DNA from: Niallia sp. Man26
GTDB lineage: Bacteria; Bacillota; Bacilli; Bacillales; Cytobacillaceae
Direction of reading: 5' to 3'
Assembly (NCBI RefSeq): GCF_022049065.2
Contig: NZ_CP095746.1
Location: 124,001-188,000 of the forward strand
Length of the DNA stretch: 64,000 nucleotides
Both the position numbers and the translations under genes were made by a program. Numbering within the stretch: position 1 is the first letter of the stretch; each line of letters starts with the position of its first letter. This document shows positions 1-64,000 of this stretch, piece by piece. The notes below the pieces were generated by a model. It did no database searches. It worked only from the letters and a program-made list of their open reading frames with translations, and was not told the DNA's origin.

Positions 1-1
1 T

Positions 2-1474
2 CGAGCAGATGTTGAAAATCAGCCTGAGAAGATTACTACAGAAGAAACAACTGAACCTGAAATCTTAAAAGGGAACGAGTTTTCTATTGTCGCGAAAGAA
101 GCAAAGCATCAATTGACAAAAGAAGTCAGTGTAGATGCTTGGACTTTTAATGGTTCGGTTCCAGGTTCTCAAATACGTGTAATGCAAGGGGAGAAAGTAA
201 AAATCAACTTAAAAAATGAATTAGCCGATCCTGTAACTATACATTGGCATGGACTTGTTCTCCCAAATAATATGGATGGTATTCCGGGTGTTACTCAAAA
301 TGCTGTACAACCAGGTGAAACATTTACTTATGAGTTTACACCCCAAACTCCTGGCACTTATATGTATCACACTCATCAAGACGGTGTTAATCAACTTGAT
401 AAAGGTCTATATGGTGCCTTAATTGTTGAACCAAAAGAAAAAACATACGATCGTGATTATACGTTAATGCTTGACGAATGGATGAGTAATCCAGAGGAAG
501 GTATGGATATGAGTGATATGGAAGGTATGGACATGGGTGAAAGTGATGAAATGGAAGATATGGATATGGATACGAGTAATGATGGTGCAAGCATGACGAT
601 GGACGATATGAGCGCATATGACATCTTTACCATCAATGGAAAAAGTGGTGAGATTATTGAGCCTTTAAAAATGAAGGAGGGTGAGACGGTAAGACTCCGT
701 TTGGCTAATATTGGGTATATGACACACAAAATGCATTTGCATGGTCAGAAATTTAAGGTTGTTGCGATTGATGGGCAAGAAATAGACAACCCAGAAGTAA
801 TAGAAAATCAGTTAATTTCTATATCGCCAGGTGAACGGTATGATATTGAGTTTGTAGCAGATAACCCAGGGGAGTGGTTTCTGGAGTGTCATGGAAATAT
901 GGAAGGAACTGCTGGAATGAAAGTGAAACTACAATATGAAGGAAGTTCCTTATCTACAGACAAACCGAATCAGGAGAAAGAACTTCCAGAGTTCACTTAC
1001 ACAAATTATGGTTCCTCAAAAGAAAGTGAGTTCACTTTAAATCAGAAATATGATGTTAAATATACAATGAACCTAAATACAGAGGTATTAGATAATAATA
1101 CGGCTTACACAATTAATGGAAAGGCTTTTCCGAATACAGAAAATATTTCAGTTAAAGAAGGGGACCTTGTAAAAGTAAAGCTTGTTAATAACTCTAAAGG
1201 TGAAGACCATCCTATGCATTTACATGGTACATCTTTTCAAATTCTAAGTAAAAACGGAAAAAATCTTGAGGGAGCTTCTATTATTAAAGACACTGTAAAT
1301 CTAGAACCTGGAGATGAGTATATAATAGCTTTCAAAGCTGATAATCCTGGGAATTGGCTATTCCACTGCCATGATTTACATCATGCTTCTGCAGGTATGG
1401 TAACAATGGTTAAATATAAAGGGTTTCAGCCATCTTTTACTCCTGATAAAAATGCAAATAATCAGCCAGAATAA
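2..1474 (+). CDS. Multicopper oxidase, 5' end cut by window edge
   Basis: Three-domain multicopper oxidase, probably an extracytoplasmic cuprous-ion or phenol oxidase used in copper tolerance. The reading frame is open to the left edge from base 2, so the TTG at 113 is an internal Leu codon and the start lies outside the window. Copper-ligand motifs appear in the family order: HWHG and YHTHQDG in the first domain, HLHG and ECHGN in the second, then HPMHLHG and HCHDLHHASAGM near the C-terminus, the last giving type 1 and type 3 ligands with a Met axial position. A loop around 500-620 is very rich in Met, Asp and Glu, like the methionine-rich inserts of CueO-type enzymes. A hairpin terminator follows, then a DUF1405 gene and an extra lgt, which suggests the oxidase may be lipid-anchored. 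That anchoring is inference because the signal peptide is not visible. Confidence 0.93.
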   Translation, partial: RADVENQPEKITTEETTEPEILKGNEFSIVAKEAKHQLTKEVSVDAWTFNGSVPGSQIRVMQGEKVKINLKNELADPVTIHWHGLVLPNNMDGIPGVTQNAVQPGETFTYEFTPQTPGTYMYHTHQDGVNQLDKGLYGALIVEPKEKTYDRDYTLMLDEWMSNPEEGMDMSDMEGMDMGESDEMEDMDMDTSNDGASMTMDDMSAYDIFTINGKSGEIIEPLKMKEGETVRLRLANIGYMTHKMHLHGQKFKVVAIDGQEIDNPEVIENQLISISPGERYDIEFVADNPGEWFLECHGNMEGTAGMKVKLQYEGSSLSTDKPNQEKELPEFTYTNYGSSKESEFTLNQKYDVKYTMNLNTEVLDNNTAYTINGKAFPNTENISVKEGDLVKVKLVNNSKGEDHPMHLHGTSFQILSKNGKNLEGASIIKDTVNLEPGDEYIIAFKADNPGNWLFHCHDLHHASAGMVTMVKYKGFQPSFTPDKNANNQPE

Positions 1475-1494
1475 TTTATCTTATAAAATAGGAT

Positions 1495-1522
1495 AAAATG
1501 CGGCCTTTTAGGGCAGCATTTT
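1495..1522 (+). terminator. Hairpin after multicopper oxidase
   Basis: AAAATGCGGCC and GGGCAGCATTTT form a stem with one mismatch around a TTTTA loop, 20 bases after the stop. There is no long U-run, so it may be a partial terminator that still lets transcription reach the DUF1405 gene. Confidence 0.55.
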
Positions 1523-1563
1523 ACTGCTAATAAAAATAGTAACCGATAAAGGACGGGGAACAT

Positions 1564-2151
1564 TTGAATTTTACTTTATTATTAAGGGATAAAAAGGTGT
1601 TGTTTATTCTATTAGTTGTCAATATTATAGGCACATTATATGGATTTATTTGGTATGGTGGTCAACTTTCGGTTACACCTAATAAATATCTAATTTTTGT
1701 TCCTGATAGCCCAACAGCTAGTTTGTTTTTTGTGTTTGTATTAATTGGTTTGATTTTAAGAACAAATTTACCTTTGTTTGAGGCTCTAGCTATTGTAACG
1801 TTATTTAAATATGGAATATGGGCAGTTGTAATGAATGTATTAGTTCTGATAGAGATAGGATATTTAGATTGGTCTAGTTACATGCTGATTTTCTCCCATG
1901 GAGCCATGGCAATTCAGGGTTTACTATATAAAAGTTTCTATAAAATAAAAGGTTGGCATCTAGTAGTTGCTGCAATTTGGACTCTTCATAATGATGTGAT
2001 TGATTATCTATTTAACATGATGCCAAGATATAGTGTATTGGATAATTATATTCCGCAAATAGGCTATTTTACTTTCTGGCTAAGTGTTATTTCTATTGGC
2101 ATTACGTATTTTCTTTGTATAAGAAAGAAAAATGCAATACCGGAAATTTGA
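1564..2151 (+). CDS. DUF1405 membrane protein (YpjA-like)
   Basis: 195-residue integral membrane protein with about six hydrophobic segments. It matches the DUF1405 family, of which Bacillus YpjA is a member: family-like motifs include the N-terminal NIIGTLYGFIWYG and the central WTLHNDVIDY. The start is TTG, preceded by AAGGACGGGGA. The biochemical role of the family is unknown to me. It sits between the copper oxidase and lgt on the same strand, so it is probably co-expressed with them and may serve the same envelope module. Family assignment is fairly sure; a copper role is inference from position only. Confidence 0.8.
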   Translation: MNFTLLLRDKKVLFILLVVNIIGTLYGFIWYGGQLSVTPNKYLIFVPDSPTASLFFVFVLIGLILRTNLPLFEALAIVTLFKYGIWAVVMNVLVLIEIGYLDWSSYMLIFSHGAMAIQGLLYKSFYKIKGWHLVVAAIWTLHNDVIDYLFNMMPRYSVLDNYIPQIGYFTFWLSVISIGITYFLCIRKKNAIPEI

Positions 2152-2194
2152 AACAAAATCTCAGTCTTGAAAATTTAAAACGAGGTGAATCTTT

Positions 2195-2995
2195 GTGGAG
2201 AACATACAACAGTTAAATAGAATCGCTTTTGAGTTTGGAAATTTCACTGTTTATTGGTATGGAATAATTATTGGAGCTGGTTTACTTCTTGGGTGGATTC
2301 TTGCTACTAATGAATCTAAAAAACAAGGACTTCCTAAAGACATTTTTTCCGATCTCTTATTATGGGCTATACCTATTTCAATTATTAGTGCCAGGATTTA
2401 TTATATTTTATTTCAGTGGGACTATTACAAAGAGAATATAGGAGAAATCGTGGCAATATGGGAAGGGGGTATTGCGATACATGGAGCTATTATAGGAGGG
2501 GTCCTGACTGCTTGGGTTTTTGCTAAAAAGAAAGGTTTATCCTTTTGGCAATTGGCTGACATAGCAGCACCTAGTCTTATACTAGGTCAGGCAATAGGAC
2601 GTTGGGGGAACTTTATGAACCAGGAAGCTCACGGTGGCAAGGTTACTAGAGATTTTCTGGAGAATTTAAATTTGCCAGATATTATTATTAATCAAATGTA
2701 TATTGAGGGCGCGTATTATCATCCCACTTTTTTGTATGAATCCTTATGGAATATTCTTGGCTTTACTTTATTAATTGTTGTTAGAAGAATTATTACCCTT
2801 AAAAAGGGAGAACTATTTTTAGGTTATATAATGTGGTATTCTTTTGGGAGGTTTTTTATTGAGGGGTTAAGAACGGATAGCTTAATGCTTACAGATAACT
2901 TACGGGTTGCACAAGTAATTTCTTTGATATTCTTTATTGCCGCTGTACTATTAATCTGGTATAGAAGAAGGCAGGAATGTGAAAAACTTAGATAA
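2195..2995 (+). CDS. lgt: Prolipoprotein diacylglyceryl transferase (accessory copy)
   Basis: 266-residue Lgt, the membrane enzyme that moves a diacylglyceryl group from phosphatidylglycerol to the lipobox cysteine of prolipoproteins. Conserved Lgt blocks are present: IHGAIIGG in the early part, [18 protein letters not shown] (the family signature with the essential Arg and Asn) and FLYESLWN, with about seven membrane segments. The start is GTG at 2195 with CGAGGTGAA upstream. It follows DUF1405 by 43 bases. Bacillaceae normally carry a housekeeping lgt beside hprK, so this one looks like an accessory copy. Its place behind a secreted copper oxidase suggests it lipidates proteins of this cluster, which is inference. 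Confidence 0.95.
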
Positions 2996-3007
2996 TTTAA
3001 CATCTAC

Positions 3008-3045
3008 AAAAAATAGGCACCAGTTTTTCAGAAGCCTATTTTTTG
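3008..3045. terminator. Terminator between convergent lgt and TVP38 genes
   Basis: AAAAAATAGGC and GCCTATTTTTTG form an 11-bp stem with A- and T-rich arms on both sides, so it can end transcription from either strand. Confidence 0.8.
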
Positions 3046-3069
3046 TTGTTTTTTCTATGATAGGTGACT

Positions 3070-3648
3070 TTATCTCCATTTTTTATCTTGTTGCTTTATT
3101 TTTTTTAACTCTTTTAAAATATATATTAATAACAGGATTATTGAGCAATATATTATTGTCTCTTTCCATCCAGATAAATTGATATTGAATACCTTATTAA
3201 TGGAATAAACTTCAATTAGAAGCGATGGAATTTTTCCTATTGTACTAGCTATAGTAAACGGGATAATTCTAATGCTACCTAATGCTGCTGTTAATGTCAC
3301 GGCACATGAAGGAATAAAAGGAAGAATTCTTAACAGGATTATAAGTATTACGGCATTAAATTCAGTTGTGTTTTGTAACTTTTTTAAGAAGTGACTTTTT
3401 ATCTTATACTTAGTGGTAAAGCGTTTTAACCCTTTACGGTATAAGATAAAACTTACTATAGCACCTAATGATTCACCAATTATTGAAATAATAATTGCTA
3501 ATTTTAAATCAAAATAAATAATATTTATAGTAGTAAGAAAGGCACTAGGAATAACTCCAAAAATTGCTATTATAATATTTGCAATTATAGTAACAGCAGC
3601 TATGACGATGGGGTTCCCTGGTAAATACTCTATAAAGATGTTCTTCAA
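3070..3648 (-). CDS. TVP38/TMEM64 (VTT-domain) membrane protein
   Basis: 192-residue membrane protein of the SNARE-associated/DedA-like TVP38/TMEM64 family, proposed to be lipid scramblases or flippases. Visible features are four to five hydrophobic segments, the loop GVIPSAFLTTINI, a GESLGAIVSFILYRKG re-entrant block and the RILPFIPSCAVTLTAALG segment typical of the family. It is the last gene of a minus-strand operon. The start is a TTG that overlaps the TGA stop of the response regulator (TTGA), which points to translational coupling. Its link to the two-component system could be as a target or as a passenger; the sequence does not decide. Confidence 0.82.
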   Translation of the reverse strand: MKNIFIEYLPGNPIVIAAVTIIANIIIAIFGVIPSAFLTTINIIYFDLKLAIIISIIGESLGAIVSFILYRKGLKRFTTKYKIKSHFLKKLQNTTEFNAVILIILLRILPFIPSCAVTLTAALGSIRIIPFTIASTIGKIPSLLIEVYSINKVFNINLSGWKETIIYCSIILLLIYILKELKKIKQQDKKWR

Positions 3649-4328
3649 TCAGATTCTTTTCCAATCCACTTGTATCCAACACCCCATACTGTTAATAAGT
3701 ATTCCTCTGAAGGAAAACCAGCCTTTCTAAGTTTGTCACGCAAATTTCTTATGTGTGAATCTATTGTTCTATCTTCAGTTTCTACTCCATGTCCCCATAT
3801 GGAGTGTATCAGATGGTCTCTAGTGAATACTTTATTTAGGTTTTGGAGAAAAAGTTTCATAAGAGCAAATTCCTTTGGAGTTAGAGGAATATTCTTCGTC
3901 TGGTATTGTAAATCAAAGGACTCTTGATCTAAGACTAAGCCATCAAACTCTATCAATTCGGACCTATTACCTTTTCTTCTTAATACTGCTTCAATTCTAG
4001 CAACAAGTTCCTCACCATCAAAAGGTTTGGATATATAGTCATCTGCCCCTGTATTTAACCCTTTAACAACATCTTTTTTATCTGTTCTTGCAGTAAGCAT
4101 TATTATTGGAGTTTCCCAGTATTTTTTAATTTCTATACATGCTTCCCAGCCATTCATATCAGGCATCATTAAATCTAATAAAATAAGATCAACGGGGTTT
4201 GATTCTAAATAAAGTAAAGCATCAATTGCTGAATTTATTTTTTTGCAGTGATAGCCTAATGGTGACAAATACAGAGCAATTAGATCAAGCATTTGCTGTT
4301 CATCATCTACAATTAAGATTTGTTTCAA
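3645..4328 (-). CDS. OmpR/PhoB-family response regulator
   Basis: 227-residue regulator with an N-terminal receiver domain (D8, D9, phospho-acceptor D52 in LILLDLMMPD, LTART switch, Lys in SKPF) and a C-terminal winged-helix DNA-binding domain (LTPKEFALMKLF, RTIDSHIRNLRDKLR, VWGVGYKW). It starts with TTG overlapping the TGA of the histidine kinase gene, with GGAGGGGAAG as ribosome site. The partner kinase is immediately upstream in the operon. The target genes cannot be read from the sequence; the convergent copper-oxidase cluster and the downstream TVP38 gene are the nearest candidates. Confidence 0.96.
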   Translation of the reverse strand: MKQILIVDDEQQMLDLIALYLSPLGYHCKKINSAIDALLYLESNPVDLILLDLMMPDMNGWEACIEIKKYWETPIIMLTARTDKKDVVKGLNTGADDYISKPFDGEELVARIEAVLRRKGNRSELIEFDGLVLDQESFDLQYQTKNIPLTPKEFALMKLFLQNLNKVFTRDHLIHSIWGHGVETEDRTIDSHIRNLRDKLRKAGFPSEEYLLTVWGVGYKWIGKESD

Positions 4329-5710
4329 TTGACTTCCCCTCCATACGTTTTAAAAGATAGTATAAATGTTGTTCCGATATTAAGCTTACTTTCTACTCTT
4401 ATTGTTCCTTCATGTGCTTGAACCAATTCTTGTACAATGGATAAACCTAGTCCAGTACCCCCTAAAGATCTTGTTCTTGACTTGTCAACACGGTAAAATC
4501 GATTGAAAATATAAGGAAGATCCTCTTCGGGTATTCCGTTTCCATTATCATGGATAATTATTTCCGTTTCTTTTTTTCTAGCTGTTACTATAACTTCTAC
4601 TTTACTGTTTTTTGGAGAGTACTTCATAGCATTATCCAATAAGTTGAATATTATTTGTTCCATTCTCGCTGGGTCTCCATGTAAAGAAGAAGTTCTAGGA
4701 CAATTAATTGTTAAATCGATTTCTTTTTCTTTAAAGGCCGGTGACATTTTTATTTGTAATTTCACTAATAGCTCATATAGATTTATTTGTTGTTTCTGGA
4801 TGAGAAATGTGTTTTTATCAATCTTTGCTAACTCAAATAAGTCCTCTATTAAAGTAGAAAGTCTATTTGCTTCTTCTACAATAATTCGAAGGTACTTTTC
4901 TTTTTCTTCCTCTTCAATATTTTTTCTAAGAGAAATATCAGCATAACCCTTTATATAAGTTAACGGCGTTCTAAGTTCATGAGAAATACTAGCCAAAAAA
5001 TCATTTCTCTCTTTTTTTAAGAAATTTAAGTCTCTTGCTAATTCTTTTAAGGATACTGCTAATTCTCCTAATTCATCATTACTTGTTTTTGGGAGATCGA
5101 CTAAGAAATTCCCTTTACTTATTTGATAAGTAGCTTCCTTCATCTTTACGAGTGGTTTAGTTAAAGCTTTAGTAAGGAGTATAATCACAATAAAGGTTAA
5201 AAGAAGTGCAATTATACCAGCAAGAACAAAATGCTCATTTAACCTTCCAATTAAAGTGTGAATGGAGTCTGTTTCTTGGTACATGTAAACATAACCGATA
5301 ATTTCCTTTTTTTGCAATATCGGACTTATAGTAATAATGTAAGGTTTATTTTTCCAGTCATCCTCTACAATTTCCCCCTTTTTCTTTATTTCTGTTTTTT
5401 GGGGGTAAATTAAGTATTTCTTGAAATTTTCATTATCAAATGAGGAACCTAGAACTTCTCCTTTTTGATTAACAATTACTACATCTGTTAAAGCCTCTGA
5501 CTCCATTAAAATTACGTGACTAATGGAATCTTCTACAAAATGTTTCTCTAGAATATCTCTATGAGAGTTACCTCTTGCTTGTAAGGATGATAGCTCATCA
5601 TCAATTCTGGCATTAACTATAGAATTATGAAGATAAGAAAACATAAATGCTTCTAGTCCGAAAATAATTATGCAAAATAGAATTCCTAATTTTATTGAAA
5701 GTTTTCTCAT
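4325..5710 (-). CDS. Membrane sensor histidine kinase
   Basis: 461-residue sensor kinase. The order is a membrane helix (residues about 7-27), an extracytoplasmic sensor region of about 130 residues, a second helix (LAGIIALLLTFIVIILL), a HAMP linker, a HisKA domain with the phospho-accepting His in SISHELRTPLTYIKGY, and a HATPase domain with N box DNAMKYSP, G1 DNGNGIPEEDLPYIF and G2 GGTGLGLSIV. It starts at an ATG with AGGTGAG upstream and heads a kinase-regulator-TVP38 operon. The sensed signal is not evident; the extracytoplasmic part is rich in charged residues and shows no obvious metal-binding Cys or His cluster. Confidence 0.95.
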   Translation of the reverse strand: MRKLSIKLGILFCIIIFGLEAFMFSYLHNSIVNARIDDELSSLQARGNSHRDILEKHFVEDSISHVILMESEALTDVVIVNQKGEVLGSSFDNENFKKYLIYPQKTEIKKKGEIVEDDWKNKPYIITISPILQKKEIIGYVYMYQETDSIHTLIGRLNEHFVLAGIIALLLTFIVIILLTKALTKPLVKMKEATYQISKGNFLVDLPKTSNDELGELAVSLKELARDLNFLKKERNDFLASISHELRTPLTYIKGYADISLRKNIEEEEKEKYLRIIVEEANRLSTLIEDLFELAKIDKNTFLIQKQQINLYELLVKLQIKMSPAFKEKEIDLTINCPRTSSLHGDPARMEQIIFNLLDNAMKYSPKNSKVEVIVTARKKETEIIIHDNGNGIPEEDLPYIFNRFYRVDKSRTRSLGGTGLGLSIVQELVQAHEGTIRVESKLNIGTTFILSFKTYGGEVN

Positions 5711-5930
5711 TAGCTCACCTGAATTTTTATTGTATTTTTATAATACTACATTTGTATGAAGAAATTATGCAGGGAGGTAGGTAGTATAATTCACTATAGG
5801 ATTTTTATTATGAATAAAGTACTCCTTTATCATACATTTTGTGGTAAATTACTCCTTAAATTTTATCAGGATATTACAATGAAATGTAATTGTAATAATT
5901 TTCATCTCCAAATTCGACAAAATGTGATGT

Positions 5931-5936
5931 TATAAT
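5931..5936 (+). promoter_or_regulatory. -10 element for the M23 peptidase gene
   Basis: A perfect TATAAT lies 41 bases before the chosen ATG of the peptidase gene. No clear -35 hexamer sits at the 17-base spacing, so the promoter may be activator-dependent or weak. The region 5711-5930 separates divergent genes and must also hold the kinase operon promoter, which I could not place. Confidence 0.4.
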
Positions 5937-5976
5937 TTTGCTTGTTACTAGAGAATTAAAAAGAAAGGAAATACTA

Positions 5977-7236
5977 ATGAGTAAATTATTGATTAAGAAA
6001 TCTACCATAACGATTGGGATTGCTGCTTCATTAACTTTATTTAATAATACATCTTTAGCATTAGCATCTTCTGAGAAGGATTTGCAAAATGTAAAAATTA
6101 ATATACAAGAAAATCGTAGTAAAGTCCAAAGTGGTTTAGACAAAGCAGAAGAAGAACTTGAAAACATAAAAAAGGAACAAGATGATATTAATGCAGAAAT
6201 TAAACGTCTGGATACATTGATTTCCAAAACCAATAGCGAAATACGTGAAAACGATGAAAATATTAAAGAAGCAAACACTAAGGTTAAAAAGTTAAATACG
6301 GAGATAAAAACTCTTAAAGAGCGCATACAGCAACGTGAGGAGTTGCTAAAGGAAAGAGCTCGTTCCTATCAAGAGACTGGAACTATTAACTATTTAGATG
6401 TTTTAATAGGATCACAAAGTTTTAGTGACTTTCTAGACAGAGCGGGAGCGGTAACAACCATAATCACTGCAGATCAAGAGTTAATACAAAAACATTTGGA
6501 TGAAAAAAAATTGTTAGAAGATAAGCAAAATCAAGCAAAAGACCTGTTAGAAAAACTTGAAAATTTTGGTGAATCTCAAAAGAAGCTAAAAAGCGATTTA
6601 GACATACAAAAGAAGGAAAAGGATAATATTATGAAATCCTTAAAGTCTAAAGAAAAAGATTTAGAAAATGAAAAACTAAGTTTGGAAGAACAAAACTCAT
6701 TGCTTAATTCTCAAGATGAAGCTATTGGAAAAGCAATAAAATTAGAATCTGAGAAGGAAACTGTAGTTAAAAATAAAACTGGATCAAGTAATTCTTCAAT
6801 AAATAATGATTCGAATACAACTATTTCTAAACAGGCAAAAGGAGCGTGGACAGCTCCAGTTCAGGGGCGTTTAACTTCTACTCTTGGTGAAAGATGGAAC
6901 AAGTTTCATGCTGGTATAGATATTGCTAATAGTGCCGATGTTCCAATAGTTGCTGCTGCTGATGGAGTTGTTAGTAGATCTTATTATTCCACAAGTTATG
7001 GCAATGTAGTCTTTATCTCTCATTCTATTAATGGACAGGTCTATACAACTGTTTATGCGCACATGGATAGTAGAGTCGTTGAGGCAGGAGAAACTATTTC
7101 TAAGGGGCAACAGGTAGGAATTATAGGTAACACTGGACAATCATTTGGTCAGCATTTGCATTTTGAACTCCATAAAGGTCAGTGGAATGCGTCTAAATCG
7201 AATGCTGTCAACCCACTCGACTATATTCCATTGTAA
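5977..7236 (+). CDS. Secreted M23 peptidase with coiled-coil N-terminus
   Basis: 419-residue exported cell-wall hydrolase. A signal peptide (MSKLLIKKST..., hydrophobic core, likely cut near ALASS) is followed by a long Lys/Glu-rich coiled coil (about residues 30-260), a Ser/Asn linker and a C-terminal M23 (LytM) domain. Zn ligands are visible in HAGIDIA and HLHFELH, with YAHMD between them. The coiled-coil plus peptidase layout resembles CwlO/PcsB-type or EnvC-like proteins that are controlled by FtsEX, although no ftsEX is nearby. I chose the ATG at 5977, with AAAGGAAA just upstream, over the TTG at 5938. A strong terminator follows. Confidence 0.92.
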   Translation: MSKLLIKKSTITIGIAASLTLFNNTSLALASSEKDLQNVKINIQENRSKVQSGLDKAEEELENIKKEQDDINAEIKRLDTLISKTNSEIRENDENIKEANTKVKKLNTEIKTLKERIQQREELLKERARSYQETGTINYLDVLIGSQSFSDFLDRAGAVTTIITADQELIQKHLDEKKLLEDKQNQAKDLLEKLENFGESQKKLKSDLDIQKKEKDNIMKSLKSKEKDLENEKLSLEEQNSLLNSQDEAIGKAIKLESEKETVVKNKTGSSNSSINNDSNTTISKQAKGAWTAPVQGRLTSTLGERWNKFHAGIDIANSADVPIVAAADGVVSRSYYSTSYGNVVFISHSINGQVYTTVYAHMDSRVVEAGETISKGQQVGIIGNTGQSFGQHLHFELHKGQWNASKSNAVNPLDYIPL

Positions 7237-7267
7237 AAATTCCAATTAATCACAATAATTATTTTAT

Positions 7268-7311
7268 CATTAACTTGATTAAAAAAAGTTTAATTAAGTT
7301 AATGTTTTTTT
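7268..7311 (+). terminator. Intrinsic terminator after M23 peptidase
   Basis: CATTAACTTGATTAAA pairs with TTTAATTAAGTTAATG (one G-U pair) and is followed by a run of eight T. It is a typical rho-independent terminator. Confidence 0.88.
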
Positions 7312-7331
7312 TTGAATTATTTAATATAAAT

Positions 7332-7451
7332 ATGGAACCCAAAAGGGGGAAATTGACAGATAAAACGGTAAATGAGATATGTGCCTTTACAAAGGTTAGT
7401 CAGGCTTCATTTTATCGAAAGTTAAAGGAAAGAGAAATTAATATGCTATAG
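7332..7451 (+). pseudogene. Serine resolvase C-terminal remnant
   Basis: A 39-codon open frame matches only the C-terminal helix-turn-helix of small serine recombinases: LTDKTVNEICAFTKVSQASF followed by YRKLKE. The catalytic N-terminal domain is absent, so this is a truncated leftover of a transposon or plasmid resolvase. No ribosome site precedes it. It supports past transposon activity here, together with the transposition ATPase fragment at 57 kb. Confidence 0.7.
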
Positions 7452-7772
7452 CGGATTGGACATTTATATATGTGTCCCCTCGATGCGATTCGTTTTCGTA
7501 CCTCTAAAAAAAGAAGAAAAAAAGGAGAGTATTGTTTTTCTGTTATGCGAGAAAAATTTAGCGACCTTAAAATTAAAATGAATAAAAATCTTTATAAAAA
7601 ACAGTTCATTATTCAAGTTATTAATTTATCTATTTGCACTACTTTTATTGAAATTTATTCATCTATGTATATTATTCATTTTGATTTAAAAATTTGAAAA
7701 TATTTTCGTAATTTCTCGTAAAAAATCCTTGTTTGAATATTATCCTAATAAAAAGTAAAGGAGTGATAAAAA

Positions 7773-7874
7773 ATGGAATGGTTATCTATTTTACTAGTAC
7801 TTATATGTCCAATTATGATGTTATTTATGATGAAAAGTCATGGAGGACATAAAGATAAGGTGAACAATAAATAA
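7773..7874 (+). CDS. DUF2933-type small membrane protein, cut short by an in-frame stop
   Basis: 33-residue protein, MEWLSILLVLICPIMMLFMM followed by KSHGGHK: one hydrophobic helix and a short His/Gly tail, typical of DUF2933 proteins often found with copper genes. AAAGGAGTGA lies just upstream. The frame stops at TAA (7872) but continues in frame for 25 more codons to a TGA at 7950-7952. That second part, LDARIINLEIENKELHRKLN onward, is a Leu/Ile heptad segment like the C-terminal helix expected of longer relatives. So the gene is either naturally short or has acquired a nonsense codon. A terminator follows the longer frame, not the short one. Confidence 0.72.
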   Translation: MEWLSILLVLICPIMMLFMMKSHGGHKDKVNNK

Positions 7875-7973
7875 CTAGATGCAAGAATTATTAATTTGGA
7901 AATCGAAAATAAAGAATTGCATAGGAAACTAAATGAAATTTCTACTAAATGATTTGATGTTTCTTAAGATTAT

Positions 7974-8022
7974 AAAAGAACACCTTATTGTGTTTTAATT
8001 CCACTTTAAGGTGTTCTTTTTC
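7974..8022 (+). terminator. Terminator after DUF2933 gene
   Basis: AAAAGAACACCTTA pairs perfectly with TAAGGTGTTCTTTT and is followed by more T-rich sequence. Confidence 0.88.
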
Positions 8023-8085
8023 TATTTCTTTCTAAAGTTTTTAATAAACTAGTTTAGTTTATTTTGAAATGTTAAATCAGTGGAA

Positions 8086-8385
8086 TTACTTACCAGTCTC
8101 TATGTGTATAAAAATTCCCTTTTCATCATCTGTGATGCCCATAATAAGTGGTGTATCACTTGTTATTCCAAGTATATTTCGTATTTCCTTTGGTATAGAA
8201 ATACGATTCCTGCTTAAATAACATTGATTTAAATTTTTATTATCATGGTTTGCTATTATTATAATAGATTTGTCTAATATATCAATAAATAAAAGGTCTC
8301 CATCTTTTAAGTTCAACAGATTCTGTACTTTTTTTGGAACAGAGATTTGTCCATTGTTATAAATTCTCCTTCTATACACAGTCAT
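8086..8385 (-). CDS. AbrB/SpoVT-type regulator with two swapped-hairpin domains
   Basis: 99-residue protein built of two consecutive SpoVT-AbrB folds: NGQISVPKKVQNLLNLKDGD (residues about 11-30) and SRNRISIPKEIRNILGI (about 57-73). AbrB-like proteins usually carry one such domain and dimerise, so a tandem form may act as a built-in dimer. The ATG is preceded by AAAGGTGTGG. It is divergent from the C39 peptidase gene at 8545 with 159 bases between, so it could regulate that gene or itself. A DNA-binding or antitoxin-like role is inferred from the fold; no toxin partner is adjacent. Confidence 0.8.
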   Translation of the reverse strand: MTVYRRRIYNNGQISVPKKVQNLLNLKDGDLLFIDILDKSIIIIANHDNKNLNQCYLSRNRISIPKEIRNILGITSDTPLIMGITDDEKGIFIHIETGK

Positions 8386-8544
8386 TTTTCCACACCTTTT
8401 TAATTTTGCTTTAATAATAACTTTTTCTATTATAGAAATTATTATTGAAGAAATTGTGCAGAAATCAAATTACCTTCTTTTCTCCATACTTTTTTGATGA
8501 ATTGATTATAAACTCATGTTATTAAGTAGTTAGGGAGAATAATA

Positions 8545-9447
8545 ATGCAATTTCAGTTTATTGTCTTGATTATGATAAGTTTGTTGTGTATAAGTATTTT
8601 AATAATATTGCTTGTGAAAAGAACCAAATTAGTTATAATTTCACTTATTTCTTTGTATTTAATCATAATATTGTCTTTATTTAGTATTGATAATAAGAAA
8701 GTCAATGAAATTTTACGCAAAGAAATAGCGATAGATATTTCTATACCGAAGTCTTTGTTGAAACAGACAAGGGAAAACCCTAAAGAACTAAATAACAAAG
8801 ATAATGAAGTAGATACAATATCTAATTTAGAACTAATTAAGGATGACATTTTAATAGATGCACCTATAATAAAGCAATTTCCAGAGTTGCCTAGGGGCTG
8901 TGAAGTAACTAGTTTAGCAATGTTTTTACAATATTATCAAGTTGAAACAGATAAAATGGAACTTGCTAAAAACATAAAAAGGGATTCAACTCCTTTAACA
9001 ACTCAAAATGGAAAGATACATTGGGGAGATCCAAATCAAGGATATATTGGAGACATGTATTCGTATAACAATCCAGGATATGGGGTTTATCATAGACCTA
9101 TAATGGAGTTGGCAGAAGAGTATCTACCAAACAAAATAGAAAATTTAACAGGAAAACAGTTTGAGGAATTAAAATTATATCTTTCAAATGACAGACCTGT
9201 TTGGATAATTACTAACACAAGTTATAAAAAATTGCCTAATACCTCTTTTGAGGAATGGGAGACACCAAATGGAAAAGTTGAAATAACGTATAAAGAACAT
9301 TCTGTGCTAATTACAGGGTATGATAATTCTTTCGTATTCTTTAATGATCCCATTAGTGGTGAAAAGAACAAAAAAGTACAATTAGGACCATTTATAGATG
9401 CTTGGAAACAAATGGGGAGCCAAGCCCTTTCATTAAAGTTAAACTAA
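8545..9447 (+). CDS. Membrane-anchored C39-family peptidase-like protein (YvpB-like)
   Basis: 300-residue protein with two N-terminal hydrophobic segments (residues about 4-24 and 28-48), a charged stalk and a C-terminal papain-like Peptidase_C39_2 domain. The probable catalytic Cys lies in ELPRGCEVTSLAMF, the His in EHSVLITGYD and the acidic or Asn partner in FFNDP. It resembles Bacillus YvpB, whose substrate is not known to me. The ATG has TTAGGGAGAA upstream. A closely related paralogue lies at 45839-46720. It stands alone between a divergent AbrB-like gene and a dead LysM hydrolase. Confidence 0.82.
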   Translation: MQFQFIVLIMISLLCISILIILLVKRTKLVIISLISLYLIIILSLFSIDNKKVNEILRKEIAIDISIPKSLLKQTRENPKELNNKDNEVDTISNLELIKDDILIDAPIIKQFPELPRGCEVTSLAMFLQYYQVETDKMELAKNIKRDSTPLTTQNGKIHWGDPNQGYIGDMYSYNNPGYGVYHRPIMELAEEYLPNKIENLTGKQFEELKLYLSNDRPVWIITNTSYKKLPNTSFEEWETPNGKVEITYKEHSVLITGYDNSFVFFNDPISGEKNKKVQLGPFIDAWKQMGSQALSLKLN

Positions 9448-9609
9448 GAATAACTTATTAACAGAATTACAGTTCAAGTGGAAATAAGTAACACATTTTA
9501 GTAACCTTTAAATCACAGGCTTTAAAGTGCATAGGAAAATTTTGGAGGTAGTGTATAAATAGTTTCGTTGATAATATTGTTCTCGTAGACTTTAGTACTA
9601 GGGGGGTAT

Positions 9610-10206
9610 ATGGACTTTAACAATAAATTTTTATCTTCAACGTTACTAGTAATACTATTATCGTTATTTTTTGGAATAAATTCAGAAGCATCTTCATTAT
9701 ACACAGTGAAATCTGGAGATACACTGTGAAAAATAAGTCAGCAAAATGGATTTCCTATAGGATCTATACAAATAGCAAATAATCTAAAAGTTAATAAATT
9801 AAATGTAGGACAACGATTGACATTACCAGAACCAATTACTGAAAGCGAAAGAACTTTATTAGCACAATTGATTTATGCCGAAGCACAGGGAGAACTTTAT
9901 TCTGGAAAGGTTGCAGTAGCGCGACTGTAGTTCTAAACCGTGTAGATAGTAATCTTTTTTCCTAATACAATAAGAGAAGTAATATATGAACGTTCTAATG
10001 GATATTATGCTTTTTCGCCAGTTCAAAATGGGAAAATAAAGAATAACCCAACTACGGTAGAATATAGAGTAGTAGATGAGGCAGTAGCATATAGAGGGAA
10101 AGGGAGTAGATCCCTGTATTTTTACAATCCCAAAACAGCAAAAAGTGAGTGGATTCTAATTAAAGAAGTAACGGTGAGAATTGGAAATCATTCTTTTGCA
10201 AAGTAA
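9610..10206 (+). pseudogene. Dead SleB/CwlJ-type hydrolase with signal peptide and LysM
   Basis: The frame begins with a signal peptide after AGGGGGG, then a LysM domain (YTVKSGDTL) that is cut by TGA at 9727 where other LysM proteins have Trp (GDTLWKIS). Downstream the frame resumes with a cell-wall hydrolase domain of the SleB/CwlJ type (LLAQLIYAEAQGELYSGKVA), is shifted near 9921-9960, then continues as GYYAFSPVQNG and ends at TAA 10204. At least one nonsense mutation and one frameshift make it inactive. The C-terminal half is also found as a more decayed scrap at 23.6-24.0 kb. Confidence 0.85.
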
Positions 10207-10215
10207 ACAAACATG

Positions 10216-10245
10216 AAACACAAAGGGGACCCCTTTGTGTTTTTA
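10216..10245 (+). terminator. Terminator after dead hydrolase
   Basis: AAACACAAAGG and CCTTTGTGTTT form an 11-bp stem around GGACC, followed by TTT. Confidence 0.8.
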
Positions 10246-10327
10246 TTAAATTTAGGAACTTGAACGAATTTGATTACGACTTTTTTTATAACTTTATTAG
10301 AGTAGATAAATATGAATATAAGTTCTA

Positions 10328-10681
10328 TCACATCTTACGCAACTCTTGGTGTTTACGCCAACCATAGGGAGTCAATCCCATTGGCTTATATACAGACAAG
10401 ATTACAATCAGGATTAACACAAGTAAACCAACCCCTGGATGGAAAAGTTCACTTGGTAGAACAAAATTGGCAGTATCCCTTCTTTTTGTTTTAGCAGCTA
10501 AAGCGCTCACTAATGGCATATGCAATAGAAAACGATAATGGAATAAGTTTGAAGAGAACTCAATAGTGCTTGAATAAACCCTATGGTGTGCCAAGTGATA
10601 TATTATAATTATACCAGTAAGCAACGAAGCGAAAGCCAGTGGGACAATGACGTACCATCCTACTATCCAGGCTGCCTGCAA
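10328..10681 (-). pseudogene. Dead membrane protein, DUF2269-like
   Basis: The minus-strand frame starts AAWIVGWYVIVPLAFASLLTG and ends VYKPMGLTPYGWRK, as in a family of four-helix membrane proteins I associate with DUF2269-like proteins. Between them the true sequence runs in another frame and reads LGTP-stop-GLFKHY-stop-VLFKL, where family members have Trp at both stop positions. So the gene has at least two frameshifts and two Trp-to-stop changes. The family name is tentative; the decay is plain from the sequence. Confidence 0.6.
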
Positions 10682-10854
10682 CGTTAAAATATCCTACGAC
10701 TTTTAATATTTAATACCATGTTAAGAAAGATTACGCTCATTCACTACGTGAAACTGCGTTTTTTAGAGATAAATGTTTGTTTATTGAGGGAGTTATTGAT
10801 AAAGTACTAATTAATGTGTTTCATTCAATAAATAGTTGTAGGAGTAATGTAATA

Positions 10855-11221
10855 GTGAAAATAATGGCATGTAATGAAAGACCAATTGATTACGAAGAAG
10901 TTATCAAACTTTATAGGAATTCGGAGTTGTTAGAGGAGAGAGTATTTCAAGATAAAGAGGATAAATTAAATAAAGTACTGACCCTTGGTGCTTGGAAGGA
11001 CGAATCTTTGATTGGCTTAGTAAGAGCAGTGTCAGATGGGAACTCTAGAGCCTATATAGAAGATATAGTTATTCATAGTTTATATCGGAAGGAAGGTTTA
11101 GGAATTAAATTGGTTTCAACAGTGTTAAAAGAACTTTCATGTAACCATTTTATATTGCGAAGGAAATATAATACTCTTCTATGAAAAAAGATATTTTATG
11201 ATGAAAGAATTTAATAAATAA
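10855..11221 (+). pseudogene. Dead GNAT acetyltransferase
   Basis: An N-acetyltransferase frame (IDYEEVIKLYRNSELL, LGAWKDESLIGLVRAVSDG, IVIHSLYRKEGLGIKLVSTV with the acetyl-CoA loop partly kept) runs to about 11150 and then shifts frame. The downstream continuation is LYCEGNIILFYEKRYFMMKE, ending at TAA 11219-11221. A single frameshift thus separates the two halves. The usual R/Q-x-x-G-x-G/A loop reads RKEGLG. Intact relatives are small GNAT enzymes of unknown substrate. Confidence 0.7.
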
Positions 11222-11354
11222 GTGTATGACTCTAAATATATGAAGAAAGAGGGCATTAATCCAGTGATATGCTCTCCTTAAAATTGGCAGACAAAAAACA
11301 AAAAGTTCGTTGCTTAAAGGTGGGGGATGATTCTTACGAACTTTGTAATAAATA

Positions 11355-11900
11355 AACATTACTTATCCCGCTTTAAAACGATGGAGACTGCCAGTTAGAG
11401 ATTATTTAACTGGGGATTATTCATTTTTGAAATATGAAGTTAGTGGCTCAGATGGTCTTCAAGATAAATGAGGAAGAAACAAAGAGGAACAGGAGTTAAC
11501 CGCAGAAGAAAATTTTAAACTTGAAATGAAACGACTTGAAAGAGGAAACGAACGGATACTTGCTGAAAATGCATTCTTATAAAAGTTAGAGGATTTAAAA
11601 AGGAGGCGACATTAAACCAAGTTCGTTACATGGATAAATAAATAGCTATTCAAGAATTACATGAAAAGGAAAAGTACTCTATTATTCAACTATGTAAAAT
11701 GGCAGGGATCGCCTGATTACCCTCCTACTATAAATGTCAAAACCGCACCCCGACTACTAAAGGATACGAAAAATGAAGAACTTTTGAAGGAAATAAAAGT
11801 AATTCATCATAAGATTGAAGCAATATTTGGCTATCGTCGAATGAATTTAAATTTAAACCGTAAATTTAACAAACAATTTAATTATAAACGAATTTATTGA
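11355..11900 (+). mobile_element. Decayed IS3-family element
   Basis: Remnant of an IS3-family (IS150-like) insertion sequence. The first part reads as an OrfA tail (YLTGDYSFLKYEVSGSDGLQ, stop, then LTAEENFKLEMKRLERGNER and ILAENAFL, stop, KLEDLKRRR). The second part is the beginning of OrfB (IAIQELHEKEKYSIIQLCKM, a shifted block, then EIKVIHHKIEAIFGYRRMNL). The DDE catalytic part is missing or unrecognisable past 11900. Several stops and frameshifts show it is dead. It differs from the IS3-family element at 37.8 kb. Confidence 0.75.
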
Positions 11901-12130
11901 AGGAAGCTGGAAACATAATAAATTTGTATACTCAGCATATATACATTAGACATTCATCAGAAGGGTACCAGCAAAATTGGCCTATACTGTTTGGCGGTCG
12001 TAAATTAAATGCTTAAGCCATACAGCGAAAAATGTTATTTAAGCTAGAGTTTGTCCTGACAGTATCTTCAATGGTTAAAACAGCGAATACATTGTAATTA
12101 TGATGGGTGTATTGTTATCTATAATTTTAA
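11901..12130. other. Gene-free stretch, possible further IS decay
   Basis: No coherent frame was found. A scrap around 11960 (HSSEGYQQN) faintly recalls the H-S-D-x-G-x-Q motif of IS3 transposases, so this may be the eroded 3' half of the same element. This is a weak suggestion. Confidence 0.25.
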
Positions 12131-12178
12131 TTATAATTCTGCTACCTATTGTTAGCAATTTATAGTATAGCAGAATTA
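12131..12178. terminator. Hairpin at 3' end of methyltransferase-like gene
   Basis: TAATTCTGCTA pairs with TAGCAGAATTA across a 26-base loop, overlapping the stop codon of the minus-strand gene. Confidence 0.5.
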
Positions 12179-13132
12179 GCTAAAGTTGTTCTTTCGGCGA
12201 AAGAGATAAACAGCATTATCTTCCGATGGTGGTAAAATGAGAGAAGACAATCGTTCATCTAGTTCCATAGTGAAGTTTTCAGACGCAGCGTTATAATAGG
12301 CATCATAATCGCCAGTAATTTTAGGTTTTTTTGTACCAATTACAATATATAATTCAACTGATTTAGTTTTAAAAACGTGTTTCTCATATGAATTATTAGG
12401 AACGGGCCACGAACATAGGACAACTTCTGGATTGTATTTATTAAGAGCAGCTTTTGCATTTGCTTTTTCAACAAAATCGGGATAGTTTATAAAATAATCC
12501 CAACTAAAGTCATCTGTGGCTATGCAGTTAATATTTTTGTCTTTCAAAAACTTAGTTAATGTACCATCCCCTGCTGCAATCTCTACACAATATTTACCGT
12601 CTAATATAGTTGAGAGATTATTAATTAATTGTTTTGTATAAAAACAATAAATTCCTCTCTCATTCACAAGAGGTAGTAAAACTTTTTTATTTACAATGAA
12701 TTTCCAAAAGAACGTAAATAAACCTAATGAGACTGGTTTCCTTATTAAATCTTTTTCAAATAGGAGCTTCTGTAAAATAAATCCGTCCCATATATTTAAC
12801 CGTGTTTTGTTTTTTATTTTATTTGTAGAAGAAGCGAAGATAAGCCTTTGTAACAAAAATATGGCAAATCGGGCTTTGATTATATTTGGCATAAAGGCAT
12901 TTAATGTTTTTTCGTTATACCCACTCTTTGCAATTTTTTTACTAGCTATTTTTGCATTTAAAGTGTATTTTTCAATTATTGTGTTAATTAAATTAGAATC
13001 TTTTGAATTTATTATGGCATTTATCTCCTTTAAAACATCTCCTTTATATTCCGGATATTGAGTCAAAAGTTTTTCTACACTAATCTCATTTTTTAGAATT
13101 TGTAGTGATAAGTCCTTTGTAAAGTTTTTCAT
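12176..13132 (-). CDS. Probable SAM-dependent methyltransferase
   Basis: 318-residue soluble protein. The C-terminal half has a Rossmann-type SAM-binding signature, YCVEIAAGDGTLTKFLKD, followed by an acidic strand end (CIATDD) and a motif IV-like VLCSWPVPNN. The N-terminal 150 residues are Lys- and Ile-rich helices with no domain I recognise. The start ATG is preceded by GGAGAAAG. It is a single-gene unit between the decayed IS3 element and the czcO promoter. The substrate cannot be inferred. Confidence 0.65.
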   Translation of the reverse strand: MKNFTKDLSLQILKNEISVEKLLTQYPEYKGDVLKEINAIINSKDSNLINTIIEKYTLNAKIASKKIAKSGYNEKTLNAFMPNIIKARFAIFLLQRLIFASSTNKIKNKTRLNIWDGFILQKLLFEKDLIRKPVSLGLFTFFWKFIVNKKVLLPLVNERGIYCFYTKQLINNLSTILDGKYCVEIAAGDGTLTKFLKDKNINCIATDDFSWDYFINYPDFVEKANAKAALNKYNPEVVLCSWPVPNNSYEKHVFKTKSVELYIVIGTKKPKITGDYDAYYNAASENFTMELDERLSSLILPPSEDNAVYLFRRKNNFS

Positions 13133-13555
13133 TTCTTTCTCCAGTGCTTTGAAATTTTAGTTTTTCTAAATATAAAACATTTATACAATCCATGTATTTA
13201 ATTATAATAATTTTTGGAAGATTGTTATGTTATTAATTTTAATTAAAATAACATTAACTTCTTTTTTAAATACTTCTTTGCTTAGTGGGATTCGTTTTTA
13301 TTTTATTTACTTTCTCTTCTCTATGGCAAAATTATTAGTAGGCTTTTCTTCCTTTTATAATTATGTCTATTAAGAAAGTATTTTATGTGATTTAACTTTT
13401 TTTGTTTTGATTCATGTATTTCCGGAAGTTTAAAATATGCAATAAAGCAGAGTCAACTTATTTGTTATTAAATTTTTTAAAAATAAATAGATGTGTTTGT
13501 GTTTGAAAAATATGGTATATTTAGTTGATTTTCTAAAGTAATTCAAATAATATGA
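13133..13555. other. AT-rich gene-free stretch
   Basis: 423 bases between divergent genes. I see no open frame of note, repeat or RNA structure, only AT-rich sequence that should contain the promoter of the methyltransferase-like gene and the upstream part of the czcO promoter. Confidence 0.5.
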
Positions 13556-13556
13556 T

Positions 13557-13578
13557 TATATGAATGTATAATCATATA
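13557..13578. promoter_or_regulatory. CzrA-type operator at czcO
   Basis: TATATGA-N8-TCATATA, a perfect 7-bp inverted repeat. It contains a TATAAT (13567-13572) that can serve as the czcO -10 element, with TTCAAA 19 bases upstream. A repressor bound here would block RNA polymerase. The same motif occurs before czcD (14728) and cadA (43417). Confidence 0.82.
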
Positions 13579-13596
13579 AAGAGAGGAGAGTTAAAT

Positions 13597-14637
13597 ATGT
13601 ATGATACTTTAATTATAGGGGCTGGTCAAGCTGGTATTTCTATTGGATATCATTTGAACAAATTAAATCGAAATGTCGTTATTCTTGAAAGGAGGTCAGA
13701 AATAGGGTCAAGTTGGAGGGATAGATACGATTCTTTAATTTTATTCACTCCACGTATGTATAATTCTCTTCCGGGAATGAAAATGGAAGGAGATAAACAT
13801 GGTTTCCCAACAAAAGATGAAGTCGCGAACTATTTAATGAATTACGTCAAGAAGTTTAACATACCAATTAAATTAGGTGTTGAAGTAAAAAGTGCCTATA
13901 AACAAGACGGCTATTATTTAGTGAAAACAAATTATAAAGAATATATGGCGAAAAACCTTATAGTTGCTTCTGGAGCTTTTCAAACACCTAAAATTCCGTC
14001 TTTCTCAAGAAAATTACCAGAAGGGATATTTCAAATACATTCATCGCAATATAAAAACCCTCAGCAACTTGCAGATGGTAATGTTTTAGTTGTTGGTGGG
14101 GGAAATAGCGGTGCTCAGATTGCTGTTGAATTGTCTAAAGAAAAAGATACTTATTTATCACATGGTGAAAAGTTACTGTATTTACCTTTAATATTACTAA
14201 AAAAAAGTATTTTTTGGTGGTTTGATAAAATAGGTTTATTAAAACAAAATTATAACACTAGGTTAGGGAAATTCATTCAGAGTAAGGGAGATCCAATATT
14301 CGGATACGATTTAAAACATACTATTAGAAAAAAGAAAATAGTTATCAAAGGAAGGGTAATCGATATAAAAGAGGACGAAATTATTTTTAAAGATCAATCA
14401 TCATTAAGAGTAAACAATATTATATGGGCTACAGGTTTTAAAAATCCATTACCTTGGCTGAAGGTTAATGAAATATATAATAAACAAGGTGAAATAATTC
14501 ATCAACGGGGTGTCACAAACGTAATGGGATTATATTTTATTGGCTTACCGTGGCAATATAGAAGGGGGTCATCCTTACTTCAAGGAGTTGGATACGATGC
14601 AAAATACATTGTAAAACATATTATGAGTAAAGCATAA
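13597..14637 (+). CDS. czcO: FAD-dependent oxidoreductase, CzcO type
   Basis: 346-residue flavin oxidoreductase related to flavin monooxygenases and to Bacillus CzcO. The FAD-binding GAGQAGISIG is at the N-terminus (about residues 9-18), a second nucleotide-binding motif VVGGGNSGAQIAVEL is near residue 170, and the ATGFKNPLPWL block is near residue 285. The ATG at 13597 follows GAGAGGAGAG and is preferred to the ATG at 13564, which lies inside the operator. In Bacillus, czcO pairs with czcD in a CzrA-controlled zinc/cadmium operon. Here the two genes are neighbours, each with its own operator. The exact reaction of CzcO is not established. Confidence 0.85.
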   Translation: MYDTLIIGAGQAGISIGYHLNKLNRNVVILERRSEIGSSWRDRYDSLILFTPRMYNSLPGMKMEGDKHGFPTKDEVANYLMNYVKKFNIPIKLGVEVKSAYKQDGYYLVKTNYKEYMAKNLIVASGAFQTPKIPSFSRKLPEGIFQIHSSQYKNPQQLADGNVLVVGGGNSGAQIAVELSKEKDTYLSHGEKLLYLPLILLKKSIFWWFDKIGLLKQNYNTRLGKFIQSKGDPIFGYDLKHTIRKKKIVIKGRVIDIKEDEIIFKDQSSLRVNNIIWATGFKNPLPWLKVNEIYNKQGEIIHQRGVTNVMGLYFIGLPWQYRRGSSLLQGVGYDAKYIVKHIMSKA

Positions 14638-14697
14638 GTTATTAATGATAATTAGGCAAGTAATGTGATAATGTGAATTTTCATCTACTCGAAAATT

Positions 14698-14749
14698 TTG
14701 ACTTATTTAGGAAATAAGCATATTATTAATATGAATATATGTTCATATA
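14698..14749 (+). promoter_or_regulatory. czcD promoter with CzrA-type operator
   Basis: TTGACT (14698-14703), 17 bases, TATTAT (14721-14726), directly followed by AATATGA-N8-TCATATA (14728-14749). The inner 10 bases of the repeat are also nearly symmetric (TGAATATATGTTCA). The operator covers the transcription start, fitting repression by a CzrA/SmtB-family protein. Confidence 0.85.
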
Positions 14750-14859
14750 ATTACAGTGTATTTTTTTCTTTATTACGATACACTTTAAAGAATGTGATAT
14801 TAAGAAAAGAAGATGGTGCAAGATACAGGATTAAATGAAATTCATAAGGAGGAAGAACA

Positions 14860-15810
14860 ATGGGACACGGACATGACCATTCCCATAATCATGCAAGTGG
14901 GACAAATAAAAAAGTTTTATTGATTTCTTTTAGTATTATTACTATTTATATGGTTATTGAGGCATTTGGAGGATTTTTAACAAACAGCTTAGCGTTAATA
15001 TCAGATGCAGGCCATATGTTAAGTGATTCTATCTCTTTAATGATTGCTCTTATCGCATTTAAATTAGCTGAAAGAACGGCAAGTCATAGTAAGACATTCG
15101 GTTATAAACGCTTTGAAATTATTGCTGCAGTAATAAATGGAGTAACATTATTACTGATCTCTCTTTTTATATTTTATGAAGCAATTGATCGGTTTGCTAA
15201 CCCACCTGAAGTTGCTACAACAGGAATGCTGTTAATCAGTTTTATCGGGTTATTGGTCAATATACTGGTTGCTTGGATAATGTTGCGTAGCGGTGATACG
15301 GAACATAACTTAAATATGCGAGGGGCGTATTTACATGTCATTAGTGACATGCTTGGTTCATTAGGAGCAATAATTGCTGCTTTATTAATAATGTTTTTTG
15401 GTTGGGGGTGGGCTGACCCTCTTGCTAGTGTAATTGTGGCACTACTTATCCTAAGAAGTGGCTATTATGTTACTAAGGATGCTATCCATGTATTAATGGA
15501 GGGAACTCCTAAAAATATAGATGTTAAAGATATCATTACAACAATTGAGGGGACAAAGGGTATTATTAAAATCCATGATTTACACATATGGACGATTACT
15601 AGTGGATTGAATGCACTTTCTTGCCATGCTGTTGTAGACAGTAAATTAACTATTGCAGAAGGCGAAATTATTCTACGTGATATTGAACATGAACTTGAGC
15701 ATAAAGGAATTACCCATGTAACAATTCAATTGGAAACTAGCGAGCATAACCATGAAAATGAGGTCTTATGCCAAGTGAAAAATGAACCTATGCATGATCA
15801 TCAACATTAA
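14860..15810 (+). CDS. czcD: CDF-family Zn/Cd/Co exporter
   Basis: 316-residue cation diffusion facilitator that exchanges cytoplasmic Zn2+, Cd2+ or Co2+ for protons. Six membrane segments are visible, with the site A motifs SDAGHMLSD in helix 2 and HVISD in helix 5, followed by a cytoplasmic C-terminal domain. Both ends are His-rich: GHGHDHSHNH at the start and EHNHEN plus MHDHQH at the end. AAGGAGGAAG precedes the ATG. It follows czcO and carries its own CzrA-type operator. A 55-bp scrap of a second czcD copy survives at 30.84 kb. Confidence 0.95.
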   Translation: MGHGHDHSHNHASGTNKKVLLISFSIITIYMVIEAFGGFLTNSLALISDAGHMLSDSISLMIALIAFKLAERTASHSKTFGYKRFEIIAAVINGVTLLLISLFIFYEAIDRFANPPEVATTGMLLISFIGLLVNILVAWIMLRSGDTEHNLNMRGAYLHVISDMLGSLGAIIAALLIMFFGWGWADPLASVIVALLILRSGYYVTKDAIHVLMEGTPKNIDVKDIITTIEGTKGIIKIHDLHIWTITSGLNALSCHAVVDSKLTIAEGEIILRDIEHELEHKGITHVTIQLETSEHNHENEVLCQVKNEPMHDHQH

Positions 15811-15867
15811 ATTTATACAAGACCTAAAAATAGGTCAGTACTTTGTTGCTTTAGAATTTATTAACGA

Positions 15868-15900
15868 ATATTGAAAAAAGCGTTTCGCTTTTTTCAATAT
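15868..15900 (+). terminator. Terminator after czcD
   Basis: ATATTGAAAAAAGCG and CGCTTTTTTCAATAT form a perfect 15-bp stem with a TTT loop. Confidence 0.8.
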
Positions 15901-16001
15901 ATCTACTAATAGGATGTTATTTTTCTTTAAAAACAGATTTATTTTAGAAAAATTATATTTTTTTAGTTGTCCTACTATATAAAATCGGTTGGCATAGTGA
16001 T

Positions 16002-16060
16002 TTGACAAATATGATAATTATCGGATATTCTTTTTATATGAATGAGTGCGCATTTAAGAA
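16002..16060 (+). promoter_or_regulatory. Promoter and conserved leader of ArsR gene, copy 1
   Basis: TTGACA (16002-16007), 18 bases, TATTCT (16026-16031), followed by TATATGAATGAGTGCGCATT, in which AATG and CATT are inverted. The same 20 bases stand unchanged before the second copy at 30965, while the -10 region has drifted. The conserved part is a good operator candidate for the encoded ArsR protein. Confidence 0.6.
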
Positions 16061-16109
16061 TATAGCAATGCATTCTAATTTATTTTTTAGAAAGCTGGTG
16101 GATAAGTAA

Positions 16110-16409
16110 ATGAAAAGAGATATCAACTCTTTGTTATCTGACGAAAATATAAAGGGACTTTCACGTGTTTGTAAAGTACTTACAAATCCAACAAGAATAA
16201 AAATATTATCTTTGATATATAAAAAAGAGTTAACAATAAATCAGATTTCTGACAGACTGAAAATGTCTAATTCTATGATATCTAATCAAGTAAACTATTT
16301 AACAAATGTAAAATATATTGAGTGTAGAAAAGGGTCAGAGAATTTTTATAGACATGACGACGAAGAACTAATTATTACAATAAATCAATTATTAAAACAA
16401 GCAAATTAA
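16110..16409 (+). CDS. ArsR-family repressor, copy 1
   Basis: 99-residue winged-helix protein of the ArsR/SmtB family: VLTNPTRIKILSLIYK, then the recognition helix region TINQISDRLKMSNSMISNQV and the wing YIECRKGSENFYRHDD. It has only two Cys (RVCKV and IECRK) and lacks the CVC motif of CadC and the Zn site of CzrA, so the ligand is uncertain. The copy at 31039 differs at only three residues (V/L near 20, N/S near 54, last residue N/Y). It is convergent with a dead ltaS copy, separated by a perfect 25-bp hairpin. Confidence 0.88.
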   Translation: MKRDINSLLSDENIKGLSRVCKVLTNPTRIKILSLIYKKELTINQISDRLKMSNSMISNQVNYLTNVKYIECRKGSENFYRHDDEELIITINQLLKQAN

Positions 16410-16436
16410 TAATATCAAATACCAAAGTTAAATTTC

Positions 16437-16491
16437 ATCCAACAGAAAGAACCTATCCAGTAAGTTACTGGATAGGTTCTTTCTGTTGGAT
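16437..16491. terminator. Perfect 25-bp hairpin between ArsR copy 1 and dead ltaS
   Basis: The arms 16437-16461 and 16467-16491 (ATCCAACAGAAAGAACC... and its complement) pair without mismatch around AAGTT. It has no clear U-run, and probably acts as a bidirectional terminator between convergent genes. The copy at 31366-31419 has lost one base and carries a mismatch. Confidence 0.72.
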
Positions 16492-16498
16492 ATGAAAT

Positions 16499-16884
16499 TT
16501 ATTCGTTATCATTATCAGTTCTTGTATAAAAGTAATCATTAGGATTTATCGGTTTACAGTTTTTAGGAGTATAAAATCTTAAAAGGATCACCATTTACTA
16601 CTTTATCGGAAAGAGAAAGGGTGGTAGTGACCTTATCTAGAAGCCTTTTTGCCTCAATGGTTTGCTCATCCTGTATTACCTTTCCTTGAATTGTAAAATT
16701 TTTCATCAATTGCTGATATGGTTGGACTCACAAAGTCACCATTTCTAAATGGTACAAGTTCATTATGACCTTCAGATAAAAGGTTTATGCCAAATTGGAT
16801 GTAGTTTTTAGTATCAATACCCAGTATATAAAAGGGGAGGCATCAGGTCAATTTGCCCGTCATATTCTTCAATCGTACCACCTG
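16499..16884 (-). pseudogene. 3' fragment of a lipoteichoic acid synthase gene (dead copy)
   Basis: This stretch is nearly identical to 31427-31816, the 3' end of the intact ltaS at 31.4-33.4 kb, but carries an extra base in the AAAAGG tract near 16580, a five-base loss near 16684 and other indels. Homology stops abruptly near 16884, so about 80 percent of the gene is missing. Together with the ArsR copy beside it, it is part of a duplicated block. Confidence 0.9.
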
Positions 16885-17063
16885 TTAGTTTAAACGCAAC
16901 TGATCAAGAGATGGGTTATCATAGGCTGCTAGGCTGCCTAACTTCTCTATATACTTTAATGCTTCTTTACGATTGACTATAGAAAAATCTATTATTAAGA
17001 TTAATTCAGTATTTTCACAATCATTAATAGTTACCTCTATAAATCCAAAAAAGTCTTTGACAT
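16885..17063 (-). pseudogene. C-terminal fragment of an unrecognised protein
   Basis: Directly after the ltaS scrap, a minus-strand frame without a start codon reads KDFFGFIEVTINDCENTELI, continues through an NRKEALKYIEKLGSLAAYDN segment and ends LRLN at TAA 16885. It is open for about 57 codons and looks protein-like, but I do not recognise the family. It marks the break point at which the duplicated block was joined to other DNA. Confidence 0.4.
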
Positions 17064-17276
17064 ATCTAAATTAAGTTTGTAGGTTAATCAATTATATAAA
17101 AAACCAAAGCTAATGAATATTGTTTCGATTTTGTTTCCAATAGGAGAATTTACCTACCTTAATCCTATTTGCATATATGAACAAGTGGATTAGTTTAATA
17201 CTTATAAAATAAGGTAAAAGACATTAATAAGAATGTTATTTGAAAAACAAGAATTAGAAATGAAAGGAGAAAGTAA

Positions 17277-18125
17277 ATGGAAAAATCTCATGCGTCTGCA
17301 AAAAATATTAAATTGGCCTTTGGGATTAATCTTCTTTTTTCATTATTAGAATTTATTGGCGGCTTTTTGATTAACAGTGTTGCTATTATGTCGGATGCTG
17401 TTCATGATTTAGGAGACTCTCTTTCGTTGGGGCTCTCATGGTTTCTCCAAAAATTTTCTAATAAGAAAGGGGATCAACAATTTTCTTTTGGCTATAAGCG
17501 ATTCTCTCTCCTTGGTGCATTAATTAATTCTTTGGTTTTAATTGGGGGATCCGTCTTTATTATTTCTAAAGCCGTTCCTCTGTTGTTTAATCCGGTACAT
17601 TCCAATGCGCAGGGAATGTTTTGGTTTGCCATTGTAGGAGTACTCTTAAATGGATTTGCCGCTTTTCGGCTGCACAAGGGGAACTCCATCAACGAAGGTG
17701 TTATTTCCTGGCATATGATAGAAGACGTTTTAGGTTGGGCAGCTGTTTTAATGGTCAGTATTGTTTTGTTGTTTAAGGATATTCATATTCTTGATCCGAT
17801 TTTGTCTCTTGCGATAGCCTTGTTTATTTTAATTAATGTTGTACGAAATTTGATTAAAACCATGAAGATACTCTTAGAAGGTGTACCAAATGGCGTTAAT
17901 ATAAAAGAAATTCAATCGAAAATTGAAAGGATACAGGGGGTTGTTTCGGTTTCTTCATTGCATATCTGGTCCATCGATGGAGAAGAAACTGCCTTAAATG
18001 CACACCTTTGTGTCACAGGAAACCGCCTGAGTGATTGTGAGGTAATTAAGAAGTCTGTACGGGACGTCACTTCTGACCTGAACATTACCCATTCAACAAT
18101 TGAACTGGAATGGAAAAATCAATAA
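17277..18125 (+). CDS. CDF-family cation exporter, second type
   Basis: 282-residue cation diffusion facilitator, shorter than CzcD and without His-rich ends. Six membrane segments, with metal-site motifs SDAVHDLGDS in helix 2 and HMIEDVLGW in helix 5 (D-H and H-D pairs) and a C-terminal domain ending HSTIELEW. AAAGGAGAAAG precedes the ATG. Likely substrates are Zn2+, Cd2+ or a similar divalent ion; the sequence does not distinguish. No CzrA-type operator was found upstream, so its control differs from czcD. Confidence 0.9.
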   Translation: MEKSHASAKNIKLAFGINLLFSLLEFIGGFLINSVAIMSDAVHDLGDSLSLGLSWFLQKFSNKKGDQQFSFGYKRFSLLGALINSLVLIGGSVFIISKAVPLLFNPVHSNAQGMFWFAIVGVLLNGFAAFRLHKGNSINEGVISWHMIEDVLGWAAVLMVSIVLLFKDIHILDPILSLAIALFILINVVRNLIKTMKILLEGVPNGVNIKEIQSKIERIQGVVSVSSLHIWSIDGEETALNAHLCVTGNRLSDCEVIKKSVRDVTSDLNITHSTIELEWKNQ

Positions 18126-18894
18126 GTAGTTGTAGGGAAGGACCTTTGCCCTTTAAAAAAGCCAAAATAAAGATCGGAAAAAAATTCAGTTTCTTTTCTG
18201 ATTTATATTTTGGTTATTCTATTTTGAAGTTTTCCTTAAAGAGAGGAATCCTAACTGTGTAATCATTAAATACTGTTAAGTTTGAAATTATAACGAGAAA
18301 GAAAAACCCTTTGGCAGGTAATCTTGTATCACTTACTGTATTTAACAAGGACGAGCGCATTTCGTAATTTTCTTCATAGGATAGTAGTGAATGATTAAGA
18401 GCCTTTCTTTCAGTGAGAGGAGATTATAGTTATGCTTTTATCTACTTTTATCAAGAATCTGTCTCTTATTTAAGTAGCTACAGCAATTTAGAACGTTTTG
18501 TCATACTAAAGAGTAATTTTAAAACACATTATTTAAAGTAAAAATACTTCCAGACAAGATAATGATATGAATATAAAAAAGAACGATGATGCTGAAGGAA
18601 GCGTAAATGACCTTCAAGCGGTATTTCTAAAAGGGATAATCCCTGGTTAAAAATTATCTTAAAACAAGTCCTCTTTTTAAGATAATTGTGTCTTGAGCCG
18701 GCAAGCTAAAAGGGACAAAAAATTTTACTCAGAATTTCACATAAATCATAACCAAAATCATACATTAGCTTAGATTTCACAACTTAAACCATCGTAATTG
18801 GTATGTATATCGCTAAACATCATCACGTAGCTAAAGCACAGGATTATCAAGGAATGGAGCTAGGTCCAATACTTATTTTGAACTCCAATATTTC
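18126..18894. other. Gene-free stretch with a repeated remnant
   Basis: An imperfect hairpin after the CDF gene (18160-18225) may be its terminator. The rest is mostly non-coding and includes a short frame at 18567 (MNIKKNDDAEGSVNDLQ...) that is not convincing. Positions 18669-18733 recur at 52030-52093. Confidence 0.4.
18669..18733. repeat. About 65-bp repeat, copy A
   Basis: CCTCTTTTTAAGATAATTGTG and following bases, then AGCTAAAAGGGACAAAAAAT, match 52030-52093 with scattered differences. TGTC and GGGACA flank the core as an imperfect inversion. Neither copy is near a known IS, so the nature of the repeat is open. Confidence 0.55.
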
Positions 18895-19008
18895 CATATA
18901 TTAATTTTTCAAGGGTGGTAAAGCTTTGGATGGTAGTATTAAGTAATACAGGAACAGTTTTAATTTTTATTTTAATTGCATTATGGAAACTACGTATGAA
19001 AAGTTAAG
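18895..19008 (+). pseudogene. C-terminal scrap of a P1B-type metal ATPase
   Basis: The end of this stretch reads MVVLSNTGTVLIFILIALWK LRMKS-stop, aligning with the C-terminus of the ATPase at 49078-51843 (MAVLSDTGAALIVILNALRL LRIKG). Upstream bases TTTCAAGGGTGG...CTTTGGATGG align with the TTCCCAGGGTGG...CTTTGGATGG of that gene with one base missing. So it is the last roughly 38 codons of a lost metal exporter. Confidence 0.75.
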
Positions 19009-19057
19009 ATAATAAAACGAAGAAGTGTCTGATTATGCGATATCTCGTATTTGCTAT

Positions 19058-19780
19058 TTAATACTCGGAAGTGATAATAGGTGTTCCAATTGTTACTTTT
19101 ACTTGATTCGTAGATTCACTAGTTTCTCTGTATGCAATATGGAGGTTCATGTATTGGTTATCACCAAGAGGGAGTTTATTCTCCCAGCGTTTCGTATATG
19201 CGGATAGAGAAACGAATTTTGTTTCATTTAGACTTTGTATTTCTTCTCCTGAAAAATTAGTTAATAGTTTAGATGCTTCAGTATACAAAGATTGATTAAT
19301 ATTTTTTGTTCCTTGGACGGTATAAAACGCCGAATAATCCTCTATTTTATTCTTATACATATTGAAGATTGCTGGCCATTTAGTTTCATCCCATTTGCCC
19401 TTTATATCATAGGTGACACTTAAATTATACTTACCGCTCTGTGAGTATATAATGATTAGAACTTTCTCCTCTAGGTCTGCAATAGAAGTTTTTTTCTTGC
19501 CTTCAATTTTATAGTAATCTTTCACAAATTTCTTTTTTGACCAACTATAATCTTTTTCAGTGTCTTTAATATCATCTATTGTCCTATCAAGATCTTTCAT
19601 ATCAGAATATTTCCTAATAGGTTCTTTAATATACATAGACCAATTATTAATAAATATATTGTTTTGCTTTGCAATTTGTGTAATTTGACTTAATTCATTA
19701 TCTTGGTAAAAAGCTTTAGCTTCATTTGTTGTTAAAGTTATTAATAAGAAAAAACAAAATAATAGAATTAATTTTTTCAT
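19058..19780 (-). CDS. YwmB-family secreted protein
   Basis: 240-residue exported protein: signal peptide MKKLILLFCFFLLITLTTNE cut near AKA, then a domain ending SLSAYTKRW, MNLHIAYRETSE and KVTIGTPIITSEY, which matches the YwmB family (named for a TATA-box-binding-protein-like fold, although it is extracytoplasmic). Its function is unknown. I chose the ATG at 19780, nine bases after GAGGGAG, over the TTG at 19789 that would leave no room for a ribosome site. It is a single-gene unit. Confidence 0.78.
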   Translation of the reverse strand: MKKLILLFCFFLLITLTTNEAKAFYQDNELSQITQIAKQNNIFINNWSMYIKEPIRKYSDMKDLDRTIDDIKDTEKDYSWSKKKFVKDYYKIEGKKKTSIADLEEKVLIIIYSQSGKYNLSVTYDIKGKWDETKWPAIFNMYKNKIEDYSAFYTVQGTKNINQSLYTEASKLLTNFSGEEIQSLNETKFVSLSAYTKRWENKLPLGDNQYMNLHIAYRETSESTNQVKVTIGTPIITSEY

Positions 19781-19979
19781 ACTTCTCAACTCCCTCTATA
19801 TATGAAGGATAGCCAGGAAAATAAAAATTTATACTAGATTAGTAAATTTTATGTTTTTATTCTTTAATAGGAATTGCAATAATCAAAACTTTAATATTGA
19901 GTTAATGGAATTAAGTAATTTTTTTCTAGTTATTTAATTAGGTATATCACCATGGATAAAAGATGAAAAGTATGGATGC

Positions 19980-20540
19980 AGAATCATTAAAATAGAAGAC
20001 ATTAGAAAAATATGCTCATGATATTTAGGTGGCAAAACGCGTGGATATAGAAGTTGTTGACATTCCTCGATCGGGCATTTATGTCCGGGCAACTTAGAGA
20101 CGATATTGGAGAGTATATCTATACGCTATGTTACTTTTTTGGTTGTGATATTTTTAAACTTAATGGCTATTTTTTTCTATGTCTGCAAAACTTGGAGTCG
20201 TAAAAGGAATAAATTTATTTGATTTTGCTTAGGAGCAATGACCTGAACCAGTTTCTTTTGGTCTATGGATAGAGGAAATGTTTGTAACGGTAACTGATTT
20301 GTTGCATTCATTGATGCTGCTATAAGGCTTTATTATTTTTTTGCATTCTTCAGCTGTAATCGCGCTATTGGTTCTTCTGTTATCCTTTAATTGCATATAA
20401 TGGGAGTTATGTCTTAAGAGTAGGGTATAGCTGGACTTGTTTTTGTAGTAGTAATTTCATTTGGGATATATGCAAAACAAGATATGTTACCACTCATACT
20501 GGTGTGCTATCCCTTTCTGGACACTAAAACTATTGAAGGT
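19980..20540 (+). pseudogene. Dead membrane protein, family not recognised
   Basis: One frame reads as a membrane protein broken only by stops: KYAHDI-stop-VAKRVDIEVVDIPRSGIY, then FSMSAKLGVVKGINLFDFA-stop-EQ-stop-PEPVSFGLWIEEMF, then LLHSLMLL-stop-GFIIFLHSSAVIALL. Most stops are TAG or TGA in places where Trp would fit, as in the other dead genes here. The hydrophobic segments are clear. I cannot name the family. Confidence 0.45.
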
Positions 20541-20681
20541 ATAAATTTATTGTGATTATTCATGTAAATATAAGGAAACCAAAAAAGGACCTAATTTAAA
20601 ATATTATAGGAAAGTTGCTCTACTTTGAAGTTAGACTGTTAAAAAGAATAATTCAGCCAATTAGTTAGTTATAATTAGAAT

Positions 20682-20714
20682 CCCGCTAACATATGTGGTT
20701 GTTGGCGGAACCCT
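20682..20714 (-). terminator. Hairpin after nhaC-like gene
   Basis: CCGCTAACA and TGTTGGCGG form a stem with one G-U pair just past the stop codon of the minus-strand antiporter gene. The following T content is low, so confidence is moderate. Confidence 0.55.
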
Positions 20715-20718
20715 AACT

Positions 20719-22137
20719 TTAAAAAAATAAGCCGGCAATTACAAACAAAATAGTTGAGACACCCAATGCTACGAAAGAGGAAGCGGATTTGGCCTTAGCA
20801 TAATCAACAACGGGCAAATCAAAAACTGAAGCAGTAGTGACGGTTGTCTCTCCTAAGGGCGAAGTGAAGTCACCAAAGGATCCTGCGGCAAACACTGCTG
20901 CCACCGCCAGTGGCAGTGAAGCATCGGTAGCTTCTGCTAATGAAATTGCTAGAGGCATTAAAAGACCCCATGTACCCCAAGATGAACCTATAAAATAAGC
21001 TATAAGCGAACCAAATAAAAAAACTGCTACCGGTACAAAAGCCCCTGACAAAAAGGTTCCTGCTGTTCCTGTTATGAAGCTGGAAAACCCAAGGTCTTCC
21101 GCCATATTTGCAAGTGCCCAAACGAGTACTAATAGTATGATAGCCATTATTATTTGGTTTCCGCCATCAATGAAATGAAACATTAATTCAGAGATTTTTT
21201 CCTTTCGTAGAAGGAACAAACATAAAGAAAAAATGACTGTCGCAAAAAGGGCAATTAACATTGCTTGCGTTGCATCAGCTTGTTGCATTGCATCTAAGAA
21301 CGAGTTTGCTCCCTTATGTAAACCATCTTGCCATATTAGATAAAATGTGCTAGATAGAAGTAAAAGTAAAGGTAAAATAAGGTTCATCGCTTTTGGTTCT
21401 ACCTTTTCTAATTCGGATTCAATACTTTCCCTGTGAATCTCTTCTTCAATTTCAGACACGTTATGACCATTATTTGAATCAATTCCTTTTCCAATATATC
21501 GCCCTGTCAGTACTGCAAATATACCGATTGTCACTATTGACAAAGCCCAAAAATTAAAAGGGATACTTGCTAAAAAAAGCTGATAAGGAGATCGGTTAAT
21601 ATTTAATTGATTTAACGAACCTCCTACAACAGAAACCATATATCCAGTGTAAGTTGTGGCCACAGGCATTAGGACAATTACTGGAACGGTGGAAACGTCG
21701 ATTGCATATGCAAGCTTTGCCCTCGTAATGGCAACGGATGTTTTTGCAGCCTTCATAACTGGTCCAGTAGTCATAATCCTAAACTCGCAATCCATAAAGG
21801 TGACGAGAATCGTAGACCATGCAACGATTAAGGCGCTTCGCTCGGTTTTAATTCGCTTCTGTACTGTTTTTGCAAATCCTTTAATGCCTCCAGCAACTTG
21901 CATCATACCAACAAGCCCTCCGAAAACAAATAGAAAAATGATGATTCTAAGGTTGTCTCTATCTGAAATGGCAATAAACACATAATCACTCATTTTAGAC
22001 AAAGAGTTAAAGATTCCGGGTTTTAATGAGTATGAGCCAATTAGAAGTCCCAATCCTAGACCAACTAATACTTGTCGGGTTGTCATTGCCACAAATACGG
22101 CGATGACAAACGGAACAATAGAAAACCAATTTTCCAT
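20719..22137 (-). CDS. NhaC-family Na+/H+ antiporter
   Basis: 472-residue transporter with about 11 membrane segments. Family features are the N-terminal SIVPFVIAVFVAMTTRQVLVG, the DCEFRIMTTGPVMK loop, GSSWGTWGLLMPLA and GSFGDFTSPLGETTV, as in NhaC-type sodium:proton antiporters and related exchangers. A cytoplasmic Glu-rich loop (HNVSEIEEEIHRES) lies in the middle. The ATG follows GAGGG. It is a single gene, divergent from the ZIP transporter. It may help sodium or pH homeostasis; the substrate is inferred from family only. Confidence 0.88.
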   Translation of the reverse strand: MENWFSIVPFVIAVFVAMTTRQVLVGLGLGLLIGSYSLKPGIFNSLSKMSDYVFIAISDRDNLRIIIFLFVFGGLVGMMQVAGGIKGFAKTVQKRIKTERSALIVAWSTILVTFMDCEFRIMTTGPVMKAAKTSVAITRAKLAYAIDVSTVPVIVLMPVATTYTGYMVSVVGGSLNQLNINRSPYQLFLASIPFNFWALSIVTIGIFAVLTGRYIGKGIDSNNGHNVSEIEEEIHRESIESELEKVEPKAMNLILPLLLLLSSTFYLIWQDGLHKGANSFLDAMQQADATQAMLIALFATVIFSLCLFLLRKEKISELMFHFIDGGNQIIMAIILLVLVWALANMAEDLGFSSFITGTAGTFLSGAFVPVAVFLFGSLIAYFIGSSWGTWGLLMPLAISLAEATDASLPLAVAAVFAAGSFGDFTSPLGETTVTTASVFDLPVVDYAKAKSASSFVALGVSTILFVIAGLFF

Positions 22138-22395
22138 TAATATCCCTCTTCTCTACAATAGATTTTACACACATATTTTGTACCAAAGGTTTAAAATCAT
22201 TCGTAAAATAATGAAATAATGTAGAGTGTATATCTTCTAATGCTATATAAGTTATTCGTTAACCTATCTTATACGATTAAACTCTTTAATATTAATTTGG
22301 ACTCAAAAAATATTAATTAAAACAATAAGCTAAGGGAATATAGAATTTTACCTCTGAATATATTTGTTAAAACTAGTTCTATATGGAGGCGTGGA

Positions 22396-23040
22396 ATGTC
22401 TGTAGAAATTAAGGTCAGTTTAATCATTATGAGTTTAGTTTTTATGGGGATAGTACTAGGGGGAGGACTCATTCGAATATTATTCCCTTTTTTGAGAGAT
22501 AAATATTACTTTTTGCCCCTTTTGGGCGGTGGAGTTTTAGCTGGAATGTTGGGATTTGAACTTATTCCTGAAGCCATAGCTAGATATGATATCCTTGGTC
22601 TAATGGCAGGAAGTTCTGTAGGTATTTTTTTTATTGTGCTTGTAGAAAAATATACTCATAACATAAAGTATAACGGTATACAAAATATGAAAGTTATATT
22701 TTTATTATTCTTCGCTTTATTCATCCACAGTATCCCTACAGGTATAGCTCTTGGAATTAATATTGGTGAAACTGATACTTCCCTTTTGAAAGTAACATTG
22801 GCTCATAATATCCCAGAAGGGATGGTTTTGATGACTTCTCTATTAATTTCAAAAGCCGGTATAAACATTTTTTGGATTTTATGCGCTATGTTATCGGCTG
22901 CACTAGCAATCAATGTGTATGTAGGGATGGAGTTAAACATTGCATCACCAAAAATAACAACTATGTTCATGGGAGCTGGAATTAGCACACTAGGCTATGT
23001 AACGGTTTATGAAATATTATGGAAAACCATTAGCAGGTAA
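22396..23040 (+). CDS. ZIP-family metal transporter
   Basis: 214-residue membrane protein with about seven segments and the two ZIP signatures that form the metal site: HSIPTGIALG in helix 4 and HNIPEGMVL in helix 5. ZIP proteins usually import Zn2+, Fe2+ or Mn2+. TGGAGGCGTGG precedes the ATG. It lies among exporters for the same class of ions. A short unrecognised frame follows the stop codon. Confidence 0.9.
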   Translation: MSVEIKVSLIIMSLVFMGIVLGGGLIRILFPFLRDKYYFLPLLGGGVLAGMLGFELIPEAIARYDILGLMAGSSVGIFFIVLVEKYTHNIKYNGIQNMKVIFLLFFALFIHSIPTGIALGINIGETDTSLLKVTLAHNIPEGMVLMTSLLISKAGINIFWILCAMLSAALAINVYVGMELNIASPKITTMFMGAGISTLGYVTVYEILWKTISR

Positions 23041-23082
23041 ACTTGCATTCACTGTAAAGCTAAAGATAAAGTAGCTTTTTCC

Positions 23083-23256
23083 ATGAATAATTTAGGCTGC
23101 CATACGGTGGTTAATTTTATAAATAAAGACAGCAATCCTCAATTAAACGAATTGTTTATGAAGGTATATATTCTTTCCTTATGTTTGTATAGAACCCGTG
23201 GTTTAAAATTATATGAATTCCATGCTAATATAGGCCCTAAAAGAAAAGCGAAGTAA
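23083..23256 (+). pseudogene. Short unrecognised frame, probably a fragment
   Basis: A frame that is open from 23044 reads CIHCKAKDKVAFS, then MNNLGCHTVVNFINKDSNPQ and SLCLYRTRGLKLYEFHANIG, ending at TAA 23254. It could start at the ATG at 23083 (57 residues) but there is no ribosome site, and the CxxC stretch before it looks like part of the same protein. I take it as a C-terminal fragment of an unknown protein. Confidence 0.35.
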
Positions 23257-23610
23257 GTGTGTGAGAGCTTTCCTCTTAAGGCCCTTAGTAAGGTATAGAA
23301 CCTTATATTGTTTCGGCATAAAGGATCAATAGTTTAGTTAATCAACAAAAATTTAATAGTTTCCTTTTATCACATTTATATGTCTGTATGTTTCTAACTG
23401 GTGGCATTCGGACTCTCATTCACATAGAACCGAGTTCTAAGACAACTGCAGATAGTGTATCAGAATGGAAATCTCTATTAAGTGACAGTCTTGGTTAAGA
23501 AAGCTTTGTAGTCATATTCTATTGGATCAAGACAGGCGTTAAGTTTGGAACAATGCTTTAGGAGTATGACCTTAGGTACAAACCACTTGATAGAGTTATG
23601 GTGGAATCAA
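23257..23610. other. Gene-free stretch
   Basis: No coherent frame, repeat or RNA structure was recognised. It probably consists of further decayed genes. Confidence 0.35.
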
Positions 23611-23619
23611 GGGTTGCTA

Positions 23620-23975
23620 AAAAATTACTAATAGAACATTATTAATTCAATTATCTTATGCAGAAGCACTAGGAGAACCATATGAACTTAAAAGTTGCAT
23701 TAGGAATTTAGTCTTGAATCAGTGTTTATATTAATACATTTTCATATACAATTAGAAAAGTTAATTTTAATAGTTCTAACAGTTATTTTATTATCTTGCT
23801 TGTTAAAATAGGCAAAATAAATAAGACTCTACAAGCATAGGAAACAAGGCATTGGATAAAACATTGTCTATAGAGAGGACACAAGGTCTCTATACTTCTA
23901 CAATCAAAAGGGAATGGATTTTAACTAAAGAAGAGAAGTGAATGTCAGATTTGGTAACAAACTTTTGCAAAGTAA
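23620..23975 (+). pseudogene. Second, heavily decayed SleB/CwlJ-like scrap
   Basis: Fragments align with the dead hydrolase at 9.6-10.2 kb: RTLLIQLSYAEALGEPYELK (there RTLLAQLIYAEAQGELYSGK) and, after a gap, LYFYNQKG...VNVRFGNKLLQ (there LYFYNPKT...VTVRIGNHSFA). Frames change several times. A hairpin with AAAAAAAGG and CCTTTTTTTT arms follows at 23978-24003, as one follows the other copy. Confidence 0.65.
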
Positions 23976-23977
23976 GC

Positions 23978-24003
23978 AAAAAAAGGGGAAATCCTTTTTT
24001 TTT
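23978..24003 (+). terminator. Terminator after the second hydrolase scrap
   Basis: AAAAAAAGG, short loop, CCTTTTTTTT. It is apparently the surviving terminator of the dead gene. Confidence 0.6.
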
Positions 24004-24194
24004 ATTAATTAAATAGGAACTAGGATTGGATCCTTTTTGTTTGAGTAAAAATAAAAATAGAACACTATCATAATCTTTTTGATTTCAGTCTCTAATGATG
24101 CTCTTGCTGTTTATGCCGTTTTGGAGTTTAGGAGTTCAATTTTTGTAAAGTTGAGGGTTTCGGAAGTTAGTGGTAAAAATACCCTTACGGAATT

Positions 24195-24222
24195 GTACAC
24201 AAAACGTACACTATTTGTACAC
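24195..24222. repeat. Three GTACAC repeats at 11-bp spacing upstream of cydA
   Basis: GTACAC occurs at 24195, 24206 and 24217, each separated by five A/T-rich bases, so the copies fall on one face of the helix. The set lies about 280 bases before cydA in otherwise empty sequence. It could be a cooperative binding site. Confidence 0.6.
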
Positions 24223-24457
24223 ATTTTTTTATATACTTCCATGATAACATTGTATACATAGTGAAAATAGAAAAATACAATCTATCATTTACATGATTAG
24301 AATGGTTGATAGTTGTATAAGGATTATCTATAGTTCTTATAAAGAAAGAAATCCTGTTATATGAACAAGGTATTGATAAATATGTGTAAAAGTTCTTTAA
24401 TGATAAATGTTTAAACCAGACAATCTATTGTTTAAGAGTATATAAGTATACAAAAAC

Positions 24458-24475
24458 TTGTTCAGAATTTCACAT
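24458..24475. promoter_or_regulatory. Possible degenerate Rex-like site before cydA
   Basis: TTGTTCAGAATTTCACAT lies 27 bases before the cydA start. The right half matches the TTCACA half of a Rex box; the left half (TTGTTCA) is poor. Rex controls cydABCD in Bacillus, which is the reason to list it. Fifteen or more of these bases also occur at 18730, so it may instead be repeat-derived. Confidence 0.3.
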
Positions 24476-24501
24476 AAATTAACATTTGAGGAGGCTTTAA
24501 A

Positions 24502-25854
24502 ATGGAGTTTGATACAGTTACAATAAGTAGATTAATTACCGCTATGACACTAATTTTTCATATTGTTTTTGCTACTTTAGGCGTAGGTGTACCATTATTT
24601 ATTTCGTTAGCTGAATTTATTGGTATTAAGAAGAAAGACAAACATTATGAATTATTAGCTAAACGTTGGTCCAGAGGTTTTGTGATATCTGTAGCTATTG
24701 GGGTGGTTACGGGAACGGCTATAGCCCTACAGTTATCTTTAGTTTGGCCAAACTTTATGGAGCTTGCCGGCAATGTGATTGCATTGCCGCTGTTTATGGA
24801 AGTCTTTGCATTTTTCTTTGAAGCAATTTTCCTGGGGATTTATTTATATACTTGGGATCGATTTAAAGGGAAATATACACACTGGTTATTATCTTTACCT
24901 GTCATTATCGGTGCAGGTATGTCGGCGGTATTCATTAGTACAGTGAATTCGTTTATGAATTCACCAGACGGATTTACCATGGTGAATGGTGAGTTTACTG
25001 CAGTAAATCCATTGCAAGCCATGTTAAACCCATCAACTCCCACAAGAGTCTTTCACGTCTTAGGAGGTTCATATTTAACAGTTGCTGCAATTTTAGCTGC
25101 CCTTGCTGCGTTTGCACTCTTAAAAAAGAAAGGTGCTGCAGAATATCATAAGAAAGCATTAAAAATGACTGTTATTTCTATGGTTGTGTTCTCTTTGCTA
25201 ACTGCATTAGGTGGAGATTTGTCAGCAAAATACCTAGCCAAGTACCAGTCAGAAAAATTAGCAGCTGCAGAGTGGCACTTTGAAACAGAGGGTAATGCTG
25301 ATCTTGTTCTTTTCGGATGGTTAAATGAAGATAATGAAGTAGTTGGGGCGATCCGAATTCCAGGTTTTTTAAGCTTTTTAGCAAATGGTGATTTTACGAG
25401 TGAGGTAATAGGGCTTGAGGAAACACCAGAAGGAGAACGACCACCATTAATCATTCACTATTTGTTTGATTTGATGGTTTCGATTGGATTATTCTTATTA
25501 GGGGTTTCGTCCTTGTATCTAGTATTAAGTAGATTTAAACGATGGGATGTCCACAACAAGTTTATATTATGGTTACTCGCTTTAGGTGGTCCACTTGCGA
25601 TGTTAGCAGTCGAATTTGGCTGGGTATTTGCAGAGCTGGGCAGACAGCCATGGATTTTAAGAGGATATATGACAGTGGAAGAGGCAGCAACTAAATCTCC
25701 CTATATTGTTCACATGTTTTTCTTATTTTTAGCACTATACTTAGTGCTTGGAACCCTATTTGTCCTTACTTTAAGGAAATTATTTAAAGATAAGCCTGTG
25801 GAACTCGAATTAGAGAAATACTACCCTGAACTTAATAAGGGGGATAAAAAATGA
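24502..25854 (+). CDS. cydA: Cytochrome bd ubiquinol/menaquinol oxidase subunit I
   Basis: 450-residue CydA, the haem-carrying subunit of the bd-type terminal oxidase, which oxidises quinol and reduces oxygen. Visible features are the N-terminal haem His in TLIFHIVFATLGVG, the quinol-binding Q loop in the short Firmicute form, and GRQPWILRGYMTVEEA after VEFGWVFAELG. About nine membrane helices. TGAGGAGGCTTT precedes the ATG. It is the first of four overlapping genes, cydABCD, in the Bacillus order. Confidence 0.97.
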   Translation: MEFDTVTISRLITAMTLIFHIVFATLGVGVPLFISLAEFIGIKKKDKHYELLAKRWSRGFVISVAIGVVTGTAIALQLSLVWPNFMELAGNVIALPLFMEVFAFFFEAIFLGIYLYTWDRFKGKYTHWLLSLPVIIGAGMSAVFISTVNSFMNSPDGFTMVNGEFTAVNPLQAMLNPSTPTRVFHVLGGSYLTVAAILAALAAFALLKKKGAAEYHKKALKMTVISMVVFSLLTALGGDLSAKYLAKYQSEKLAAAEWHFETEGNADLVLFGWLNEDNEVVGAIRIPGFLSFLANGDFTSEVIGLEETPEGERPPLIIHYLFDLMVSIGLFLLGVSSLYLVLSRFKRWDVHNKFILWLLALGGPLAMLAVEFGWVFAELGRQPWILRGYMTVEEAATKSPYIVHMFFLFLALYLVLGTLFVLTLRKLFKDKPVELELEKYYPELNKGDKK

Positions 25855-26864
25855 GCTATGAAGTAATTGGGATTAGTGTATTATGGATATTTTTATATGG
25901 ATATCTAATAGTGGCATCCATAGATTTCGGTGCAGGCTTTTTCGCTTACTATGCAAAAGTTACGAAACAAGATCACATTATCAATAAAATTATTTCACGT
26001 TATTTATCTCCAGTTTGGGAGGTAACAAATGTATTTTTAGTATTCTTTTTTGTTGGTATTGTTGGATTCTTTCCATCAACAGCCTATTACTATGGATCAG
26101 CATTACTTGTACCCGCAAGTTTTGCCATCATTTTGATAGCTATTCGCGGTTCCTTTTATGCTTTTGAAAATTATGGGTCAAAACAAAGTAATATTTATAT
26201 GTTTCTATATGGTGCAACAGGGCTATTTATCCCAGCCTCTCTATCGGTTGCCTTAACGATTTCTGAGGGCGGATTCATTACAGAACAAAATGGACACGTA
26301 TCATTAAAATACTTTGAGTTATTTACTAGTCCATTAGCTTGGAGCATTGTTGGTTTGGCTATTGTCTCTGTCCTGTTTATTAGTGCGAGCTTTATAACGT
26401 ACTATGCATCAAGAGCAAATGATATACCGGCACTTCATTTAGTAAGAAAATGGGCACTTTTTTGGGCAACACCAACCATTATTATGGCACTTACAACCAT
26501 GATAGCTTTAAGTCAGCGCAATCAGCAAAATTACGAAAATATGATTGATTTATGGTGGGTTTTTGGTCTATCGATGGCATTTTTCTTAATTGCGATTAGT
26601 CTATTGTATATTGGCAAGTATTATGGTGTTGCTTTTATAGCGATTATGCTGCAATTTCTTTTTGCCTTTTTTGGATACGGCATGGCCAAGTTTCCATATT
26701 TACTATATCCGCAAATCAGTATAGAAAATAGTGTTACAAATCCTTCGATGGGAATTGCACTTATTGTTGCATTTATAGCTGGACTGCTATTATTAGTTCC
26801 TTCCCTGATTTTGTTAATGCGTCTGTTCTTATTTGATGCAGATTACGCGAAGGGTAAAAAATAA
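25851..26864 (+). CDS. cydB: Cytochrome bd oxidase subunit II
   Basis: 337-residue CydB with about eight membrane segments: SIDFGAGFFAYYAK near the start, SRYLSPVWEVTNVFLVFFF, and RGSFYAFENYGSK are typical. The ATG overlaps the TGA of cydA by four bases (ATGA), showing translational coupling. It forms the membrane heterodimer with CydA. Confidence 0.96.
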   Translation: MSYEVIGISVLWIFLYGYLIVASIDFGAGFFAYYAKVTKQDHIINKIISRYLSPVWEVTNVFLVFFFVGIVGFFPSTAYYYGSALLVPASFAIILIAIRGSFYAFENYGSKQSNIYMFLYGATGLFIPASLSVALTISEGGFITEQNGHVSLKYFELFTSPLAWSIVGLAIVSVLFISASFITYYASRANDIPALHLVRKWALFWATPTIIMALTTMIALSQRNQQNYENMIDLWWVFGLSMAFFLIAISLLYIGKYYGVAFIAIMLQFLFAFFGYGMAKFPYLLYPQISIENSVTNPSMGIALIVAFIAGLLLLVPSLILLMRLFLFDADYAKGKK

Positions 26865-26892
26865 TGAGATTGAACAAAGGGCTGAATTGATT

Positions 26893-28626
26893 ATGCAAAA
26901 ATTAAAGCAGACCATCTGGTTATATAAAAAAAGAATTTTTCTTTTAATGGGATTAACATTAATACTTGGTATAGCCGTTATTACACAGGCTTTCGCAATG
27001 ACGAATATAGTGGATGGTGTCTTCTTGAATCATCAAACCTTTTCAGCAGTTATACCATGGTTAATCCTATTATTATTCATACTATTGATTAGATCTAGTT
27101 CTGATTATCTAAGTAAACGTATCGGTGTTTCCATTGCGAGCGATGTAAAGAATGCTACGCGTAAAGAATTATTAACGAAATATGCTGGTAGCTCTATTCA
27201 GTTAGCAGAAAAAGGGCAAACAGGTAAAAAGGTTAGTATGCTGCTTGATGGTGTGGATGAGATGGATAGCTTTTATAGTCAATTTATTCCGCAAGTGATG
27301 CAGAGCACCTTTGTACCGATTTTAGTGCTAATAATCATTTTTACACAACATATCAATTCAGGTTTAATACTATTAGTTTCCGCTCCTTTTATTCCGATCT
27401 ATATGATTATCATCGGAATTAAAACGCAAAAAAAATCAGAAGAGAAGTTAGAAAAACTAGCTTCTTTTTCTGGTAACTTTTTAGATGCATTAAAAGGACT
27501 CGTTACGTTAAAGTTATTTGACCAAACGAAACGTCAAAAGGATGAATTAGAAAAAAGTAGTTTGAGTTTTCGTGACACAACTCTTGATATACTAAAGATT
27601 GCTTTTACACAATCCTTTGCACTTGAACTTATCTCCATGTTAAGTATAGGAATTGTTGCACTGGAATTGGCTATACAGATGATTATTTATGAAAACATGT
27701 CATTCTTTACGGCCTTTTTAATTCTTATATTAGTTCCTGAGTTTTTTACTTCATTAAAAGAACTAGGAACAACATTCCATAATGGCAGAGCAAGTATGGG
27801 AGCGACGAAAAAAGTATTAGAAGAATTTGAGGAACAAGAAAACTTGTTGTTATGGGGAAAAGAAGAGCTGCCAAAGCAGGATGTTCCTCCAACTATATTA
27901 CTTGATCAAGTAGGATATACCTATCCTGTTGGGGACTTTCAATTAAAGCCGGTCACTGCTACGTTCTTGCCAAAACAAAAGATTGCCATAGTTGGTGCAA
28001 GTGGAACAGGGAAATCTACTTTACTTAACATATTGGCAGGAATGATAACTCCAGATCATGGGTCAGTTAAAATTAATAGTAGAGAGCTGACTAGCTATAC
28101 AGAAGCTTCCTGGTTAAATCAGATCTCTTACATTTCACAGCACCCTTATATTTTTTCTGGTACGATAGCCGAAAATATATCAATGGGGATTACAGATAAG
28201 GTAGAAGAAACAGCTATAGAAGAGGCTGCAAGATTGGCTGGGCTTTTACCACTTATAAAATCTTTAGAAAAAGGGTTTCAAACAGAAATAGGGGAAGCAG
28301 GCAGGGGATTATCTAGCGGCGAGAAACAAAGGGTATCCATTGCCAGAGCCTTTCTGAAAAAACCGAATATAGTTTTACTTGATGAGCCAACACGAGGACT
28401 TGATCTTGCTACGGAAAGTATCTTGCAGCAATCGATTGAAATGCTAAGTGAAAAGGCGACTGTTATAACGGTAGCACATCGATTGCATACCATTAAAAAT
28501 GCAGATCAGATTCTCTATCTAGAGAATGGGCAGTTACAAGCAACTGGTTCGCATGAATACTTGGTTGAGAATATCCCAGCATATAAAAAAATTGTTACCA
28601 TTCAAAAAGGGGGGGCTAAACAATGA
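26893..28626 (+). CDS. cydC: ABC exporter for cytochrome bd assembly
   Basis: Half-transporter with six membrane helices and a C-terminal ATPase: Walker A GASGTGKST, signature LSSGEKQR, Walker B NIVLLDEP and the H-loop AHRLHTI. With its partner it exports thiols (cysteine/glutathione in E. coli) or haem-linked compounds needed to assemble cytochrome bd. The frame is open from 26833 inside cydB; I prefer the ATG at 26893, with AAAGGG 11 bases upstream, giving 577 residues. A TTG at 26887 is also possible. Firmicute cydC and cydD names are sometimes swapped. Confidence 0.92.
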   Translation: MQKLKQTIWLYKKRIFLLMGLTLILGIAVITQAFAMTNIVDGVFLNHQTFSAVIPWLILLLFILLIRSSSDYLSKRIGVSIASDVKNATRKELLTKYAGSSIQLAEKGQTGKKVSMLLDGVDEMDSFYSQFIPQVMQSTFVPILVLIIIFTQHINSGLILLVSAPFIPIYMIIIGIKTQKKSEEKLEKLASFSGNFLDALKGLVTLKLFDQTKRQKDELEKSSLSFRDTTLDILKIAFTQSFALELISMLSIGIVALELAIQMIIYENMSFFTAFLILILVPEFFTSLKELGTTFHNGRASMGATKKVLEEFEEQENLLLWGKEELPKQDVPPTILLDQVGYTYPVGDFQLKPVTATFLPKQKIAIVGASGTGKSTLLNILAGMITPDHGSVKINSRELTSYTEASWLNQISYISQHPYIFSGTIAENISMGITDKVEETAIEEAARLAGLLPLIKSLEKGFQTEIGEAGRGLSSGEKQRVSIARAFLKKPNIVLLDEPTRGLDLATESILQQSIEMLSEKATVITVAHRLHTIKNADQILYLENGQLQATGSHEYLVENIPAYKKIVTIQKGGAKQ

Positions 28627-30341
28627 GCGCTTTGCTAAAAGTAATTAAACTAGTTTTAATAGAGAAAAAAGATATCGTTATTGCGGTTATCTGTGGCTTT
28701 ATTGCTGGAATTAGTAGTGTAGGTTTATTTGCAGCAAGTGGTTATCTTATTTCTAAATCGGCCTTAACCCCTCCCTTTTATACATTAATTGTATTAACAT
28801 CAACTGTAAAATTATTAGGTCTAGTTAAAGCAGGGGCAAAATACGGAGAGCGTCTTTATTCCCACAGAGCAACATTTACCATTTTAAGTAATTTGCGAGT
28901 GGCTTTTTTTGAAAAATTAACCCCACTTGTTCCAAATGTTTTTCAAAAGTATAGAAGTGGAGATTTACTAGCACGTGTAGTTGGAGACGTAGAAAGTTTA
29001 CAAAATTTCTTTCTGAGAGTTTTTTACCCACCAATGGTGTTATTACTTGTTTTTATTAGTACCATTTTCTTTGCTAGCTTCTATTCAATGGAGATTGCTG
29101 TAATCCTTTTAATTGGATTTTTATTGACCACCGTCCTTATTCCAGCGCTATTTACCTTAAGACAAGTGAAGATTAATGGCAAAGTTAGAAATGAACGTGG
29201 TGAATTATCCACATATATTACAGAAATGATGTTTGGCTTTCGTGATTTAAAGTTATTTCAACAATTACAAACAAAACAAAATCATTTAATAAGTCAATCA
29301 GAAGCCTATATTGCTCAACAAAAAGCTAAAAATATAAATAAAATATCCAGTCAATCGTTTAATGGATTTATTACCTTTGTAGTCAGCTGGTTTGTCTTAG
29401 CCTTTGGAGCATATTTAGTTACGAATGGTACATTAGAAGGGATATTTTTGGCAATGCTAGTCATGGTTTCCCTTACTGTCTTTGAGCCTGCAGCACCAAT
29501 GGCCGTCTTTCCAATCTATATGCAAGAAAGCAGTGATGCTTCCAAGCGTTTATATGATGTAGTAGAAGACCCAGACGTACAGGTTAATGAGACTAAGGCG
29601 ACTATATTTAAATTACCGGATAATGCCCCATCACTACACTTTAAAGAAATCCAGTTTACACACCAAGGCGATTGGCGGACAACAATCCCTAATCTTTCAT
29701 TAACGATACCATCTAAATCGAAAGTAGCAATTGTAGGTGCAAGTGGTTCTGGAAAATCCACATTACTGCAAATTGCCTTAAAGTTACTACAAGTTCAAAA
29801 CGGTAAAGTATTCTGGGATAAACAAGATACAGCAAGTATTGCAGGCGAAGCAATCTGGGAACAAGCAAAGGTAGTGTTGCAGGAAAATCATTTCTTTTAT
29901 GGTACCATCCGAGAAAATCTAAAATTAGCTGGAGCTGAACTTACAGATGATCAGTTGAAAGCTGCCTTAACTAACGTAAATCTTGAACAATTTTCATTAG
30001 ATCAGCAAGTATTAGAAAACGGTGAAAATCTTTCAGGAGGAGAAAAACAGCGATTAGCCATTGCTAGAGCTTTCCTAAAGAAAGGACATCTGTGGTTATT
30101 AGATGAGCCCACTTCATCATTAGATGCACTGACAGAACAAAGTATTTATCAGCGACTTTTCGAATATGCAAAAGAGGATACTTTAATACTAATCAGTCAT
30201 AGGCTGCAAGGATTAGACAGAATGGATCTAATTATTGTAATGGACCAAGGAAATATTATAGAATACGGTTCCTACCAAGAGCTTTTGAACAAAGAAGGAT
30301 ATTTCTTTCAAATGAAAACATTAGAAGAAAGTTTACTTTAA
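28623..30341 (+). CDS. cydD: ABC exporter for cytochrome bd assembly, second half
   Basis: 572-residue half-transporter: membrane domain followed by an ATPase with GASGSGKST, LSGGEKQR, LWLLDEP and SHRLQGL. It overlaps the previous gene by ATGA, and GGGGGG stands just upstream as ribosome site. It closes the cydABCD operon and pairs with the preceding exporter. Confidence 0.93.
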   Translation: MSALLKVIKLVLIEKKDIVIAVICGFIAGISSVGLFAASGYLISKSALTPPFYTLIVLTSTVKLLGLVKAGAKYGERLYSHRATFTILSNLRVAFFEKLTPLVPNVFQKYRSGDLLARVVGDVESLQNFFLRVFYPPMVLLLVFISTIFFASFYSMEIAVILLIGFLLTTVLIPALFTLRQVKINGKVRNERGELSTYITEMMFGFRDLKLFQQLQTKQNHLISQSEAYIAQQKAKNINKISSQSFNGFITFVVSWFVLAFGAYLVTNGTLEGIFLAMLVMVSLTVFEPAAPMAVFPIYMQESSDASKRLYDVVEDPDVQVNETKATIFKLPDNAPSLHFKEIQFTHQGDWRTTIPNLSLTIPSKSKVAIVGASGSGKSTLLQIALKLLQVQNGKVFWDKQDTASIAGEAIWEQAKVVLQENHFFYGTIRENLKLAGAELTDDQLKAALTNVNLEQFSLDQQVLENGENLSGGEKQRLAIARAFLKKGHLWLLDEPTSSLDALTEQSIYQRLFEYAKEDTLILISHRLQGLDRMDLIIVMDQGNIIEYGSYQELLNKEGYFFQMKTLEESLL

Positions 30342-30831
30342 AAAGGAATAAATAATAGACAAGAGTGTGAAACACGCCAACTATGCACTAGATATAAGAG
30401 CTATTGTATTTTGGTGTCGTTTTTTCACCACAATTATTAATACTATGTGTAGTATAATGAATATCAGATTAGCCAGTTCCTCCTAGGTAACTGGCTTTTT
30501 GAATTGTTGTACTGGAATTTTTGCAGAAAGGGGTATTTGCTGATTCTAAGAAATATGTACAATGTTCATAAGTTTTGCTTGAAATAACATATTTTTTTGA
30601 TAACCTAATTTTATAAAAAAGTTTCAAGGATTCCTATATCAACCACTTTATTATTCCCATAGACCTGACCTTAATCTCTATACTCTTGAAAACATTCAGA
30701 TTATAATTTGATTCTTCATAAGTTGTCAATTTTCCCATCAAATTCATTGAAAGCTGTTGAGAGGCATATTAAAAATATCCCAGGCAGTTTAACAAATTAG
30801 AAGTCCTAGATAAGGTTTGTTACTGTATGCA
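30342..30831. other. Gene-free stretch after cydABCD
   Basis: Apart from the terminator at 30471 no gene or repeat was recognised. Short Leu/Ile-rich frames are present but none is convincing. Confidence 0.4.
30471..30500 (+). terminator. Terminator after cydABCD
   Basis: AGCCAGTT and AACTGGCT form an 8-bp stem followed by TTTT, 130 bases past cydD. Confidence 0.75.
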
Positions 30832-30893
30832 ATCTAATTGTTGCACTACTTATCCTAAGAAGTGGCTATTAAGTTACTAAAAGTTACTAAGGA
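30832..30893 (+). pseudogene. Scrap of a second czcD copy
   Basis: TTGCACTACTTATCCTAAGA and the following AGTGGCTATT match czcD bases 15438-15473 almost exactly, then continue GTTACTAA with a small repetition (AAGTTACTAAAAGTTACTAAGG). It is all that is left of the czcD gene of the second block copy. Confidence 0.8.
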
Positions 30894-30933
30894 ACCTATA
30901 ATAATCCTACTAATAAATTTGGTGGTATAAAGT

Positions 30934-30985
30934 TTGACAAATACAAGGATATTCATATATTCTATATATGAATGAGTGCGCATTT
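30934..30985 (+). promoter_or_regulatory. Promoter and conserved leader of ArsR gene, copy 2
   Basis: TTGACA at 30934-30939, a drifted -10 region near TATTCT/TATTCA, then TATATGAATGAGTGCGCATT identical to copy 1. Confidence 0.55.
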
Positions 30986-31038
30986 AAGAATATAGATGCA
31001 TTCTAATTTATTTTTTAGAAAGATGGTGGGATAAGTAA

Positions 31039-31338
31039 ATGAAAAGAGATATCAACTCTTTGTTATCTGATGAAAATATAAAGGGACTTTCACGTCTTTG
31101 TAAAGTACTTACAAATCCAACAAGAATAAAAATATTATCTTTGATATATAAAAAAGAGTTAACAATAAATCAGATTTCTGACAGACTGAAAATGTCTAGT
31201 TCTATGATATCTAATCAAGTAAACTATTTAACAAATGTAAAATATATTGAGTGTAGAAAAGGGTCAGAGAATTTTTATAGACATGACGACGAAGAACTAA
31301 TTATTACAATAAACCAATTATTAAAACAAGCATATTAA
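31039..31338 (+). CDS. ArsR-family repressor, copy 2
   Basis: 99-residue ArsR/SmtB-family protein, 96 of 99 residues identical to the copy at 16110. Both copies are intact, so both may be functional and cross-regulate. The gene is convergent with the intact ltaS at 31427. In this copy the upstream czcD is reduced to a scrap, so the regulator no longer has a neighbouring efflux gene. Confidence 0.88.
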   Translation: MKRDINSLLSDENIKGLSRLCKVLTNPTRIKILSLIYKKELTINQISDRLKMSSSMISNQVNYLTNVKYIECRKGSENFYRHDDEELIITINQLLKQAY

Positions 31339-31365
31339 TAATATCAAATACCAAAGTTATATTTC

Positions 31366-31419
31366 ATCCAACAGAAGAACCTATCCAGTAAGTTACTAGA
31401 TAGGTTCTTTCTGTTGGAT
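31366..31419. terminator. Hairpin between ArsR copy 2 and ltaS
   Basis: The arms are those of the hairpin at 16437 with one base deleted and one changed. It is placed between convergent genes, so it probably acts in both directions. Confidence 0.65.
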
Positions 31420-31426
31420 ATGAAAT

Positions 31427-33376
31427 TTATTCTTTATCATTATCAGTTCTTGTATAAAAGTAATCATTTGGATCTATCGGTTTAAAGTTTTTAGGAGTAT
31501 AGAATCTTAAAAGATCACCATTTACTACTTTATCGGAAAGAGAAAGGGTGGTAGTGACCTTATCTAGAAGCCTTTTTGCCTCAATGGTTTGCTCATCCTG
31601 TATTACCTTTCCCGTTTTTGAATTGTAAAATTTTTCATCAATTGATGATATGGTTGGACTTACAAAGTCACCGTTTCTAAATGGTACAAGTTCATTATGG
31701 TCTTCAGATAAAAGGTCTGTCCCAAATTGAATATATTTTTTCGTATCAATACCCAGAAGATGTAATAGTGTTGGCAACAGGTCAATTTGTCCACCATACT
31801 CTTCAATCGTTCCACCTTTTTGGCCGGGTACACGAATGAATAAAGGAACACGCTGTAGTGCAGCTGATTCAAAGGGAGTTACTTCTTTTCCAATCACTTT
31901 CTCCATTGCTGTATTATGATTCTCTGAAATTCCGTAATGGTCTCCATACATGATGATAATAGAGTTATCATATAAACCAGTTTTCTTTAAGTAATCAAAA
32001 AAGTTATTTAAAGCCTCATCTGCGTAACGTGCTGTTTGAAAATAGTTGTCTACAGATTTATCTTCTGTAGTAGCAGGCTCTATAGAAGTTTCCTCTTGAT
32101 TCATCGTATAAGGATAATGATTGGAAACAGTGATAAACTTAGCATAAAATGGCTGTTTCAGAGAATTAAGTAAAGGAACGGACTTTTGAAAAAATGGCTT
32201 GTCCATAATACCATAACCGGTCATTTGTTCAGGGTCTACATCATCATAATAGCTTTCATCAAAAAAATTAGTATAACCTAAAGACTTATACATTTCGTTT
32301 CTGTTCCAAAAGCTACCTGCGTTACCATGGAAAACGGCAGAAGTATAGCCTTGTTGTCCTAAAATACCAGGTGCAGCTTGGTAAGAATTACCACTTTTAG
32401 TTGTAAAGGCAGAACCCCTAGACAAGCCGTAGAGTGAATTTTCTATCATAAATTCTGCATCAGAGGTTTTTCCTTGTGCTGTTTGATGGAAGAAGTTATT
32501 AAAATATAAAGTATTTTCATCTTGTGTTAGTGAGTTTAAAAACGGAGTAACCTCTTCGCCGTTTAAACTATAGTTTATAACAAAATTTTGAATGGACTCT
32601 AAGTGGAAATATATAACGTTCATTCCTTTACCAATACCAAAGTATTCTGGGTTAGGCTTAGCATAATTTGCTTGAGTAAAGTTAACAACTTCTGTTATTT
32701 CGTCACTTGAAGCTAATACCCTTTGTGCGGAAGCTCTTGTACTTTGTATACCATCATAAATAGTGTAGTTATATAAACCTAAATACTTTACAATATAATT
32801 TCTATCAAATCCTCTTGTTAATAATTGTGGCCTATCTGTCTCCGCTAAAATCAAATTACCTATAGACAAGAGTAAACCAATAGCAAACAAACCCAGTTTC
32901 TGCTTTCTTTTTAAGTTTCTATTGTCGATTTTAATAAATTTTACTGCAAATAATATTAGTAACATAATAAAATCAAAAAAGAATAGAAAATCATACGGTT
33001 TTAATAATGAAAAAAGGCTACTACTTACATCACCAAAGTTTTGAGTTTGGGTTAAAGTTGGCAGGGTAATGAAATCATTAAAAAAACGATAGTATAGAAC
33101 ATTTGCATACAATAAGAATGATAGAAAGAAATATAAGCCAAATAGTAGATAGTATTTTTTTCGTCCTTTAAATAGCAATGCTATGCCTAAAAATAATAAA
33201 GAAGAACCAAGCGGGTTTAAAAATAATAAAAACTGCTGTAAGAGGTTTTCAATCCCTAATTTAAATTGTGTTATTTGTACAAAGTAGGTCTTTAACCATA
33301 TTAAAAATACCATAAAAAGATAAATAACCATGATATTATTTAATTTTTTAAATTTATTAAGGTAGCTAGTTTCCAT
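31427..33376 (-). CDS. Lipoteichoic acid synthase-family sulfatase-fold enzyme
   Basis: 649-residue LtaS-family protein: five N-terminal membrane helices and an extracellular phosphoglycerol transferase domain. Visible catalytic motifs are the nucleophile Thr in AQGKTSDAEFMIENSLYG, FHGNAGSFWNRNEMYK, and the metal-binding MYGDHYGISENHN. Such enzymes polymerise or prime glycerol phosphate from phosphatidylglycerol. Bacillus has several paralogues (LtaS, YfnI, YqgS, YvgJ) and I cannot tell which this is. I chose the ATG at 33376 after AGAGGTG over the upstream in-frame start at 33409. A dead partial copy lies at 16.5 kb. Confidence 0.93.
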   Translation of the reverse strand: METSYLNKFKKLNNIMVIYLFMVFLIWLKTYFVQITQFKLGIENLLQQFLLFLNPLGSSLLFLGIALLFKGRKKYYLLFGLYFFLSFLLYANVLYYRFFNDFITLPTLTQTQNFGDVSSSLFSLLKPYDFLFFFDFIMLLILFAVKFIKIDNRNLKRKQKLGLFAIGLLLSIGNLILAETDRPQLLTRGFDRNYIVKYLGLYNYTIYDGIQSTRASAQRVLASSDEITEVVNFTQANYAKPNPEYFGIGKGMNVIYFHLESIQNFVINYSLNGEEVTPFLNSLTQDENTLYFNNFFHQTAQGKTSDAEFMIENSLYGLSRGSAFTTKSGNSYQAAPGILGQQGYTSAVFHGNAGSFWNRNEMYKSLGYTNFFDESYYDDVDPEQMTGYGIMDKPFFQKSVPLLNSLKQPFYAKFITVSNHYPYTMNQEETSIEPATTEDKSVDNYFQTARYADEALNNFFDYLKKTGLYDNSIIIMYGDHYGISENHNTAMEKVIGKEVTPFESAALQRVPLFIRVPGQKGGTIEEYGGQIDLLPTLLHLLGIDTKKYIQFGTDLLSEDHNELVPFRNGDFVSPTISSIDEKFYNSKTGKVIQDEQTIEAKRLLDKVTTTLSLSDKVVNGDLLRFYTPKNFKPIDPNDYFYTRTDNDKE

Positions 33377-33714
33377 ATTTACACCTCTTTTATGTCTATT
33401 GTATCTCACTTGACGATTAACTTAATATGTCTAAGTGAACATGTATTATTATAATACATTTTGTTTTATATTGAATAGCAAAAACACAGAAGTATCTGGT
33501 AACTAAATAATAAAATGGAAAAATATTACTTCTTAATTTCGTCACAATTACATTTATTTTTATATGTTACCATTATAAAGATAGTGAAAATATCAGATTT
33601 AAATGAATGATTGCACATATATATTTATTTAAATATGGTTAGGTGTGCATGTAGTGATTAAGTGTGAGGGGGGATAAGACTTTATTAATCAAATTTTTTA
33701 AAGAAAGGATACAG
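33377..33714. promoter_or_regulatory. Divergent promoter region of ltaS and qox, with a motif shared with copC
   Basis: GTCACAATTA at 33541, 13 bases, ATGTTACCATTATAA, then AGAT. Almost the same arrangement precedes copC: GTCACAATTA at 46776, 14 bases, ATGTTATCATTATAA, then CGAT. The TATAA end could be a -10 element. The shared upstream box suggests a common regulator or simply a related promoter. Confidence 0.45.
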
Positions 33715-34635
33715 ATGATGAAAACAAAAAAGATTGTTTATTTTACAGCTATATTAAGTCTTGTTCTTTTAACAGGGTGTGAGCCTCTAATGGTTTTGGA
33801 TCCAAAAGGCCCACAAGGAAGAATAACTGCCGATATTATTAAGATATCTATATGGACAATGGCTATCGTAGTAGTTTCTGTATTAGCTTTATATTCTTAT
33901 ATGGTATGGAAATACAGGGCTTCCAAACAAAAAGAGGATTACGAACCGCCTCATATTGAAGGTAGCATAAAATTAGAAATAATTTGGACAGCTATACCTA
34001 TTCTAATTGTTGCTTTTTTATCCTTCATAACAATCAAATCTACCTATGAAGTGGAAGATATACCAAAGGGATATAGTCAAGAACCACTTGTTATTTATGC
34101 GTCGTCATCCAATTGGAAGTGGCACTTTAGTTACCCAGAAGAGGATATAGAGACAGTTAACTACCTCTTTATTCCTACAGACCGACCAATACAGTTTAAG
34201 TTATATTCTTACGGACCTATCTCTAGCTTTTGGATCCCGCAATTAGGTGGCCAGAAATATGCAATGGCTGATATGCTGAACACCTTAAATCTAGCTGCAG
34301 ATGTACCAGGTGAATATCCAGGTCGTAATGCAAATTTCACTGGAGAAGGATTTGCTCAGCAAACTTTTAATGTTCAGGCAATGCCGGAGGATGAATATAA
34401 GGAGTGGGTAACAGAAGTAAAAAGTACAGCAGAAAAACTAACAGAGGAAAAATTTAATGAATTGTTAAAACCTGGTCATTTGGGTCAGTCAACTTATAAT
34501 GGAACTCATTTGGGCTTTTCTCCACCGCCTCATGATATGAAAGCGAATACGGAAGATGAAGAAAAAGGGAATTCCGCAGATTCAAATGAGACAGGTAATA
34601 TGTCAGATACGAACATGGATGGTATGAACCATTAA
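33715..34635 (+). CDS. qoxA: Quinol oxidase subunit II
   Basis: 306-residue lipoprotein subunit of the aa3-type menaquinol oxidase. A lipobox (LVLLTGC) ends the signal peptide, two membrane helices follow (about residues 40-60 and 85-105), then a cupredoxin-like domain (SSNWKWHFSYPEED). The CuA ligands of cytochrome c oxidases are absent, as expected for a quinol oxidase. The C-terminal tail is an unusual Glu/Asn/Met/His-rich extension ending MSDTNMDGMNH. The start is ATG at 33715 after AAAGAAAGGAT; an adjacent ATG at 33718 is possible. It is the first gene of qoxABCD. Confidence 0.93.
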   Translation: MMKTKKIVYFTAILSLVLLTGCEPLMVLDPKGPQGRITADIIKISIWTMAIVVVSVLALYSYMVWKYRASKQKEDYEPPHIEGSIKLEIIWTAIPILIVAFLSFITIKSTYEVEDIPKGYSQEPLVIYASSSNWKWHFSYPEEDIETVNYLFIPTDRPIQFKLYSYGPISSFWIPQLGGQKYAMADMLNTLNLAADVPGEYPGRNANFTGEGFAQQTFNVQAMPEDEYKEWVTEVKSTAEKLTEEKFNELLKPGHLGQSTYNGTHLGFSPPPHDMKANTEDEEKGNSADSNETGNMSDTNMDGMNH

Positions 34636-34669
34636 TAATAAATCTTTTTCCTGAAAGGAGTACTACCGT

Positions 34670-36616
34670 ATGGATTTTTTCGATAGATTTGCTGTTCCAA
34701 ATCCAGGGCCAACAATCTATGCTTCTATGGTTGCAATAGCCCTTACCGTTATAGGGACATTAGTGTTTATAACGTATACAAAAAAGTGGGGGTATTTATG
34801 GCGAGAGTGGTTAACAACTGTAGATCATAAAAAAATAGGTATTTTATATTTAATCTCAGCATTATTAATGCTTTTCCGTGGTGGAGCCGATGCCATTATG
34901 ATGAGGGCGCAAACAGCGGTTCCAGATAATAATTTATTAAATGCTCAGGAATATAATGAAATCTTTACTACACATGGTGTAGTTATGATTATATTTATGG
35001 CGATGGCATTTATCATGGCTCTTATGAACTTTGTAGTACCGCTGCAAATCGGTGCGAGAGACGTCGCCTTTCCAAGGCTAAACGCAGTTAGTTTTTGGTT
35101 ATATTTCTTTGGAGCCATGTTATTCAATATTTCTTTCGTAGTTGGAGGTTCACCAGATTCTGGTTGGTCTTCTTACTTCCCATTAGCCGGAACTGAGTTT
35201 AGTAAATCTGTAGGTACGAATTATTACATGACTGCACTACAAATTTCTGGAATAGGTACATTAATAACAGGTATTAACTTTGTTACTACTATCTTAAAAA
35301 TGAGAGCTCCAGGTATGACTCTTATGAAAATGCCGATGTTTACTTGGTCAGCACTGATTACAAACTTAATCATTGTATTTGCCTTTCCTATTTTAACCAT
35401 TGCATTAATCATGGGAACAATGGATCGACTGTTTGGTACGAACTTCTTTACAACCACTGATGGTGGGATGGATATGCTTTGGGCTAACCTATTTTGGGTG
35501 TGGGGGCATCCAGAAGTATACATCCTCATATTGCCGGCTTTCGGTATATACAGTGAAATTATTCCAACCTTCGCTAAGAGAAATTTATATGGATATAAAT
35601 CAATGGTAATATCGATCGTTGCAATTTCTGTACTTTCCTTCTTAGTATGGGTTCACCATTTCTTTACTATGGGACAAGGTGCATTAGTAAATAGTATCTT
35701 CTCTGTTACTACAATGGCTATTGCGGTACCAACGGGTATTAAGATTTTCAACTGGCTGTTTACCTTAAGGAAGGGTAAAATACAGTTTACGGTTCCGATG
35801 CTATATTCTCTAGGATTCATCCCTATTTTCACAATAGGTGGAGTGACTGGAGTAATGCTTGGAATGGCAAGTGCTGACTACCAATACCATAATACAATGT
35901 TTCTAGTAGCTCACTTTCACTTAGTAATTATTCCTGGGGTTGTTTTTGCAATGCTTGCTGGGTTGACTTATTGGTGGCCAAAGATGTTTGGATACATGCT
36001 AAGCGAAAGAATTGGAAAATGGGCATTCTGGTTTATTTCTATAAGCGTCTGTGTCACTTTCTTCCCAATGTTCATTTCAGGATTAGATGGTCAGGCACGA
36101 AGAATGTATACCTATTCTGAGTCAACAGGTTTTGGTATATGGAATATGATCTCCTTTATAGGAGCTTTAGGACTATTAGTTGGGTTTGTCCTAATAGTTT
36201 ACAATATTCTTTACAGCTTCAAGAATGCACCAAGAAATATTTCTTCCGACCCTTGGGATGCAAGATCTTTAGAATGGGCAACTAAATCACCTGTCCCAGA
36301 GTACAATTTTGCTATAACTCCTACAGTTGATTCAACAGAAGCATTTTGGGATTCAAAGAAAAAGGGTTATAAGTTATTTAAAGGGAAAGTAGATAAAATT
36401 CATATGCCAAATAACAGTGGCATGCCTTTTGTTCTAGGTTTTATCTTCTTTGTTTGGGGATTTGCCTTTGTATTTGCACTTTGGATTTTATTAATTATAG
36501 CAACAGTAGCTATCTTTATTTGTTTAGCATTTAGATCAAACGAAAAAGATAACGGAAGATATATTCCTAAGGAAACAGTAGAGAAAATAGAAAATTCGTT
36601 AGGAGGTCCGAAATAA
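34670..36616 (+). CDS. qoxB: Quinol oxidase subunit I
   Basis: 648-residue haem-copper oxidase core subunit, a proton-pumping membrane protein with about 14 helices. CuB and active-site Tyr ligands are in WGHPEVYILILPAFGIYSEI, the CuB His pair in WVHHFFTMGQG, and haem ligands in THGVVMIIFMAMA and VAHFHLVIIPG. The length matches Bacillus QoxB. AAGGAG precedes the ATG. Its stop overlaps the qoxC start. Confidence 0.97.
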   Translation: MDFFDRFAVPNPGPTIYASMVAIALTVIGTLVFITYTKKWGYLWREWLTTVDHKKIGILYLISALLMLFRGGADAIMMRAQTAVPDNNLLNAQEYNEIFTTHGVVMIIFMAMAFIMALMNFVVPLQIGARDVAFPRLNAVSFWLYFFGAMLFNISFVVGGSPDSGWSSYFPLAGTEFSKSVGTNYYMTALQISGIGTLITGINFVTTILKMRAPGMTLMKMPMFTWSALITNLIIVFAFPILTIALIMGTMDRLFGTNFFTTTDGGMDMLWANLFWVWGHPEVYILILPAFGIYSEIIPTFAKRNLYGYKSMVISIVAISVLSFLVWVHHFFTMGQGALVNSIFSVTTMAIAVPTGIKIFNWLFTLRKGKIQFTVPMLYSLGFIPIFTIGGVTGVMLGMASADYQYHNTMFLVAHFHLVIIPGVVFAMLAGLTYWWPKMFGYMLSERIGKWAFWFISISVCVTFFPMFISGLDGQARRMYTYSESTGFGIWNMISFIGALGLLVGFVLIVYNILYSFKNAPRNISSDPWDARSLEWATKSPVPEYNFAITPTVDSTEAFWDSKKKGYKLFKGKVDKIHMPNNSGMPFVLGFIFFVWGFAFVFALWILLIIATVAIFICLAFRSNEKDNGRYIPKETVEKIENSLGGPK

Positions 36617-37212
36617 TGAAAATAGATCATACTTTGCCTCTTGAATATAGTACAGAACAAAATCGGTTAAATATACTTGGTTTTTGGATATTTCTAGGAG
36701 CTGAAATTGCGTTGTTTGGAACACTTTTTGCCTCCTACTTTACTCTCGTTGATCGGACAGGATCTGGACCAACAGGTGCTGAAATATTCGAGATATTACC
36801 AGTGATTATTGAAACGATACTGTTATTGGCAAGCAGTTTTACCATTGGCCTTGGTATAAATGCTATGAGATTAAGAAAGCAGAAAGCAATGGTCACTTTT
36901 TTCGCTCTTACGTTATTACTCGGCTTAGCATTCTTGGGAGTCGAAATTTATGATTTTGTTGTTTATATACATGAAGGTGCTACTCTGCAAACTAGCGGAT
37001 TTACTGCCATTCTCTTCACTCTTTTAGGAACTCATGGAGCTCACGTAGCATTTGGAATTCTTTGGGGAACAATGATTATTTTGCAGGTAATAAGAGATGG
37101 GATAAATGAAAGAACTGCCAATAAAGCTTTTATATTCTCACTATATTGGCATTTTATCGATGTAGTTTGGATCTTCCTTTATAGTTTTGTGTTCTTGAAA
37201 GGAATGATGTAG
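36616..37212 (+). CDS. qoxC: Quinol oxidase subunit III
   Basis: 198-residue subunit with five membrane helices: NILGFWIFLGAEIALFGTLF at the start and GTHGAHVAFGILWG and YWHFIDVVWIFLYS at the end, as in COX3 proteins. The ATG overlaps the TAA of qoxB (TAATG), with AGGAGG 10 bases upstream, indicating coupling. Confidence 0.95.
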   Translation: MKIDHTLPLEYSTEQNRLNILGFWIFLGAEIALFGTLFASYFTLVDRTGSGPTGAEIFEILPVIIETILLLASSFTIGLGINAMRLRKQKAMVTFFALTLLLGLAFLGVEIYDFVVYIHEGATLQTSGFTAILFTLLGTHGAHVAFGILWGTMIILQVIRDGINERTANKAFIFSLYWHFIDVVWIFLYSFVFLKGMM

Positions 37213-37213
37213 A

Positions 37214-37498
37214 ATGGGTGAATTATTTCCAAAGAAACATGTGATTGGGTTTGTGTCTTCCTTAATATTAACCGCAATTGCACTAACTGTTTATTTCTTG
37301 GATATGTCATTTGCTGTTGGATCTACTATATTACTAGTTACTGCCTTTATTCAGGCAATTGTACAATTAGTAATCTTCATGCATGCAGGTGAATCAAAAG
37401 ATAAAAATGTAATATACATTAATATTTATTACGGAGTTTTTATCGCCTTGGTAACTGTTTTTGGAACACTTTTAACTTTAATTTGGGGATATTATTAA
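37214..37498 (+). CDS. qoxD: Quinol oxidase subunit IV
   Basis: 94-residue subunit with three membrane helices (HVIGFVSSLILTAIALTVYF, then AIVQLVIFMHAGESKDKN, typical of COX4/QoxD). It begins one base after the qoxC stop. It is somewhat shorter than the usual QoxD, lacking part of the N-terminal arm. It ends the operon. Confidence 0.92.
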   Translation: MGELFPKKHVIGFVSSLILTAIALTVYFLDMSFAVGSTILLVTAFIQAIVQLVIFMHAGESKDKNVIYINIYYGVFIALVTVFGTLLTLIWGYY

Positions 37499-37530
37499 TA
37501 AAGATAAAATAATTTATGTATTGTATTCTA

Positions 37531-37566
37531 AGCTGGGCATGGTTTAATATGTCCAGTTTTCTTTTT
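37531..37566 (+). terminator. Terminator after qoxABCD
   Basis: AGCTGGGCAT and ATGTCCAGTT pair with G-U wobbles and are followed by TTCTTTTTT. Confidence 0.7.
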
Positions 37567-37846
37567 TATTTGGTAAGTTATGCAGCCGTTGGTCATATTC
37601 AAAGTTTTTTTATTGTTACCTGTTTTGGCATAAATTTGCTTGGTTGTTTGCGGAAATTTATGCTTTCTAATAGTAGGTGGGTAAAGGGTTATCCTACTAA
37701 CATTAGAGATTATAGCAAAGTTAATTAAGAAAATTTAAAAGAGACATTATCGAATAGGTAAGGTTTAAGTGGAGCGTCTACACTTATCTGGACAGAAAAA
37801 TTAAGGTCACGTACACTTGATCTAAAACAGATGAGGAGAACCCACT

Positions 37847-38131
37847 ATGACAAAACGAGAACGCCGTACTTTCACGCCCGAGTTTAAAAAGCAAATGGTG
37901 CAGCTATACCAGAATGGAAAAACGAAACGAGCCTTTATTGATGAATATGATCTGACTCCGTCATCTCTTGACCGGTGGATCAACCAGGATGAAACCTCCG
38001 GTTCTTTTAAAGAAAAAGACAATCGTTCTTCTGAACAACAGGAGCTTTTAGAACTCCGCAAGGAACTAAAACAGCTAAGAATGGAGAACGACATTTTAAA
38101 GCAAGCCGCGCTGATAATGGGACGAAAGTAA
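37847..38131 (+). CDS. IS3-family transposase OrfA
   Basis: 94-residue helix-turn-helix protein of an IS3-family element: RRTFTPEFKKQMVQLYQNGK at the start, then YDLTPSSLDRWINQ, and a leucine-zipper end (LLELRKELKQLRMENDILKQ). ATGAGGAGAA precedes the ATG. OrfB lies in the -1 frame, as usual for a programmed frameshift that makes the OrfAB transposase. Confidence 0.92.
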   Translation: MTKRERRTFTPEFKKQMVQLYQNGKTKRAFIDEYDLTPSSLDRWINQDETSGSFKEKDNRSSEQQELLELRKELKQLRMENDILKQAALIMGRK

Positions 38132-38971
38132 ATGTCATTAAGCAAAATAAAGACAAATACTCGGTATCAGCAATGTGCAGCGTCCTACAAATCTCACGTA
38201 GTACGTATTATTTATTATGAGGCCAAAGAACGTCAGTCAGAAGACGACGTAACAGGCACTGTTATAGAAATTTTTAAACAAAATCGCAACACCTATGGCA
38301 CGCGTAAGATTAAAGTCGAGCTTTACAAGCGTGGATTTACAGTTTCTAGAAGACGAATTGGCCGTATCATGGAGGAGCAAGGGCTAGTTTCCTCCTATAC
38401 AGTAGCACAGTTCAAGCCACAGAAAACTCCCTGTAATGAGTCGGCTCAGGCAAACGAATTGAAACGTAAGTTTCAGCAGACAGAAGTAAAAAAAGTAGTG
38501 GTCAGTGATTTAACATACGTTAAAGTCAAAAATAAATGGCATTACGTATGTATCTTTGTCGATCTTTTTAATCGAGAAATCATTGGTTTCAGTACAGGAA
38601 CCAACAAAGATGCGAGCCTTGTCGCACGAGCTTTTTCTTCTATTCAAGGTGATCTGCGGGATATCCAGCTGTTCCACACCGACCGTGGTAGCGAGTTTAA
38701 AAACCAGCTCATCGACCAAACGTTAGCGGCCTTCCAGATTGGTCGCTCTTTAAGCATGAAAGGCTGTCCATATGATAACGCTGTAGCGGAAGCTACATTT
38801 AAAATCATTAAAACAGAGTTTATTAGCCAAATGAAATTTGATAGTTTAGAATATTTAACGCTAGAATTCAGTGACTATGTTAACTGTTATAACAAGCTTC
38901 GAATCCATGGAACACTAGGTTATGTAAGCCCCATTGACTACAAACAATCGTCCCTTAAAAAAGCTGTTTGA
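38128..38971 (+). pseudogene. IS3-family transposase OrfB with 4-base insertion
   Basis: The natural beginning of OrfB, VNVIKQNKDKYSVSAMCSVL and QISRSTYY, is in the -1 frame and hits a stop at 38218. The rest of the protein, YEAKERQSEDDV onward to the DDE domain (VVSDLTYVKVKNKWHYVC, FHTDRGSEFKNQL, CPYDNAVAEATFKIIKTE), is in the next frame. The sequence TATTATTTATTATGAG has four extra bases (TTAT) compared with what would join them. The ATG at 38132 gives an open frame but its first 30 residues are out-of-frame nonsense. Confidence 0.85.
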
Positions 38972-39090
38972 TTTAATGTTGACAATCCAAAGAATGTTTT
39001 AGTACCTATAAAATTAGGAAAAAAGGACAAAGTAAAATCTTCATATTATAATTCCAAGATATCTCAGTCGAAAGCACTTAACTCCTAAAA

Positions 39091-39291
39091 TTAGCGATCA
39101 GCAGTTATAACAAGATATAAACCATTACTTAATTTTACTGTATCCCCTCTAACAGCTAGGGCTACTTCCCTTACTAACGATTGCTGTTCTTTCTCTTCTT
39201 TTGCCTGAATGAAAAGTGCATTTCCAGAGTTAATTGTTTCATTTGTATGACTACTGCTTCCAATAACGGCAAAAATTTTAATGTCTTCCAC
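39091..39291 (-). CDS. Small capping protein paired with YIEGIA protein
   Basis: 66-residue soluble protein (VEDIKIFAVIGSSSHTNETI, then ALFIQAKEEKEQQSLVREVA and VKLSNGLYLVITAD), resembling the short proteins annotated as capping subunits of YIEGIA membrane proteins in Bacillus. I chose the GTG at 39291 with AAAGGAG nine bases upstream, inside the end of the preceding gene; the two genes overlap by 14 bases. Function is unknown. Confidence 0.65.
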   Translation of the reverse strand: MEDIKIFAVIGSSSHTNETINSGNALFIQAKEEKEQQSLVREVALAVRGDTVKLSNGLYLVITADR

Positions 39292-40195
39292 AATTATTTC
39301 TCCTTTTTTGTAAATATTTATGATTCTTTTGGACTGTTTCAAGAACAGGGGTGCGAAGAATAGAAGAAATCATATTATCAATATTATGAATTATAGGTAC
39401 GATTACAAAAGCAATTCTCCCGTTAGAATAATCTTTTCTGGTAAAATGGTACCTTTTTAAGCCAAGAGTTCTGGTGATTTCAAATAAAATAGCTTGTCTT
39501 TGGCCAAAATTATCAAGGAAGATTCTATAGTGTTCTTGTTTAGGGCTTAAAATAACAGCTATCCCCTCTTGAAGTATCATCTCTTGCCCACGAATACTAC
39601 CTATACGATTAGAAATAAACATATCATCTGCATAAAGCTCGTTATTTTTTATAATTATCTTTGCTTGGTTTACTACTGCAAAATCAGATATAGTTTTCCC
39701 TTTTGAGAAACGGACTAAGATTAAAAAGATTAAAATTCCCCCTAATATTCCCAAGCTTATACGGATGAACACTGGCATTGTTTCGAGTGACTCAGCTATG
39801 ACACTTATTGTTAATGCAACAAATAAAGCTATATAATTTCTCGCCTCGTAGGTCTTCGAAATACCATCGATATAAGCACTTCCGCGTTTTGTGTATTCGG
39901 TTTCTTCTAAGGATTTTAGGCTGTCTTGTTCTAACTTTCTAACACCCTGAAATTGAGTTATTGCCAAAGCTAAAAAAGTAGCAGCTGTAACGTTATTTGT
40001 CATTATTGCAGGGATGAAAGTTGCCCCTAATGTTGATGCAACAAAACCAAGTGCAATTTGGCTAAGAACCCCATTTGGATAGGTGGGATATTGTCTATAG
40101 TCCTCTCTTAAAATAAGTACCCTAGCAAGTGTACCACCAATTATTCCTATAATAATTAAAATTAAATGTGGGGTAGATAGAATTTGTGCTCTCAT
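39278..40195 (-). CDS. YIEGIA-family membrane protein
   Basis: 305-residue membrane protein of the YIEGIA family. The family signature appears as SAYIDGISKTYEARNY, with hydrophobic segments before it (LILIIIGIIGGTLARVLI) and after (ISLGILGGILIFLILV), then a soluble C-terminal domain. The ATG at 40195 follows GAGGAGGGGG and is preferred over the earlier in-frame start at 40225. It is in an operon with its small capping partner. The family is common in spore-formers; its role is unknown to me. Confidence 0.78.
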   Translation of the reverse strand: MRAQILSTPHLILIIIGIIGGTLARVLILREDYRQYPTYPNGVLSQIALGFVASTLGATFIPAIMTNNVTAATFLALAITQFQGVRKLEQDSLKSLEETEYTKRGSAYIDGISKTYEARNYIALFVALTISVIAESLETMPVFIRISLGILGGILIFLILVRFSKGKTISDFAVVNQAKIIIKNNELYADDMFISNRIGSIRGQEMILQEGIAVILSPKQEHYRIFLDNFGQRQAILFEITRTLGLKRYHFTRKDYSNGRIAFVIVPIIHNIDNMISSILRTPVLETVQKNHKYLQKRRNNCGRH

Positions 40196-40365
40196 TTTTT
40201 CCCCCTCCTCATATCTACTTTTCAAAAATATTATCTCCGCAAATGAATAATGTATTCAGGTTTATAATAATAAAATGAACTTTGTATGGTTGGAGAAAAT
40301 TTCAAAAAATATCATTCATATTAAAGTTTAGTTTAGATAAAAATAGATTTGGGAGGTGAAAAAAT

Positions 40366-40530
40366 ATGTTTAATAAAAATAAGTTTTTAGGTGTAATAAA
40401 TAATATGGGAAATCCAGATGATATAAGTCTGTTAAATAATTTAGGAATTAAAGAATCAAACGAACCATTCATTGAAATAAATAATCCATTTGAGTTGAAA
40501 GAACCAGTTGAAATTAGAGAACCACAGTAA
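40366..40530 (+). CDS. 54-residue orphan protein
   Basis: Short acidic protein MFNKNKFLGVINNMGNPDDI, then SLLNNLGIKESNEPFIEINN and a PFELKEPVEIREPQ tail. A strong GGGAGGTGA ribosome site stands seven bases before the ATG, and a strong terminator follows 20 bases after the stop, so it looks like a real single-gene unit. No signal peptide or membrane segment is present. I recognise no family. Confidence 0.62.
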   Translation: MFNKNKFLGVINNMGNPDDISLLNNLGIKESNEPFIEINNPFELKEPVEIREPQ

Positions 40531-40550
40531 TATAAAGCAATGAATACACT

Positions 40551-40594
40551 GAGAAAAAACTCTGATTAAAATATTGAACAGAGTTTTTTCTCAT
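40551..40594 (+). terminator. Terminator after 54-residue gene
   Basis: GAGAAAAAACTCTG and CAGAGTTTTTTCTC form a perfect 14-bp stem; the descending arm supplies the T-run. Confidence 0.85.
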
Positions 40595-40781
40595 AAAATT
40601 AGGATAAGTTAAATTTATATTGGATTTTTATTGATTATTATTTTATTTTCTAACCACTTAGGATAAATGAAACGAGTATTCACTTAATAAAGCCTATTAT
40701 ATTTTAAAGAAATTGTTTCAATATCTCATATTTAAGGAAATACTACACTGAATAACGAACCAGCCAATGGAGGTAATTAGT

Positions 40782-42779
40782 TTGGAGAATAAAAAGCAGA
40801 AAGATTCAATTCATAAAGGAGAAAACCATGAAAATAATCACCATCACGGAGGAATCTTTGGAGGTAATACAGAACTTATTTTTTCATTACTATGTGGTGC
40901 CTTATTAGGAATTGGTTATCTGATAAGTATAACGAAAGATAATGTCAGTTTAATATCCATTACTTTGTATGTTATAGCGTATTTTTTTGGCGGATTTTTT
41001 ACGCTTAAAGAAGCTATTTCATCTATAAAAAAAGGAAAATTTGAAATAGACTTTCTAATGATCTTGGCAGCAATTGGGGCAGCTTTTCTAGGTGAGTGGG
41101 CTGAAGGTGCATTGTTACTGTTTTTGTTTAGTGCAGGACATGCACTAGAACATTTTGCGATGAATAGAGCGCGTAATTCAATATCTGCCCTTGCTGATAT
41201 TGCCCCTAGAACAGCTATTGTCAGAATTGGAAAAGATCAAAAAGAAGTGCCTATCGAGGATTTGACAATCGGAGATATCGTAATTGTAAAGCCTAATAGC
41301 AAAATATCAGCTGATGGAGTGGTCGTGAAAGGTAAGAGTAGTGTTAATCAAGCTCCAATAACGGGTGAGAGCATGCCTGTTGATAAAATTCCTATAAGTA
41401 ATCCAGATAATATATCGGAGAAAAATCTACCTTCTGAAAGTAGAGTGTTTTCTGGAACCATTAATGGTACTGATACTTTAGAAGTTAAGGTATTAAAAGA
41501 GGCTAACGATTCGACTTTAAGTCGTTTAATAAAATTAGTGAAAGAAACGGAATCACAGAAATCGCCTACTCAATTATTTACTGATCGTTTTGAGAAGTAT
41601 TTTGTCCCAGCTATACTTATATTGGTGTTTTTACTTCTTTTTGCTTTTCTTGTTTTAGATGAAACATTTAGTGAAAGCTTTTATCGGGCAATGGCAGTTT
41701 TGGTTGCAGCAAGCCCTTGCGCATTAGCTATTTCTACGCCAAGTGCTGTATTAAGTGGAGTAGCAAGAGCTGCTCGTGGAGGTGTATTAATAAAAGGTGG
41801 GTTACCTCTTGAAAATTTAGGAGAATTAAAAGCAATAGCCTTTGATAAAACAGGAACATTGACGGAGGGTAAACCAAAACTAAATAAAATCGTAACTGTT
41901 AATAATGTTAGTGAGGAAGAGTTATTATTAACTACTATTGCGGTAGAGAAATTAAGTGATCATCCACTAGCAGCCGCCATAGTAAAAGGTGGAGTAGAGA
42001 AACTCGGAAATAGACCAATAGAAGAAGCAGATAGTTTAAAAGCCGTTACGGGAAGAGGTGTTACGGCACAGTTAAATAATGAAACCATTTATATTGGAAA
42101 CAGAAGTTTATTTGAGGAGCACCTCTCCATTAGTTTACCCGATGATTTATCAAACAGTTTAAATGAATTGGAGTCAAATGGAAATACTGCGATGATAGTA
42201 AAAAAAGAAGAAATGTTTCTGGGTATTATTGGACTGATGGATACTCCAAAAGAAGAGGCTGAATCTGTTATTAAAAGTTTGCGGAAGTACGGAATAAAAC
42301 GAATGATAATGATTACAGGTGATAATCAACGAGTAGCGGATAGTATTGCGAAATTAATCGGAATTAAAGAGGCTTGGGGAGGACTACTACCTGAAGATAA
42401 GGTTAAAGCAATAAATGATCTTAAAGAAACTGAAAAGAAGGTTGCTATGGTAGGGGATGGTGTTAATGATGCTCCTGCTATGGCAAAAAGTTCTGTTGGT
42501 ATTGCAATGGGTGCTGCAGGGTCAGATGTTGCGTTAGAAACAGCAGATATCGCCTTGATGGCAGATAATTTAAATGATTTACCTTTCGCAATAAATCTAA
42601 GTAGGAAAAGTAAATCCATAATAAAGCAAAATTTATGGATAAGTTTAGGCGTTACTGCTTTCCTGATACCTGCAACTTTATTTGGTTTTACTGGAATTGG
42701 GTTAGCTGTTTTAATACATGAGGGATCCACAATACTTGTTGTTTTTAATGCATTAAGACTTTTAGCTTTAAAAAAATAA
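40782..42779 (+). CDS. P1B-4-type metal ATPase (Fe/Co/Zn efflux, PfeT/ZosA-like)
   Basis: 665-residue heavy-metal ATPase. The transport site motif in helix 6 is SPCALA (not CPC), and the last helix region has LIHEGSTILVV, the HEG-S/T signature of the P1B-4 group, which exports Fe2+ or Co2+ (Bacillus PfeT, formerly ZosA). P-domain DKTGTLTEGKP, HP motif SDHPLAAAI and GDGVNDAPAMA are present. The N-terminus is short and His-rich (ENHENNHHHGG) with no HMA domain. The ATG at 40767 overlaps the ribosome site, so I prefer TTG at 40782 after TGGAGG. No clear Fur/PerR or CzrA site was seen upstream. Confidence 0.9.
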   Translation: MENKKQKDSIHKGENHENNHHHGGIFGGNTELIFSLLCGALLGIGYLISITKDNVSLISITLYVIAYFFGGFFTLKEAISSIKKGKFEIDFLMILAAIGAAFLGEWAEGALLLFLFSAGHALEHFAMNRARNSISALADIAPRTAIVRIGKDQKEVPIEDLTIGDIVIVKPNSKISADGVVVKGKSSVNQAPITGESMPVDKIPISNPDNISEKNLPSESRVFSGTINGTDTLEVKVLKEANDSTLSRLIKLVKETESQKSPTQLFTDRFEKYFVPAILILVFLLLFAFLVLDETFSESFYRAMAVLVAASPCALAISTPSAVLSGVARAARGGVLIKGGLPLENLGELKAIAFDKTGTLTEGKPKLNKIVTVNNVSEEELLLTTIAVEKLSDHPLAAAIVKGGVEKLGNRPIEEADSLKAVTGRGVTAQLNNETIYIGNRSLFEEHLSISLPDDLSNSLNELESNGNTAMIVKKEEMFLGIIGLMDTPKEEAESVIKSLRKYGIKRMIMITGDNQRVADSIAKLIGIKEAWGGLLPEDKVKAINDLKETEKKVAMVGDGVNDAPAMAKSSVGIAMGAAGSDVALETADIALMADNLNDLPFAINLSRKSKSIIKQNLWISLGVTAFLIPATLFGFTGIGLAVLIHEGSTILVVFNALRLLALKK

Positions 42780-42954
42780 TTTTCTGTATACCACAAATAA
42801 TATTTAAATACGGGAAGGTAAAGTAGTTTAGATTAATGTGTAATATATCCCATTAGAATTATAGTAAACAGTTGCTTTTTTTAGTAAATAAAAAAGGGGA
42901 ATTATATATTTATGCTATAATAGAGAAATTAGAACTAAATAAGGGGATTACATA

Positions 42955-43293
42955 ATGGGATCTTTACATGAAAAAAATGAGGGGAAGACAAAACAATATA
43001 TAAATCAACTGGATGAGGAAACATTATTTATAGTGTCTCAAACGTTTAAGGCTCTTTCTGAACCAACACGGATAAAAATATTGCATTTGTTAGCAGAAAG
43101 ACCGCACTCTGTAAATGAAATAGCAGAAAGGTTGGAGATGTTACAATCAACTGTTTCTCATCAATTAAGTTTTCTGAAAAATTTGAGGCTTGTTAAATAT
43201 AAAAGAGAAGGAACTACTATGATTTATTCGTGTGATGATGCGCATGTAATGGGTGTATTAGAACAAATGATTGATCATGCACAACACCATTAA
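42955..43293 (+). CDS. czrA: Zinc-responsive ArsR-family repressor CzrA
   Basis: 112-residue ArsR/SmtB-family protein with [20 protein letters not shown], the recognition helix around [14 protein letters not shown], and a C-terminal helix [21 protein letters not shown]. The residues D95, H97, H108 and H111 reproduce the spacing of the CzrA alpha-5 zinc site (D-x-H, then H eleven residues on, then H three further). Zn2+ or Co2+ binding would release it from DNA. AAGGGGATT precedes the ATG. It sits between the P1B-4 ATPase and cadA. Matching operators are at 13557, 14728 and 43417, but I saw none before czrA itself. Confidence 0.9.
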
Positions 43294-43323
43294 TAAGAAG
43301 ATTATTTAGAAAGAATATGGGGT

Positions 43324-43356
43324 AAAAGGATGGTGGAGTGTATACCATCCTTTTTT
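43324..43356 (+). terminator. Terminator after czrA
   Basis: AAAAGGATGGT and ACCATCCTTTTTT form an 11-bp stem with U-run. Confidence 0.88.
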
Positions 43357-43377
43357 ATTCTTAAAAGTTGATAACCA

Positions 43378-43438
43378 TTGACACTTGTTTTGGATAGTAT
43401 ATAATACATATATGGTTATATGAATATTTGGTCATATA
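43378..43438 (+). promoter_or_regulatory. cadA promoter with CzrA-type operator
   Basis: TTGACA (43378-43383), 16 bases, TATAAT (43400-43405), then TATATGA-N8-TCATATA (43417-43438). The near-consensus promoter is overlaid downstream by the same operator found at czcO and czcD. Confidence 0.87.
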
Positions 43439-43477
43439 TAAGTTTTTGAACGCTTGTAGAAAGGGGAAAGAGTATTT

Positions 43478-45706
43478 ATGGAAGAAGTCAGACAACAGTT
43501 AAAAAAGGAATTTTTATTAGAGGGTCTTGACTGTGCTAACTGTGCAATGAAAATTGAAAGAGGAGTTTCGTCTATAAATGGTGTAAAGGATTGTAATGTG
43601 AATTTTGCTACACAGACAATATCCTTGCGATACGAAAGTAACGAAGAAGAAAGTATATTATTAAATACAAAGAAAACAATTAATCGTTTAGAGCCACATG
43701 TTAAGTTAGTTGAAAAACAAAGTGGGAGAAGGAATACTAAACTCATAAGCCATGGTCATGCTCATAGCCATAATCATGACCATTCCCACAATGATGCAAA
43801 TGACCATAATCATGGCCATTCCCATTCCCATGAGCATGGAAGTAATGATATCAAAAAAATGATTAGTCGTTTATTCTTAGGTGGACTAATTTTTGGTTTA
43901 GGGATTTTTGCGCCAATAACAGGAATGACCGAATTGATGGTGTTCTTACTTGCTTATGTTATAGTTGGTGGCGATATTGTATTAAGAGCAATAAAAAATA
44001 TAACAAGAGGGCAAGTCTTCGATGAGCATTTCCTTATGGCTATTGCTACAATCGGTGCTTTTGCTATTCAGGAGTATCCAGAAGGTGTAGCCGTAATGCT
44101 ATTTTATCAGGTCGGTGAGCTATTCCAATCAATTGCAGTTAATCGTTCTAGAAAATCAATCAGCAGTTTAATGGATATTCGACCAGACTTTGCCAATCTT
44201 CAAGTTGGATTAGATGTCAAAAAAGTATCACCCGAAGATGTTGAAATTGGCGATATTATTGTAATTAAACCTGGAGAAAAGGTTCCATTAGATGGTGTTA
44301 TATTAGAAGGAACTTCGAGCGTTGACACATCTGCATTAACAGGGGAATCAGTGCCACGTGATGTAACTGTGGGAAGTGATATATTAAGTGGTTTTATTAA
44401 CAAAAATGGTCTTCTGACGGTAGAAGTAAAAAAAGAATTTGGAGAATCAACTGTTTCTAAAATTTTAGAATTAGTACAAAATGCTAGCAATAGAAAAGCT
44501 AAAACGGAGAACTTTATCACTAAATTCGCTCGTTACTATACACCAGTTGTTGTAATTATTGCATTACTGTTAGCTATTGTTCCACCCTTACTTTTTAGTG
44601 GAGCTACCTTCTCAGACTGGGTATATAGAGCCCTTATCTTTTTAGTTATTTCCTGTCCTTGTGCTTTAGTTGTTTCTATTCCTTTAGGCTTTTTCGGTGG
44701 AATTGGAGCAGCCTCTAAAAAAGGAATATTAGTAAAAGGTAGTAACTATTTGGAAGCACTTAATGATGTTAAGTATGTCGTATTTGATAAAACAGGAACC
44801 CTTACAAAAGGTGTATTTGAAGTAGACTCGGTTTATCCTGTTAATGGATACTCAGAGGAAGAAATAATTAAGTTTGCTGCTTACGCTGAAACACACTCCA
44901 ATCATCCAATTGCTGACTCAATTAGAAAGGCCTTTGGAGATAAGATAAAGGAAGAATTAATTCAAGACTATAATGAAATAGCTGGTCATGGTATTTCTGT
45001 AGTAGTGGACGGAAAAGAAATACTAGCTGGAAACGATAAACTTATGCAAAAAGAAAAGGTTGATTTTTACAGGAATAACGAAATTGGTACGATTGTTTAT
45101 GTTGCATACGATAAACAATTCGTAGGTTCCATTGCAATTTCAGACCAAATAAAAGCGGACTCCTATAGCGCGATACAAACACTAAAAAGAATAGGCATCA
45201 AGAAGACCGTTATGTTAACAGGGGATTCTAAAGTGGTTGGGAAAAGGGTAGGAGAACTGCTTGAAATAGATGAGGTTCATGCAGAGTTACTTCCTCAAAA
45301 TAAAGTAGAAGAAATAGAGAAATTAGATGCTTCTAAGAATGCTAAAGACAAAATTTTGTTTGTTGGAGACGGTATTAATGATACTCCAGTATTAGCTAGA
45401 GCAGATGTAGGAATGGCTATGGGGGGGTTAGGTTCAGATGCAGCAATTGAAGCGGCTGATATTGTTATTATGACAGATGAACCTTCTAAAATAGCCACGG
45501 CAATCTCACTTGCTAAGCGGACTAGACGTATTGTATGGCAAAACATTATTTTCGCATTAGGAGTAAAGGCAATCTTTCTATTGTTAGGGGCTTTTGGTAT
45601 TGCAACAATGTGGGAAGCCGTATTTTCTGATGTAGGAGTTACACTTATCGCAGTATTGAATGCTATGAGAATACTAAAAGTAACAAATGACGATCCTTTT
45701 TCTTAA
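43478..45706 (+). CDS. cadA: P1B-2-type Zn/Cd/Pb-exporting ATPase
   Basis: 742-residue heavy-metal ATPase. One N-terminal HMA domain (LLEGLDCANCAMKIERGV) is followed by a His-rich linker around residues 88-125 (HGHAHSHNHDHSHND and more), then eight membrane helices with the CPC site (ISCPCALVVSIPLG), DKTGTLTKG, HSNHPIADSI and GDGINDTPVLA. The C-terminal SDVGVTLIAVLNAMRIL has the Asp of P1B-2 enzymes. The His-rich insert suggests zinc binding. AAAGGGGAAAG precedes the ATG and a CzrA-type operator covers the promoter. It forms a unit with the upstream czrA although a terminator separates them. Confidence 0.96.
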   Translation: MEEVRQQLKKEFLLEGLDCANCAMKIERGVSSINGVKDCNVNFATQTISLRYESNEEESILLNTKKTINRLEPHVKLVEKQSGRRNTKLISHGHAHSHNHDHSHNDANDHNHGHSHSHEHGSNDIKKMISRLFLGGLIFGLGIFAPITGMTELMVFLLAYVIVGGDIVLRAIKNITRGQVFDEHFLMAIATIGAFAIQEYPEGVAVMLFYQVGELFQSIAVNRSRKSISSLMDIRPDFANLQVGLDVKKVSPEDVEIGDIIVIKPGEKVPLDGVILEGTSSVDTSALTGESVPRDVTVGSDILSGFINKNGLLTVEVKKEFGESTVSKILELVQNASNRKAKTENFITKFARYYTPVVVIIALLLAIVPPLLFSGATFSDWVYRALIFLVISCPCALVVSIPLGFFGGIGAASKKGILVKGSNYLEALNDVKYVVFDKTGTLTKGVFEVDSVYPVNGYSEEEIIKFAAYAETHSNHPIADSIRKAFGDKIKEELIQDYNEIAGHGISVVVDGKEILAGNDKLMQKEKVDFYRNNEIGTIVYVAYDKQFVGSIAISDQIKADSYSAIQTLKRIGIKKTVMLTGDSKVVGKRVGELLEIDEVHAELLPQNKVEEIEKLDASKNAKDKILFVGDGINDTPVLARADVGMAMGGLGSDAAIEAADIVIMTDEPSKIATAISLAKRTRRIVWQNIIFALGVKAIFLLLGAFGIATMWEAVFSDVGVTLIAVLNAMRILKVTNDDPFS

Positions 45707-45721
45707 TCCTAATAATTAGCT

Positions 45722-45770
45722 AAAACAGCATCATTATTTAGTAACTAAGCTGATAATGATGCTGTTTTTT
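45722..45770 (+). terminator. Terminator after cadA
   Basis: AAAACAGCATCATTAT and ATAATGATGCTGTTTT form a perfect 16-bp stem followed by TT. Confidence 0.9.
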
Positions 45771-45838
45771 GCAATTTACTTTTATGGATATATACTGATG
45801 TTGAATTTCACCTGTAAAATTAATTAGGAGAAGTCGAT

Positions 45839-46720
45839 ATGCAAAATATTGTTATTGTACTTGTGGGCTTAGTATTAATTACCTTAATAATCATTTTTAT
45901 TTCAAAAAGTATTAGAACTATGATTCCTTCTTTAATTGCCTTTTATTTCTTAATCTTAATAAGCTTGTTTACTTATAATAGCAAGCAAGTGGAGTCTTTT
46001 TTACAAAAGGAAGTTGACATTACAAGCAGTGAAAAGAAGGAGGGAATAGAGAAAAAACCAGCACAGGAAATAAACAAAGAATGGAATGAAAAGGATGAAA
46101 ATAGAGGAAAAGTCAAAAAAAACATAATTCTTGATGCACCTATAATTAAACAATTTCCTGAACTACCAAGAGGATGTGAAGTAACTAGTTTAGCAATGTT
46201 TTTCCAATATTACGATATTAAGGTTAATAAAATGGACTTAGCTAAAAAAGTAAAAAAGGATAAAACTCCATTAACTAAGAGAAATGGAAAGATATTCTGG
46301 GGAAATCCAAATGATGGATTTATAGGTGATATGTATTCTTTTAATAATCCTGGGTATGGTGTATATCATAAACCTATTCTGGATTTAGCTGAAGAATATC
46401 TTCCAGGGAAAATAGTAAATTTGACCGGAAGTAATTTAGAGGACTTAAAAAGATATCTCTCTAATAATAGACCTATCTGGATTATAACAAATGCAAGCTA
46501 TGATTATTTGCCGTCATCTTCATTTGAAAAATGGAATACTCCATCAGGCGAAATTAATATCACTTATAGATTACACTCTGTTTTAATAACAGGTTATGAT
46601 GAAGCTAATATCTATTTCAATGATCCAATTGATGGTAAGAAAAATAAACAGGTACCTATACAACCATTTATAAAGGCTTGGGAACAAATGGGGAGTCAGG
46701 CAATTTCATTAAACTTATAA
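45839..46720 (+). CDS. Membrane-anchored C39-family peptidase-like protein, second copy
   Basis: 293-residue paralogue of the protein at 8545-9447 with the same plan: two hydrophobic segments at the N-terminus, a charged stalk and a Peptidase_C39_2 domain. ELPRGCEVTSLAMF carries the probable catalytic Cys, RLHSVLITGYDE the His and YFNDPIDG the third residue. The stalks differ while the catalytic halves are very alike. TTAGGAGAAG precedes the ATG. It lies between cadA and copC but is transcribed from its own short leader. Substrate unknown. Confidence 0.82.
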   Translation: MQNIVIVLVGLVLITLIIIFISKSIRTMIPSLIAFYFLILISLFTYNSKQVESFLQKEVDITSSEKKEGIEKKPAQEINKEWNEKDENRGKVKKNIILDAPIIKQFPELPRGCEVTSLAMFFQYYDIKVNKMDLAKKVKKDKTPLTKRNGKIFWGNPNDGFIGDMYSFNNPGYGVYHKPILDLAEEYLPGKIVNLTGSNLEDLKRYLSNNRPIWIITNASYDYLPSSSFEKWNTPSGEINITYRLHSVLITGYDEANIYFNDPIDGKKNKQVPIQPFIKAWEQMGSQAISLNL

Positions 46721-46856
46721 TTGAAACATATACCTCAACAAGTATTAGTATAAATTAATACTTATTCACTAAATTGTCACAATTATAATAATTAGAATCA
46801 TGTTATCATTATAACGATGTTGTTAATATAATGACTAGAGAAAAAGAGGGGAAAAA

Positions 46857-47486
46857 ATGAAAAAGGGTTTGTATATATTTTTTATTAGTTTCTTTTTTGT
46901 ATGGACAAATAATGCATTTGCTCATACTGGGTTGGAAAGTTCATCACCTGGGAATGAGGAGATAGTAAAGGAAGAATTGCAAAAAATCACACTAACATTT
47001 GAAACTAAAATTGAACAGGGAAGTACATTTACACTAATAAATTCGGAAAACAAAGTGATACAAGTGCAAAATATTGAAAAAACGGATAACCAACTTATCG
47101 GGGAGTTTACTTCTCCATTAGAAAATGATAATTATGATATCCAATGGCAAATTATTGGAGTAGATGGTCATATTATTGAGGGAGAGTTTACTTTTACAGT
47201 TGATGCTCCTGTGGGAGAAGAAGAGGATCAGTTGAAAGCCGAAACAGATGAGAAAGCAACAACACAACAAGATGCTAAAGAAGAAGAAACAACTAAAGAT
47301 GACACGAAAAAGGATACAGAGGAAATAGATCATTCAACTATGTCTCCAGAGGAACATGCTGCATATGAGAAAGCAAATTCCGATCCTTCTACTGTATTAA
47401 TTCCTGCAATTTTAATATTAGTAGGGATAATAGTAATTATTATAGTTGCAGCATATATAGTAACAAGGAAAAATAAATCGGTATAA
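46857..47486 (+). CDS. copC: CopC-domain copper-binding protein
   Basis: 209-residue exported protein. A signal peptide ends at NAFA, and the mature protein begins HTGLESSSPGNEE, giving the N-terminal His copper ligand of CopC; GVDGHIIEGEFTFTV supplies the second-site His. A Glu/Lys-rich linker (residues about 120-160) contains DHSTMSPEEHAAYEKA, a His/Met motif that may also bind copper. A C-terminal membrane helix (LIPAILILVGIIVIIIV) anchors it. GAGGGGAAA precedes the ATG. It overlaps copD, as in YcnJ-type systems where both parts form one protein. Confidence 0.88.
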   Translation: MKKGLYIFFISFFFVWTNNAFAHTGLESSSPGNEEIVKEELQKITLTFETKIEQGSTFTLINSENKVIQVQNIEKTDNQLIGEFTSPLENDNYDIQWQIIGVDGHIIEGEFTFTVDAPVGEEEDQLKAETDEKATTQQDAKEEETTKDDTKKDTEEIDHSTMSPEEHAAYEKANSDPSTVLIPAILILVGIIVIIIVAAYIVTRKNKSV

Positions 47487-48574
47487 TGTTTATCATAATC
47501 ACAGTTACTCAAGCTTTATTATATATTTGCTACTCAATTATTATGGGAAGCTTTCTTTTGAATCTTGTCCCTAATAACTATAAGCCATTAATATATTTGC
47601 CTAGAAAAATATTACTAATCTCTCTTGGGGGAATAGTAATATTTTCATTTATTCCGGTATTACCACTTATCTTGCATCTTAATTCACTACTTGGATTTAC
47701 TGACGCGGTAAATTCAGTTCTGCTTACATTTCAAATCGGAAAGTCTTGGTTATTCACTTTTGTTGTTTCTCTAACATTTGTTCCGTTTCTAGTTTTTTTT
47801 AACAACCGGAAAACAATACAAAACATTGTTGGTATTTTATTTACCTTAATCTTAATTAGCGCAGTAGGTTGGTCAAGTCATGCGAGTTCATTGAATCCTG
47901 TTAAGGGATTTTTGAGTGATAGTACACATCTGACTGCTGTAAGTGTTTGGGTTGGTATCCTATTTATAATTAGTTGGTTTTCCAAAGATGAGTCAAATTG
48001 GTTGCCGTTTTTAAAATGGTTTACACCAGTAGCTATTTCTTGCTTAGTTATTACAGCAATTAGCGGTATTGTTCTAATGACATTTGATATCGACTTTAAT
48101 AATTACTATAATTCCTGGATGATTCCATATGGTCAATCATTACTAATAAAGCATATTTTAATTATCCCTTTACTGGTGTATGCATTTATTAATGGTTTTT
48201 TTATTAAAAGAAGACTTAATAAAGAAGAAAACTTTAATCCTAAACCATGGGCTAGGATTGAAAGTATAATAATTTTATTTGTTTTTACAGCTACATCAGC
48301 ATTAAGTCAACAATCTCCACCGAAAGAAACAGCCATAACAGAAGAGTCTGTATCACCAATCTTTAAAGTCTTCCATCAAGGGGAAGTTGAGTTAGGAGTA
48401 AACTTACAAGTAGGTATTAGCTTAATAAGTATTCTATTTTTATTGTTAACCCTTGTATTTTTAATACTAACAGTTGTATTTTACTTTAAGAAAAAAAGTT
48501 CGTATTTGTCACTCGTTTTGGGAATTCTCTCTTTAGTAAGTATTTATTTATCGTTAATGTATATTGTTTCATAA
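47486..48574 (+). CDS. copD: CopD-domain copper transport membrane protein
   Basis: 362-residue membrane protein with about eight to nine helices matching the CopD domain, thought to bring copper into the cytoplasm with CopC. Family marks are SHASSLNPVKGFLSDSTHL followed by TAVSVWVGILFIISWF, and WMIPYGQSLLIKHILIIPLL. Its ATG overlaps the copC stop (TAATG). A copper uptake pair next to exporters suggests fine control of copper, perhaps to supply the haem-copper oxidase; that link is inference. Confidence 0.88.
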   Translation: MFIIITVTQALLYICYSIIMGSFLLNLVPNNYKPLIYLPRKILLISLGGIVIFSFIPVLPLILHLNSLLGFTDAVNSVLLTFQIGKSWLFTFVVSLTFVPFLVFFNNRKTIQNIVGILFTLILISAVGWSSHASSLNPVKGFLSDSTHLTAVSVWVGILFIISWFSKDESNWLPFLKWFTPVAISCLVITAISGIVLMTFDIDFNNYYNSWMIPYGQSLLIKHILIIPLLVYAFINGFFIKRRLNKEENFNPKPWARIESIIILFVFTATSALSQQSPPKETAITEESVSPIFKVFHQGEVELGVNLQVGISLISILFLLLTLVFLILTVVFYFKKKSSYLSLVLGILSLVSIYLSLMYIVS

Positions 48575-48585
48575 AATAAAGTGTG

Positions 48586-48617
48586 GTCTGGAGATAGAGA
48601 CATCTCCAGACTTTTTT
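48586..48617 (+). terminator. Terminator after copD
   Basis: GTCTGGAGAT and ATCTCCAGAC form a perfect 10-bp stem followed by TTTTTT. Confidence 0.92.
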
Positions 48618-48671
48618 AATTGGCTAGTTTTATTTAAGAATTTATTTCTCACATTAAAAAACAGTAATTTA

Positions 48672-48701
48672 TTGACACACATATTAGTAAAAGTTAATAT
48701 G
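48672..48701 (+). promoter_or_regulatory. Promoter and operator of the CmtR-like regulator and Cys-Cys ATPase
   Basis: TTGACA (48672-48677), 17 bases, TAATAT (48695-48700). Overlapping the spacer and -10 is a perfect inverted repeat CATATTA-N8-TAATATG (48680-48701). It has the same 7-8-7 layout as the CzrA operators but a different sequence, so it should be read by a different ArsR-type protein, most simply the one encoded just downstream. Confidence 0.82.
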
Positions 48702-48745
48702 ATGGCATTAGACATATTAGAAACAACTAATACGAGGGGGTAATT

Positions 48746-49066
48746 ATGCAAAATAGCACTTTGGATATGAAGGTCAAACTAATTCATGGTTTTTCGAATA
48801 AAACTCGAATTCAGATTCTAGAATGTCTGAAAAATGAGGAGAAAACTGTATCACAAATTGTCGAGCAGATAAAAGGAAATCAATCGAATATTTCTCAACA
48901 TTTAGCCTGTTTAAAGGGTTGTGGCATTATCGTTGGAAGAAATGAAGGCAAATATTGCTTTTATAGTCTGAGAAACCAATATATTCGTGATTTATTAGAT
49001 ATGTTTGATGTAGTTCTAAATGATGTTCAGAATGACGTTATTTGTTGTGAAAATCATATGGAGTGA
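48746..49066 (+). CDS. CmtR-like ArsR-family Cd/Pb sensor
   Basis: 106-residue ArsR-family repressor: HGFSNKTRIQILECLKNEEK, recognition region NQSNISQHLACLKGCGIIV. Cys55 and Cys59 in ACLKGCG, on the recognition helix, and a C-terminal Cys100-Cys101 (VICCENH) match the ligand pattern of CmtR (C57, C61, C102), which senses Cd2+ and Pb2+. GAGGGGG precedes the ATG. The gene ends 11 bases before the Cys-rich ATPase, so the two form an operon behind the CATATTA operator. Confidence 0.87.
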   Translation: MQNSTLDMKVKLIHGFSNKTRIQILECLKNEEKTVSQIVEQIKGNQSNISQHLACLKGCGIIVGRNEGKYCFYSLRNQYIRDLLDMFDVVLNDVQNDVICCENHME

Positions 49067-49077
49067 GGTGAATAATA

Positions 49078-51843
49078 GTGCCTGAAAAATGCTGTAGTTC
49101 AAACAATGAAAATAAAGATAATAAACTAGTTACCACAACAAATTGTTGTTCTAACGAAACGAAAATTACAGAAGAAAGTTCTGAAGTGATTTTAGTTGAA
49201 AGCAACTGTTGCAGTAATTCCAAAGAGACAGACGAAAGTACATGTTGCAGTTCAAGTTCCTCGAAAGAAGAAATGAAAGAAATAAGCTCAAGTTGCTGTT
49301 CGACCAATAAAAAGCAACCATCGAATACATCTGAGCTATTTAATGTGATACCGGTGGCAAGTAGCTGCTGTAACAGTACTAAAGAGCCGGAGAAGGACTC
49401 ATGTTGCAGTAAGGAGTCAGCTGAAAAAGTAAGTGATTGCTGTGCTTCTCAAGTTAGTAAGTCTGAAGAAAAGGCTAGCTCTTGTTGTAGTACTACAATT
49501 GAAGTCGAAGAAAATATAATGGAAACTAATGCTGGAGAAAGGCAAGATTTCCTTATTACTGGGATGGATTGCCCTGCTTGTGCCAAGACCATTGAAAAAG
49601 GATTAGGATCATTACCAGGTATCGAGACAGTAAAAGTAAACTATAGTACGGCAAAAATGCAAGTACACGCAGCTAATTCTTCTTCATTCATTTCTATTGA
49701 AAAGGAAATAAAGAAACTTGGATATTCGGCTGAAGTGCTGCAACAAAACAAAAATTTACGAACTTATGATATCGTGGGAATGGACTGTGGCAGCTGTGCA
49801 AAAAGTATTGAAAACCACTTTCAAAAAAACCCTTCCGTTAAAGAAGTAAGTGTTAATTTCTCTACAGGAAAAATGAAAATAGAACATACCAATAGTGTAG
49901 ACGAAATAATCTCAGAAGTAGGTAAAATTGGGTACAGTGCTAGTTTGAAATTAAATAAGAAATCATCGGTGGAACAACCGAAAAGTAAAAAAGAAAACTG
50001 GATTATTATTTCTTCAGGTCTTCTTATAGTCATAGGTTTTTTACTATCTTATATATCTGTTCCGATGATTGTATCCACTATTTTATATGCTGGTGCTATC
50101 GTAATTAGTGGGTATAAACCAGTGAAAAGTGCCTTTTATGCCATTAAGAGCCGATCCCTTGATATGAACGTGCTAATGTCTGCGGCCGCAATTGGAGCTG
50201 CTTTAATTGGAGAATGGTTGGAAGGTGCCACAGTAGTATGGTTGTTCGCCATCGGAAATTACCTGCAAACAAAGTCCATTGAAAGAACTAGAAATTCTAT
50301 TCGAAGTTTAATGGATTTATCTCCATCGGAGGCTTGGGTTAAGATTGGAAATGACTTAATCAAAAAGCCAGTTGAGGAGATTTCAGTTGGTACTACTATC
50401 GTGGTAAAACCTGGTGACCGAATTGCTTTGGATGGCGATGTTGTTCAAGGTGAATCCAGTGTAAACCAAGCACCTATAACAGGAGAATCTATACCAGTAG
50501 ATAAAGCTATAGGTGATTCTGTATACGCTGGTACAATAAATGAACATGGTTTATTAGAAATAAAAGTAACGAAGTTGGTAGAAGATACTACTATCTCTAA
50601 AATCATTCATTTAGTAGAAGAAGCACAAGAACAAAAAGCACCAACAGAAGCATTTGTGGACAAATTTGCAAGTATCTACACACCTATCGTATTTATAGCT
50701 GCTTTGGCAGTTATTGTTATTCCTCCATTGATAGGATTGGGAACATGGGGAGAATGGTTCTATAAAGGGCTTGAGTTATTAGTGGTTGCTTGTCCATGTG
50801 CGCTAGTTATCTCCACTCCTGTTGCGATTGTGTCTGCTATCGGCAATGCTGCTAGAAATGGTGTCCTAATAAAAGGTGGAACTTTCTTAGAAGCTGCTGG
50901 GGCCATCAATGCAATTGCTTTTGATAAAACGGGTACGCTGACAGAAGGGAAACCAAAAGTATCAGACATTAAAACCTTTAATGGTTCTGAAGAAGAATTG
51001 CTATCCATAGCTCTTACTTTGGAAGAATATTCTACTCATCCTATTGCTAAAGCAATTGTAGATCATGTAAGAGAACTAGGGAAGCCAGCTAAAGATGGAG
51101 CAGAATACAAAAACATTGTAGGAAAAGGTGTGCAAGCTACCATCACTGGAGAAATATACTATGCAGGAAACCTGAAACTGTTTAAAGAAATGAGTATCCC
51201 ATTAGGTACGGTTGAAGCGTATGTAAATGAAGTGCAAAATAATGGGAAGACAGTAGTTATCATAGGGACAAAAACCGATATTCTGGGAGTTATTTCGGTT
51301 GCTGATACTATACGTGAAAACTCTGCCGTTGCGCTAAAATCACTATTATCTAATGGTATCAAGCAAACGGTTATGTTAACAGGAGATAATGAAGGAACAG
51401 CTAAATTGATTGCTTCTAAGGCGAATGTAAATCGATATTTTGCTAATTTACTTCCAGAAGATAAAGTCGATGCGGTAAAGAAATTGCAAGAAGAAGGATA
51501 CAAAGTAGCAATGGTTGGTGACGGAATAAATGATGCGCCAGCATTGGCAACGGCTGATTTAGGAATCGCAATGGGTGGGGCTGGTACAGATACTGCCATG
51601 GAAACAGCAGATATTGTGTTAATGGCAGATAATTTAGAGAAACTGCCACATACCATTAAATTAAGTAAAAAAGCTTTAAGCATTATAAAGCAAAACATTT
51701 GGTTCTCTATCCTCATAAAAGTTATTGCTTTAGTATTGATTTTCCCAGGGTGGTTAACACTTTGGATGGCAGTATTAAGTGATACAGGAGCAGCTTTAAT
51801 CGTTATTTTAAATGCATTACGGTTATTGCGAATAAAAGGTTAA
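49078..51843 (+). CDS. P1B-2-type metal ATPase with nine Cys-Cys pairs at the N-terminus
   Basis: 921-residue heavy-metal ATPase starting at GTG. Residues 1-145 are a low-complexity Ser/Glu/Lys region holding nine CC dipeptides at 5, 23, 44, 56, 73, 97, 109, 121 and 136, each usually followed by Ser/Asn/Ala. Two HMA domains follow (TGMDCPACAKTIEKG and VGMDCGSCAKSIENH), then the membrane core with VACPCALVISTPVA, DKTGTLTEGKP, YSTHPIAKAI, GDGINDAPALA and the C-terminal SDTGAALIVILNALRLL of Cd/Zn/Pb pumps. The cognate regulator looks like a Cd/Pb sensor. The CC tail could bind soft ions such as Cd2+, Pb2+ or As(III); this is inference. Not related in layout to cadA at 43478, which has a His-rich linker instead. 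Confidence 0.93.
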   Translation: MPEKCCSSNNENKDNKLVTTTNCCSNETKITEESSEVILVESNCCSNSKETDESTCCSSSSSKEEMKEISSSCCSTNKKQPSNTSELFNVIPVASSCCNSTKEPEKDSCCSKESAEKVSDCCASQVSKSEEKASSCCSTTIEVEENIMETNAGERQDFLITGMDCPACAKTIEKGLGSLPGIETVKVNYSTAKMQVHAANSSSFISIEKEIKKLGYSAEVLQQNKNLRTYDIVGMDCGSCAKSIENHFQKNPSVKEVSVNFSTGKMKIEHTNSVDEIISEVGKIGYSASLKLNKKSSVEQPKSKKENWIIISSGLLIVIGFLLSYISVPMIVSTILYAGAIVISGYKPVKSAFYAIKSRSLDMNVLMSAAAIGAALIGEWLEGATVVWLFAIGNYLQTKSIERTRNSIRSLMDLSPSEAWVKIGNDLIKKPVEEISVGTTIVVKPGDRIALDGDVVQGESSVNQAPITGESIPVDKAIGDSVYAGTINEHGLLEIKVTKLVEDTTISKIIHLVEEAQEQKAPTEAFVDKFASIYTPIVFIAALAVIVIPPLIGLGTWGEWFYKGLELLVVACPCALVISTPVAIVSAIGNAARNGVLIKGGTFLEAAGAINAIAFDKTGTLTEGKPKVSDIKTFNGSEEELLSIALTLEEYSTHPIAKAIVDHVRELGKPAKDGAEYKNIVGKGVQATITGEIYYAGNLKLFKEMSIPLGTVEAYVNEVQNNGKTVVIIGTKTDILGVISVADTIRENSAVALKSLLSNGIKQTVMLTGDNEGTAKLIASKANVNRYFANLLPEDKVDAVKKLQEEGYKVAMVGDGINDAPALATADLGIAMGGAGTDTAMETADIVLMADNLEKLPHTIKLSKKALSIIKQNIWFSILIKVIALVLIFPGWLTLWMAVLSDTGAALIVILNALRLLRIKG

Positions 51844-51844
51844 A

Positions 51845-51882
51845 AAAACCGAGATGTCTAACTAATGACATCTCGGTTTTTA
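51845..51882 (+). terminator. Terminator after Cys-Cys ATPase
   Basis: AAAAACCGAGATGTC and GACATCTCGGTTTTT form a perfect 15-bp stem. Confidence 0.92.
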
Positions 51883-52029
51883 TATTATTCTGACGGTATA
51901 ATTTGGTTATCTATATGGGTGACTTTCACAGATTTTCAGATTAGCAAGTGCTCTTTGAAGGTTATATATTTAAATGACTAACGTGGCAGCATTCCTATAT
52001 TAACTGAAAATGAGATTTGAAAGAAAAAA

Positions 52030-52093
52030 GACCTCTTGATAAGATAAATGTGTCCTGAGCCCGCCAGCTAAAAGGGACAAAAAATCTACTCGG
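52030..52093. repeat. About 65-bp repeat, copy B
   Basis: ACCTCTTGATAAGATAAATG, then GTCCTGAGCCCGCCAGCTAA and AAGGGACAAAAAATCTACTC match 18669-18733. The rest of the 51883-52162 gap contains no gene that I can see. Confidence 0.55.
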
Positions 52094-52162
52094 AGGCTCA
52101 TCATTCAAATAAATTTGTGAATAATTACACTTCTTTAGTTTAAGAATTATAGGGCGTAGAGA

Positions 52163-52193
52163 ACAAAAAAACAAGGGACTAGTAAGTCCCTTG
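52163..52193 (-). terminator. Terminator after the gene at 52201
   Basis: Read on the minus strand, CAAGGGACT and AGTCCCTTG form a 9-bp stem followed by a run of seven T. Confidence 0.85.
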
Positions 52194-52200
52194 CATATTA

Positions 52201-52899
52201 TTAATCATTATATGAATAATGTACAGTGAAAGTTGGATCTAATCTATATTCAAAAGAAACAACATTTTTATTTGTAGCAGGAATAGAAGTAATGTATTCT
52301 TGCAGTTCAGCATTATGTTCATCAATACCCTTAGTCAAGTTAGCATCAACTACAGCTCCAGTAGGAAGCACTACTACTAGTTCGACTCTACCTCCACTTG
52401 GATCTAACTGTAATCCTGAAAACGGAAGCTGTGTTACAAATTCATAGTGGTTTGGTTGACCAGGAATTTCATAGATATTATGTTCATAATTAACTTCGTA
52501 GACAAAATGACCTTCTTTGGATTGTCCAGGTAATTTTGTGAGCTCAGTTCGATTCATGATAGAAACAAGAATGTTTTTATTTGCATCGTCTAATACTTCT
52601 CGAAGATTTCCAGCAATTGCTTGTTCTTGTATATCTTCAGTGCTTTCAAGGATATCTGCCTTAAGTGGAATCATTGGCAGCTGGAATACTTCACCTTTTG
52701 ATTCTGCATCTTTACGAAGAAATTCTAAAACATGTGGTGGAACAGTAGATCCAGAAGGAATATACCAGAATTGACCTTCGGAAATTGGTTCAACTGTTTC
52801 AAGAAGAGTTTGAACCTTAACCCGGTCTGATTTACCTCCATTATAACGGGATAATCTTTGAATTGTTGCTGTCATTTCTTGCAAGTAAATAATATTCAT
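52201..52899 (-). CDS. Unrecognised soluble protein
   Basis: 232-residue protein without signal peptide or membrane segments. The N-terminal part (MNIIYLQEMTATIQRLSRYN) is helical and the rest looks like mixed alpha/beta, with segments FWYIPSGSTVPPHVLEFLRK, FVYEVNYEHNIYEIPGQPNH and SGGRVELVVVLPTGAVVDAN. I do not recognise the family. The ATG at 52899 follows TTGGAGGCA and is preferred to the upstream in-frame start at 52944. Base composition is less AT-rich than its neighbours. It has its own terminator and is a single-gene unit. Confidence 0.75.
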   Translation of the reverse strand: MNIIYLQEMTATIQRLSRYNGGKSDRVKVQTLLETVEPISEGQFWYIPSGSTVPPHVLEFLRKDAESKGEVFQLPMIPLKADILESTEDIQEQAIAGNLREVLDDANKNILVSIMNRTELTKLPGQSKEGHFVYEVNYEHNIYEIPGQPNHYEFVTQLPFSGLQLDPSGGRVELVVVLPTGAVVDANLTKGIDEHNAELQEYITSIPATNKNVVSFEYRLDPTFTVHYSYND

Positions 52900-53034
52900 T
52901 ATTTTTGCCTCCAATAGTTTTGTTAGATGGAGGTATTCCCGCATTAAGACCTATTTGATTAATTCTCCTTCCTTACCGAATCAAAAGATAAGTCTATATT
53001 CCTTATATATTCATTTCTAATAAGACAAATTACA

Positions 53035-53194
53035 TTGCCTTTCTAGAAATTTTCTTATATAATGTATTGGATTGAAATTAATATGGAACGTAGACAAACC
53101 TATTATCTGATATTGCAGTATCAGTTTTGATTGGTTTTATTGGTCTATGCGAAAAAACAACTATCTACAATTATTAATATAGTTGTTTTTTTTT
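53035..53194 (+). ncRNA. Candidate small transcript upstream of the Xre-ImmA gene
   Basis: TTGCCT (53035-53040), exactly 17 bases, TATAAT (53058-53063), and then a terminator AAAAAACAACTAT / ATAGTTGTTTTTTTTT at 53152-53194 give a transcript of roughly 125 bases. No frame in it has both a start and a ribosome site. A start-less hydrophobic frame (SDIAVSVLIGFIGLCEK) suggests it could be a degenerate membrane-toxin gene rather than an RNA. Confidence 0.4.
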
Positions 53195-53301
53195 ATATGG
53201 TCAAGCAAAAAAGAAACTTTTCTTTACACTCAATGTATAATATAATCTGTTTAGGGTAAATTATTTTTAACATTCAAGTTAAATTAAGAGGAGGTGTGTA
53301 G

Positions 53302-54459
53302 ATGGAAAACATTGCAAAGGTGATTGGACAAAACATAGAAAGATTAAAGCAATCTAAAGGATTAACTAATGAGGACATCGGTAACATTATTGGGGTGACT
53401 AGAGTTACGATTGCTAAATATTTATCTGGGGATCAGGTAATCGATAGTGCAAGACTATTCAGATTAGCTACTAAGTTTAACTTACCATTTAAATGGTTTT
53501 TAGAATCTGATGAGGATTCATCCATGTCCTTTATGTTTAGAGCAGATAATCCTCAAGAAAACTTTGAAGATGATTTAGCCCTTTCTCTTAACAATTTTCT
53601 AAATGAATACATCCGAATCTTAGAGTTGGCTGGAGAAAATAATGTAGCTTTTTTACCTCAAGCATATAAGTTACATTTAAAAGAAAATAAACTTACTGAT
53701 GATGATCTTGAAATTATAAGAGAAATAGCTGAAAAACAAAGAATGGCATTTGGAGTAGAAGAAATTCTTGATTACGATATTTACTCAATTTTAGAAAAAA
53801 ATAATATAAATGTTTTAGCTTTACAGTTAGATAACGAAAAAATATTTGGATTATCTGCCTATTCAGAAGATAAGGGTGCCTTTATTATAATAAATGATAG
53901 CCCTAATATTCCTGAGGAAAGAAAGATATTTAGTGTCATACATGAACTTGGGCATCTGATATTTCATCGAGAGGATTATGATAGAGAACCAGGAGAGTTA
54001 ACTTATAGTAAAACGCGTAATAATATTAATGAAAAAATTGTTGATAAATTTGCGGGTTATTTCTTGATTCCTAGACATAAATTAAGAGGTTATAAAAGAC
54101 TGTTTAGAGGTTTTATATCTAACTTTAATAGTGTTTTTGAAGTGAAAAAGGAATTCGGTGTAAGTGCAAAATCATTATTAATGGCATTAAAAGAGGAAGG
54201 TTATATAGAGCAAAAAACATTTGGTGCCCTATTTAACAAACTCAAAAATTCAGGATTTGACCATAAAGAGCCTCAACCAATAGAACCAATAGAAAAAAAT
54301 AAGAAGTTAAAATCCATTCTTCGTAGATTGTACTTGGAGGATAAGGTGACTACAAATAAGGTTGCCGAGTTGTTATCATTAAATGACAAGGAGGCACGCC
54401 TGCTCGTTAAAGCATGGGCTGAAGAAGAGGACTATGGAGATCAATACACAGAAGATTAA
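53302..54459 (+). CDS. Xre HTH plus ImmA/IrrE-type metallopeptidase
   Basis: 385-residue two-domain protein. Residues about 8-62 form an Xre/Cro helix-turn-helix (LKQSKGLTNEDIGNIIGVTR followed by VTIAKYLSGDQ). Residues about 150-290 form an ImmA/IrrE (COG2856, Peptidase M78) domain with the zinc motif HELGHLIFH. A C-terminal extension has a second helix-turn-helix-like segment (LYLEDKVTTNKVAELLSLND). Such proteins cleave repressors in mobile elements or act as antitoxins. AGGAGGTGTG precedes the ATG. The next gene overlaps its end by 26 bases. Confidence 0.88.
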   Translation: MENIAKVIGQNIERLKQSKGLTNEDIGNIIGVTRVTIAKYLSGDQVIDSARLFRLATKFNLPFKWFLESDEDSSMSFMFRADNPQENFEDDLALSLNNFLNEYIRILELAGENNVAFLPQAYKLHLKENKLTDDDLEIIREIAEKQRMAFGVEEILDYDIYSILEKNNINVLALQLDNEKIFGLSAYSEDKGAFIIINDSPNIPEERKIFSVIHELGHLIFHREDYDREPGELTYSKTRNNINEKIVDKFAGYFLIPRHKLRGYKRLFRGFISNFNSVFEVKKEFGVSAKSLLMALKEEGYIEQKTFGALFNKLKNSGFDHKEPQPIEPIEKNKKLKSILRRLYLEDKVTTNKVAELLSLNDKEARLLVKAWAEEEDYGDQYTED

Positions 54460-54973
54460 AAATCTTATGGGAAAAGTAGGAGTGCTGGATAATAACATTC
54501 TGAATGATTTTACAGAGCTTCAATGTATATCCTTAATTAATCAAGTATTTGTAAAAGTCTATATACCACAAAGTATTTTAGAACGTGAGGCTATTCTCGA
54601 AACTATTCAATCGAATATTGAATGGTTAGAATATCAACCAACTGCCATAGAAAAGGTTGAATCGTACGAGTTTTTGAGTAAAATTTTAAAGGACAAGCCT
54701 GCTCTTTCTGACTATGATGCAGAATGTATCGCAATTGCAAGGGAAAAGATGATCTACTGCACATCAAATGAAAAAAGAGTTATAAGTATCTGTAACGAAT
54801 ATAATGTTGAATGTACAGGAACCATTGGAATATTATGTTGTGCATTTGAACATGGTATCATTAGTAAAGGTAAGTTTGAAGGTTTAATAAAAAAGTTATT
54901 TTCCCCTGAGTGTTCTTCTTACTTGGGCAAAAAAGTCAAAAAAGCTGTTTTTTCTTACTATAATATTGAATAG
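54434..54973 (+). CDS. PIN-like domain protein paired with Xre-ImmA
   Basis: 179-residue protein. GVLDNNILNDFTEL with its Asp near the start, VYIPQSILEREAI, ALSDYDAECIAIAREK and TSNEKRVISICNEY recall the acidic residues and layout of PIN nucleases (DUF3368-like). The ATG at 54434 lies within the end of the Xre-ImmA gene (26-base overlap) right after GAAGAGG. The tight pairing of a metallopeptidase regulator with a nuclease-like protein resembles a toxin-antitoxin or defence unit. The PIN assignment is from motif pattern only. Confidence 0.7.
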   Translation: MEINTQKIKNLMGKVGVLDNNILNDFTELQCISLINQVFVKVYIPQSILEREAILETIQSNIEWLEYQPTAIEKVESYEFLSKILKDKPALSDYDAECIAIAREKMIYCTSNEKRVISICNEYNVECTGTIGILCCAFEHGIISKGKFEGLIKKLFSPECSSYLGKKVKKAVFSYYNIE

Positions 54974-54982
54974 TACTATACA

Positions 54983-55029
54983 CTAAGGCACCCTAAGTTG
55001 AGTCAAAGTATGATACTTAAGGTGCTTTT
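54983..55029 (+). terminator. Terminator after PIN-like gene
   Basis: TAAGGCACC plus TAAGT pairs with ACTTA plus AGGTGC, followed by TTTTATA. The stem has a bulge. Confidence 0.7.
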
Positions 55030-55040
55030 ATATTTCTACT

Positions 55041-55208
55041 ATGGATTATGTAGAGATGTTAAATATTTTTAGTAGCTTTGGATATATAGATTTTATTTTT
55101 TTAGTATTTGTTTCATTTGCATTTTTATCACAAATAATCTTTTTAGGGAATCGAAGATTAGAACTAGTACAAGAGTTATTTTCGCAATGTATAGAAGAAA
55201 AGAAATGA
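55041..55208 (+). CDS. Possible 55-residue membrane protein
   Basis: MDYVEMLNIFSSFGYIDFIF, then LVFVSFAFLSQIIFLGNRRL and a charged end (ELVQELFSQCIEEKK). It has one clear membrane helix and a short cytoplasmic tail. There is no good ribosome site, so expression is doubtful. A loose hairpin with T-run follows at 55217-55262. Confidence 0.4.
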   Translation: MDYVEMLNIFSSFGYIDFIFLVFVSFAFLSQIIFLGNRRLELVQELFSQCIEEKK

Positions 55209-55262
55209 AAGTTTATAAAAAAAGTAGAAGCATTTAATATTATAGAAGATGTTTCTTTTTTT

Positions 55263-55615
55263 GTATGAGTCGTAACTTAAAAGAATTGACACCAAAACAA
55301 CGGACTGTCAATTTAGGAGTTATTTTTCATTTAGTTTAGGCGTTAAATTGCACTGAAAAATCTTTTATATTGCTATATGTTGTTAAACGATCGCCCCTGT
55401 TTCTTTAAGTGCATTTTTTCACAAACTCAGCCTTTTTGAGTTAATTATTACAGGAATAATGCCATGTTTATGACACAAGCGTTTCTTCTATAAGGAATTC
55501 TACTCTCTTAGTGCAAGAGAAAATGCGATACCTCCTAAAATATCGCACATTCATTTCATAATAGTGTTACCTCTTAATTCCTGTAATTAAATAGTAAATA
55601 CCAAATAGATAAAGT
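55263..55615. other. Gene-free stretch
   Basis: No frame, repeat or stable structure that I could support. It precedes the truncated ROK gene. Confidence 0.4.
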
Positions 55616-55699
55616 ATGCCACTTATAAATAATAGTATGATTCTAATTTCTTTAATAGCTGTTCCATACACATCTACATTATTTCCATATCTAACTTCT

Positions 55700-56287
55700 A
55701 TATCAATAAATGGATTATTTAAACATCCTATTTGGGAGCGTTATAACCACTTAAAAGCTTACAAAAGTGATAGCTGTCCTATTTCACGTAAAAATATAGA
55801 AGAATTCGACCGAAAATTATTTCATGTAATTGATGACTATTACAGTAAGGATATCAGAGAAATTGCAATTAGCTGCCCTGGTGCTGTTGATACAAAAAAA
55901 GGAATTATATATAACGGTGGATCCTTTCCTTTTCAGCACAATGTGAATCTAAAGAAAAAGTTAGCTGATCATTACAATATTGACGTAGCAATAGAAAATG
56001 ATGGAAGATGCGCAGCCTTAGCGGAGCTATGGCTAGGTAGCATTAAAGGTAAACAGGACGCTGTTGTACTTGTATTGGGGAGTGGCGTAGGTGGTGGGAT
56101 TATTCTGAACGGCAAGATACGTCACGGGGGTAATTTACTCTCTGGAGAATTAAGTTTTGTCATGTCTGGTATGAGTAAGGAGACAAACGAAGCCACTTTT
56201 GTAGGTTTTGAAGGATCTGCAGTAGAATTTCTAGTTGAAATATACCTTTTCCCCAACCAAAATATAATCTTTAATTATATGCTGTAA
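55700..56287 (+). pseudogene. ROK-family sugar kinase/regulator, 5' and 3' truncated
   Basis: The frame carries the middle of a ROK protein: IREIAISCPGAVDTKKGIIY, FQHNVNLKKKLADHYNIDVA, IENDGRCAALAELWLGSIKG, VLVLGSGVGGGIILNGKIRH and GFEGSAVEFL. The N-terminal ATP-binding DxGGT motif is missing, and after GSAVEFLVE the sequence becomes unrelated. The lost C-terminus is found on the opposite strand next door, so the gene was broken by an inversion. No ribosome site precedes the frame at 55616. Confidence 0.85.
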
Positions 56288-56540
56288 CCCGACCTTCTAA
56301 TCTATCATTCTCTGTTAACAAATGATATAAAGCACCATATAAATTAGCGTTATTTTGATAATGACAGCATACGATATTTGGCTTTGCTATATGCATTGTA
56401 TTTGCTTTCTTCAATTCTTCAACCGCCCATTTTATCCGTTCAATTAGTATTGGTTGAGCACTTATACCCATATCTATTTTTAAAGATACTAATTGAGAAA
56501 CAAAAGATAATGGATATGGCTAAACTATTTTTATCGGTAC
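56271..56540 (-). pseudogene. Inverted C-terminal piece of the ROK gene
   Basis: On the minus strand the sequence FVSQLVSLKIDMGISAQPIL, IERIKWAVEELKKANTMHIA and CCHYQNNANLYGALYHLLTE is the standard C-terminus of ROK proteins (family: GGGISAQP... ANLYGAL). It lies tail-to-tail with the plus-strand part at 55700-56240. This fits a local inversion of about 0.3 kb. Confidence 0.82.
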
Positions 56541-57077
56541 AAGAGATTAAGGAAAATCTATTTTTCCAGAAAGTGCAAAAATATTTGCTAATCAATCGGA
56601 ATTCTGATAAGTAAGTAAGTTTTCAAATTAGAACTATACTTCTAGATGATAAAGCTAAAGTCCTGATATTTTCTCAGGGCTTTTTTTATTTCATAAAGTA
56701 TAGTCCTCCATGCATAAATAAACAAATAAAAAGGATAAACCCAAAAACTATTGTTTATCCTTTGCTAGGTCATCTTCATAAAAAATACCAAATGCTACAG
56801 GAATTAAATATATATGATTATTTGGTGATTATTGTTTAAGGGAACTTACCTGGGCAGTTATTTTTACTATTTCAGAACTTTGAACAAGTTAGTAATGCCA
56901 TTCATCCTTATTTATGATATTAACTTCATCTACGCAATTAAACCAAAAATAGATAGAAGAGTTCTTAATTACACCAGTCCAATTTCTCTTCTCTTTTAGT
57001 CGAAGGGTTAAATACTGCTAAATCATATTAAATAAAAATTAAGGATAGCTTTTTGTATTAATGTGTAAATTTAAGTT
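56541..57077. other. Gene-free stretch with two hairpins
   Basis: A terminator-like hairpin at 56657-56687 (AAAGTCCTGA / TCAGGGCTTTTTTT) and a second one at 56730-56763 (AAAGGATAAAC / GTTTATCCTTT). No gene recognised. Confidence 0.5.
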
Positions 57078-57416
57078 TTATTTTTCACTTATTTTAATAG
57101 TTATTTTTAGTCCAAGTTCTTCCCATTTATACTCCAGTATATGATGAGCTTCATCTTTACTTAGTTTGTCAAATTCATGAGCAAAACCAATTATAGAGTA
57201 TAGTTGAGGGTAACGAGCTAATCGCTTTTCAATTCCTGGCATTCCAATTAATATCATTGCTACGTTGTTTTGATCGTAAATATCCCTAAGTTGTTCTAAA
57301 CTTTGCAGTTTTAATCGTTCAATTTCATCAACGATGATTAAATCGATATGCTTATAGGAATCTGAATAATATTCTTCTTCGCCCGTAGTATGTAGTTTAT
57401 ACATCGCCTTTACCAT
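57078..57416 (-). pseudogene. Truncated transposition ATPase (TniB/TnsC-like)
   Basis: A frame of 112 codons covers the second half of an AAA ATPase found in Tn552-like and Tn5053-like transposons: Walker B LIIVDEIERLKLQSLEQLRD, then AMILIGMPGIEKRLARYPQL and the helical end SKDEAHHILEYKWEELGL. The Walker A half is missing, and the DNA changes to an arsB scrap right before it (near 57430). It is probably from the same class of transposon as the resolvase scrap at 7332. Confidence 0.8.
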
Positions 57417-57465
57417 ATTTATTCTAAATCCTAAAGTATTATTCTAAATCTTGTACCTTTCACTT

Positions 57466-57799
57466 CACCATTAATGGCGGAGCAATATTAGCGCTTCTTG
57501 TTGGTGTAGTTGATTTTAATGATCTCGTTGACGTAACAGGGATTGTACGGAATGCAACAATGGCATTTGTTGCATTCATTATTATTTCATTAATCTTAGA
57601 TGAAATTGGATTTTTTGAATGGGCAGCTTTACATATGGCAGAAGCTAGATGCTGGTGGTAACAGCTTGAAGATGTTTGTTTACGTTGCTATTCTAGGGGG
57701 CTATTGTTGCAGCGTTTTTCGCAAATGATGGGGCATAATTTAACACCAATTGTTTTAGCGATGGTTAGAGCATTAAAGTTAGACAAGAAAATGATTTAC
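57466..57799 (+). pseudogene. Dead arsB (arsenite efflux membrane protein) fragment
   Basis: [20 protein letters not shown], then [20 protein letters not shown] and [19 protein letters not shown] match the N-terminal third of ArsB. A Trp-to-stop-like break and frameshifts follow near 57650-57740 (remnants VYVAILG, AFFANDG and LTPIVLAMVRALK are recoverable in changing frames). The start and about 70 percent of the gene are missing. Confidence 0.82.
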
Positions 57800-58475
57800 G
57801 GGTGGCTCTTTAGAACATAGAGGTATTTTAGACACAGGTATACTACGTGTATTTGATTTAGCTGTTAGTCAAACAGGTATGAATGAGCTAGAAGCGTTAG
57901 AAGAAGGCTATGATATTGAAATACTTCATAATATTAAACCAGCTAGTTCAGAGTATTTGGGAGAAATTAATAGTTATTAAGGAAAAAATTGTAAGGGTTT
58001 TAGGTGTACAAATAGTAGTTGAAGAAGGAGTGGATAAAAGAATTGATGTCTTTTGTAACAGCTCTTACGTTTAAGGAAAAAGCAGAAGACTTATTCCATC
58101 TTGATCTTGCCTACTCACCACCATTCAGCACAACTAAAGATCCAGCTATGTATACTGGGATGGCTTTGCAAAAAGCTATTGATAAGAAAAATAAGCTAAT
58201 TACACCCAAGAGGGAGAAGCCATTCAAGTTATTGATACACGTCCACCAAAACAATATAATGTATCAAAAGTGGCGACTGCAATAAATATACCACTAGGCG
58301 AATTGCGTGGGAAATGTAAAGAACTTGATCCCAATTTTCCAACAGTAAACTTACTGTAATGGTGGAGTGACTGGGAATACTGCACAAAAATGTTATACGT
58401 AACTTAGGGTTTAACTATATCTATAATCTTTCTGGTGGTAATAAGAATTACGAAAATTATAAGAAGAATAAATAA
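57800..58475 (+). pseudogene. Dead CoA-disulfide reductase with rhodanese domain
   Basis: Fragments in three frames follow the order of the C-terminal part of FAD-dependent CoA-disulfide reductases: ILRVFDLAVSQTGMNELEAL, EEGYDIEILHNIKPASSEYL, the EEGVDKRIDV block, TALTFKEKAEDLFHLDLAYS, PPFSTTKDPAMYTGMALQKA, then a rhodanese-like part (IQVIDTRPPKQYNV, INIPLGELRGK) and a final YNLSGGNKNYENYKKNK. The N-terminal FAD-binding half has been lost at the junction with arsB. Confidence 0.8.
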
Positions 58476-58603
58476 TTAAACAATCAAAAAGATTCTAGGT
58501 TTACCTTAACGGGTTCTCTAGATGGGGAGTTTTGTTAAAATAACATTAAGTTTCCCCTAGATTTCAGTATAAGTTTTAGCAATTGAAATAGACATCAAAA
58601 CAA

Positions 58604-58634
58604 CGAAAAAGAGCATCGAATTCGATGCTCTTTT
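58604..58634. terminator. Terminator after the crcB pair
   Basis: AAAGAGCATCGAA and TTCGATGCTCTTT form a perfect 13-bp palindrome with A-run and T-run arms, so it can work in both directions. Confidence 0.85.
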
Positions 58635-58644
58635 AACATTAATT

Positions 58645-59013
58645 TCACAAAATGAAGTTACCGACTAAATATCCTAAGTAAGCTAGGATAATACCTGCAC
58701 CATAGGTGATGATTGTGTAGAGGGTAAATATCTTTTTATATAAACTTAAATGTAATTGTATCATTTCTAATTTGAGTGTGGAAAAGGTTGTAAAAGCTCC
58801 CATAAAACCAGTTCCAAGCAGAAGAGCTATCATCGTATCTGCTTTAGCACTAGTAATAATCCCTAGTAGAAAGGCTCCCAATAGATTTACTGTAAGAGTT
58901 CCCAGGGGGAGTTTTAATGTTGATTTACCGTTTAGTTTCTTGCTGATTGAATATCGAGAAATCGCTCCGAAAAAACCGCCAATACCAACTAATAAAATAT
59001 GTGCTACTGTCAA
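58645..59013 (-). CDS. crcB: Fluoride exporter CrcB/Fluc, second subunit
   Basis: 122-residue small membrane protein with four helices: [20 protein letters not shown] at the start, [17 protein letters not shown] and [20 protein letters not shown] with the central FxTFST region lining the fluoride path. The start is TTG, overlapping the TGA of the upstream crcB (TTGA). Tandem crcB genes in Firmicutes make heterodimeric channels. Expression is controlled by the riboswitch ahead of the pair. Confidence 0.95.
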
Positions 59014-59384
59014 GATTTTTGCACTTCCTGGCTTACTTTAAAACCTAAGCGGCTCATCGCTAATCCACCAATAATACTTACGAATACATAAGATAAGCCC
59101 AAAACAATATTTCCAGCCCGAAACAAATTGACAGTTTCGACGCTAAGAGTTGAAAAGGTTGTAAAGGACCCAACAAATCCTGTTCCTAACGTCGTTGCAA
59201 TGATAGGAGAAATCGAGAGCCTTTTAAATAAATTAGTTGTTAACCAAGCCAAAAGAAAACTCCCAATCAAATTAATCATTAATGTCGCATATGGGAATGT
59301 GCTATTTGTAAATAATGAAACTCCAATCATATACCTTAAAATAGCTCCTAGTGTCCCTGCAATTCCTACCCAAAAGTAAATCAT
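59010..59384 (-). CDS. crcB: Fluoride exporter CrcB/Fluc, first subunit
   Basis: 124-residue four-helix protein: [40 protein letters not shown] and [20 protein letters not shown] match the Fluc family. GGGAGGCAGC precedes the ATG. It is directly downstream of a fluoride riboswitch and overlaps the second crcB by four bases. Confidence 0.95.
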
Positions 59385-59405
59385 TCTGCTGCCTCCCTAT
59401 TTCTT

Positions 59406-59492
59406 AAAAATAAAAAGACTCCTGCCAGTAATAATGTTACCAGCAGGAGTCATTAGCCATTCGGCGGTTAAAGGCGAACTCCATCGCCTATT
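59406..59492 (-). promoter_or_regulatory. Fluoride (crcB-motif) riboswitch with terminator
   Basis: On the minus strand, AGGCGATGGAGTTCGCCTTT, then AACCGCC and GGCTAATGACTCCTG follow the crcB RNA consensus (GGNGAUGGNGUUCGCC ... ACCGCC ... UGAUGACUCCUG). The aptamer occupies about 59444-59490. Its end GACTCCTGCTGG pairs with CCAGTAATA...GGCAGGAGTC to form a terminator with a T-rich tail (59406-59451). Fluoride binding should stop terminator formation and switch on both crcB genes. Confidence 0.93.
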
Positions 59493-59549
59493 TAAATTCC
59501 ATTAATATTATATATTTTATTTCAACACAGGGAAAGTAATTCGATCTTG

Positions 59550-60660
59550 TTATCTCAAATATAGAATATCTTTTATTTTGAAAATCTTATCCGTGATACC
59601 TAAACGTTGAGTCGGAGTCATTCGTTTTTTATCGCCAGTTTGGTAAGGAAAACAAAAATTGTAATAGCTTCTTAGATGGTCAAAGCCCTTTGAGCATATT
59701 AAGGATTAAATTTAGAATAAATATAGCTCTTTCCATCGCCTCTTGCAGTAGTCAAAGGTCTCTCCAAAACAGACAGCCTTCTTCTAATTTACTAAATAGC
59801 TATGGGTGAGCAAAACAATCTCCTTCTGAAAAGAATGGCCCTTATGTTTAAAAATATCTGTTAAGTATTCGTAAGCGATGGTTTATAAAGAACGACTTTC
59901 TATTCTATTGGCTAATCCCCAATTAATTAAATCCTGCGCATTTCTTTGAATTCAGTAAAAGCTTGTTTTTTCTGGATTTTCCTCGGACTGTTAAACACAA
60001 GAAAGAGTAAGCATCAAATCCCTTAAATTCATTTGAAAACACTATATATATTATATTGCGAACAACAAGGGTGTATCAATATCTGTTACAAATCGCCACT
60101 CATTCAACATCTCTTTAATCAACCAAAAGTGTGCCATAGAAGTATATGTGGAATTTGTATACAAACCATCAATATAGCGTTCTCTCCCGTTAAATCGTTA
60201 AAGGTCATTTTGATACTCACTCATTGATTGTGTATCATTTTCAGTAAGTTCCTGTGGGTAATAAATGAATCTCAGTCTTGCATTTTTTCTGACAAAATCG
60301 TGAAGGTGTTCTTCTTTAAATATTTTGGTATCAGTTATGATTTAGTTAAAATTAGCATCCCAAGCATAAGCAACTTCAGACCTAATTAGGATCATCCCTC
60401 TATTCGGATAGATTGGGTCACAATTACATTCTATAGTTTTGTGCCCTGATTGACCGACAATTTTGTATCGTGGTTTTCCTTTAGCGGTTGCGAATCGAGC
60501 TTGCGAAACTCTAAACCATATACAAAAGGGATTAATGCAAAAAATATTTTGATTTGTATGATTTATTCCGTTTAGACGAAAGTTCACTGGAAGAAATTTT
60601 TGCGTTTTCCAGTCTATATTCTTTACAAGTCTCCTAATACCAATTAAAAAGGACCATTCT
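59550..60660 (-). pseudogene. Decayed minus-strand gene, possibly a transposase
   Basis: Several minus-strand scraps follow one another: KGKPRYKIVGQSGHKTIECN and CDPIYPNRGMILIRSEVAYA (about 60350-60500), then DTKIFKEEHLHDFVRKNARL and RFIYYPQELTEND (about 60230-60330), and near the end KKRMTPTQRLGITDKIFKIK (about 59580-59640), a tail that recalls the end of some DDE transposases. Frames change repeatedly. I cannot name the family, so the transposase call is tentative. Confidence 0.35.
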
Positions 60661-61333
60661 CCCCTTTAAGGGAACCGATTAGGTTTACCTAGGTTTTTTT
60701 AAAAAAATTGTCAGCATTTCGGTGATAAATGAACTGTCTAACCAACAAACATGGAATCGTTTTTAATGGTAAATGAAGAGCATCCTTCTTTTTCACAAAA
60801 GGGTTGATTAGTTTAAGTGAAAAACTACACAAAATCCTGCTTGAATAATATATAAGGCACCTTAGTATTACACCAAGATGCCTTTCACTATAGTTGAGAT
60901 TGTTTTATTTAGAAAGTTTGTGTTAATCCTAACTAAACTCCCTCAGATTGATACGGATATCTCTCGAATGCTCACTTATTCGCAGGATTTCATAACCCTT
61001 TTATTCAGATAATATACGATGTTAATGAGTTCAGATTATTTTTGGCTTCGTGGAGGCATGGATAAATAAAGGAGGTAGTTAACACTCCATATTTTACCAT
61101 ATAATGTACATCTCCACGCCGCCCCTGGAGGCTTTCCCTCCCATGTCTCAACGGGTCAATTGCCCTCTCATTCCTTCGTTATGCCTATCCAAGGGGTGGA
61201 GGCCAGTTATGCTAACCTGATGGGTCATAATGCCCTTTAGTTTAAGAAACCTGGTACTCCGTACATATTTGAAATCCTACGAATAAGACAACACTCGATG
61301 ATTATATGTTCTCTTCGAGAACACTATTATTAA
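60661..61333. other. Non-coding region next to the IS110-family gene
   Basis: 60661-60990 shows only a hairpin at about 60856-60888 (AAGGCACCTTAGT / AAGATGCCTTT). From about 61040 to 61260 the sequence becomes more GC-rich and rich in complementary segments (GTGGAG and CTCCAC, GGAGG and CCTCC, GGGTCAATTGCCC, GGGTCATAATGCCC). It directly follows the transposase on its 3' side, so it is probably the long non-coding end of the IS110-family element. Confidence 0.5.
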
Positions 61334-62608
61334 TTAAGCAACCAAATCTAAATGTGGTTGAACCTTCTTGGCACAATATGCTTCGTTATTACGTGCTATT
61401 CCTACAAATACCCTTGCCAATTTACCGACTAATTTCATAATGGATTTCATCTTTTTCATCTTCTTCTCTCTAACGTTTTTTAAATGGATAGCTTTAAATT
61501 CAGTGTTATTCATTACTAAACTCATGGTGGCTAAATACAGGAAACGTCTTAGCCTAGATCTTCCACGTTTAGAAATAACGATTTGTCCTTTCCATTTCCC
61601 TGAGCTAGCTTCTGCGAGATGTAGGCCTGCATGCCTTAGTAGGGAATTCCCATGTGAAAAACCACTTAAATCCCCAGCCTCTCCAAGGATTCCTGCCAAG
61701 GAAATTTCACTAATTCCCTTAATCATTAGTAATTTTTTAGCGAAAGGAATGTTAGATAATTCGTTCTTGATTTCCACTTCAACTCTTTCGAGTTGTTGTA
61801 CCGTAAGGTCATACTCCTCAAGCAACTGTTCCAAATGAAATTTATAGGCTTCTAACGCTTGTCTTGTTCCAACGGATTTATTGGCTACATGAAGCAGTAA
61901 ATTAGCTTTCTTTAAGCCAGGCTGACGCTTCATAAGTGATCTCCATCCAGTCATAATTTCTTCCGTTGACTTAGAACACAGTTCTGTTGGGGAAGGAAAA
62001 AGTCTTAGTGTAGCTATTGCCCCTTTAGCAGTAATATCCTTGAATACTTGTCTTAATTCAGGAAAAACAATGTCCACCCATCTGTTTAATTGATTAATAG
62101 CACTCACAAGTCGTTTAACCACCACATCACGGTTCGATATGAGAACCCTTAGTTTCTCAAATGACTCAGAATTATTTCTTACAAAGGAGTAGTATCCGTT
62201 CTTTACCATATCAGCTATTACCAAAGCATCTTTTTTATCACTCTTTGATTGGGTATTATCTCGATTCTCTTTATTTCGTTTGACCAGAATGGGATTAACT
62301 GTTACTACTTCTATGTCTTGGTTCAATAACCACTTTGAAAGATTGATCCAGTAATGTCCCGTTGGTTCCATCCCCACTATAGAGTACTCAAGTTTATGTA
62401 TTCTTTTAAGCTCAAAAATCCAGTTTAATAGCTTTATAAATCCCTCTTCATTGTTCTCGAATGCCAGAGGGTTTCCTACAATAATTCCACGGAAATTAAC
62501 TGCCCTAGCAACGTGCAGCTGTTGAGCGATATCTACACCAATGATTAAATGTTTAACAGAAATTCTTTCAATTAGTTGATTTTGTTTGTCTTGCATTTTA
62601 AAATTCAT
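61334..62608 (-). CDS. IS110-family (DEDD) transposase
   Basis: 424-residue recombinase of IS110-type elements. An N-terminal RuvC-like domain has the acidic residues in LIIGVDIAQQLHVARAV, IVGMEPTGHYWINL and KSDKKDALVIADM; a C-terminal Transposase_20 domain has MIKGISEISLAGILGEAGDL and FSHGNSLLRHAGLHLAEASS with the Ser used in strand transfer. The ATG at 62608 follows AGGAGGAACC and is preferred to the in-frame start at 62656. The gene looks intact. IS110 elements lack long inverted repeats and are guided by a bridge RNA made from a non-coding end. Confidence 0.92.
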   Translation of the reverse strand: MNFKMQDKQNQLIERISVKHLIIGVDIAQQLHVARAVNFRGIIVGNPLAFENNEEGFIKLLNWIFELKRIHKLEYSIVGMEPTGHYWINLSKWLLNQDIEVVTVNPILVKRNKENRDNTQSKSDKKDALVIADMVKNGYYSFVRNNSESFEKLRVLISNRDVVVKRLVSAINQLNRWVDIVFPELRQVFKDITAKGAIATLRLFPSPTELCSKSTEEIMTGWRSLMKRQPGLKKANLLLHVANKSVGTRQALEAYKFHLEQLLEEYDLTVQQLERVEVEIKNELSNIPFAKKLLMIKGISEISLAGILGEAGDLSGFSHGNSLLRHAGLHLAEASSGKWKGQIVISKRGRSRLRRFLYLATMSLVMNNTEFKAIHLKNVREKKMKKMKSIMKLVGKLARVFVGIARNNEAYCAKKVQPHLDLVA

Positions 62609-62723
62609 AGTAGGGTTCCTCCTAAGGTTGAGTTTTAGAGTGGTTTCTATACTCATATCTTACTGAGGAGCCCTTTTTTTTTCAAAGTTGAAAAATAACG
62701 CTCTACAGGAATGCTAATCTAGA

Positions 62724-63002
62724 TTAAATATTATAGAACCAATAGTTAGGATCAGTAGCATTTAAATTATTGTAATTTAGTGGTTGCTCCGTTATATCGA
62801 CTAATATATATCTATCATCAATCTTTAAATATGTTTGAATATATTTATCCAAGATACTTAAATCATCTTCTGTTTTAATAAGGTATACATTCTTGTTAAA
62901 GATGTTTAATACGTCATATAAATCATCCATAATGGCTTCAATGCTTGCTTTAGTAACCGCATTTTCTGTCTCGTAAGAAAAGAGATAAATTTTATTTGCC
63001 AA
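62724..63002 (-). CDS. Small unrecognised protein
   Basis: About 92 residues: ANKIYLFSYETENAVTKASI, then EAIMDDLYDVLNIFNKNVYL and IKTEDDLSILDKYIQTYLKI. It is soluble and acidic, of mixed helix and strand character, and has no motif I know. I chose the TTG at 63002, about eight bases after GGTGG; an ATG at 63017 gives five more residues but no ribosome site. It follows the antiporter gene by about 27 bases on the same strand, so the two are probably co-transcribed. Confidence 0.6.
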   Translation of the reverse strand: MANKIYLFSYETENAVTKASIEAIMDDLYDVLNIFNKNVYLIKTEDDLSILDKYIQTYLKIDDRYILVDITEQPLNYNNLNATDPNYWFYNI

Positions 63003-63028
63003 GAAAATGACCACCATAAATTATAAAG

Positions 63029-64000
63029 TTAAACAGTTTTTTCTTCTCTATTTACAGTTTCTCCTTGTATTAAATATTTCAATAATGGAGGAGCAAACAA
63101 AGTTGTTGCAATTATAACGACTACTATTGCAGTGAAGTATTCAGGTAACAAAAGGGATTCTTGCAAACCAGTAGCCGCAATGATTAGTGCTACTTCTCCT
63201 CGAGAAACCATCCCAGCTCCGATAATAAGAGAAGAACGATTTTTAAATCCAGTTAACTTTGCTCCAATAGCCCCACCTACAAGTTTTGTAAGGATAGCAA
63301 CAATTACTAGGGCTACAATGAATCCAATTTGGCTTTCTATACCACTAAATGAAACATTTAAACCGATACTTACAAAGAAGACGGGGACAAATACAGCATA
63401 TGCTATAGGCTCCACCTTACTCTCGACGGTGTGCTTATAGTTTGTTTGAGAAATAGCTATGCCAGCTGCGAATGCTCCAATAATTCCTGCCATTCCAAGA
63501 ATATCCGCAAAATATGCAAAGGCGAAACAAATGACAAGGGCAATGGATACCACAGGTTCTGTAACTTTTAATTTAGAGAGTATTTTTAACATTTTGGGAA
63601 CTAGGAAAGCTCCTGCAAGTAATACACCAATAAAAAAGATGACTTTTTTACCTATTAGAAGTCCAATCGATACTTCAACTCCAGTTCCAAGAAAACTAGT
63701 CATGACAGCTAAGAGCACGACAACCAGAACGTCGTCTACAACTGCAGCACCTAATATTGTGCTCCCCTCAGGGGAATTGAGTTTATTCATATCCTTTAAC
63801 ACTTGGACAGTAATACTTACAGATGTTGCACATAGTAGTATTCCGATAAACAGGGAGTATGTTGTATTTAATCTAAAGAGTTCTCCAATACCAAATCCTC
63901 CGATAAAAGGAAGGATGATGCCAATTATAGCAACCGCAAAAGCAGCTTTCCAATTTTTCTTAAGTTGGTCTAGATCTGTCTCCAAACCGGCTAAGAACAT
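63029..64000 (-). CDS. CPA2-family cation:proton antiporter, 5' end cut by window edge
   Basis: At least 323 residues of a monovalent cation:proton antiporter (NapA/KefB-like). The frame is open to the right edge, and the Met at 64000 is internal (MFLAGLETDLDQL is a helix found well inside the family). The ion-binding double Asp is in LGAAVVDDVLVVVLL; GMAGIIGAFAAGIAIS and GAGMVSRGEVALIIAATG are also typical. No TrkA-N regulatory domain follows the membrane part; the protein ends GETVNREEKTV. Probably Na+/H+ or K+/H+ exchange. Confidence 0.92.
   Translation of the reverse strand: MFLAGLETDLDQLKKNWKAAFAVAIIGIILPFIGGFGIGELFRLNTTYSLFIGILLCATSVSITVQVLKDMNKLNSPEGSTILGAAVVDDVLVVVLLAVMTSFLGTGVEVSIGLLIGKKVIFFIGVLLAGAFLVPKMLKILSKLKVTEPVVSIALVICFAFAYFADILGMAGIIGAFAAGIAISQTNYKHTVESKVEPIAYAVFVPVFFVSIGLNVSFSGIESQIGFIVALVIVAILTKLVGGAIGAKLTGFKNRSSLIIGAGMVSRGEVALIIAATGLQESLLLPEYFTAIVVVIIATTLFAPPLLKYLIQGETVNREEKTV

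What the first reader, a model, noticed from the sequence alone, without database searches (positions are those of the whole stretch)
49078..49515. Metal ATPase with an N-terminal tail of nine Cys-Cys pairs
Residues 1-145 of the ATPase carry nine CC dipeptides at irregular 12-24 residue steps in a Ser/Glu/Lys-rich, probably disordered chain, ahead of two normal HMA domains. I know His-rich tails and HMA repeats in P1B pumps but not a beaded Cys-Cys tail of this length. The operon partner is a CmtR-like sensor that itself ends in Cys-Cys. The tail could be a high-capacity trap for Cd, Pb or As(III) that hands ions to the pump, or a sensor of thiol state.
Basis: partly seen in the sequence, partly recalled or inferred. 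Interest (0 to 1): 0.72.

Follow-up and report, generated by a model that had tools for sequence, protein, structure and literature searches.

The report
Beaded Cys-Cys tail on bacterial metal pump
A family of bacterial zinc/cadmium-type export pumps carries a floppy front tail studded with pairs of cysteines, probably a built-in metal catcher and regulator like the one known on plant zinc pumps, which bacterial pumps were said to lack.

Summary
Nine CC dipeptides hold all 18 cysteines of residues 1-153 of a 921-aa P1B-2 pump, ahead of two HMA domains. The tail is predicted disordered.

It is not a one-off. 137 distinct relatives (Bacillaceae-type genera, Paenibacillus) carry 1-9 beads, none zero. 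A core-only query in 397 genomes splits cleanly: 75 of 75 places at >=62% identity have beads; 0 of 15 sampled at <=57%. A tree puts 91 beaded pumps, four from Staphylococcus, Erwinia and Leclercia plasmids, on one branch. Bead cysteines change about six-fold less than spacers, while bead number shifts by duplication and deletion.

Best reading: an in-cis, metal-binding buffer/regulator on a Zn/Cd/Pb exporter, an N-terminal analogue of plant HMA2/HMA4 di-Cys tails; metal binding is inferred. A three-bead member is Cd-induced, yet its operon did not raise Cd resistance in E. coli or B. subtilis (PMC6975044): this argues against a simple high-capacity Cd pump and permits a self-restraining tail. 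A 2023 review says prokaryotic P1B pumps lack such terminal domains. New variant of a known kind.

The parts
48672..48700 (+). SigmaA-type promoter TTGACA-17-TAATAT of the regulator-pump operon
   Evidence: 10 of 12 consensus matches; that scan found 12 promoter-like sites against 11.7 expected, so the case rests on conservation: 16 of the 17 upstream regions printed have TTGACA at this place (L033 has TCGACA)
48680..48701 (.). Operator-like palindrome O1, CATATTAG-N6-(C/T)TAATATG, inside the promoter
   Evidence: the exact consensus CATATTAG-N6-CTAATATG occurs in 54 of 218 loci fetched, some of them the same genome twice; in this genome only O1 and O2 match the query pattern without mismatch
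48713..48734 (.). Second operator-like palindrome O2, 33 bp downstream of O1
48746..49066 (+). ArsR/SmtB metalloregulator, CmtR-like (CxxxC in the recognition-helix region plus C-terminal CC)
   Evidence: Pfam HTH_5; NCBIfam CmtR 51 bits, below its cut-off of 150; aligned with CmtR 2jsc, three Cys of 2jsc face Cys here (that these are its ligands is recalled)
49078..51843 (+). P1B-2 heavy-metal ATPase, 921 aa
   Evidence: best solved relative ZntA 4umv, E 2.3e-140
49078..49536 (+). Beaded di-Cys tail, residues 1-153: 9 CC, 18 Cys, 0 His, predicted disordered
49537..49737 (+). HMA domain 1 (residues 154-220)
   Evidence: Pfam HMA, two stretches in the protein; limits from the model's secondary structure
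49756..49947 (+). HMA domain 2 (residues 227-290)
   Evidence: Pfam HMA, best stretch 229-286; model
50791..50799 (+). CPC metal-transport motif (residues 572-574)
   Evidence: invariant in 54 aligned rows, with K881 and D902-x-G904; aligned with the same residues of ZntA
51844..51881 (+). Intrinsic terminator closing the operon
   Evidence: 15-pair stem then T run
46857..48574 (+). Neighbouring CopC and CopD genes, a recurrent neighbour of this operon
   Evidence: Pfam CopC, CopD; CopC in 14 and CopD in 17 of 86 loci, L009 (same sequence as here) included

Best explanation
The tail is an intrinsically disordered, cytosolic, metal-binding extension of a Zn/Cd/Pb-type (P1B-2) efflux ATPase. Each Cys-Cys bead offers two thiolates; two neighbouring beads about 16 residues apart can close round one soft metal ion (Cys4), so nine beads would hold about four ions. 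The tail works in cis as a local buffer and sensor: metal-free it restrains or fails to feed the pump; when soft metal loads it, the tail compacts, passes metal on and/or releases the pump. Bead number acts as a dial on capacity or threshold and is re-set by duplication and deletion of bead units. Shown: sequence, disorder prediction, single beaded branch, purifying selection on bead Cys, bead-number turnover, pump type by residues, metal-sensor-type partners, conserved operator-like sites. Published for one relative: Cd induction. Inferred: metal binding, stoichiometry, and the buffer/gate role.
For: Pump type: CPC, Lys and DxG of ZntA conserved. Beads in 137 of 137 distinct clade members and in 75 of 75 places at >=62% core identity, found with a query lacking tail and HMA, against 0 of 15 sampled at <=57%. 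91 beaded pumps on one branch, local support 100. Selection: over 42 non-overlapping pairs bead Cys changed at 20 of 342 sites, spacer 1047 of 2914, core 3179 of 31982; in the 15 closest pairs (core identity >=95%, where alignment is hardly in doubt) 3 of 126, 163 of 1119 and 417 of 11503. 1051 of 1157 tail Cys lie in runs of two or more against 211 expected by shuffling; spacing median 16, 296 of 387 within 11-20. Dial: 20 of 42 pairs differ in bead number; two records titled Fredinandcohnia onubensis have 5 and 2 beads through an in-frame deletion flanked by a bead-codon direct repeat; a 54-bp tandem array of 3.2 copies, one bead per unit, in Bacillus sp. OV166. Partners are CmtR-type in 72 and CadC-type in 52 of 137 by motif, both Cd/Pb sensor types (recalled). 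Cd induces member orf4776 23.6-fold and its regulator 26.1-fold (PMC6975044); orf4776 is identical to my L122. Analogy: AtHMA2c with six di-Cys binds three Zn, and AtHMA4c di-Cys give the high-affinity sites (PMC6255694 passages).
Against: No binding data for any bacterial tail. Overexpressing orf4776-4777 did not raise Cd resistance in E. coli or B. subtilis (PMC6975044), so the pump may not act mainly on Cd. In AtHMA4 the di-Cys are only partly needed for Cd binding and transport (PMC7264368, abstract). Some members have a single bead (12 of 137), too few for a Cys4 site within one tail. Autoinhibition by the tail is extrapolated from plant HMA4 in yeast and from LpCopA. The codon test leaves out beads lost by deletion, and the aligner's high score for Cys-Cys favours matching beads in the more distant pairs.
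Confidence: 0.6

Rival explanations
1. Pure capture-and-delivery: the tail is a passive high-capacity trap that raises local metal near the pump and hands ions to the HMA domains, with no regulatory role.
For: Same anatomy and selection data; HMA4c is described as both strong chelator and zinc donor in vitro (PMC6255694).
Against: A beaded pump overexpressed with its regulator gave no Cd resistance (PMC6975044). Review passages report that full-length HMA4 fails to complement Zn-sensitive yeast while tail deletions progressively help (PMC10654040).
Confidence: 0.2
2. The pump's main substrate is not Cd but Pb, Zn or another soft metal; the tail fits that ion and Cd only trips the sensor.
For: Cd induces orf4776-4777 without the operon giving Cd resistance, while the classic CadA operon 4802-4803 on the same plasmid let B. 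subtilis grow at seven times the control Cd (PMC6975044; 4802 has 0 CC). Compatible with the best explanation.
Against: Transport residues match ZntA, a Zn/Cd/Pb pump; partners are Cd/Pb-sensor types (recalled). A single study in two hosts; I saw no report there, in the three of six parts read, of how much pump protein was made.
Confidence: 0.35
3. Thiol-state sensor: beads form disulfides under oxidative or thiol stress and switch the pump.
For: DsbA and BdbC genes lie near the operon in 21 and 19 of 86 loci; oxidoreductase genes near the beaded operon on p25, and disulfide-related genes in a Cd cluster of a second species, are Cd-induced (PMC6975044).
Against: Dsb proteins act outside the cytosol while HMA-bearing N termini face the cytosol (recalled). 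In 65 of 86 loci no DsbA was found within the fetched flanks. Partners are of metal-sensor types.
Confidence: 0.07
4. Metal-controlled stability signal: the tail marks the pump for proteolysis unless metal is bound, as in yeast Pca1.
For: Pca1's cysteine-rich N terminus works so (PMC10654040 passages); a disordered N-terminal tail is a plausible protease entry.
Against: No bacterial example appeared in the listings of my ten paper searches; I tested no degron motif.
Confidence: 0.08
5. Low-complexity sequence without function.
For: Spacers drift fast and are rich in Ser/Glu/Lys.
Against: Bead Cys change about six-fold less than spacers, also in the 15 closest pairs; no bead-less member in 137; kept in plasmid-borne copies of Enterobacterales and Staphylococcus.
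Confidence: 0.02

Closest known systems
Plant HMA2/HMA4 C-terminal di-Cys tails (P1B-2 ATPases)
   Same: Same pump class; cytosolic extension with many Cys-Cys pairs (6 in AtHMA2, 13 in AtHMA4, 11 in A. halleri HMA4); fast-diverging tail on a conserved core (PMC6255694 passages).
   Different: Plant tail is C-terminal, 470 aa in AtHMA4, with a His stretch; the bacterial tail is N-terminal, ahead of two HMA domains, His-poor, about 16-residue spacing. I made no sequence comparison with the plant tails; common origin is unlikely given the opposite ends, but untested.
Yeast Pca1 cysteine-rich N terminus
   Same: N-terminal cysteine-rich extension of a P1B pump used as a Cd sensor (PMC10654040 passages).
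   Different: Works there through ubiquitination and turnover; whether Pca1 shows a bead layout was not compared.
Classic CadA (S. aureus-type) and ZntA
   Same: Same P1B-2 core residues as ZntA; CadC-type regulators shared with 52 of 137 beaded pumps.
   Different: 0 of 15 sampled non-clade pumps carry a CC anywhere in the frame, nor does the R. marisflavi CadA orf4802.
Flexible N-terminal tail of LpCopA (P1B-1)
   Same: Disordered tail before the metal-binding domain, proposed autoinhibitory with the domain as sensor (PMC11970713 abstract and passages).
   Different: 34 residues, Cu pump; no Cys beads are described in the passages seen.
Metallothioneins
   Same: Dense Cys in a flexible chain (recalled).
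   Different: Part of a pump; no free-standing relative of the tail found (66 candidates, none at E<=10; a weak search for such sequence).

Membership tests
P1B-2 (Zn/Cd/Pb) ATPase | E1-E2 ATPase and HAD domains with DKTGT | tested here: met
   Pfam PF00122 and PF00702; D616 K617 T618 G619 T620 invariant
P1B-2 (Zn/Cd/Pb) ATPase | CPC plus Lys and DxG metal-site residues as in ZntA | tested here: met
   Aligned with 4umv; C572-P573-C574, K881, D902, G904 invariant in 54 rows. Their roles are recalled
P1B-2 (Zn/Cd/Pb) ATPase | Transports Zn, Cd or Pb | not testable with these tools
   NCBIfam cadmium subfamily model TIGR01512 passes its cut-off, but PMC6975044 found no Cd resistance from a relative's operon
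Classic CadA | N terminus with HMA domain(s) and no CC | tested here: not met
   Separate branch, local support 100; 0 of 15 sampled non-clade loci with CC
Plant HMA4-type di-Cys tail | Several spaced Cys-Cys pairs in a cytosolic extension | tested here: met
   Nine pairs, predicted disordered; cytosolic side follows from the HMA domains (recalled)
Plant HMA4-type di-Cys tail | C-terminal position | tested here: not met
   The tail is N-terminal; the protein ends four residues after its last helix
Plant HMA4-type di-Cys tail | His stretch | tested here: not met
   0 His in the window tail; median 1 His over 137 tails, 14 with five or more
Plant HMA4-type di-Cys tail | Nanomolar Zn binding by di-Cys | not testable with these tools
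   Needs purified protein
CmtR (regulator partner) | Three ligand Cys (two in the recognition-helix region, one C-terminal) | tested here: met
   Alignment with 2jsc; CxxxC and a C-terminal Cys in 68 of 68 CmtR-type partners. That these are ligands is recalled
CmtR (regulator partner) | NCBIfam CmtR equivalog cut-off | tested here: not met
   51.2 bits against 150
Metallothionein | Small free-standing Cys-rich protein | tested here: not met
   N-terminal part of a 921-aa pump; no free-standing relative found

The most novel reading that the evidence does not exclude
Bacteria evolved, apparently independently of plants and at the opposite end of the protein, a di-Cys terminal domain that makes a P1B pump a transceptor: metal-free tail holds the pump off, metal-loaded tail releases it, and the number of beads, changed by simple duplication or deletion between close relatives and between copies in one genome, sets the threshold or capacity. 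This would explain why a Cd-induced beaded pump gives no Cd resistance when overexpressed at full length, as full-length AtHMA4 fails in yeast.
Probability: 0.25. Interest if true: 0.78.

Novelty: new variant of a known kind. Interest (0 to 1): 0.58.

Why it matters
[quoted passage not shown] This clade is a counter-example, with natural variants of 1 to 9 beads on a similar core, differing even between close relatives and between three copies in one genome. That turns 'what do Cys-rich tails of metal pumps do?' into a tractable bacterial experiment, and gives a graded natural library of candidate metal-binding tails. It may also explain a published puzzle: a beaded operon that Cd induces but that does not protect.

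Tried and rejected
Chance or low complexity: rejected by shuffles and codon comparison. Unique to this genome: rejected. Standard CadA domain: rejected; no Pfam or NCBIfam hit in the tail, no CC in 15 sampled non-clade pumps, none in the seven other P-type ATPases of this genome that were fetched. Free-standing CC-bead protein: none found, but that search is word-based and weak on such sequence. A broad CC-bead habit in the phylum: outside the clade 3 of 29 phylum-level loci have a single CC in an otherwise different N terminus. Obligate pairing with the CC-ended CmtR sensor: rejected (72 CmtR-type, 52 CadC-type, 13 with neither motif within 700 nt). Recent tandem duplication inside the window's own tail: no array found, one 18-nt repeat pair. 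A regulon beyond the operon: apart from O1 and O2 no site with fewer than two mismatches; 42 two-mismatch hits against 34 for the reversed-pattern control.

Dropped or corrected rows: L062 dropped as not intact (1 of 80); L188 lacks a full frame and was left out of the tree; the Exiguobacterium plasmid copy L212 has no intact frame and was left out. Of the 2094 plasmid records with a match only 40 were listed and seven looked at. Start codons were assigned by script; upstream artefacts in L011, L013, L035 and L091 were trimmed; the counts predate this. The start of L088 (same protein as L136) is doubtful. The 15 outgroup places were chosen by me (first rows, long frames, a few others), not at random; because saw only part of some N termini, recounted their whole frames (still 0 CC). 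One search scored three candidates per genome, so 75 places in 72 of 397 genomes are a lower bound. In one search two of 46 pairs repeated other pairs and several proteins occurred under two ids; one search repeats the test with 137 distinct proteins and 42 pairs. The tree is FastTree with a warning that the long branches L208-L211 meet; their exact place is unsure.
Full report
What is there. The window lies on a 232-kb contig of a 5.7-Mb genome. The genome is almost surely Niallia (inference): the pump is 100% identical to one of Niallia sp. NCCP-28 and 97% to one of N. taxi. A two-gene operon runs from a TTGACA-17-TAATAT promoter (48672-48700) through an ArsR/SmtB regulator (48746-49066) and a 921-aa P-type ATPase (49078-51843) to a 15-pair terminator. 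The ATPase has nine CC dipeptides in residues 1-153, then two HMA domains, then a P1B core. Its CPC, Lys and DxG residues align with ZntA and are invariant in 54 aligned rows. AlphaFold2 leaves residues 1-151 unstructured (overall mean pLDDT 68).

How widespread. A scan of genome contigs gave 188 relatives, of which the best 80 were kept; 79 have an intact frame and all 79 have at least one CC (start artefacts later trimmed). To avoid choosing by tail I searched with residues 325-921 only in 397 genomes of the order. There is a gap: 75 places (72 genomes) at 62-100% identity, everything else listed at 57% or less. All 75 carry beads; 0 of 15 sampled below the gap do. In 398 genomes drawn over the phylum the window's own pump was the only hit above 57% identity. 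Plasmid records add Peribacillus, two Staphylococcus species and, in Enterobacterales, Erwinia and Leclercia. A FastTree of 134 cores puts the 91 beaded clade members on one branch with local support 100; of the other 43, 40 have no CC and 3 have one. Merged, 137 distinct clade proteins (the plasmid copies L208-L213 not counted) have 1-9 beads, median 4, none with zero; only L009 and L010, both Niallia, have nine.

Is the tail under selection? Over 42 non-overlapping pairs (core identity 84% or more), an amino acid changed at 20 of 342 bead-Cys sites, 1047 of 2914 spacer sites and 3179 of 31982 core sites; synonymous-only changes were 55, 352 and 7653. The aligner favours matching Cys with Cys, so I repeated the count on the 15 closest pairs (95% or more): 3 of 126, 163 of 1119 and 417 of 11503; Fisher P 2e-5 for bead against spacer. 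So the cysteines are held and the spacers drift. Beads lost by deletion are outside this count. Bead spacing has median 16 with 296 of 387 between 11 and 20. Bead number changes readily: 20 of 42 pairs differ. Two records titled Fredinandcohnia onubensis (96% core identity; held as separate species in a one-per-species collection) have 5 and 2 beads, differing by an in-frame deletion between repeats of bead codons. Bacillus sp. OV166 has a 54-bp tandem array of 3.2 copies, one bead per unit. Oceanobacillus bengalensis has three copies in one strain with 7, 6 and 3 beads.

Control and neighbours. Three Cys of CmtR (2jsc) face Cys in the window regulator, which does not reach NCBIfam's CmtR cut-off. 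Within 700 nt upstream of the pump, 72 of 137 clade members have a CmtR-type and 52 a CadC-type regulator by motif; 13 have neither. Two copies of a palindrome (48680-48701, 48713-48734) sit in and after the promoter; the exact consensus occurs in 54 of 218 loci fetched, duplicates of genomes included, and no third good copy was seen in this genome. CopC, CopD, DsbA and BdbC genes lie nearby in 14, 17, 21 and 19 of 86 loci; the flanks are 3 kb or less (5 kb in L213, the source of the DsbA and BdbC queries), so these are minima.

Experimental hint. Protein orf4776 of Rossellomorea marisflavi plasmid p25 is identical to my clade member L122, with three beads, CmtR-type partner and the same kind of palindromes upstream. 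In PMC6975044 (three of six parts of the text read, plus passages) Cd raised its transcript 23.6-fold and its regulator's 26.1-fold. Yet orf4776-4777 with its own promoter did not raise Cd resistance in E. coli or B. subtilis, while the classic CadA pair 4802-4803 let B. subtilis grow at seven times the Cd tolerated by controls. The passages found with cysteine, CXXC, N-terminal, amino acids, motif and domain in that paper do not mention the tail. Whether orf4087 of the second strain, also Cd-induced and also without marked Cd resistance on overexpression, is beaded I could not check.

How it most likely works. Shown here: anatomy, single beaded branch, selection on bead cysteines, bead turnover, pump type by residues. 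Published for one member: Cd induction. Inferred: metal binding by bead pairs, about four ions for nine beads (by analogy with AtHMA2c, six di-Cys to three Zn, PMC6255694 passages), and an in-cis buffer/gate. A gate is attractive because full-length AtHMA4 fails in yeast while tail deletions help (PMC10654040 passages), LpCopA's tail is proposed to autoinhibit (PMC11970713, abstract and passages), and the beaded pump is induced but not protective. Against it, the same failure fits a non-Cd substrate or poor expression, and di-Cys matter less for Cd than for Zn in AtHMA4 (PMC7264368 abstract).

Novelty. Ten paper searches in the open-licence library: in their listings and in the passages I opened I saw no description of a bacterial di-Cys tail. 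Subscription papers are mostly not held, and I opened five papers. [quoted passage not shown] The kind of thing is known from plants; the bacterial, N-terminal version with a variable bead number looks new.

Noticed in passing
window 40767-51843 and contig position just upstream of the window (C4:121315-123669): Three P1B-type ATPases in one 11-kb stretch (40767-42779, 43478-45706, 49078-51843), a CopA-like pump with two HMA domains about 0.3 kb before the window begins, plus CopC/CopD and a second ArsR gene (42955-43293): a metal-resistance island.
   Followed up: partly
window 43478-45706: P1B pump with a His-rich linker (HGHAHSHNHDHSH...) between its HMA domain and the membrane part; a paralogue with a similar linker lies elsewhere in the genome (L007).
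   Followed up: no
window 39278-40225 (-): YIEGIA-family protein near the metal genes; in PMC6975044 a YIEGIA gene (orf4104) in a Cd cluster of another species rises 14-fold with Cd by qRT-PCR.
   Followed up: no
L011, L013, L015, L017, L025, L027, L030, L032, L039, L041, L043, L072 and others: A DsbA-BdbC (thiol-disulfide oxidoreductase) gene pair near the beaded-pump operon; disulfide-related genes are Cd-induced in PMC6975044.
   Followed up: partly
L065, L067, L071, L079, L082 (Paenibacillus and Cohnella), L208, L209 (Erwinia and Leclercia plasmids): A second bead flavour, C-x-x-x-CC (such as CEDACC, CQDECC), in Paenibacillaceae often beside a repeated FKKSLNLI-like module, hinting at a link between the enterobacterial and Paenibacillus-type tails.
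   Followed up: no
L157, L162, L163: Clade members whose tails switch to acidic DDDCC and CTCC/CNCC patterns with many unpaired Cys, a divergent tail chemistry.
   Followed up: no
L076 (Paenibacillus chondroitinus): Clade member whose tail has 17 His and only 2 CC: apparent exchange of Cys beads for a His-rich stretch.
   Followed up: no
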